A DNA stretch of 27,586 nt from a virus, in the IMG/VR virus record IMGVR_UViG_3300025137_000213, positions 1 to 27,586 of that record; one strand, given 5' to 3'. Within the stretch, counting starts at the first letter, position 1. Every line of letters begins with the position of its first letter. Positions 1 through 27,586 of this stretch are shown here, in pieces. Both the position numbers and the translations under genes were made by a program. Below the pieces are notes generated by a model. That model saw nothing but the letters and a program-made list of their open reading frames with translations, was not told where the DNA came from and did not search any database.

Positions 1-306
1 ATAAGTTACAGTTGGGTTATCAATGCCTTAGATGCAAAGATAAAAGAAGATTCAAAAGACAATGTTATATATAATGTGCATTGGGGTTACAGTGCTAACA
101 AAGGCGACCACAATGTAAATATGATTGGTACACATTCAGTTGCATATGACAAAGATAATTTTGTTGAATATAGCGAACTAAAAAAGTCTGATGTTGTGGG
201 TTGGTTAGAAGCTTCACTAGATGTTGATTCTATGAAAAGCAATCTATCAGGTCAGATATCAGTTTTAGAAAATCCAGTTGATGTTACATTAAGACCAAGT
301 TGGTAA
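1..306 (+). CDS. Small phage protein, DUF7936-like, 5' end cut off
   Basis: The reading frame is open from base 1, so the start lies upstream, probably only a few codons away. The 101 visible residues begin ISYSWVI and run to a terminal RPSW. I recognise the pattern of a short phage family (from memory DUF7936): a YxW start, an N-V-H-W strand, then a V-V-G-W-L helix, a Q-I-x-x-x-x-N-P segment and a final P-x-W. The function is unknown; members usually sit near tail or fibre genes. The next gene looks like a divergent paralogue. The family call is from recall, so moderate. Confidence 0.6.
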   Translation: MSYSWVINALDAKIKEDSKDNVIYNVHWGYSANKGDHNVNMIGTHSVAYDKDNFVEYSELKKSDVVGWLEASLDVDSMKSNLSGQISVLENPVDVTLRPSW

Positions 307-307
307 A

Positions 308-604
308 ATGGATATTCTTTATGATTGGAATATAGTGAAAGTTGAATTTGTCCTAAAACAGGGTGAACTCTATTATGTTATAAAAACAATTAAATTTGAA
401 TATACTGGTACTGACCAAGTATCAAAAAAATATTATACTGTGCCTGGTGAAATAGATTTATTAAATCCTGACCCTAATAATTATATACCAAGAGGTCAGG
501 CTAATAAAGAGGATTATATAAACTGGATTAAAGAATCTGGCATATCTGAAAACTATTTAAAACAGATTATTTGTCATGAAATAATGATTAAAAATCAAAA
601 ATAA
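308..604 (+). CDS. Small protein, likely paralogue of the gene before it
   Basis: This 98-residue protein starts one base after the preceding stop. It shares a layout with its upstream neighbour: Y-D-W-N-I near the start (against Y-S-W-V-I), a V/I-rich strand, then N-W-I-K-E-S-G-I and K-Q-I-I where the neighbour has G-W-L-E-A-S-L and G-Q-I. It lacks the terminal proline/tryptophan. I infer tandem duplication followed by divergence. Function is unknown; a small virion-associated or fibre-accessory role would fit the position before the tail genes, but nothing proves it. Confidence 0.6.
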   Translation: MDILYDWNIVKVEFVLKQGELYYVIKTIKFEYTGTDQVSKKYYTVPGEIDLLNPDPNNYIPRGQANKEDYINWIKESGISENYLKQIICHEIMIKNQK

Positions 605-612
605 TTTTTAAT

Positions 613-622
613 TTTAGCTAAA
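613..622 (+). promoter_or_regulatory. Perfect 10-bp palindrome TTTAGCTAAA, copy 1
   Basis: TTTAGCTAAA is its own reverse complement and ends 11 bases before the ATG at 634. The same palindrome stands before the regulator gene at 6428, and both genes then open with ATGTTTAAAATAT. A site for the 6428 regulator, or a promoter element, is inferred from this duplication only. Confidence 0.4.
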
Positions 623-633
623 TTTATAAAGTT

Positions 634-789
634 ATGTTTAAAATATCTCAAGAAAAAATGTCCCAAATTAATAGTTTATTAAATGAATTGCCAATAAAAC
701 AGCTGCCAATTGCTCAAGCTATTGTTAAAATAATCGATGAAACCAAAGTTGACGAATCATCTGAAAAGTCTAGTGAAAAGAAAAAATAA
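634..789 (+). CDS. Small hypothetical protein (51 aa), MFKI start
   Basis: The ATG at 634 opens a 51-codon frame closed by TAA at 787-789. The protein starts MFKISQEKM, has an amphipathic helix to about residue 36, and ends in a charged E/S/K tail. Short phage proteins with an MFK start and a similar single helix are familiar to me, but I know no function for them. Its first 13 coding bases and the palindrome upstream are shared with the gene at 6428. It lies between the DUF7936-like pair and the tail tube gene. It is likely real because of the shared leader and good spacing. Confidence 0.55.
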   Translation: MFKISQEKMSQINSLLNELPIKQLPIAQAIVKIIDETKVDESSEKSSEKKK

Positions 790-805
790 CTAAATTTTTA
801 TTTCG

Positions 806-814
806 TATATTTAC
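806..814 (+). promoter_or_regulatory. Promoter-like box TATATTTAC before the tail tube gene
   Basis: A G followed by TATATTTAC fits the recurrent GTAnnTTTRC box of this window and resembles the Bacteroidetes -7 element TAnnTTTG. It ends 21 bases before the ATG at 835, in a 45-base gap. I see no clear TTG -33 element at the usual spacing, so this is a candidate only. Confidence 0.4.
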
Positions 815-834
815 AGTAATAAAATTTATATCAA

Positions 835-1245
835 ATGGCTACAACTGGAATTTTTAATGGGTCAATTTTAGTATTAAAATACAATGGCGGAATCATTGGA
901 CACACAACTTCATGTTCTTTAAGTTTATCGGCTGACACACCTGAGGCAACATCAAAAGATTCATCTGGATTTGCTGAGTATATTCCTGGTGTTATGTCTG
1001 GTGAAATAAGTTTTGAGGGTCTTATCAAATATGATGATTCAACTAGTATTATTACATTGACTGATGCTTATTTAGCTAGAAACACTGTCACAGCAATATT
1101 TGGAACTGCGGTTTCAGGTGATGCTGTTTATTCAGCTAGTTGCATCATTAGTTCATTAGAGCATAGCGCAGAAATGGAATCACCAGCTACTTTTAGCGGT
1201 ACTTTAACATTAACTGGAACTATCTCTAAATCAACGAATGCATAA
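835..1245 (+). CDS. Major tail protein (tail tube), TP901-1 type
   Basis: This 136-residue protein forms the stacked rings of the tail tube. It starts MATTGIFNGSILVLKYNG, is rich in Thr, Ser and Ala, and alternates beta strands. The S-C-S-L-S-L-S strand near residue 27, the G-x-I-S-F-E-G-L strand near 57 and the closing F-S-G-T-L-T-L-T-G strand are typical of the TP901-1 major tail protein family (Phage_tail_2). It is followed directly by a tail assembly chaperone and a tape measure gene, the usual order. A promoter-like box lies upstream, suiting a strongly expressed structural gene. Confidence 0.85.
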   Translation: MATTGIFNGSILVLKYNGGIIGHTTSCSLSLSADTPEATSKDSSGFAEYIPGVMSGEISFEGLIKYDDSTSIITLTDAYLARNTVTAIFGTAVSGDAVYSASCIISSLEHSAEMESPATFSGTLTLTGTISKSTNA

Positions 1246-1251
1246 TATTGA

Positions 1252-1641
1252 ATGACAAAAAATAAAAAAAGAGGTTATATCACCATTAAGATTGGTGGCA
1301 AAAACCGAACCTTACATTTCTCAATGAACTTTTGGGCTGAGTTTACGGACCAGCTAGGTGTTGGAATAGAACAGATTGGAGAGGTTTTTCAAAAAGGTTT
1401 TTCACTTGCACAGCTTAGAGCTTTAGTTTATTCTGGTTTAATTGCTTACGATTCCGAAAACAACATTCCAGTTGATTACAATGTTTTTAAAGTAGGTATG
1501 TGGTTAGATGAGATTTCCTCTGATGAGATTACAAAAGTTATAAATACAATGTCTGAATCTAAAGTCTTAGGCGTTGATTTAAATAATGAACTTAGACAGA
1601 CAGAAAAAAAAAACAATCCGAATCCAAATCGGAACCAATAG
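1252..1641 (+). CDS. Tail assembly chaperone (gpG-like)
   Basis: This 129-residue protein lies between tail tube and tape measure genes, where siphophages carry the chaperone that binds the tape measure during tail assembly. It starts six bases after the tail tube stop. An N-terminal beta strand pair is followed by helical segments such as F-W-A-E-F-T-D-Q-L and L-R-A-L-V-Y-S-G-L, typical of these chaperones. The C-terminal 13 residues (N/P/K/R-rich) overlap a run of ten A bases that can move ribosomes into the -1 frame and extend the protein to base 1976. Sequence similarity to lambda G is not visible; the call rests on position, size, fold pattern and the frameshift. Confidence 0.8.
   Translation: MTKNKKRGYITIKIGGKNRTLHFSMNFWAEFTDQLGVGIEQIGEVFQKGFSLAQLRALVYSGLIAYDSENNIPVDYNVFKVGMWLDEISSDEITKVINTMSESKVLGVDLNNELRQTEKKNNPNPNRNQ
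1604..1614 (+). other. Slippery site for -1 frameshift, A10 then C
   Basis: Ten A bases at 1604-1613 followed by C contain the in-frame heptamer A AAA AAC (1608-1614), a classic -1 slip site. The -1 frame has a stop at 1593-1595 and the zero frame stops at 1639-1641, so a switch must fall between them. This run is the only good candidate. Polymerase slippage on the A-run could give the same product. Confidence 0.75.
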
Positions 1642-1976
1642 ACTTTAATACAATCATTGATTATTTTATTGGCAGAGTAGGTATATTGCCTGACCATTTT
1701 TGGCGTAATACATGGGCCGAGAATGCGCTTATGTCTGAGGCATATCAAACAAAAGAAAACAGAGATTGGGAGAGAGCTAGACAGTTAATCAGTATGATTC
1801 ACAATGTGAATTGCACAAAGCGTTCACAAATGATAAAACCAAAAGATGTTATTGAATTGCCGATTGATAATTTAAAACAAAATAAATCATTTGAACCTAA
1901 AGGCGATATTGATAAACTTAAAGAGTTAGAAGAAAAAATGGCAAATGCCAATTGGGTTCCACTTAAGAAACTATAA
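1614..1976 (+). CDS. Tail assembly chaperone frameshift extension (gpGT-like)
   Basis: The -1 frame is open from 1596 to the TAA at 1974-1976. Joined at the A-run, it gives a fusion of about 241 residues with the chaperone encoded from 1252. The extension carries I-D-Y-F-I-G-R-V-G, D-H-F-W-R-N-T-W, and a helix with R-D-W-E-R-A-R-Q-L-I-S-M-I-H, resembling the helical T domains that bind the tape measure. In lambda and many siphophages the G/GT ratio set by frameshifting is needed for tail assembly. A TTG at 1686 could start it separately, but the open frame reaching back to the slip site argues against that. Confidence 0.75.
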   Translation, partial: QSESKSEPIDFNTIIDYFIGRVGILPDHFWRNTWAENALMSEAYQTKENRDWERARQLISMIHNVNCTKRSQMIKPKDVIELPIDNLKQNKSFEPKGDIDKLKELEEKMANANWVPLKKL

Positions 1977-1990
1977 TTTTGTAAATTTAC
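1952..1990 (+). promoter_or_regulatory. Bacteroidetes-type promoter candidate before tape measure gene
   Basis: TTG at 1952-1954, a 19-base spacer and TAATTTTG at 1974-1981 match the Bacteroidetes -33/-7 consensus. The recurrent box TAAATTTAC follows directly at 1982-1990. The element overlaps the end of the chaperone extension and lies 14 to 22 bases before the ATG at 2004. Confidence 0.5.
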
Positions 1991-2003
1991 ATAAAATCTC
2001 ACC

Positions 2004-4040
2004 ATGGCAGAAAATAATTTAAGAGTTAACATATTAGCAAATGTCAAAAACTTTGATGCGGCAATGATGAAAGCATCTAGCCGTTTAAATGCTTTTGGTA
2101 AAAAGACAGCTGAAATAGGAAAAAACCTGTCTATGGGTCTTACAGCTCCATTAACTATTTTAGGCGGTGTTGCATTAAACCAAACAGTTAATTTTGAAAA
2201 ACTTAGAACAACATTAGACGTCTTAACTGGTTCGGCTGAAGCAGGAGCAAATGCTTTTGAGCGACTTGTTCAATTTTCAGCAACAACTCCTTTTCAATTA
2301 CCAGATTTAGTTAGGGCAAATAATACTTTAATGGGTTTTGGTCTTACGGCTGACCAGGCTTTTGAAAGCCTTAAAAGTATGGGTGATATTGCTGCCGTAG
2401 CTGGTGGTGATTTAGATAGAATTGCCGTTGCATTTGGACAATCCGCAGCCGCAGGTCGAGTGATGAATCAAGACTTATTACAGTTTATTAATAATGGTGT
2501 TCCAATTTTGGAATTGTTGGCCAATACAATGGGTGTTACAACTGGTGAAGTGAAACAATTATCATCTGAGGGCAAAGTTACTTTTGATGTTTTACAACAG
2601 GCTTTTATTGATGCAACAAGTGAAGGCGGTAAGTTTGAGGGCGGTATGAAAACTTTAAGCAAAACACTAGGGGGGACATTTTCAACACTTAAAGATAATG
2701 TGAATATTGCTTTGGCTGACTTTGGTACTGCCATTGTAGATGCTTTTAATTTATCTGAAAACATACCTAAACTAACTAAATTTGTTGGTGATTTATCTGA
2801 AAAATTTAAAAATTTATCACCTGAAATTCGTAGGCTTATAATAATATTTGGGGCTTTACTTACAGGAATTGGACCCTTATTAATTATTATTGGCAAATTG
2901 TCAATAGGTATCGGAGCTTTAGTGACAATTCTACCCAAAGCTAGACTTGCATTTATTGCATTAACAACAGCAATGAAAGCTAATCCTTTTATATTAGTTG
3001 CAACTGCAATTATAGGCGTAGTCACAGCATTACAAAAATTAAAAAAACACACTGATGCTCAAAAATTAGATGCTTTTGGTGAGGATTTAAAAAAATTAAG
3101 TCTTGACGATGCTCAGAATAAACTTAATAAATTAAATAAAACTTATGAGGCCAATAACAAAATACTTGAGGAAAACAACAAGTTAGGTTTTGGTACAAGA
3201 AAGTTTTTGCTAAAAGATGCTGACGGTATTCAATTAAAAGCTAGTAAAATTAGTAAAGAAAATATTGAACGTGGTGAACAAATAAAATTATTAAAAGATT
3301 TTATTAATTTAAAAAAAGAAGAAAAGGTAATTTCAGAACCAACTACTGGTTTAGGCGCAACAGGTGGCGGTCCGTCAACTAGAGCGCAAGTAGTTTCTGT
3401 AAATCAAATAACTAGTCAAGATGTCGTTACTGTTGCTGGCAACCCTCTTGCACAATTACAAACTAATATTGCCGATAGTATTGATAAAATAAGAAAATCA
3501 AAAGATGATTTAAAACTTATTTTATTGGACGTAAGCGGGAATGTTCAATCTGCATTGTCAAATGTTGTCGTAGGTTTAGCATCTGGTTCTATAAAAATGG
3601 GTGATGTTGCTGGTTTACTATTAGGTACGATTGGAGACATAGCAATTAATTTAGGAAAAGCTGCAATAGGAATTGGATTAGCAATGAAAGCAATAAAGTT
3701 GTCATTTTCAAATCCATTTACTGCAATTGCGGCTGGTATTGCATTATTAGCTATGGGAGGTTTAATTAAGAGAGCTGCAAATATAGTAACAGGCGGAGGG
3801 GGTGGTGTAACTGGTTTTGCTAAAGGTGGTTTAGTAACAGGCCCAACATTAGGTTTAGTTGGTGAAGGTATTGGAACAAATAGAGGTAATCCAGAGGTTA
3901 TTGCACCGCTTGACAGACTACAAAACATGATACAACCCAAAACACAAAGAGTTGAAGTTGGTGGTCAATTTTCAATAAATGGACAGGATTTAGTTTTAGT
4001 ATTACAAAGAGCAAATTCAGACAGGTCTAGATTGTTATAA
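2004..4040 (+). CDS. Tape measure protein
   Basis: This 678-residue protein sets tail length and is packed in the tail tube lumen. The N-terminal half, with F-E-K-L-R-T-T-L-D-V-L-T-G, A-T-T-P-F-Q-L-P and the M-N-Q-D-L-L-Q-F-I-N-N-G-V-P segment (about residues 65-170), is the tape measure domain found in many siphophages. Hydrophobic helices lie around residues 275-345 and 540-590, and a glycine-rich stretch near 598 precedes the F-A-K-G-G-L-V-x-G-P-T end that is common in these proteins. At roughly 0.15 nm per residue the length predicts a tail of about 100 nm. It follows the chaperone gene and precedes the tail-tip gene by one base. Confidence 0.92.
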   Translation: MAENNLRVNILANVKNFDAAMMKASSRLNAFGKKTAEIGKNLSMGLTAPLTILGGVALNQTVNFEKLRTTLDVLTGSAEAGANAFERLVQFSATTPFQLPDLVRANNTLMGFGLTADQAFESLKSMGDIAAVAGGDLDRIAVAFGQSAAAGRVMNQDLLQFINNGVPILELLANTMGVTTGEVKQLSSEGKVTFDVLQQAFIDATSEGGKFEGGMKTLSKTLGGTFSTLKDNVNIALADFGTAIVDAFNLSENIPKLTKFVGDLSEKFKNLSPEIRRLIIIFGALLTGIGPLLIIIGKLSIGIGALVTILPKARLAFIALTTAMKANPFILVATAIIGVVTALQKLKKHTDAQKLDAFGEDLKKLSLDDAQNKLNKLNKTYEANNKILEENNKLGFGTRKFLLKDADGIQLKASKISKENIERGEQIKLLKDFINLKKEEKVISEPTTGLGATGGGPSTRAQVVSVNQITSQDVVTVAGNPLAQLQTNIADSIDKIRKSKDDLKLILLDVSGNVQSALSNVVVGLASGSIKMGDVAGLLLGTIGDIAINLGKAAIGIGLAMKAIKLSFSNPFTAIAAGIALLAMGGLIKRAANIVTGGGGGVTGFAKGGLVTGPTLGLVGEGIGTNRGNPEVIAPLDRLQNMIQPKTQRVEVGGQFSINGQDLVLVLQRANSDRSRLL

Positions 4041-4041
4041 T

Positions 4042-6363
4042 ATGAGTTATGGTGTAAAATATAGATTGGAATTTAGTGATGAATCTGGTATTCCAAAAAA
4101 ACTTGAAATATTAAAAAAAAGTTATTCTGGTTCTGTTATTGATATGGTTGGAGGTGTTGAGCCTGTTGTAATTAAATGGACTGCAAATGACGATGAATAC
4201 TCACCAATTATAGGCTCACAATGCGAAATTAGTTTATTAGAAACGACAACAGTTTCATACGATGAATTTTTTGATGCTGATGAACGTGAATATTTAGTAA
4301 AGGTATTTTATCAATATGCTGGAACTGGAAATGCAATATGGAACTTAACTGAGATTGATTATGAGGATGCTGATTTTAATTGGAATGCAACAACAGCAAC
4401 AAACATTCCTTATTGGCAGGGGTTTATTGTTAATGATAATTTTGAACAGGTCGTAAAAACTCAGCCATTTGAAATAAAATTAAAAGCATTTGACGGTTTA
4501 GGATTATTAGATGCCTTTGATATGGCAAAACCTAATTTAGACAATGTCTCAAGTACAATTAGCATATTTCAATACGTTTATACTATTTTACAAAATACTG
4601 GTTTAGATTTAGCCATTTATTATTCAAATGACATTAGTTTTGCTGGTGCTAATTATACTATTGTAAATAACGATTCTAATAGTATAAGTGTAACTTTTGT
4701 TAATTACACAACTGACCGTAAAACGACAACTACTTTAGCACCAGGTGCAAATGGATTTTTTCCAAATGTAGTTGTGCCAACACTTAAGATATCTGGCGCA
4801 TCTAATATTAATAATGTAAGTCAAACTAAGTCAGGTGAGACGCCACAATATAGAGCATTAGAAAGTGTGTTTCCAGATGTTGATAATCTTTATAAACCAG
4901 GTGGTTTTATTAATGATGCCAAAACACAGTTGACAAACATTTTAAAATCAATTAACTCTAGAGTTTTTCAATCAAAAAGCCGTTGGTATATTATAAGTAA
5001 CTCTAGTTATTCTGGACAGGCTGAAAAGGAAGCAATTTCCACATCAGCGGCTAGTGGAACAATACCATCAAACATTAGACAAACAGAGCAAAATAATTTA
5101 GAATCTAATGAAACCGAAAACATACAGTATGTCACATTTGCAACTGACGGCACATTTTCAGGTCTTGTTCAAAAAAATGTTTTATATAGATTACCACAGG
5201 ATGTTCAAAACATAGGGGCTGATTTAGTAAAAAGACAATCAAAACAAGTCAAAGAAGTAAATCTAAAAATGAATGTACAAAACGAAAATAGATTAATATT
5301 TTCGCCAAATAATTCTTTTGAATATACAACATTGGGCGACCCTAGTTTTGGTTATACTTTAGCTAGTAATCTTATAAATACAACTACTATCGGAGTTAAT
5401 CCAGTAGTTAAAACAGGTAATCAATCTGTAAAAGGTACTGGTTTTGTATTAAGTAGTTCACCTGGCTCAGCTGGATATTTCGCAAATAATATAAATTTAG
5501 TTCAAGCTGTTTCAAATAGAGTTATGCCAAACACTTTAAGATTTTGTTATTATTTAGATATACCAGATGACATGATAATTGATGCCGAGGCCCCAAATCA
5601 AGGCAATTTAGTTTTTGGTCAGACTTTTGAGGCTAGACTTTTTTATCAATTCAGATTTACTATTGGAAGTGACACTTATTATTATAGAGAATCTGATAAC
5701 ACATATCAAAAAAATTCATTAGTAAATAACAGAATAACGTTATTCCGTGATGATTTAAACAAGTGGCTAATAAAAGAAATTAATAATATACCAATTAGTG
5801 ATGCATCGGATGTTGCAAATCAAAATATTACTATGGTTTTTCAACCTATGCTTTTATGCACTAATATTGAAGATGGCACAAATGGAGGTTTCAATGGTAT
5901 TTATTTTGATGATGTATATTTTGGCTTTCAAGGTGAAGCTGCAAACAACATTGTTTATCACAGGGAGGTTACAGATACATTTACTGGCAAAAAAGATATA
6001 AAGTTTGATTACACTGGTCACAATACCTCTAGCGCATATTTTAGGCCAAGAGACAATAATCCAACAACGTATAAACAGCTTAATGAAATAACCTCACAGC
6101 AGGTCTTAAATGATAACAGGTCAAAGGTAACGGAGTTTGAGGGGACATTTAGAAATAAAATAACAAACGGAAATCCTTTAGGTTTTGAATCTAAGATTTT
6201 TGTAAATTTTGCTGGTTCATTTCAAAGCTCAACTTATGCGCCTGTTTCTGGTATTATTGACCAAATGGAATACAGAGTAAAATCCAATAGATACAGGATT
6301 AAATTTAGATTACCAAATCAAGACAACGACAAAACAAATACACTTACAATTAAAGAGGATTAA
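4042..6363 (+). CDS. Large tail-tip / baseplate-hub-like protein
   Basis: This 773-residue protein follows the tape measure gene, where siphophages encode distal tail and hub proteins. The first 170 residues include E-P-V-V-I-K-W-T, S-P-I-I-G-S-Q-C-E-I, Y-D-E-F-F-D-A-D-E-R-E-Y, Y-W-Q-G-F-I-V and K-L-K-A-F-D-G-L-G-L-L. I recognise these as a family widespread in Bacteroidetes phages and prophages, usually listed as hypothetical or tail proteins. The rest is beta-rich with many Asn and Thr residues, ending in a charged strand. A role at the tail tip (distal tail plus hub) is inferred from order and size. It ends the tail module; the early region follows. Confidence 0.65.
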   Translation: MSYGVKYRLEFSDESGIPKKLEILKKSYSGSVIDMVGGVEPVVIKWTANDDEYSPIIGSQCEISLLETTTVSYDEFFDADEREYLVKVFYQYAGTGNAIWNLTEIDYEDADFNWNATTATNIPYWQGFIVNDNFEQVVKTQPFEIKLKAFDGLGLLDAFDMAKPNLDNVSSTISIFQYVYTILQNTGLDLAIYYSNDISFAGANYTIVNNDSNSISVTFVNYTTDRKTTTTLAPGANGFFPNVVVPTLKISGASNINNVSQTKSGETPQYRALESVFPDVDNLYKPGGFINDAKTQLTNILKSINSRVFQSKSRWYIISNSSYSGQAEKEAISTSAASGTIPSNIRQTEQNNLESNETENIQYVTFATDGTFSGLVQKNVLYRLPQDVQNIGADLVKRQSKQVKEVNLKMNVQNENRLIFSPNNSFEYTTLGDPSFGYTLASNLINTTTIGVNPVVKTGNQSVKGTGFVLSSSPGSAGYFANNINLVQAVSNRVMPNTLRFCYYLDIPDDMIIDAEAPNQGNLVFGQTFEARLFYQFRFTIGSDTYYYRESDNTYQKNSLVNNRITLFRDDLNKWLIKEINNIPISDASDVANQNITMVFQPMLLCTNIEDGTNGGFNGIYFDDVYFGFQGEAANNIVYHREVTDTFTGKKDIKFDYTGHNTSSAYFRPRDNNPTTYKQLNEITSQQVLNDNRSKVTEFEGTFRNKITNGNPLGFESKIFVNFAGSFQSSTYAPVSGIIDQMEYRVKSNRYRIKFRLPNQDNDKTNTLTIKED

Positions 6364-6408
6364 AAGTTTTTTTTTAAAATACTAGGATTTTTTAAAATAA
6401 AATTGTTA

Positions 6409-6418
6409 TTTAGCTAAA
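6409..6418 (+). promoter_or_regulatory. Perfect 10-bp palindrome TTTAGCTAAA, copy 2
   Basis: The same self-complementary decamer as at 613-622, here nine bases before the ATG of a small XRE-like regulator at 6428, in a 64-base AT-rich gap that should hold the early promoter. Autoregulation by that regulator, with a second target at 613, is a natural guess but unproven. Confidence 0.45.
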
Positions 6419-6427
6419 ATTACAATT

Positions 6428-6619
6428 ATGTTTAAAATATATTTTAGTAACGAAATGAAACGTTTAGGTAAAACTAGAGGCGACATTTGTGAATTGTTGG
6501 GAATTACTAGGCCAACACTAAATTCAAGACTTGAAAATCCTAGTTCACTTCAAGTAAAAGAAATCAAAATTTTAAAAGAACAAGGGTTTATTATGCCTTT
6601 GGAATTATTAGAAAATTAA
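6428..6619 (+). CDS. Small XRE/Cro-like helix-turn-helix regulator
   Basis: The 63-residue protein has a helix-turn-helix typical of the XRE/Cro class: T-R-G-D-I-C-E-L-L-G-I-T-R-P-T-L-N-S-R-L-E-N (about residues 16-37), where the L-G-I-T-R-P-T-L segment forms turn and recognition helix. It has no effector domain. As first gene of the early region it could control the early promoter. The palindrome at 6409-6418 is its most likely operator, and a copy exists before the gene at 634. The next gene follows after three bases. Confidence 0.7.
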   Translation: MFKIYFSNEMKRLGKTRGDICELLGITRPTLNSRLENPSSLQVKEIKILKEQGFIMPLELLEN

Positions 6620-6622
6620 TTT

Positions 6623-7153
6623 ATGGAAAAAACTATATTTAAAAATTTAAGTTCAATCAATGTCAATGACAAAATTGAAAAAAAGGGTAATTTAGATTAT
6701 CTACCGTGGGCTGATGCCTGGACAATGTTGTCAAATATTTATTCTGACGTTAGTTATTCTGTTGTAAAAAATAATGATGGTTTTAATTATCATCATGATG
6801 GCAAAACAGGATGGGTTGAAACTGAAGTTACAATCAATGATAAAACACTACCAGAGCAGTTACCGATTACAGATAATAGGAATAAATCAATTTTATTAGA
6901 AAATATTACATCATTTGATGTTAATACAACTATAAAAAGATGTATTGTTAAAAACATAGCATTGCATGGTTTGGGCCTTTATTTATGGACAAAAGAAGAT
7001 TTTAAAGGCTCTGAGGATAAATCATCCAAGAGTTTAAAATCAAATGAACTAGCAGCCGCTTTATCGTCACTCGATATGGCTAAAAGAGCAATAAAAGCTG
7101 GAGTTGGTTCATCGGAGCAAATCAAAAAAATAAAACAAAAATTTAATATATAA
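6623..7153 (+). CDS. Single-strand annealing protein, Sak3/DUF1071 family
   Basis: This 176-residue protein matches the DUF1071 (Sak3) phage recombinase family, thought to be Rad52-like annealing proteins that pair complementary single strands. Diagnostic segments are L-D-Y-L-P-W-A-D-A-W (about residues 24-33), the E-Q-L-P-I-T-D-N strand near 78-85, and D-V-N-T-T-I-K-R-C-I-V-K-N-I-A-L-H-G-L-G-L-Y-L-W (about 99-122), which is the family signature. It is followed by an SSB-like protein and, further on, a RecE-like exonuclease, giving a Red-like recombination set. The C-terminal third is Lys/Ser-rich. Confidence 0.85.
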   Translation: MEKTIFKNLSSINVNDKIEKKGNLDYLPWADAWTMLSNIYSDVSYSVVKNNDGFNYHHDGKTGWVETEVTINDKTLPEQLPITDNRNKSILLENITSFDVNTTIKRCIVKNIALHGLGLYLWTKEDFKGSEDKSSKSLKSNELAAALSSLDMAKRAIKAGVGSSEQIKKIKQKFNI

Positions 7154-7154
7154 T

Positions 7155-7412
7155 ATGGCAGATAAAAAACCAATATATGTTGGCAGTGGAAAAACAGTAA
7201 GCGGTCAATATGGAACATTTAGAAATGTTACTTTAAAATTAAGTGAATTAAAAGATTACATTTATGAATATCAAGGTCAAAAATTAGTGAACTTGACTAT
7301 AAATGATAAAAAAGAAACAGACCAATTTGGTAAAAATGTTTCAGTCACTATAAATGATTATAAGCCTGAAAATAAAGAGGCTGTGAGTAAAGGGAATGAT
7401 TTACCCTTTTAA
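7155..7412 (+). CDS. Small protein with SSB-like acidic tip (possible ssDNA-binding protein)
   Basis: The 85-residue protein starts one base after the annealase gene. It has a beta-rich body (G-S-G-K-T-V-S-G-Q-Y-G, E-Y-Q-G-Q-K-L-V-N-L-T-I) and ends in N-D-L-P-F. Bacterial SSB proteins end in D-D-D-I/L-P-F, the tip by which they recruit partner proteins. I therefore suggest a phage single-stranded DNA-binding protein, or one that joins the SSB interaction network. The body is shorter than a usual OB-fold SSB (about 110 residues), so the fold is not certain. A terminator follows 11 bases after the stop. Confidence 0.5.
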   Translation: MADKKPIYVGSGKTVSGQYGTFRNVTLKLSELKDYIYEYQGQKLVNLTINDKKETDQFGKNVSVTINDYKPENKEAVSKGNDLPF

Positions 7413-7423
7413 GTTTAATTTAT

Positions 7424-7453
7424 GGCACAGCTAATCACTGTGCCTTTTTTTTT
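7424..7453 (+). terminator. Intrinsic terminator after the annealase operon
   Basis: GGCACAG (7424-7430), a seven-base loop and CTGTGCC (7438-7444) make a perfect 7-bp stem followed by nine T bases. The next ATG is only three bases beyond, so downstream genes need read-through or antitermination. Confidence 0.85.
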
Positions 7454-7456
7454 ATT

Positions 7457-7645
7457 ATGTCAATAAATATTACAAAAAACTCAAAACAAGTTCAAAGCGC
7501 AAGAGATGACCGTGAAAGAGAACTTTATTTCATGCTAGAATTTTTAAGAAAGCAACTGAAAAAAAAGAATGAAATTATAAATGATTTAGAAATAAAAAAC
7601 AGAATCCTCATAAATAAAAATAAAGTTATTGATGAAAGAAATTAA
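7457..7645 (+). CDS. Small coiled-coil hypothetical protein (62 aa)
   Basis: The protein is highly charged, with a heptad-like helix from about residue 15 to the end (R-E-L-Y-F-M-L-E-F-L-R-K-Q-L, then I-I-N-D-L-E-I). It looks like a short coiled coil. It starts three bases after a terminator T-tract and overlaps the exonuclease gene by 14 bases, which suggests translational coupling. I do not recognise a family. Confidence 0.55.
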   Translation: MSINITKNSKQVQSARDDRERELYFMLEFLRKQLKKKNEIINDLEIKNRILINKNKVIDERN

Positions 7646-8402
7646 ACTAAATTCAATTTTAAAAGATTCAAACACAGATTATCATTCTAATAAAAGTATT
7701 TCAGCCTCAGGTCTAAAAGAGATTTCATCAACATCTGTCACAGATTATTTAAATAAAAAGTTTAAAACATCTTTGGCATTGGAACTGGGTTCGGCAATAC
7801 ATACCATAATATTAGAGCCTGAATTATTTGATACAGAATTTCATATAATGCCAAATATTGACTTACGAACTAAAGCCGGAAAAGAGTTAAAAATAAAACA
7901 TCAGGAAATTGCCAATGGTCGGATTTTATTATCAGAATCAAATTATAATTTGCTTAAAAAAATATTGGTTTCTTTCAAAAAAAATAGAGATGCTGTAAAA
8001 TTATTAGATGGCAAAATTGAAATAAGTCATTACGGCACTGTTAACAATATTGATGTCAGGTGTCGACCAGATATTTTAGGAAAAGATTTTGTCTGTGACA
8101 TAAAAAGCTGTAAATCCGTTAATGCTTACAATTTTCGTAAAGATTGTTATACTTATAAATGGTTTCTACAAGCTGTTTTTTACAGTGACTTTTTATCAGT
8201 ACCAGCTGAAAATTTTAGGTTTATTGCAATATCAAAAGAGGATGAGCCAAAAGTTAAAGTTTTTGGTCTAACAAAGAAATCAATTGAACTAGGCCGTCAA
8301 CAATGGCATGAGGCTTTTAACCGTTGGCAATTTTATAAAGAAACAGGTATTTGTTCTGGCGAAAACTGGAATGATTTTAAAGACAGTGTTCAATTATTGT
8401 GA
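7632..8402 (+). CDS. RecE-like PD-(D/E)XK exonuclease (DUF3799 type)
   Basis: I chose the ATG at 7632 (256 residues); a TTG one codon earlier is also in frame. The motifs of RecB/RecE-like nucleases appear in order: L-G-S-A-I-H (His near 57), R-C-R-P-D (Asp near 147), V-C-D-I-K-S (Asp 156, Lys 158) and F-L-Q-A-V-F-Y (Gln 180, Tyr 184). Such enzymes chew one strand from DNA ends and supply single strands to an annealing protein, here the one at 6623. Related phage proteins are listed as putative exodeoxyribonuclease VIII. Confidence 0.82.
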   Translation: MKEIKLNSILKDSNTDYHSNKSISASGLKEISSTSVTDYLNKKFKTSLALELGSAIHTIILEPELFDTEFHIMPNIDLRTKAGKELKIKHQEIANGRILLSESNYNLLKKILVSFKKNRDAVKLLDGKIEISHYGTVNNIDVRCRPDILGKDFVCDIKSCKSVNAYNFRKDCYTYKWFLQAVFYSDFLSVPAENFRFIAISKEDEPKVKVFGLTKKSIELGRQQWHEAFNRWQFYKETGICSGENWNDFKDSVQLL

Positions 8403-8746
8403 GAAAAATAACAACAATGAAAGAAAAGATTATAAAATTATATTTATTAGGTAAGTATTCACACAAAACTGATATAAGCGAAACTTTAAATGTTAACCAG
8501 AAATATGTTTTGCAAGTTATAAACGATTTTAATAAAAATACTACGATTAAAAATGATTTTGGAATATGTCAATCATCGGACAACATTAATAAATTTTTTT
8601 TATTTACATCAAACGGTTTAGAAAAAACATTATTTTTGTCTAAAGGTGAATTTTATTGTGAATTAGATTTGTCTTTTACGGAAAGAAATTTTATTGAAAA
8701 CAACACAGGTTTTAAAGTTTATGAGGGCCAAAAACCATTATTATAA
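8399..8746 (+). CDS. Hypothetical protein with N-terminal HTH-like helix pair
   Basis: A GTG at 8399 overlaps the exonuclease stop (GTGA) and gives 115 residues; an ATG at 8417 would give 109. Residues about 10-45 (K-L-Y-L-L-G-K-Y-S-H-K-T-D-I-S-E-T-L-N-V) look like a helix-turn-helix of the kind that senses G-K-Y-x-x-K-x-D-I-A. The rest is mixed alpha/beta with no family I recognise. It may be a small DNA-binding protein of the replication region. Confidence 0.5.
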   Translation: MRKITTMKEKIIKLYLLGKYSHKTDISETLNVNQKYVLQVINDFNKNTTIKNDFGICQSSDNINKFFLFTSNGLEKTLFLSKGEFYCELDLSFTERNFIENNTGFKVYEGQKPLL

Positions 8747-8768
8747 TTATTTAGGAAAAGAGGATAAG

Positions 8769-9101
8769 ATGCAAAATGAGCTTATGATATACATTGATAC
8801 AAAATATCCAAAAGCAACTTGCACACACATCCCAAATGAGGGCAAAAGGACACCGTTTGAGCAATATAAAATGAAAATGTGCGGAACAAAACCAGGCGTT
8901 CCAGACCTTATGATTTTCACCCCCTCTAAAAAATATAATGGTTTTGCATTAGAGCTTAAAACTGGTTATAATAAACCGACTGAAAACCAAAAAAAATGGT
9001 TACAGTATCTTAAAGATTGTGGCTGGTGGGCTGAATGGTCCAATGATATAAATTATTGCAAAAAAAGTATAGATGATTATTTTGCCAATGCACTTAAATA
9101 A
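8769..9101 (+). CDS. VRR-NUC domain nuclease
   Basis: This 110-residue protein starts at the ATG at 8769; earlier TTG/ATG codons in frame would overlap the previous gene. It carries the stand-alone VRR-NUC pattern: H-I-P-N-E-G-K-R-T (residues 20-28), K-P-G-V-P-D-L-M-I-F with Asp 46, E-L-K at 62-64, then T-E-N-Q-K-K-W and a closing G-W helix. Phage VRR-NUC proteins are PD-(D/E)XK nucleases thought to act on DNA junctions or flaps in recombination and replication. Its place between the exonuclease and the initiator fits this. Confidence 0.82.
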   Translation: MQNELMIYIDTKYPKATCTHIPNEGKRTPFEQYKMKMCGTKPGVPDLMIFTPSKKYNGFALELKTGYNKPTENQKKWLQYLKDCGWWAEWSNDINYCKKSIDDYFANALK

Positions 9102-9330
9102 AGATATATATTGGAATGAGAAAATTCAGAAAGTTCGCTGGACCATAACATCCAGTGAGGATATTGATTTTCAATATGTGGGACCATCAACACAAAATGA
9201 ATTAGAGTTAATAGTTGAAAAGCTGTTTGACATTTTTGAGGATGACCACATCACACACAAAACGTTTTTATGTGTGTATAATGAATTTAGAGAATTCTGT
9301 GAAAATTTAGATGATATTTTAGATGACTAA
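9088..9330 (+). CDS. Small acidic hypothetical protein
   Basis: The ATG at 9088 (80 residues) overlaps the nuclease gene by 14 bases; an ATG at 9073 adds five residues. The protein is acidic, especially at the end (E-N-L-D-D-I-L-D-D). A W-x-I strand and a helix with E-L-E-L-I-V-E-K-L-F-D-I-F are visible. I do not recognise a family. Its stop overlaps the initiator gene start, so translation is probably coupled. Confidence 0.5.
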   Translation: MHLNKDIYWNEKIQKVRWTITSSEDIDFQYVGPSTQNELELIVEKLFDIFEDDHITHKTFLCVYNEFREFCENLDDILDD

Positions 9331-10216
9331 AATTTACAAACCGCCAAGTTTTGACAATCAGATTGTTGTTCCAAAAAACATATTTGATTCCAAAGTTTCA
9401 TTGTCTGCATTGGGTTTTTATTGTTGGTTGTTTACTAGAAAATCAAATTTGCCAATTACATTTCAGGACATCAAAAAATCTTTTGACGTTACTGACCACA
9501 CTATAAGAAAACAAATCAATGAGTTAGAAAATGCCAAATATTTATCAAAAATTCCTGTTCGAAATAGCGGTAAGTTTGGGGGGTATAATTATTATATTTC
9601 TGACGTCACCATGTTAAAAAAACCGCATACGGTTAAACACACACGGTCAGCTGCTATTACTAATACTAATATATATAAGAATACTAGTATATATAATAAT
9701 AATACTAATACTATTATATATAATAAGAATAATAATAATACTATCAAAATTAAAAATGAAAAATTATTTTCAGAAATAAAAGAAAATATAAATCATTTCA
9801 TGGCGTTGTTTCCAAAAAAATATTGCCAAAACAATACTGACCAATTGAAATGGATTGAGTGTATTTATAAATTAATTGAACTAGACGGTTATACATTAAG
9901 AAAATTATATAGCATTATAAAAACAATTCGCAATGATGAATTCTGGCAAACAAATTTTCTAACTCTTTTAAAACTTAGAAAAAAAAACAAAGATGGCATT
10001 TTGTATATAGATTTTTTTAATGAGATTTATAAATCAAAAAAACCTAAATCATATTATAAAGTAAAAAATTTAGAATCTTATTTTATTTATGATTCTAATA
10101 ATAAAAAATTACTAGGTGCGGTTGCTAACAACATAAAATTGACTGAATTCAATTTAAAAAATGTTCTCAATGAAACAGAGATTCAAGAAATAAAAAATTA
10201 TGTCGAAACTAATTAG
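9323..10216 (+). CDS. Replication initiator-like protein (winged helix plus DnaD-like end)
   Basis: The 297-residue protein has an N-terminal winged helix (about residues 25-92): L-S-A-L-G-F-Y-C-W-L, then I-T-F-Q-D-I-K-K-S-F-D-V-T-D-H-T-I-R-K and a G-G-Y-N-Y-Y wing. A low-complexity linker rich in Asn, Thr, Ile and Tyr follows (about 111-145). The C-terminal part has R-N-D-E-F-W-Q-T-N-F-L-T-L-L-K-L-R-K-K-N, a pattern common in phage replication initiators of the DnaD-like sort. I infer it binds the phage origin and helps load the helicase encoded at 10591. The linker DNA is itself origin-like. Confidence 0.65.
   Translation: MTKIYKPPSFDNQIVVPKNIFDSKVSLSALGFYCWLFTRKSNLPITFQDIKKSFDVTDHTIRKQINELENAKYLSKIPVRNSGKFGGYNYYISDVTMLKKPHTVKHTRSAAITNTNIYKNTSIYNNNTNTIIYNKNNNNTIKIKNEKLFSEIKENINHFMALFPKKYCQNNTDQLKWIECIYKLIELDGYTLRKLYSIIKTIRNDEFWQTNFLTLLKLRKKNKDGILYIDFFNEIYKSKKPKSYYKVKNLESYFIYDSNNKKLLGAVANNIKLTEFNLKNVLNETEIQEIKNYVETN
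9601..9745 (+). repeat. Origin-like tract: palindromes then AT-rich iterons inside the initiator gene
   Basis: TGACGTCA (9601-9608) is a perfect palindrome and AACCG-CATA-CGGTT (9621-9634) an inverted repeat. From about 9655 to 9745 the DNA is almost pure A/T with five copies of AATACTA at 9662, 9680, 9701, 9707 and 9737. Lambdoid phages carry their origin inside the initiator gene O with the same layout (binding sites, then an AT-rich unwinding zone). The role here is inferred; low-complexity protein coding alone could also produce such a tract. Confidence 0.45.
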
Positions 10217-10598
10217 AAATTCAAATCAAGCAAAACAGGGCATTGATTTTTATGGATTACAGAATGGTCCAATGCACCCTAGTGATATTGATGCTGTTTT
10301 GGAATTTGATAACAAGGCAATTATATTTATAGAATTAAAGAAAATAAATAACGACATACCAACAGGGCAAAGATTATTATTAGAAAGACTAACAGATTCC
10401 TGGCATACAAAAAAAGCAATAACAATAAAAGCAACACATTCTTTTAAAAACGACAATAATGATGTCCCATTGCATTTATGTCAAGTTCAGAAATTTTATT
10501 ATGATGGTAAATGGACGTACTTTTCTGAAAATTTAAAAGTCTTTCTAAATAAATTGGGACTTAAATGGAAAATAACTAAATTAAAATTTGATGAATGA
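10200..10598 (+). CDS. Putative PD-(D/E)XK nuclease-like protein
   Basis: The 132-residue protein overlaps the initiator gene by 17 bases. H-P-S-D-I-D-A-V-L-E-F (Asp 29, Asp 31, Glu 35) followed by I-I-F-I-E-L-K-K (Glu 45, Lys 47) and G-Q-R-L-L-L-E-R (Gln 57) fit the core of a small PD-(D/E)XK nuclease such as a junction resolvase. Similar phage proteins with a D-I-D, E-x-K and G-Q-R-L-x-L-E-R order occur in replication clusters. Substrate is unknown; junction or flap cleavage is the likely role from context. Confidence 0.6.
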   Translation: MSKLIRNSNQAKQGIDFYGLQNGPMHPSDIDAVLEFDNKAIIFIELKKINNDIPTGQRLLLERLTDSWHTKKAITIKATHSFKNDNNDVPLHLCQVQKFYYDGKWTYFSENLKVFLNKLGLKWKITKLKFDE

Positions 10599-12258
10599 TT
10601 ATATAGACCTAGGTATTGACCTAAAAGGTAAAAAATATGGACAAATAAAAACTAAATGTCCAAAATGCTACAGCCAAAGAAAAAAAAAGAACGACCCATC
10701 TCTAAGCGTTGATATTGACAAAGGCCTTTATAATTGTCATCATTGCGGTTTCTCTGGGTCTATAAAGTTTAAAAAGAAACTAGAATATATAATTCCAAAA
10801 GAGAATAAAAACAAGTTAAGTGAGAATGTGATAAAATGGTTTGCTAATCGTAAAATTATTGAAAACACTTTACAGACATGGAAAATATCTGAATCAACAA
10901 CTTATTTTCCACAAATAAGCAAAAGGCGTAAAGCAATACATTTTAATTATTATAGAGATGGTAAACTAATAAATGTTAAATATAGAGATGGTAAAAAGAA
11001 TTTTAAATTATCTAAAGGGGCTGAATTAATATTTTATGGTTTAGATTTTATAAAAAACACAGACACTGTTTATATAGTTGAGGGTGAAATTGACGCCCTT
11101 ACATTGTATCAATGTGGCATTTATAACGTTTGTTCTGTTCCAAATGGGGCATCCAAAGGAAATACTAAATTAGAATACTTAGATAATTGTTATAAATACT
11201 TTGAAAACAAAAAAACTATTGTAATATGCACAGATAATGATGATGCTGGTTTGTCACTAAGAAATGAACTAGCTAGGCGTTTTGGAGCTTACAAATGCAA
11301 ATACGTTGATTTTAAGGACTGTAAAGATGCAAATGATGTATTGGTAGCGAAAAATAAAGAAACGCTGTTAGAACTCATTAAAACAGCAAAGAACTTTCCA
11401 TTGGACGGAATAGTTAATATAAATGATATTTGGGATGATGTTTTAAATTTTAATAAAAAAGGTGTTAAAACTTATGATATTGGTTTTGAATGTAATGATT
11501 TATTTAATATTTCTTTGGCTCAATGGTCTGTTTTGACCGGCATTCCAAACCACGGTAAATCTGATTTTTTAGACCAGTTGATGTGCAATTTAGCAGAAAA
11601 ACACAATTTTAGGTGTGCAATATTTGCACCTGAGTCTTTTCCTTATGAGGGTCACATAAAAAGAATTGCTAACAAGTTAAATGGTCAAAATTGTGATAAT
11701 GATATGTTAAATGCAACTAAAGATTTTATTATGGAGCATTTTTACTGGGTCAAAATAAATCTAAAAAATTTATCATTAGAATCTATATTAAAAGAGTTTA
11801 GGCAATTGGTATTTCAGCGCGGGATTAACGTTTGTGTTATTGACCCGTGGAATATGTTAGACCATACGACACAGCGTGATTTTGGATATATAGGCCATAA
11901 ATTATCTTTACTAACACAATTTGTTCAACAAACAAATACACATTTATTTTTAGTGGCACATCCAAAAAAGATTGAATCAGAGAATGGACAGTTTCAAAAA
12001 GTAGATTTATATAAGATTTCTGGTTCCGCTGACTTTTTTAATAAAACATTCAATGGATTAGTATGTGAAAGGGTTATTGGCGAAAAGACAGAATATGGTT
12101 CTGATTTAGTTAAAATACATATCCAAAAGGTAAAAAGAAAGGAAAACGGACAACTAGGAACATTTACATTAGCACCTGACTTTGATAATGGTGGTGTTTA
12201 TAAAAAGGTAGTCCAAACAGAAATAAAACCGATAATAAAAAATAAAATACCATTCTAA
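10591..12258 (+). CDS. DNA primase-helicase (T7 gp4-like)
   Basis: The ATG at 10591 gives 555 residues. A zinc ribbon has C23-P-K-C26 and C49-H-H-C52. The Toprim part has V-E-G-E-I-D-A-L (163-170) and T-D-N-D-D-A-G (Asp 215, Asp 217), metal-binding residues of primer synthesis. The helicase half has a Walker A G-I-P-N-H-G-K-S (317-324), a Walker B-like strand V-C-V-I-D-P-W-N and a V-A-H-P motif, as in T7 gp4/Twinkle. It should unwind the fork and lay primers. No DNA polymerase gene is seen in the window, so the phage may use the host enzyme or encode one elsewhere. Confidence 0.9.
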   Translation: MNDYIDLGIDLKGKKYGQIKTKCPKCYSQRKKKNDPSLSVDIDKGLYNCHHCGFSGSIKFKKKLEYIIPKENKNKLSENVIKWFANRKIIENTLQTWKISESTTYFPQISKRRKAIHFNYYRDGKLINVKYRDGKKNFKLSKGAELIFYGLDFIKNTDTVYIVEGEIDALTLYQCGIYNVCSVPNGASKGNTKLEYLDNCYKYFENKKTIVICTDNDDAGLSLRNELARRFGAYKCKYVDFKDCKDANDVLVAKNKETLLELIKTAKNFPLDGIVNINDIWDDVLNFNKKGVKTYDIGFECNDLFNISLAQWSVLTGIPNHGKSDFLDQLMCNLAEKHNFRCAIFAPESFPYEGHIKRIANKLNGQNCDNDMLNATKDFIMEHFYWVKINLKNLSLESILKEFRQLVFQRGINVCVIDPWNMLDHTTQRDFGYIGHKLSLLTQFVQQTNTHLFLVAHPKKIESENGQFQKVDLYKISGSADFFNKTFNGLVCERVIGEKTEYGSDLVKIHIQKVKRKENGQLGTFTLAPDFDNGGVYKKVVQTEIKPIIKNKIPF

Positions 12259-12566
12259 TGACAAAAGACGAATATCAAAGACTTAGAGTTGACTTGTTAC
12301 AATTAGCTGAATCAATTATGAACACTAAACAGCCAGAATATACAATGAATAACACTGATATATTAAATAACTTTAAAACAACGGCAGAGGCTCTTCAAAT
12401 AGCTCCTATTCAAGTTTGGGCTGTGTTTCTTCATAAACACATTCAATCCATATTAACTCATGCACAAAATGAGGAAACAATTGAATCTGAGCCTATCAAA
12501 ACTAGATATGCTGATGCAATTAATTATTTAACATTGGGTATGGCCCTATTAAAAGATGGGAAATAA
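12258..12566 (+). CDS. DUF1599/MazG-like nucleotide-associated protein
   Basis: The 102-residue all-helical protein starts within the helicase stop codon (TAATG). It has N-N-F-K-T-T-A-E-A-L, then K-H-I-Q-S-I and E-P-I-K-T-R-Y-A-D-A-I-N-Y-L, matching the order of the phage DUF1599 / nucleotide-modification-associated helical family, which is related to MazG-like pyrophosphohydrolases. A role in shaping the nucleotide pool is inferred. The E-E-x-x-E metal motif of true MazG is not plainly present, so activity is uncertain. Confidence 0.5.
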   Translation: MTKDEYQRLRVDLLQLAESIMNTKQPEYTMNNTDILNNFKTTAEALQIAPIQVWAVFLHKHIQSILTHAQNEETIESEPIKTRYADAINYLTLGMALLKDGK

Positions 12567-12771
12567 ATATTTAGATGCGCAATCCTGGTGTTTAAAAAAT
12601 GGAATTAAAATATATATTGTTCCAATTAGAAACCGTAAAGAATGTTATGTTGAGCTTAACGACAATGGTAAAATAACAAAATCACCAATAACATATAAAA
12701 ACCAATCTATTGCATCGGATAAAATATGGGATTTATTTTTACACTTATATGAGTTAAATAAAAAAAATTAA
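12556..12771 (+). CDS. Small hypothetical protein (71 aa)
   Basis: The gene overlaps the preceding one by 11 bases and closes the early operon. The protein contains W-C-L-K-N-G-I-K-I-Y-I-V-P-I, a basic strand-loop-strand, and a C-terminal helix (I-W-D-L-F-L-H-L-Y-E-L). It is basic overall. I do not know the family. Confidence 0.5.
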   Translation: MGNKYLDAQSWCLKNGIKIYIVPIRNRKECYVELNDNGKITKSPITYKNQSIASDKIWDLFLHLYELNKKN

Positions 12772-12828
12772 AAAAAAACTTTAAAAATATTGTGTATATT
12801 GAAAATAAATTTTAAATTAGCAGTATAA

Positions 12829-12844
12829 TTAAAAACAAAACAAA
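12829..12844 (+). repeat. A-rich leader TTAAAAACAAAACAAA, copy 1
   Basis: This 16-base stretch stands directly against the ATG at 12845. It is identical to 13267-13282 and matches 13015-13030 except for the last two bases. In each case it touches the start codon, so I read it as a translation initiation leader of the kind used by Bacteroidetes, where A-rich DNA replaces Shine-Dalgarno sites. Confidence 0.55.
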
Positions 12845-13018
12845 ATGGAAAGAAATAAATTATTAAAATTAGAATTAAACTATTACGAAGAAAAATTAGT
12901 TGTTTCATCACTTGTAAAAGTAATGCAAGAGGGTAGCAAAAAAGGTAACGAATTACTTGTATCTAATGTAAAAAGTTTATTAAGAAAATTAGAACAAGCC
13001 AATCTAAAACAATATTAA
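12845..13018 (+). CDS. Small helical hypothetical protein (57 aa)
   Basis: The ATG at 12845 opens a 57-codon frame ending in TAA at 13016-13018. The protein is helical and charged (M-E-R-N-K-L-L-K-L-E-L, then L-L-V-S-N-V-K-S-L-L-R-K-L-E). The conserved A-rich leader directly before the ATG, shared with two following genes, supports its reality. The 73 bases before it are very AT-rich and contain TAAATTAGC at 12815-12823, a possible promoter box. Function is unknown. Confidence 0.6.
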   Translation: MERNKLLKLELNYYEEKLVVSSLVKVMQEGSKKGNELLVSNVKSLLRKLEQANLKQY

Positions 13019-13030
13019 AAACAAAACATT
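13015..13030 (+). repeat. A-rich leader TTAAAAACAAAACATT, copy 2
   Basis: Fourteen of sixteen bases equal the copies at 12829 and 13267. It overlaps the stop codon of the preceding gene and abuts the ATG at 13031, so its conservation is not explained by coding. Confidence 0.55.
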
Positions 13031-13237
13031 ATGAAAAGTTACGACAAGTACATTAAACAAGTTTATCACATAGAAAAAAAATATCAAGATGAATTAGATT
13101 TTTTTAGAAGCCTTCCAGAACCAATTTACATAGAATTTTGTTCAGATGAAGAAAGAAAGGAATTACATAAAAAATATAATTACAATTTTGATTGGGACTG
13201 TAAAAAAGAATCTTACAGTAAATTATTAAACAAATAA
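13031..13237 (+). CDS. Small hypothetical protein (68 aa)
   Basis: The protein is rich in Lys, Glu and Tyr, with a helix (I-K-Q-V-Y-H-I-E-K-K-Y-Q-D-E-L) and a later D-E-E-R-K-E-L-H-K-K-Y segment. It sits between two genes with the same A-rich leader and is followed by a terminator nine bases after the stop. I recognise no family. An early host-directed role is possible, as small genes at the end of early regions often serve that, but this is a guess. Confidence 0.55.
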   Translation: MKSYDKYIKQVYHIEKKYQDELDFFRSLPEPIYIEFCSDEERKELHKKYNYNFDWDCKKESYSKLLNK

Positions 13238-13245
13238 TAACACAG

Positions 13246-13268
13246 GGGAGGGTAAAACCTCCCTTTTT
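13246..13268 (+). terminator. Intrinsic terminator after 13031 gene
   Basis: GGGAGG (13246-13251), loop GTAAAA and CCTCCC (13258-13263) form a 6-bp GC-rich stem followed by five T bases. A third A-rich leader begins inside the T-tract, and the next start codon is 14 bases beyond. Confidence 0.8.
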
Positions 13269-13282
13269 AAAAACAAAACAAA
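13267..13282 (+). repeat. A-rich leader TTAAAAACAAAACAAA, copy 3
   Basis: Identical over 16 bases to 12829-12844 and directly next to a TTG codon at 13283. This placement decides TTG as the start of the next gene. Confidence 0.55.
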
Positions 13283-13588
13283 TTGAAAAACATAATAAAA
13301 CTAGATAAAATTGAGGATTTACATAACGGAATAAATATTGCGCATTTCACATTGGAAATTAAATTACCAAATTATGAACATGGTTTAATATTTAAATTAT
13401 CATCAGCTGGAATTAATTTAAGGATTGAAAGCAGTCATCTTATAAAAGAGATTAATTTATTGTTAGAATGGTTAAATAAATCGTCAGACAATGAAAATAC
13501 CTTAAAAGATAATGAATCTGAAATAATATCTTATGCTAAAGAAATGATTAGATGTAATAAGAAACTAAAAGAGATTAAAAAATTCTAG
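13283..13588 (+). CDS. Hypothetical protein (101 aa), TTG start
   Basis: The start is a TTG, chosen because the conserved 16-base leader abuts it exactly as it abuts the ATG codons of the two genes before. The protein begins with a beta-rich half (I-A-H-F-T-L-E-I-K-L, G-L-I-F-K-L-S-S-A-G) and ends in helices with a basic tail. I do not recognise it. A terminator follows 28 bases after the stop and closes the early region. Confidence 0.55.
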   Translation: MKNIIKLDKIEDLHNGINIAHFTLEIKLPNYEHGLIFKLSSAGINLRIESSHLIKEINLLLEWLNKSSDNENTLKDNESEIISYAKEMIRCNKKLKEIKKF

Positions 13589-13616
13589 AATTTAACCCAT
13601 CCTCATTTCTTATAAT

Positions 13617-13647
13617 AAACCTCCTTTTTTTTAGGGGGTTTTTTTTT
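13617..13647 (+). terminator. Intrinsic terminator between early region and terminase genes
   Basis: AAACCTCC (13617-13624) pairs with GGGGGTTT (13634-13641), with one T-G pair, and is followed by a T-tract to 13647. It separates the early genes from the packaging operon. Confidence 0.8.
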
Positions 13648-13649
13648 GT

Positions 13650-13657
13650 TATTTTTG
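13650..13657 (+). promoter_or_regulatory. Promoter-like box TATTTTTG very close to the terminase start
   Basis: TATTTTTG is a perfect TAnnTTTG -7 box ending four bases before the ATG at 13662. If active, the transcript would start at or near the ATG and be nearly leaderless. It may be chance in a T-rich stretch. Confidence 0.3.
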
Positions 13658-13661
13658 TAAC

Positions 13662-14015
13662 ATGAGTAAACAAAATGTTACATATAAAAAAAGGCAAATG
13701 ATTACAGCAATGGAACAAAATCTTTGCATAGTTACTAAAGCGGCTTTTGAGGTGGGTATTACTAGAAAAACTCATTATGATTGGATGCGAAAAGATAAAA
13801 AATATAAAGAGGCCGTTGATGAATTACAGAACGCTACATTGGACCATGTGGAATCAAAGCTGCATGAATTGATTGATGACCTGAATGTTCCATCTGTTTT
13901 ATTTTATATGAAAACCAAAGGCAAACAAAGAGGTTACATTGAACGTTCTGAGATAGCTGTTGAGGGTTCTGTTGAATCTAAAGTCATTGAATGGACACCA
14001 GCAAAAGAAAAATAA
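13662..14015 (+). CDS. Terminase small subunit
   Basis: The 117-residue protein recognises phage DNA for packaging. An N-terminal helix-turn-helix spans about residues 11-46 (K-R-Q-M-I-T-A-M then V-T-K-A-A-F-E-V-G-I-T-R-K-T-H-Y-D-W), a pattern typical of phage small terminases. K-E-A-V-D-E-L and a helical oligomerisation part follow, with F-Y-M-K-T-K-G-K-Q-R-G-Y near residue 82-95. The gene overlaps the large subunit gene by 25 bases, as is common for this pair. Confidence 0.88.
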   Translation: MSKQNVTYKKRQMITAMEQNLCIVTKAAFEVGITRKTHYDWMRKDKKYKEAVDELQNATLDHVESKLHELIDDLNVPSVLFYMKTKGKQRGYIERSEIAVEGSVESKVIEWTPAKEK

Positions 14016-15181
14016 AAGAATACTGCAACATCCAATTTTATCAAGCTAGGGAATCCCAAGCTAGATTTAAAATATTTGTTGGCGGTTCTAGGTCCGGTAA
14101 AACAGTTGGGTTGATTCAGTATTTATTGTATTTAATTACGACTCAACAAATTCCATTGACAATATCAATAGTTAGGGCCACGTTGCCAAGTTTAAAAAGG
14201 TCTGTGTTAAGAGATTTCATTCAAGTAAGTCAAAAGCTAGGAGTTTATGATTATGGAACATTTAATAAAACAGAAAACATTTTCACTTTTGGCAAACATA
14301 AAATAGAGTTTTTTAGTTTGGATGATGCTCAAAAAATTAAAGGGTCAAAGCGTGATATATGTTATTTCTGTGAGATTGACGAATGTGGATATGATGAATT
14401 TCAACAAATCATTATGAGGACCACAGACCACATCATTTGCTGTTTTAACCCATCTGAGCCAGTACACTTTATTTATGATATAATGGATGACAAAGATATG
14501 CCAGGGGGTGTTGATATATTTCATTCAACTTATAAAGACAATCATTTTTTAGAGCCGTCTGTTATTCAACAAATAGAATCAATGAAAGACAGGAATCCTG
14601 ATTTATGGCGTGTATATGGTGAGGGTCAAAGAGCTGTAATATCTAATAAACAAATATTTACTGGATGGGAATTTAAACCTAGAGATGAGTTTCCAGAGTT
14701 TGACGAATTGTATCTGGCCTGTGATTTCGGCTATACAATAGATAGTTGTGTAATTATAGAATATGCAAAAGTTAAAGATAAAATATATGTGCATGAGCTT
14801 TTATATAAAACTGGTATGACAAATGGTGATATTGCTAATTTTTTAAAAACAAATAGTCTAGATGATAGGATAATGTATTGTGATAGTGCTGAGCCAAAAA
14901 GTATTGAGGAACTCAGACGTTTGGGAATAATAGCTAAGGCCGCAACTAAAGGACCAGGCTCCATATCGGCTGGTATATCTTTATTAAAAGAGTTTCAGAT
15001 AATATTATCAAAAGAATCCAAAAATGCTATAAAAGAATATTACAGTTACAGCTGGGATGAATTAAAAGACGGAACACTAATCAATAAACCAAAGCCAAAT
15101 CAGACGGACCACTTTTGTGATAGCCTTAGATATGGCGTTTATTCTAGATATAAAAACAGGACCGAATTTTTTGTTGTTTAA
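13991..15181 (+). CDS. Terminase large subunit (PBSX/Terminase_3 type)
   Basis: The 396-residue packaging motor and nuclease has Walker A G-G-S-R-S-G-K-T (31-38), Walker B-like C-Y-F-C-E-I-D-E with Glu 128 as likely catalytic base, and an RNase H-like nuclease with A-C-D-F-G-Y (Asp 244), Y-C-D-S-A-E-P (Asp 297) and D-H-F-C-D-S-L-R-Y (Asp 376), the three metal-binding acidic residues. The D-S-A-E-P and D-S-L-R-Y motifs are typical of the PBSX-like group. It starts inside the small subunit gene and is followed by portal, as in HK97-like phages. Confidence 0.95.
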   Translation: MDTSKRKIKEYCNIQFYQARESQARFKIFVGGSRSGKTVGLIQYLLYLITTQQIPLTISIVRATLPSLKRSVLRDFIQVSQKLGVYDYGTFNKTENIFTFGKHKIEFFSLDDAQKIKGSKRDICYFCEIDECGYDEFQQIIMRTTDHIICCFNPSEPVHFIYDIMDDKDMPGGVDIFHSTYKDNHFLEPSVIQQIESMKDRNPDLWRVYGEGQRAVISNKQIFTGWEFKPRDEFPEFDELYLACDFGYTIDSCVIIEYAKVKDKIYVHELLYKTGMTNGDIANFLKTNSLDDRIMYCDSAEPKSIEELRRLGIIAKAATKGPGSISAGISLLKEFQIILSKESKNAIKEYYSYSWDELKDGTLINKPKPNQTDHFCDSLRYGVYSRYKNRTEFFVV

Positions 15182-15199
15182 TAACAAATCAATATTTTG

Positions 15200-15208
15200 T
15201 ATTTTTAC
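15200..15208 (+). promoter_or_regulatory. Promoter-like box TATTTTTAC before portal gene
   Basis: This copy of the GTAnnTTTRC box lies 21 bases before the ATG at 15230 in a 48-base gap. TTG at 15174-15176 upstream gives a 23-base spacer, slightly long for the Bacteroidetes consensus. Confidence 0.4.
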
Positions 15209-15229
15209 ATAAAATAAAATTAATTTTAC

Positions 15230-17509
15230 ATGGCATCAATCTACGATAGGTTTAGAAATCTATTTTCAAACAAGAATTTACAAAGAACAGCCGAGGCCTA
15301 TAATAGAGCTGTATTTAATTATATGGGCAATAACATTGTTTTTGCCAAAGAAAATGATGATACATATATCAATCATGGTTACAGACGTAATGCGACAATT
15401 TATTCCATTGTGAATATTATATCCAAAGCGTGTACAACAATTCCTTTTGTTATATATGAAAAGAAATCTGAAAATGATTTAAAAAGATATAAGTCAATCA
15501 CATCATCTGGATTGGACACAAATGTATTGCTTAAGGCAGAACAGCTTAGAAAATCAGCATTGATAGAATTAGATGACACAGAATTACATCAATTATTAGA
15601 CAGGCCAAATCCAGCACAATCTTATAATTCCTGGATGTCAGAAATAGTTGCATTTGGTAAACTAACAGGAAACAGATATATATATGGCATAGGGCCTGAA
15701 ACAGGTGGCAATGCATCTAAATATAAAGAACTTTACGTTTTACCATCTCAGCTCATGGAAATTGTTTCTGGTGGTTTAATGAATCCTGTAAAAGCATACA
15801 GATTGGACTACAAAGGAGCTTATGATATAAGAGCTGAGGATATATTACATATTAAAGATTTTAACCCAGATTATACAGGAACAGGCTCACACCTTTATGG
15901 TCAGTCACCATTAAAAGCTGGACTAAGAACTTTGACAACAAATAATGAGGCTGTAACTACTGGTGTTAAATATTTACAGAATCAAACAGCTAGAGGTGTT
16001 TTATATGCTGATGAGGGTGATTTAAATGAGGTTCAAGCTCAAGCGTTAAAAGATAAGTTTAGGAAAGCGCACCAGGGTTCTAATAATGCTGGTGATGTTA
16101 TAATCACACCAAAGAAATTATCATGGGTGAATTTTGGATTGGCTGCCAGTGATTTATCACTTATAGAACAATACAATGCCTCAATAAAAGATTTGGCAAA
16201 TATTTATTCTGTCCCAGCTGTATTGCTTAACAACACAGAATCATCTACTTATAACAATGTAAAAGAGGCTAAAAAGAGTTTATATCAAAACTGTGTGATG
16301 CCAGAAATGATAAAAATAAGAGATGAACTCAATAGATGGTTGGCCCCTAAATTTGGTGAAAAACTATATATTGATTTTGATTTTACTGTCATACCAGAAC
16401 TTCAAGAGGAAATGGACAAAGTTGTTCAACAGCTTTCTCAATCCTGGTGGTTAACAATGAATGAAAAAAGAGCTGCAATGAATTACGGTGCTGATGAGGA
16501 TGATGCAAAGCTAAATGATTATTATATTCCAGCAAACCTTATTCCTTTGAATGCTGTTGACGATACGCCAGTTGAGCCTTTAGACCCAGACATTGACAAA
16601 AGGTTTAAAAAACTAAATGTAAAATCTAAAGTTCCTGGAATGACTGATGTGTTTACAACTAGAGGTGAGGCTGAGGATAGAGCTGAGGATTTAGGGGGGC
16701 GTGGATTTCATGTGCATCAATTTGATGGTGAGGATGTTTATATGCCTTTTGAATCTCATGAACAATATGAAAGAGCAATTGAAAATAATAAATATCATTA
16801 TGGCGAACCTCATGAAGATGATAAGGATAACTATGATAATGAGGACCAAAGCAAAGCTCCAAAGATTTCACCTAATGTAGAAACTGGATTAAGACGAAGG
16901 GTCGAGGAACATAATGAAGAACATGGCGACAAACCATCATCCAGAGCTACATACGGAATGTTAGCGGCATCATTTAGACGTGGTGTTGGTGCATATAGAA
17001 CAAACCCATCATCGGTTAGACCAAATGTAAGGTCTGAGGAACAATGGGCGTTTGGCCGTGTTTCTGGATTATTATATGCTTTGAGAAACAACAGATTTAG
17101 AAGAACGCCTTATGACACAGATTTACTGCCTGAGGAACATCCATTGTCTAGTAAAGAAAAATCATATCAAAGCAAACAAATGTTTGACGACTACCCACAA
17201 AGCGCAACTAACAACGCTAAAAGAGTAAAGAACTGGATTGATAAATATGGCAGAGACGAAGTGGATGGTATGACTAAAGTAGGACTTGCAAGGATGAACC
17301 AGCTTATCAGCAGAGAATCTTTGAGTTTATCTACAGTTAAAAGAACTTTTAGTTTTTTATCAAGGACCAAAGGAGGTGGATATAATAAAATTAATCCTGA
17401 CTTTAAAGACACTCCCTGGAAAGACAAAGGATATGTTGCATATTTAGGATGGGGTGGTGAGGCTATGCTAAGCTGGTCTGAAAAAACTTTGGATAAACTA
17501 GATGAATAA
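15230..17509 (+). CDS. Portal protein with long modular C-terminal extension
   Basis: Residues about 1-440 are a HK97-type portal: I-Y-S-I-V-N-I-I-S-K-A, L-L-D-R-P-N-P-A-Q-S, L-T-G-N-R-Y-I-Y, G-Q-S-P-L-K-A-G and S-V-P-A-V-L-L-N-N follow the family order. The portal is the ring through which DNA enters the head. At 759 residues it is far longer than the usual 400-500. The extension holds three segments: V-F-T-T-R-G-E-A to D-V-Y-M-P-F-E-S-H (about 474-505); R-G-V-G-A-Y-R-T-N-P to T-D-L-L-P-E-E-H-P (about 580-640, DUF5824-like from recall); and W-K-D-K-G-Y-V-A-Y-L-G-W-G-G (near the end). Such modules usually occur in other phage head proteins. Confidence 0.9.
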   Translation: MASIYDRFRNLFSNKNLQRTAEAYNRAVFNYMGNNIVFAKENDDTYINHGYRRNATIYSIVNIISKACTTIPFVIYEKKSENDLKRYKSITSSGLDTNVLLKAEQLRKSALIELDDTELHQLLDRPNPAQSYNSWMSEIVAFGKLTGNRYIYGIGPETGGNASKYKELYVLPSQLMEIVSGGLMNPVKAYRLDYKGAYDIRAEDILHIKDFNPDYTGTGSHLYGQSPLKAGLRTLTTNNEAVTTGVKYLQNQTARGVLYADEGDLNEVQAQALKDKFRKAHQGSNNAGDVIITPKKLSWVNFGLAASDLSLIEQYNASIKDLANIYSVPAVLLNNTESSTYNNVKEAKKSLYQNCVMPEMIKIRDELNRWLAPKFGEKLYIDFDFTVIPELQEEMDKVVQQLSQSWWLTMNEKRAAMNYGADEDDAKLNDYYIPANLIPLNAVDDTPVEPLDPDIDKRFKKLNVKSKVPGMTDVFTTRGEAEDRAEDLGGRGFHVHQFDGEDVYMPFESHEQYERAIENNKYHYGEPHEDDKDNYDNEDQSKAPKISPNVETGLRRRVEEHNEEHGDKPSSRATYGMLAASFRRGVGAYRTNPSSVRPNVRSEEQWAFGRVSGLLYALRNNRFRRTPYDTDLLPEEHPLSSKEKSYQSKQMFDDYPQSATNNAKRVKNWIDKYGRDEVDGMTKVGLARMNQLISRESLSLSTVKRTFSFLSRTKGGGYNKINPDFKDTPWKDKGYVAYLGWGGEAMLSWSEKTLDKLDE

Positions 17510-18345
17510 TGCGCAGATTAAGTAAGCAATTTAAAGAAAATTGGCGTGAGGCTTATGAGGATAGATTGACAAAAAGCGAAAAGACACAAATCAGAATTTT
17601 CCGGAAATACTATAATGATAGTTATAACAAAGCCATTGATAAATTTTCTTTAGGGCAAATAAATCCTGAATTAATAATGAATGTCATTTCAATGACTGGT
17701 TTATATAAACAAATGTATTTAGATATTGGCATCAAACAAGGTAAATGGTACGCTACAAACTTTGATAAATATTTAAAAAAAGGTGTTGACTTTAGGCAAT
17801 TTTTAGATTATTGGAATCAAGCCTTTGCAAAGAAAGGTGAAGAGATGGCTGGTATTAGAGTGGTCAGTGTTATTGCAACAGCTAGAAAAGTATTTCAACA
17901 AACAATACAAAAGCTAATGTCTGATGAAACATTTATGGCCGAGGGTACTGATGCTCAAGCTAGAATATTAAAAAGAAAATTCAAGGAGGTCAGTCAATAT
18001 CAAGCTGTTAGAATAGTTAGAACGGAATCCGCCCTGGCCGCTAACTTTGCAACACAGGAAACAGCTAGACAAATATTTCCAGGCAGTCAAATGAAAAAAG
18101 AATGGATTGCTGGTTCTGATGCTAGAGTAAGACCAGCTCACCGTGAGGCTGATGGTCAAATTGTTAATTTTGATGCTGACTTTTTAGTTGGTGGCCAATA
18201 CCTAGCTTATCCTGGAGACCCTAGAGGTTCGGCCGGTAACGTAATAAATTGTAGGTGTTCCACGGCCCCAATACCAGACGAGGATGCAATTTCTAGTGTT
18301 GAGCTAGATGAAATAGGTTTTGGTCTTGTAGGTCAAAGAACTTAA
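17509..18345 (+). CDS. Mu F-like minor head protein
   Basis: The gene starts in the portal stop codon (TAATG). The 278-residue protein has the Phage_Mu_F signature in its C-terminal part: R-I-V-R-T-E-S (168-174), R-P-A-H-R-E-A-D-G-Q (208-217), Y-P-G-D-P-R-G-S-A-G-N-V-I-N-C-R-C (234-250). Family members are minor head proteins encoded next to the portal and needed for head formation or DNA delivery. The N-terminal 150 residues are helical, as expected. Confidence 0.9.
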   Translation: MRRLSKQFKENWREAYEDRLTKSEKTQIRIFRKYYNDSYNKAIDKFSLGQINPELIMNVISMTGLYKQMYLDIGIKQGKWYATNFDKYLKKGVDFRQFLDYWNQAFAKKGEEMAGIRVVSVIATARKVFQQTIQKLMSDETFMAEGTDAQARILKRKFKEVSQYQAVRIVRTESALAANFATQETARQIFPGSQMKKEWIAGSDARVRPAHREADGQIVNFDADFLVGGQYLAYPGDPRGSAGNVINCRCSTAPIPDEDAISSVELDEIGFGLVGQRT

Positions 18346-18358
18346 AAAAATTTATTTG

Positions 18359-18367
18359 TATTTTTAC
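18359..18367 (+). promoter_or_regulatory. Promoter-like box TATTTTTAC before protease gene
   Basis: G followed by TATTTTTAC, identical in core to the box at 15200, ends 13 bases before the ATG at 18381. It would drive protease and capsid genes. No clear -33 element at consensus spacing is seen. Confidence 0.4.
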
Positions 18368-18380
18368 TGAAAATTTCGTT

Positions 18381-19064
18381 ATGAATAAAATAATTTTTAA
18401 GCAATCCCCTATTGGCGAAATAATGGATGCTGATGAAAATAAAGGTATCGTCAAAGGTTATGCTAGTTATTTTGATAATATAGATTCAGACAAAGATATT
18501 ATTAGAGCCGGTTCCTATAAAAAAACAATTATGGAAAATGGTTCTAGAGTAAAATATTTATATCAGCATGACATGAATAAGCCTATCGGAAAAATGAATG
18601 AGCTTTATGAGGATGACAAAGGATTGGTTTTTGTTGCTGAGGTTCCAAAAACTCAATTAGGAAAGGACGTCATTGAGCTTATGAAAGCTGGTGTCATAAC
18701 AGAAAATTCAGTTGGTATAATGCCAATAGTCAAAGAGGACAAAGGTAATTACAGGGAAATCCGTGAGGTTAAACTTTATGAGGTATCAGCTGTTACACTA
18801 GCGGCCAATGACGAAGCAAAAATATTAGATGTAAAAGGAACTAAATCATTAGAGGCCATTTACTCACGTTACGATAATCTAATAAAGATAATTCGTAAAA
18901 ACAATATTTCAGACGAACTTGCATTTGCAATTGAATCTGAAATTTATAAACTCAAATCATATCTTATTGAACTCACAAAGTCGCCAAAAAACACTTTGCC
19001 GAAACAAGAAAACAATGATGATGAGTTACTTAAATATTTGTATAACAATCTCACAAAAAAGTAA
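18381..19064 (+). CDS. HK97-type prohead serine protease
   Basis: The 227-residue protein has the U35-type motifs: G-Y-A-S-Y-F-D-N near residue 26, Y-Q-H-D with His 63, T-E-N-S-V-G with Ser 110, and a downstream Y-E-V-S-A-V-T with Glu 134, probable catalytic residues. It cleaves the capsid scaffold during head maturation. Its C-terminal 75 residues are helical and charged, possibly a scaffold-like tail. It lies seven bases before the capsid gene, the usual order. Confidence 0.92.
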   Translation: MNKIIFKQSPIGEIMDADENKGIVKGYASYFDNIDSDKDIIRAGSYKKTIMENGSRVKYLYQHDMNKPIGKMNELYEDDKGLVFVAEVPKTQLGKDVIELMKAGVITENSVGIMPIVKEDKGNYREIREVKLYEVSAVTLAANDEAKILDVKGTKSLEAIYSRYDNLIKIIRKNNISDELAFAIESEIYKLKSYLIELTKSPKNTLPKQENNDDELLKYLYNNLTKK

Positions 19065-19071
19065 TTTAAAA

Positions 19072-20271
19072 ATGGATAATAATATCAAAAAAGAATTAGA
19101 TAACATCACAGGTGTTATTGATTCTAAAATTGAAAAATCCTCATTACAAGCTATCGAAACAATGAAAGCTGAAACTGAGGCTGTTGTTAAATCCAGCATT
19201 GAAAATGTTTCTGGTAAAATAACAGAAATCAATGACAGATTAGATAAATCTGAAATTGAATCAAAAAAGAGATTTGAAGCTGAAAAACCAGTAAGTTTTA
19301 AATCCGCATTAAAAGACGCCTTAAGTGGCGGAGCAATCGACAGTTTTGTCAAAGGGAATACTAGGTCAGCTAGATTTGATTTAAAAGCTGATATGACTAC
19401 GGCAGATTTTACGGGTGATGTAATTGCACCTTTAAGAGTGCCAGGTGTCTTTAAGGACCCATCTAGAGCGCAACACTTCAGAGACTTCATACCAGTTGGT
19501 TCAACTCAATCAGATGTAATCAGATACGTTAAAGAATCTGGTTATTCAGACGGAGCTGGAGCAAAAGCTGAAGGTAATGTGCTAGGTCAAACTGACTTCG
19601 ACCTTCAAGCTGTTGACGCTAATGTTCAATTGATTGGAACATATTTAAGACTATCTAAACAGATGGTTGAGGATTATGACCAATTAAGCTCATACTTAAG
19701 TTCTAGAATACCTGGAAAGGTATTGACAGCTGAAGATGACCAAATCGTAGGCGGAAATGGTGTTTCACCAAACTTCCTAGGTTTATTCAATTCAGGAACA
19801 GCATTTGACACATCAACAAACAATCCGTTTGCTGATTCAGTTGAAAGTGCAAATGAGTTTGATGTATTAATTGCAACAATGAATTCATTAGCTTTAAATG
19901 AATACAGAGCGGACAACATAGTGTTGAACCCATCTGATTTTCATAAGATTCTCTTATTAAAAGATACTCAAAACAATTATCTAAAAGACCAAGTATACCA
20001 AGGACTACAGCCTAGTTTTATGGGAGTGCCTGTAATTCTAAATACTGAAATCCCTAATGGACAATTCCTAGTAGCAAACTTTGCTCAGGCGTGTCAATAT
20101 TGGGTGAGAGATAATGTAAGTTTAGAGTTCTTTGAGCAAGATAGTGACAATGTTCAAAAGAATTTTATCACTGTTAGAGCGCAACTAAGAGGTGCATTAG
20201 CTACATATCTTCCAAAAGCTATTATACATGGAACATTCTCGACTGCAAAAGCAGCATTAGAGACTCCGTAA
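19072..20271 (+). CDS. Major capsid protein, HK97 fold
   Basis: I chose the ATG at 19072 (399 residues). Upstream codons in frame overlap the protease gene and give no sensible protein. Residues about 1-75 are a coiled-coil scaffold (delta) domain, probably removed by the protease upstream. The body shows family features: T-A-D-F-T-G-D-V-I-A-P, F-R-D-F-I-P-V-G-S, L-R-L-S-K-Q-M-V-E-D, G-N-G-V-S-P-N-F-L-G-L, I-V-L-N-P-S-D-F and G-V-P-V-I-L-N-T. It assembles the icosahedral shell. A terminator follows 22 bases downstream. Confidence 0.94.
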   Translation: MDNNIKKELDNITGVIDSKIEKSSLQAIETMKAETEAVVKSSIENVSGKITEINDRLDKSEIESKKRFEAEKPVSFKSALKDALSGGAIDSFVKGNTRSARFDLKADMTTADFTGDVIAPLRVPGVFKDPSRAQHFRDFIPVGSTQSDVIRYVKESGYSDGAGAKAEGNVLGQTDFDLQAVDANVQLIGTYLRLSKQMVEDYDQLSSYLSSRIPGKVLTAEDDQIVGGNGVSPNFLGLFNSGTAFDTSTNNPFADSVESANEFDVLIATMNSLALNEYRADNIVLNPSDFHKILLLKDTQNNYLKDQVYQGLQPSFMGVPVILNTEIPNGQFLVANFAQACQYWVRDNVSLEFFEQDSDNVQKNFITVRAQLRGALATYLPKAIIHGTFSTAKAALETP

Positions 20272-20293
20272 TAATATCTTTTATATTGAAATT

Positions 20294-20318
20294 AGAGGCT
20301 TTCGGGCCTCTTTTTTTT
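20294..20318 (+). terminator. Intrinsic terminator after the capsid gene
   Basis: AGAGGC (20294-20299), loop TTTCGG and GCCTCT (20306-20311) form a perfect 6-bp stem running into eight T bases. The inner TTCG resembles a stable UUCG loop; the terminator at 20936 has the same loop. Confidence 0.88.
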
Positions 20319-20404
20319 ATCTGTAAATTAAAATAATTGAAAGTTTATTTTAAATAATAGTTGTTTTTACAAAATATATTTTTAACTTAGTCAAAATTAT
20401 AACC

Positions 20405-20662
20405 ATGTATATAAAAAAAACAACAGTAGATTCTTATACAAGCGATATTGTATTTAAATATATTCTAGGGCCTAAATACGAAATGCTTTATAAATGTGGT
20501 TGGCATGAGGGGTACGAAACTCAAGAAGAAAAAATTAAAAAAGATTTACATATTTATGCTCAAGATTTTATTGATTATATTTTTCTTGACATAAAAAATT
20601 GTCCTTACAATGCGCATGAATTAGTAGACGATTTTTTTAACAGAATACAATATATAAAATGA
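20405..20662 (+). CDS. Small hypothetical protein (85 aa) in accessory cassette
   Basis: The acidic protein contains Y-K-C-G-W-H-E-G-Y-E-T, a helix with I-Y-A-Q-D-F-I-D-Y-I-F-L-D-I and H-E-L-V-D-D-F-F-N-R. I know no family. It opens a group of four genes placed between capsid and connector genes and flanked by terminators, so it is probably an accessory (moron-like) gene. The 133 bases before it hold the capsid terminator and a very AT-rich stretch. Its stop overlaps the next start (ATGA). Confidence 0.55.
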   Translation: MYIKKTTVDSYTSDIVFKYILGPKYEMLYKCGWHEGYETQEEKIKKDLHIYAQDFIDYIFLDIKNCPYNAHELVDDFFNRIQYIK

Positions 20663-20778
20663 GAAAACTTACTAAACACGGAAAAGAATCCTACAGTGAA
20701 ACAGCAAAGCTATTATATTTATCTTATGCTGCTTTATTTATAATAATATTAATATTAGTAATTTATGAAAATATTTAA
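20659..20778 (+). CDS. Tiny membrane protein (39 aa)
   Basis: The ATG at 20659 overlaps the previous stop in ATGA. The protein has a basic start (M-R-K-L-T-K-H-G-K) and one hydrophobic helix from about residue 18 to 36 (L-L-Y-L-S-Y-A-A-L-F-I-I-I-L-I-L-V-I). It should lie in the inner membrane with its N-terminus inside. Overlaps on both sides support translation. Function is unknown; superinfection exclusion or host membrane effects are possible for such phage proteins. Confidence 0.55.
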   Translation: MRKLTKHGKESYSETAKLLYLSYAALFIIILILVIYENI

Positions 20779-20887
20779 TTTAAATCATCCAGCATTAGAG
20801 CCTGGCTGGGAAAAATTATCAAAAGAAAAACAAACAGACTCAATGCTGAAATGGCAAATGTCTAAAAATAAAAAGAACAGCACCTAA
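20765..20887 (+). CDS. Tiny hypothetical protein (40 aa)
   Basis: The ATG at 20765 overlaps the end of the membrane protein gene by 14 bases. The 40 residues (M-K-I-F-N-L-N-H-P-A-L-E-P-G-W-E-K start; Lys/Ser-rich end) contain no motif I know. Its place in a chain of overlapping frames makes translation plausible. Confidence 0.4.
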   Translation: MKIFNLNHPALEPGWEKLSKEKQTDSMLKWQMSKNKKNST

Positions 20888-20895
20888 TATTTTTG
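20888..20895 (+). promoter_or_regulatory. Promoter-like box TATTTTTG before a terminator and nuclease gene
   Basis: A perfect TAnnTTTG box begins right after the stop at 20887. A transcript from here would reach the terminator at 20936 within about 35 bases, before the nuclease gene at 20992. No good -33 element is seen. Confidence 0.3.
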
Positions 20896-20935
20896 TTTCA
20901 TATTTTTAATTAGTTAGTTGTTTAATTAGGTGTTC

Positions 20936-20964
20936 AACTGGGGTTTCGGCCTCAGTTTTTTTTT
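20936..20964 (+). terminator. Intrinsic terminator before nuclease gene
   Basis: AACTGGGG (20936-20943), loop TTTCGG and CCTCAGTT (20950-20957) form an 8-bp stem with one G-T pair, followed by T bases to 20964. A weaker hairpin AGTTG (20916-20920) with CAACT (20935-20939) would compete with its left arm, as in attenuators. Confidence 0.82.
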
Positions 20965-20991
20965 GCTTAATTTTATATTACATATATTTAT

Positions 20992-21366
20992 GTGAATAGA
21001 AATCAAAAAGGTTGTTTTGCTGAATATCATTTTGCAACAACTGCAATGCTTAAAGGATTTAATATTTCGTTTCCTTTATTGGATTCCACAAAATACGATT
21101 GCATAATTGAAAAGGCTGGTAAACTTTTCAAGATACAGGTTAAATATCTCGGTAAAGACAGATATAAACATGGTAATTCTGTTCAAATAACATTAAGAAG
21201 GTCAGGCGGCACATTTTATGATACAAATGATGTTGATTACTTTGCTTTGTGGCATGAGGCAAAAAATGCTTTTTACATTATTAAAAATTTAGGTCAAAAA
21301 AGTTTTAAAATTACAGATGGTGGTGTTTATCAAAAAAATTTTAATAACTTTGATTTGATAAGTTAG
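20992..21366 (+). CDS. PD-(D/E)XK endonuclease-like protein, GTG start
   Basis: The start is a GTG, as the ATG two bases earlier leads straight to TGA. The 124-residue protein has N-Q-K-G-C-F-A-E-Y (Glu 11), T-K-Y-D-C-I-I-E (Asp 36), then F-K-I-Q-V-K-Y (Gln 49, Lys 51) and an S-V-Q-I-T-L-R-R strand. This is the order of a family of small PD-(D/E)XK endonucleases related to Holliday resolvase-like and some homing enzymes. It lies alone between two terminators inside the structural operon, a typical place for a homing endonuclease or moron. Substrate is unknown. Confidence 0.7.
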   Translation: MNRNQKGCFAEYHFATTAMLKGFNISFPLLDSTKYDCIIEKAGKLFKIQVKYLGKDRYKHGNSVQITLRRSGGTFYDTNDVDYFALWHEAKNAFYIIKNLGQKSFKITDGGVYQKNFNNFDLIS

Positions 21367-21381
21367 TTTTTTTCATTTATT

Positions 21382-21413
21382 AAAGGCACCAATTTGTTTG
21401 GTGCTTTTTTTTT
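21382..21413 (+). terminator. Intrinsic terminator after nuclease gene
   Basis: AAAGGCACCAA (21382-21392) pairs with TTGGTGCTTTT (21398-21408) over 11 bp with a five-base loop, then T bases to 21413. The T-tract runs directly into a promoter-like box. Confidence 0.87.
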
Positions 21414-21421
21414 AACTTTAC
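21413..21421 (+). promoter_or_regulatory. Promoter-like box TAACTTTAC before connector operon
   Basis: TAACTTTAC fits TAnnTTTAC and ends 12 bases before the ATG at 21434. It would restart transcription for the head-tail connector genes after the terminator at 21382. Confidence 0.4.
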
Positions 21422-21433
21422 AAAAAAGTTATT

Positions 21434-21619
21434 ATGAAAATCAAAACAAAAAATAAATCTGTAATTATTGGTTCTGTTCAGTATAATGAAAATAAAGAAT
21501 TCAATGTAAATGATAAAATTGGCAAAGAAATGATTGACGGTGGCTGGGCTGTTGAAGTTAAAGAGGTTAAAGATAAAAAAGAGACAAAAGAATTAAAAGA
21601 TTCTAAAGAAACAAAATGA
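21434..21619 (+). CDS. Small hypothetical protein between capsid and connector genes
   Basis: The 61-residue protein has a small beta-rich start (S-V-I-I-G-S-V-Q-Y-N), then I-G-K-E-M-I-D-G-G-W-A-V-E-V and a Lys/Glu repeat tail (K-K-E-T-K-E-L-K-D-S-K-E-T-K). Small proteins with an M-I-x-x-G-W/L-A-E-V pattern often sit just before the gp6-like connector in siphophages; their role is not known to me. It overlaps the next gene by four bases (ATGA). Confidence 0.6.
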   Translation: MKIKTKNKSVIIGSVQYNENKEFNVNDKIGKEMIDGGWAVEVKEVKDKKETKELKDSKETK

Positions 21620-22164
21620 GACAAATAAAAATTAATTCTGTCACTGGAAGTGATACATCAATTGTGCCAACATCGGAAATAAAAAATTATTTAAGAGTTG
21701 ACCATTCAGTTGACGATTCATTAATTGCTGATATGGTTAAACAATCAAGAATTGTTTTAGAAAATTATATTTCTAGAGATATTATATCAAAAACTAGAAC
21801 TTATTATTTAGATAAATCTAATGGATTGATTGATATACCTTTTGGACCAATAGCATCAATTGAATCAGTAACCGTAGATGGTTTAACTGCAACACATACC
21901 GTTGTTGGATTAGACAAAGAAAGTATTGAGTTAGATAGTTCGCCATCTTATGTTAGTTCTAATCAATTTCCTTATACATACGAAAAGATTAAAATTAATT
22001 ATACAACGTCAGGCATTTCAGACACACTGATTAAAAATGCAATTATGCAAATGGTTGCAACATTTTACGACAACAGAGCTGACTTTAAAACTGGAACTTT
22101 AGTCTCTAAAATACCAATGACATCAAAACAAATGGTTGCATCTTTTAAATCAATGTTTGTTTAA
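21616..22164 (+). CDS. Head-tail connector, HK97 gp6-like
   Basis: The 182-residue protein starts with a lead strand, then S-E-I-K-N-Y-L-R-V-D-H-S-V-D-D-S-L-I (about residues 20-37) and a helix ending Y-I-S-R-D-I, the family signature. After a beta-rich middle it returns to helices with I-K-N-A-I-M-Q-M-V-A-T-F-Y-D-N-R. Such proteins form the ring under the portal. It opens the connector series, with the next gene overlapping its stop. Confidence 0.85.
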   Translation: MRQIKINSVTGSDTSIVPTSEIKNYLRVDHSVDDSLIADMVKQSRIVLENYISRDIISKTRTYYLDKSNGLIDIPFGPIASIESVTVDGLTATHTVVGLDKESIELDSSPSYVSSNQFPYTYEKIKINYTTSGISDTLIKNAIMQMVATFYDNRADFKTGTLVSKIPMTSKQMVASFKSMFV

Positions 22165-22502
22165 TGGATGCTGGGAAATTAAATACACGAATTTTATTTT
22201 ATAGACCCAGCCAATCCTCAGACGGATTTGGAGGCTTTCAGACGGGCTTTACAACAACAAGTAGTGTTTGGGGACATTATAAAGAATTAGACGGCCCCAT
22301 AGTTGACGAAAATGGCTTGAGACGGCGTGAGGTTGTTGCTGAAGTAATATGCAGAAAAGAAAGTTTATCTGGAGTTAGGGTAAATGATATTTTTAAAATT
22401 GATAGTACCAGTAATCCAGATTACAGAATTGTTAAAATATTTCAATCTGATTATAAATATTTTGTGACTATTCAAGCTGTTTTAACAAGTGAAACCACAT
22501 AA
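22164..22502 (+). CDS. Head closure / head-tail joining protein (Phage_H_T_join)
   Basis: The 112-residue beta-rich protein begins M-D-A-G-K-L-N-T-R-I-L-F-Y-R-P, the usual start of the H_T_join family, followed by D-G-F-G-G-F near residue 20, the V-W-G-H-Y-K-E-L strand and an R-I-V-K-I-F-Q-S-D near the end. It closes the connector after packaging and gives the tail a docking site. It overlaps its neighbours by one base on both sides (TAATG). Confidence 0.85.
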   Translation: MDAGKLNTRILFYRPSQSSDGFGGFQTGFTTTSSVWGHYKELDGPIVDENGLRRREVVAEVICRKESLSGVRVNDIFKIDSTSNPDYRIVKIFQSDYKYFVTIQAVLTSETT

Positions 22503-22942
22503 TGAATGTCAATGCTCAAATAAACCAAAAAGACTTAAGACTTTTAAAAAAAAAAATTAAGAGTTTAAAAGAGTATTCTGGTCAGGAATTGTCAAATGAA
22601 ATAGGGAAAACTGGATTTGCAATTGAACGTAGGTCAAAACGAAAAGTTCCTGTTGATACTGGTGGTCTAAAACAATCAATAAAAACATTTCATTCTGGCA
22701 AAAAAGCATTTGTTGAGGCCGGTAAAAATTACGCCCCTTATATAGAATTTGGCACAGGCTCTAAAGTTGATTTAACAGATATGAAAGCTCTAGGCATTCC
22801 GGATTCTTATGCAAAACAATTCAAAGGCAGAGGAATAAAAAATATTAATTTACCAGCTAGACCTTTTTTATTTCCATCAGCTAGAACAGAATTCTTAAAT
22901 TTGCTTAAAAGAATTACTAAAAAGTTAAAAGAATTGACATAA
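22502..22942 (+). CDS. HK97 gp10-like neck / tail completion protein
   Basis: The 146-residue protein has the gp10 pattern: K-V-P-V-D-T-G-G-L-K-Q-S-I (about residues 49-61), Y-A-P-Y-I-E-F-G-T-G-S (76-86) and R-P-F-L-F-P-S-A (120-127). It belongs to the neck or tail completion proteins that lie between head closure and tail terminator. Basic N-terminal helix K-K-K-I-K-S-L-K. It is translationally coupled with both neighbours. Confidence 0.9.
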   Translation: MNVNAQINQKDLRLLKKKIKSLKEYSGQELSNEIGKTGFAIERRSKRKVPVDTGGLKQSIKTFHSGKKAFVEAGKNYAPYIEFGTGSKVDLTDMKALGIPDSYAKQFKGRGIKNINLPARPFLFPSARTEFLNLLKRITKKLKELT

Positions 22943-23379
22943 TGAAAGACCCTACTAAATTTATAAGACAAAAAATATTGACTGCATTAATAGGTAATAT
23001 TTCATCTGGTGGGTCTGTTGTTCCTGTTTACGGTAGTGTGCCAAGCTCAGCAACATTTCCATATATAAGAATTTATGGTGTTGACTTAAATGAAGTGGAC
23101 CAAAACAGAACTTCTTTCAATACTGAGGTGACTACTAGAATAGAAGTTGTAACTAGATTTATAACTGATAATGGTGGTGAACTGACTGCCAACACATTAA
23201 TTTCAGATTGCTTAAATTTGCTTAGAACCAGAGAGGGTAGTTATTTGAATTTAGCTAGTGATGGTTTTAAAATTTATACTAGTGTGGCTGAAAGTATTAA
23301 TTATTTAAGAGAGGACACTAAAAGTCATACTTATTACAGAGCAGTTTTAGAATTGCAAAACAGAGTAATGGAAATTTAA
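22942..23379 (+). CDS. Tail terminator-like protein (DUF3168 type)
   Basis: This 145-residue protein follows gp10 as expected for the tail terminator. P-V-Y-G-S-V-P-S-S-A-T-F-P-Y-I-R-I-Y-G (about residues 28-46), an E-V-V-T-R-F strand and a late Y-Y-R-A-V-L-E-L-Q strand resemble DUF3168 proteins. The terminator caps the growing tail tube and links it to the neck. The usual next gene, the tail tube, is not here but at 835, beyond the lysis and fibre genes if the genome is circular. Confidence 0.78.
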   Translation: MKDPTKFIRQKILTALIGNISSGGSVVPVYGSVPSSATFPYIRIYGVDLNEVDQNRTSFNTEVTTRIEVVTRFITDNGGELTANTLISDCLNLLRTREGSYLNLASDGFKIYTSVAESINYLREDTKSHTYYRAVLELQNRVMEI

Positions 23380-23384
23380 AGAAA

Positions 23385-23684
23385 ATGAGTAAAGTTTTAA
23401 ATGAGGATACACAAGTAAAATTAGATTTAAAGTCAATAGGAATGATTGTGACTTTTGTTGCTATGTTAGCTGGAATTTTTTTTACATTAAAATCTGACAT
23501 TGCATTGGCTAAGGAATTACCCGAATTTCCAGTTTCATCAAAAGAGCTTGATTTCAAAGACAAATTGACGCGTTCGCAAATAGATTTGACTCAGCAACAA
23601 GTTGAGAATATTCAAGAGGATGTCAAAGAAATAAAAGAAACTGTCGAAAAGATAGAAGAAAGATTATATGAACTTAAAAGATAA
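23385..23684 (+). CDS. Inner-membrane protein with coiled coil, i-spanin-like layout
   Basis: The 99-residue protein has a short N-terminal tail, one hydrophobic helix (about residues 17-35: I-G-M-I-V-T-F-V-A-M-L-A-G-I-F-F-T-L) and a coiled coil from about 61 to 98 (Q-Q-V-E-N-I-Q-E-D-V-K-E-I). An N-terminal membrane helix with a periplasmic coiled coil is the layout of inner-membrane spanins. It starts five bases after the tail terminator gene and opens the cassette that leads to amidase and holin. A holin-like or other membrane role is equally possible, as no outer lipoprotein partner with a lipobox is seen. Confidence 0.6.
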   Translation: MSKVLNEDTQVKLDLKSIGMIVTFVAMLAGIFFTLKSDIALAKELPEFPVSSKELDFKDKLTRSQIDLTQQQVENIQEDVKEIKETVEKIEERLYELKR

Positions 23685-24018
23685 AATATGTGTCCTGTTA
23701 ACTGTCCTATTTGTTTCAATTGCCAGTAGTCAAAACTATAAAGAAAATGTCAGCGTTGTTTTGTTTAGTGCAAGTTTTGTTGAGCAAATTTCAATAAAAA
23801 AATACAATAAACATAATACGTATGTTTTTGACTTTGAAAACATTAAGCATGAAGATTATTTCATAAAAGAAAATATTGAATTTTTACCATCAATAGTTTT
23901 ATACAATAATGGTAAAGAAATATATAGGATTGAAGCTGACATTACTTTAAAAATGCCAGAAGATTACAAAACAAAACTAGAAAAAGAAATAGATAAATTA
24001 ATTGAAGATAAATTTTAG
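23668..24018 (+). CDS. Secreted thioredoxin-like protein lacking CxxC
   Basis: The 116-residue protein has a signal peptide (C-V-L-L-T-V-L-F-V-S-I-A-S-S, cut near residue 20-22). The mature part looks like a thioredoxin fold: V-S-V-V-L-F-S-A-S-F, where a redox enzyme would have a W-C-x-x-C; a Y-V-F-D-F strand; and F-L-P-S-I-V-L-Y-N-N-G-K-E-I-Y-R-I with Pro 74 at the cis-proline place. There is no cysteine in the mature part, so no disulfide chemistry is expected. It overlaps the membrane protein gene by 17 bases. A periplasmic binding or chaperone role for the next protein is a guess. Confidence 0.55.
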   Translation: MNLKDKICVLLTVLFVSIASSQNYKENVSVVLFSASFVEQISIKKYNKHNTYVFDFENIKHEDYFIKENIEFLPSIVLYNNGKEIYRIEADITLKMPEDYKTKLEKEIDKLIEDKF

Positions 24019-24020
24019 AT

Positions 24021-25217
24021 ATGAATAAACTAATAACAATACTAGCTCTACTTTTTATAACTAACATAAACGCACAGCTATTTAAAAAGATTTATGATGA
24101 GGTCTTTAAATATTCAACTGTTTATGTAGCAGGAGATATGTCTAATGCATACGAGAACACTAGAAAAGATTATTTTGTAGAAAGACCAAGTGATGATAAT
24201 TTATATGATATACCAAGAGTAATTGATGTAACAGAATATTACCCATTTGATTATAGATATGGATTTGGAATTAGAAGGATTGCAATGTTTGACTTTGAAA
24301 TAAAAGACAATTATATTGACGGAAAAGAATCTTTAGTAGCATTATCAGCACCTACAGCAGCGGTAAAAGGATGGGAATATTTAGTAAACATTGAGTTTGA
24401 ACGAGAACGTGGCGAAGAATTTACAAATTCTAGATATTTTATTAGACATACTGGTAAATATCATATTGTTAAACTAGAACAAAGGGAACAGGGTAACGTT
24501 GGTTTTAAATATCAATCAGCAGAGCTTAGATTTAGAGTTCCCATTAGCAATAAATTTAGTATAAGTTTAGGTGGTATGTATAGAACACATCAAACTGCTT
24601 ATGGTTATAATCCTATTGAAATATGGCTTAATGAAACTATTACGAATACTGACCCAAATACTGGTTTGACATATACTTATCCTTTAAATCCTTGGTATAG
24701 CTTAGGGTATCTTTATGGGTACTCAGACCATCGTACTAGATATACTGATTTAGACACAGGAGAGGAAAGATATGATTGGATATGGAAAGATGAAGCTGGT
24801 AATATAGTAAGTTATTCTGATATACAATTTAGACAAGATATATTTGGCGACCTTATGAATAGGTTTAATAATGAAATTTGGGATGAGCTTGATGGTTTTG
24901 GTGTTATTTCACCAATAGTAGGTATTGACTTTGCACATCAAAGAAACAATCATTGGATTGTAGCTTATGCTAATTATTTACCGCCATATCATAAATATGT
25001 TTCTGGTGATGAATTATATTCATATATGAATCGTAACAATTGGGGAAAAGGCGGATTGAAAAAAGACAGTGAATTAGAACAATGGGAGGATTATCAGTTT
25101 GGCGCAATTATAGGAATTAAATTAAATAGGTTTGGAATATTTATTGAGGGTGAATATACAAAGTTTTGGGACACAGAAATTTTTAATTCTAGTGTTGGTG
25201 TAAATTATAGATTATGA
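24021..25217 (+). CDS. Outer-membrane beta-barrel-like protein with signal peptide
   Basis: The 398-residue protein begins with a clean signal peptide (L-I-T-I-L-A-L-L-F-I-T-N-I-N-A, cut after Ala 18 before Gln 19). The mature part is rich in Tyr, Phe, Trp and alternating strands: G-F-G-I-R-R-I-A-M-F-D-F-E, A-E-L-R-F-R-V-P-I, F-S-I-S-L-G-G-M-Y, W-I-V-A-Y-A-N-Y, F-G-A-I-I-G-I-K-L, F-I-E-G-E-Y-T. It ends S-S-V-G-V-N-Y-R-L, like a final barrel strand. Outer-membrane insertion is inferred. It lies before the amidase with a four-base overlap. Possible jobs are outer-membrane disruption at lysis, receptor masking or blocking superinfection. A structural protein cannot be excluded. Confidence 0.6.
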   Translation: MNKLITILALLFITNINAQLFKKIYDEVFKYSTVYVAGDMSNAYENTRKDYFVERPSDDNLYDIPRVIDVTEYYPFDYRYGFGIRRIAMFDFEIKDNYIDGKESLVALSAPTAAVKGWEYLVNIEFERERGEEFTNSRYFIRHTGKYHIVKLEQREQGNVGFKYQSAELRFRVPISNKFSISLGGMYRTHQTAYGYNPIEIWLNETITNTDPNTGLTYTYPLNPWYSLGYLYGYSDHRTRYTDLDTGEERYDWIWKDEAGNIVSYSDIQFRQDIFGDLMNRFNNEIWDELDGFGVISPIVGIDFAHQRNNHWIVAYANYLPPYHKYVSGDELYSYMNRNNWGKGGLKKDSELEQWEDYQFGAIIGIKLNRFGIFIEGEYTKFWDTEIFNSSVGVNYRL

Positions 25218-25651
25218 GAAAAATAAATAAACTCATTGTCCATTGCACAGCTACACCACAATTTAAAGATTTTACAGTTGAAGATGTTACGGGATGGCAT
25301 GTAAAAGGCAATGGCTGGTCAGATATTGGGTATCATTATTTAATTAGATTAGATGGAACTGTTGAACTAGGAAGGCCAGTAAAAAAATCTGGTGCGCATG
25401 TAGCTGGACATAATAAAGACAGTATTGGTATTGCATATGTTGGTGGGATGGATAAACACATGGAGGAATGGATTGACACTAGAACAGACGAACAAAAAGA
25501 TTCTTTATTTAATTTATTAATGGATTTAAAATTTGAGTTTCCAAATGCTGTTGTTTATGGTCATAATGATTTCACTGATAAAAAAGTATGTCCCTGTTTT
25601 GATGCAAAAAAAGAATATTCTGAAATAAGTAATTTTAATAATTCGCAATGA
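25214..25651 (+). CDS. Endolysin: N-acetylmuramoyl-L-alanine amidase (T7 lysozyme-like)
   Basis: The 145-residue enzyme cuts the bond between muramic acid and the stem peptide. It shows the Amidase_2/T7 lysozyme set: V-H-C-T-A-T with zinc ligand His 10, G-Y-H-Y-L-I with Tyr 40 matching the catalytic tyrosine, G-A-H-V-A-G-H-N with S-I-G-I-A-Y-V-G-G, and Y-G-H-N-D then K-V-C-P-C-F-D, giving ligands His 117 and Cys 126 and a nearby lysine. It has no signal peptide or wall-binding domain, so export depends on the holin-like protein downstream. ATGA overlaps at both ends couple it to its neighbours. Confidence 0.92.
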   Translation: MRKINKLIVHCTATPQFKDFTVEDVTGWHVKGNGWSDIGYHYLIRLDGTVELGRPVKKSGAHVAGHNKDSIGIAYVGGMDKHMEEWIDTRTDEQKDSLFNLLMDLKFEFPNAVVYGHNDFTDKKVCPCFDAKKEYSEISNFNNSQ

Positions 25652-26109
25652 GTAAAATAAAAAAGCCGTTTAAAGAATCCACAGTTGGCAAATTATTATT
25701 TGGTGCTGCTAGTATTGTATCACCTCAATTAGGAGCTGTGTTAAATGGTGTTACTAGTCCAAAAGATGCTATTGCTGAAATAACCAAAGCTAAGATACCA
25801 ACGGAGGATAAAATAAAACTACAAACTTTGATTTATGAACAACAAAATAAGGAAATGGAAGAGATTAGTACAAGATGGGTTGCGGATTCTAAAGGTGGTT
25901 GGCTTACTAAAAACGTTAGGCCTCTTGTTCTTGTTTGGTGCATTGTGGTGTTTAGTTTTGCTGGCATATTGGATTCAGTTGATTCAATTCCTTTTAACAT
26001 AGGTACTACATGGAACGATACATTTGAGAAAGTAATGATGGCTGTTGTATTAGCATATTTTGGAGGGCGTACAACTGAAAAGGCTAGCAGTATTATTAAA
26101 GGTAAATAA
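25648..26109 (+). CDS. Holin-like protein (3-TM / GTA holin type)
   Basis: The 153-residue protein has an amphipathic N-terminal segment (F-G-A-A-S-I-V-S-P-Q-L-G-A), a charged helix, then R-W-V-A-D-S-K-G-G-W-L-T-K-N-V-R-P-L and hydrophobic helices at about 92-108 and 128-140, ending A-Y-F-G-G-R-T-T-E-K. This is the pattern of the holin family with three membrane segments described from gene transfer agents and phages. It would open the inner membrane for the amidase encoded just before it. Confidence 0.8.
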   Translation: MSKIKKPFKESTVGKLLFGAASIVSPQLGAVLNGVTSPKDAIAEITKAKIPTEDKIKLQTLIYEQQNKEMEEISTRWVADSKGGWLTKNVRPLVLVWCIVVFSFAGILDSVDSIPFNIGTTWNDTFEKVMMAVVLAYFGGRTTEKASSIIKGK

Positions 26110-26243
26110 TGGCAAGTAAAAACATATTTACATTTTATAAAAAACCTAGAAAAAAAAGACCAGGCCGTCATTCTAAAAACCTGTCCCATAATAATAAACA
26201 ATCAAAACAATATAAAAAACCCAGGAATCGAGGCGGAATGTAA
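26109..26243 (+). CDS. Tiny very basic protein (44 aa)
   Basis: The ATG overlaps the holin stop (TAATG). The 44 residues hold about 15 Lys and Arg, with K-K-P-R-K-K-R-P-G-R-H-S-K-N and K-Q-Y-K-K-P-R-N-R-G-G near the end. I recall short proteins with a similar R-x-G-x-H-x-K...K-x-Y-x-x-x-R-G-Q-G design in many marine phages, without known function. Nucleic-acid or lipopolysaccharide binding would fit the charge. It ends 44 bases before the fibre gene. Confidence 0.6.
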   Translation: MASKNIFTFYKKPRKKRPGRHSKNLSHNNKQSKQYKKPRNRGGM

Positions 26244-26258
26244 ACAAATAAAATTCCG

Positions 26259-26267
26259 TAAATTTGC
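26259..26267 (+). promoter_or_regulatory. Promoter-like box TAAATTTGC before tail fibre gene
   Basis: G followed by TAAATTTGC matches both the window's recurrent GTAnnTTTRC box and the Bacteroidetes TAnnTTTG consensus. It ends 20 bases before the ATG at 26288. No -33 element is obvious. Confidence 0.45.
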
Positions 26268-26287
26268 TAATATAATATTCTTATTTT

Positions 26288-27586
26288 ATGGCGACACTCA
26301 CAGGACAAACCATTGCATCAACTTATGATGGCTTACTTAAATTATCTGATAATGACGGATTAACAGCATCGGTAAAAAATATTGAAGATGGGTTTGGAGT
26401 TGCCTCACCGGTAAATATATCAACAGCTGTCCTTTTCATAAAACCAACATCAGACACATCTAGCACACCAACAAGCGGAAAAGAATTTGAAGTTGTTGGA
26501 AATGCTTTAATAACTGGTGACTTACAAATTGATAATTTAAATATTAATGGTAATACGATTTCTGCAACAAGTGGAGTGGTTACATTAGCAAATGGAGCGA
26601 TTGCTACAACACAGAGTGCAAGTGATAACTCAACTAAAATTGCAACGACTGCTTATGTAGATGCACAGGCAGGTTTAGCAGACACTTTAAGCGAAGTATT
26701 AGCGTTAGGAAACACAACAGGTGCTACTAAAATATCAGTTAATAATACAAGTAGTGGGATTGATTTTATAGATAATGCAAAAGCTAGATTTGGAACAGGG
26801 AATGATGCAGAAATATATGGCAGCTCAGATAACTTATATATAGACCAAAATACAGCAGATAAAGATATTATACTAAGGTCAGATGATGGCTCTGGTGGAA
26901 TAACAGAATATTACAGGCTTGATGGAAGTAGTGCAGTTAATATATTTAGTAAAAATATTTTATATGGTAGAAGTTCAACATTTGGCTCAAACGCTAATAA
27001 AGAAATACAAATTTATGATGGCACTAGCTCTGCAATTAATATTGCTGGTGGAGATTTTGATTACAGTTGGGTAGCTCATAGTGGAGGTACGTTCAAATTA
27101 TTAACTGGCTCAACTGAATTACTTGAGTTTGGTGCATCAATAGGAACTTCAACAGAAACCTCAGCATTAATGATTAGTTCAGGTAATCTTGTAAGCAAGA
27201 GAACACTAGGAAGTAATGCTTTTAATTCAACAGCTTTTGTTGATGGTAGTGGAACAGCTAATGATGTAGTTATGTGGTCTGATAGTAATACACTAACAGA
27301 TGCACCTATTGCTATAAGCGGAAACAACACAACTTTTGCAGGTGATATTAATATAGCAGCAGCAAAAAAATTAAAGTTTAATGCTAATTCTTTTATGACA
27401 CCTGAAAACAATACAAGTGGTGCAGAAATTAGTACAGCAGGAACTTTTATTGTAAAAACAGGCTCTACTCCAACTTTAGGCTTAACAATAGATGCTTCAC
27501 AAAACTCAACTTTTGCAGGAAGTGTTCTTTCTTCAAGCCTTACAGTTTCAAGTGCTTTAGAAGCAGGAAATTCTTTAATTAATACT
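26288..27586 (+). CDS. Tail fibre protein, 3' end cut off
   Basis: The frame is open from the ATG at 26288 to the window end (433 codons, no stop). The protein begins M-A-T-L-T-G-Q-T-I-A-S-T-Y-D-G-L-L-K and is rich in Ser, Thr, Asn and Gly. N-S-T-K-I-A-T-T-A-Y-V-D-A-Q is a canonical tail fibre motif. Repeats typical of marine phage fibres follow: Y-R-L-D-G-S-S-A-V, N-T-T-F-A-G-D-I and N-S-T-F-A-G-S-V. It is likely a trimeric receptor-binding fibre or appendage. The receptor-binding end is not in the window. Confidence 0.85.
   Translation, partial: MATLTGQTIASTYDGLLKLSDNDGLTASVKNIEDGFGVASPVNISTAVLFIKPTSDTSSTPTSGKEFEVVGNALITGDLQIDNLNINGNTISATSGVVTLANGAIATTQSASDNSTKIATTAYVDAQAGLADTLSEVLALGNTTGATKISVNNTSSGIDFIDNAKARFGTGNDAEIYGSSDNLYIDQNTADKDIILRSDDGSGGITEYYRLDGSSAVNIFSKNILYGRSSTFGSNANKEIQIYDGTSSAINIAGGDFDYSWVAHSGGTFKLLTGSTELLEFGASIGTSTETSALMISSGNLVSKRTLGSNAFNSTAFVDGSGTANDVVMWSDSNTLTDAPIAISGNNTTFAGDINIAAAKKLKFNANSFMTPENNTSGAEISTAGTFIVKTGSTPTLGLTIDASQNSTFAGSVLSSSLTVSSALEAGNSLINT

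Follow-up and report, generated by a model that had tools for sequence, protein, structure and literature searches.

The phage protein PA-2 Lc, an OmpC-type porin, acts in the outer membrane in superinfection exclusion and receptor masking. Described systems for breaching the outer membrane at lysis include the two-component spanins of the lambda Rz/Rz1 type, the unimolecular spanins (T1 gp11) and the disruptins (phiKT). That an outer-membrane protein could serve as o-spanin was considered by Kongari et al. (2018, PMC6139136), and the Croceibacter phages P2559S and P2559Y and a Bacteroides phage were listed as spanin-less in the same study (PMC6139136). A 2025 survey reported that, within its set, Bacteroidetes phages use u-spanins only (PMC12596118), and the outer-membrane route of spanin-less diderm phages was called open in 2018 and in 2026 (PMC6139136, PMC12819732). 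Spanin surveys seek lipoproteins and would by design miss an outer-membrane barrel. Here we analyzed a stretch of 27,586 nucleotides (IMG/VR virus record IMGVR_UViG_3300025137_000213, positions 1 to 27,586; termed the window), in which a gene for an outer-membrane beta-barrel-like protein (BAR) was found next to an endolysin gene.

BAR Is a Conserved Gene for a Probably Exported Protein

The BAR gene (24021-25217, plus strand) encodes 398 amino acids, beginning with MNKLITILALLFITNINAQ, and with its stop at 25217 overlaps the amidase gene, whose ATG lies at 25214. A preliminary description, made from the sequence of the window, had reported a protein of this length with a signal peptide and an overlap with the amidase gene, and its coordinates proved exact. 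Comparing the frame with four homologues, dN values of 0.14-0.23 and dS values of 1.3-2.2 were obtained, indicating purifying selection. BAR is a real, conserved gene. In one locus (L024, 9959-11149) the gene appeared as two open reading frames of a single contig, 9959-10492 and 10781-11149, which may be due to a frameshift or mark a pseudogene.

Residues 1-18 (24021-24074, plus strand) form a signal peptide by sequence, with predicted cleavage before Q19. This first residue after the predicted signal peptide was invariant among 34 aligned homologues, and together both features point to a cleavable Sec signal. According to the Bacteroidetes "Q-rule", glutamine stands at position +1 in most Sec-exported proteins of these bacteria (PMC10653852). 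As Q19 of BAR and Q22 of the neighboring TRX protein are both invariant, export is probable for either protein, and the same residues suggest that the host of the virus is probably a member of the Bacteroidota.

Sequence searches of Pfam, PHROGs and PDB yielded no family for BAR, and Pfam searches with 34 BAR members gave chance matches only, with no homology to OmpC-type phage porins. A single-sequence query of IMG/VR identified 77 loci with BAR relatives and a search with two motifs 539, while three queries found none in 50,697 GenBank phage records. Five matches were obtained in GTDB, all on contigs of metagenome-assembled genomes (Maricaulis, Woesearchaeota, Bacteroidetes, Alphaproteobacteria), which are probably mis-binned phage. 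A bacterial origin of BAR was considered and rejected, since these matches were scattered over unrelated taxa and no chromosomal family was found.

Predicted Fold of BAR

The AF2 model of BAR, based on a 34-sequence alignment, reached a pLDDT of 70 and a pTM of 0.61. It contains approximately 12 strands (33-41, 77-86, 117-129, 132-144, 148-157, 162-174, 179-190, 293-308, 311-320, 357-368, 371-381 and 386-396), the last of which ends at the C-terminus. The long loops 42-76, 191-292 and 321-356 all face the predicted outer side with short turns between, except for one long periplasmic turn (87-116), which is without explanation. Alternation of inward and outward residues over the 12 strands combined exceeded that of shuffled sequences (p = 0.003), while most single strands were not significant. 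A Foldseek comparison with the PDB gave outer-membrane barrels as top matches throughout (NanC, EspP, FapF, OmpG, OmpM1 and BamA), with E-values down to 3e-5, yet with low TM-scores of approximately 0.2-0.5. Among the BFVD matches, only A0A516LKJ4, a viral protein without an assigned name (E = 1e-23, 23% identity), is likely a true relative of BAR.

We consider a closed outer-membrane beta-barrel likely, but not proven, given the moderate confidence of the model. Number of strands, PDB matches and summed alternation agree with the barrel-like protein of the preliminary description, while pLDDT and TM-scores limit this agreement. The barrel-like last strand claimed there, the place of a BAM signal, does alternate (V392, V394, Y396, L398), but its terminus is L or FR rather than F or W.

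Two Partner Genes Precede BAR

Directly upstream of BAR two further genes were found. The first, TM (23385-23684, plus strand), encodes a putative inner-membrane protein of 99 amino acids with one transmembrane helix (residues 17-35, by hydropathy) and a C-terminal coiled coil (residues 73-99). The coiled coil shows a perfect a/d heptad pattern, V-I-V-I-V-I-L-L, with approximately 5% hydrophobic residues at the other positions. The gene is conserved. Weak PHROG matches to holins/anti-holins and to Rz-like spanins were obtained, which are probably driven by the coiled coil. The protein is presumably oriented N-in with the coiled coil in the periplasm and, given this topology, shows the i-spanin architecture of an N-terminal transmembrane helix and a periplasmic coiled coil.

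The second gene, TRX (23668-24018, plus strand), encodes a probably exported thioredoxin-fold protein of 116 amino acids with a signal peptide ending at Q22. Its AF2 model reached a pLDDT of 86, and the Foldseek matches were thioredoxins (best E-value 1.5e-4), in line with a thioredoxin fold. Q22 and Pro74 were invariant, and the CxxC active site was absent from all 35 homologues, as it is from the window protein. A second subtype, TRX2 (L034, L054, L107, L116), carries WAxFNxxN[CA]F where WCxxC would stand and likewise has no CxxC. No relative of TM or TRX was found in the GenBank phage records except a T7-carried trxA at E = 0.4.

TM, TRX and BAR Form a Near-Obligate Trio

All counts of loci and records were obtained from uncultured fragments by heuristic ORF calling and lipobox rules and are uncorrected for phylogeny; the lineages are not independent. 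Clustering the ORFs of approximately 120 loci yielded 141 members for TRX, 139 for TM and 119 for BAR; the next largest cluster had 60. Against the circularity of loci fetched with BAR, the partner genes TRX, TRX2 and TM were employed as queries. Using TRX as sole query, BAR was found beside TM-TRX in 66 of 68 loci. Using TRX2 or TM, BAR was present in 130 loci, 21 were truncated and 3 were flanked on both sides and had no BAR. TM was followed by TRX in 251 adjacencies, the pair having BAR as a neighbor on one side or on both, and the gene orders TM-TRX-BAR, BAR-TM-TRX and TM-TRX-BAR-TM-TRX were observed. The TM-TRX pair is present twice, flanking BAR, in many phages. All 47 BAR records contained TM, and TRX and BAR overlapped or were separated by at most 10 bp in 91 of 94 cases. 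Judged from these sequence comparisons, TM, TRX and BAR make up a near-obligate trio, with BAR as its third gene. The trio appears widespread in marine phages of probable Bacteroidota hosts, within this search in uncultured phages only. No published description of the trio was found in the literature.

Four loci (L290, L291, L302, L311) combine TM-TRX with endolysin and holin and lack BAR, indicating that BAR is dispensable or replaced there. A specific co-evolution of BAR and TM was also considered; the mirror-tree comparison did not single this pair out, with a weak distance-matrix correlation of 0.38 compared to 0.75 for TM and TRX.

The Trio Is Linked to Endolysin and Holin

Downstream of BAR follow a T7-lysozyme-type N-acetylmuramoyl-L-alanine amidase as endolysin (25214-25651, plus strand; Pfam Amidase_2, E = 2.7e-14; phrog_822, E = 2.8e-56), a holin (25648-26109, plus strand; phrog_3427, E = 3.2e-14) and a very basic peptide of 44 amino acids (26109-26243, plus strand), whose ATG overlaps the holin stop. 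The peptide begins with MASKNIFTFYKKPRKKRPGRHSKN, and its family shares the motif KKRPGxHSKN...RGQGR. These six genes (23385-26243) overlap or nearly touch. The barrel-like protein and its setting in a lysis cassette, as given in the preliminary description, were supported; the two partner genes and the basic peptide had been overlooked there. A promoter scan of the window remained at chance level, no terminator was found, and no Rfam or tRNA match was obtained. Two other genes of the window deserve mention: the major capsid ORF (18919-20271) is listed with a TTG start inside the upstream ORF 18381-19064 and probably starts later, and for the portal protein (15230-17509, 759 amino acids) the Pfam match spans only residues 111-418, with a long C-terminal extension beyond.

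The position of BAR beside the endolysin, noted for this locus before, generalizes to other phages. Of 133 BAR loci having a 3 kb flank on each side, 71 had an amidase or M15 endolysin within 200 bp of BAR and 101 had one within 1 kb, while 29 had no recognized endolysin nearby. The module stayed constant while the endolysin switched between these two unrelated types. The wider surroundings differ: in the window the module is found among tail genes, beside the tail terminator, and in one lineage (L038-L052, e.g., L047 and L051) among head-tail connector genes.

Lipoproteins in and Near the Cassettes

A heuristic scan of the window in all frames detected no ORF with a lipobox, and consequently no canonical o-spanin or u-spanin. 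BAR carries a type I signal, in contrast to the lipobox lipoproteins that serve as o-spanins, and possesses neither the N-terminal lipobox nor the C-terminal transmembrane helix of u-spanins. Having no lipobox, it also differs from the Llp/Cor-type lipoproteins. Membership of BAR in the spanin class was therefore rejected, and the term is retained as a functional analogy.

Other marine phage lysis cassettes encode a u-spanin-like protein of approximately 140-150 amino acids with lipobox and C-terminal transmembrane helix (USP; L333, 1809-2267, and L347-L378), for which PHROG gave no significant match. BAR was found in 0 of 32 USP records and USP, with two positive controls, in 0 of 47 BAR records, both counts coming from records that may be incomplete. 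In L347, L349 and L352, USP directly follows TM-TRX2, the usual place of BAR. This exclusivity may reflect separate lineages. A further lipoprotein family, C21, was observed near the module in approximately 38 loci (e.g., L029, 12264-12653; L325, 6795-7154); it weakly matches the Cor superinfection exclusion protein (E = 0.008), and in six a second TM copy follows. Approximately 32 BAR loci also carry this lipoprotein, which could be the o-spanin itself there.

Possible Functions of the Trio

By analogy with spanins, we tentatively favor BAR as the outer-membrane part of an envelope-spanning, spanin-like lysis module, with a chance a little short of even. In a version that we hold with less confidence, TM, a redox-dead TRX adaptor and BAR would constitute a three-component "barrel spanin" breaching the outer membrane at lysis. 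TM would be anchored to the inner membrane and extend its coiled coil into the periplasm, TRX would act as non-redox periplasmic adaptor, and the host BAM machinery would insert BAR into the outer membrane. Once the holin has fired and the cell wall has been removed by the amidase or M15 endolysin, nothing would keep the complex from clustering, and it might then bring the membranes together or destabilize the outer membrane, the barrel replacing the lipoprotein anchor of the spanin. We infer the mutual binding of the three proteins, the action of the complex at lysis and its way of acting. The trio may represent an undescribed way to break the outer membrane at virus exit.

The preliminary description had named both lysis and receptor masking or a block of superinfection as possible roles. 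Of these, lysis fits better, both roles being still conditional. BAR, together with TRX and TM, masking or blocking a phage receptor and thereby stopping superinfection or the sticking of late progeny to cell debris appears unlikely, even though a phage outer-membrane exclusion protein, Llp of T5, blocks adsorption both to cells already infected and to fragments (PMC9586334), BAR is predicted to have long extracellular loops, and other uncultured phages have annotated porins and barrels. The largest loop of BAR (191-292) is well conserved, unlike a lineage-specific mask, the majority residue accounting for 69% compared to 79% in the strands (34 homologues). Moreover, the neighboring endolysin and holin suggest late expression, while superinfection exclusion proteins were described as early (PMC9586334), and masking leaves the constant TM-TRX pair unaccounted for. 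Lysis is preferred because of the linkage to endolysin and holin, the constant gene for an inner-membrane coiled-coil protein, the lack of a lipoprotein in the window and the mutual exclusion with USP.

Less probable than masking is a sensor for lysis timing or stress, in which BAR would sense an event at the outer membrane, e.g., superinfection, and TRX and TM would relay it to the holin, comparable to lysis inhibition. The anatomy from outer membrane via periplasm to inner membrane is the same and the holin adjoins; the weak holin/anti-holin matches of TM and the lysis cassettes having TM-TRX and no BAR also agree with this. However, no match of TM or TRX to a known lysis-inhibition family appeared, and the matches of TM are at the coiled-coil level only. 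We regard it as improbable that the 44-aa basic peptide is a disruptin-like disruptor, BAR serving permeability, nutrient uptake or envelope integrity. The peptide is small and very cationic, its gene adjoins the holin gene, and it was found in 33 of 47 BAR records compared to 1 of 32 USP records; disruptins being short cationic amphipathic peptides, it resembles them in size and charge only, its conserved RPGxH...RGQG motif being by appearance unlike an amphipathic helix, and in larger phages it is encoded kilobases from the module, often on the opposite strand. A role of BAR as virion or assembly component, suggested by the tail terminator and connector genes beside the module, is very improbable given the cleavable Sec signal, the invariant Q19 and Q22 and the differing position of the module between phages.

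With a common family (539 IMG/VR matches) and two defined partners, lysis by a barrel is directly testable. Even if the trio has no role in lysis, a near-obligate trans-envelope trio that marine phages carry next to their endolysin has apparently not been described so far.

Comparison With Known Systems

PA-2 Lc showed no sequence relation to BAR. T5 Llp and Cor are likewise phage-encoded and targeted to the outer membrane; they are lipoproteins, whereas BAR and its two partners belong to a lysis cassette, and no sequence relation was found. Cyanophage outer-membrane-like barrels in BFVD and phage porins are, like BAR, predicted barrels of marine phages, but without significant sequence similarity to it and with low TM-scores. 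Disruptins, as in phiKT, offer spanin-less phages an alternative disruption of the outer membrane, as BAR might; however, they are short amphipathic cationic peptides, while BAR would be a barrel of 380 amino acids. Unimolecular spanins such as T1 gp11 and the USP-like proteins differ from BAR in their lipobox and C-terminal transmembrane helix, yet USP takes the place of BAR after TM-TRX2 in three cassettes. In comparison to lambda Rz/Rz1, the outer-membrane partner would be a barrel instead of a lipoprotein, a periplasmic thioredoxin-fold protein is added and the window has no lipobox ORF; common to both are an endolysin- and holin-linked inner-membrane protein with one N-terminal transmembrane helix and a predicted periplasmic coiled coil, and an adjoining gene for the outer-membrane partner.
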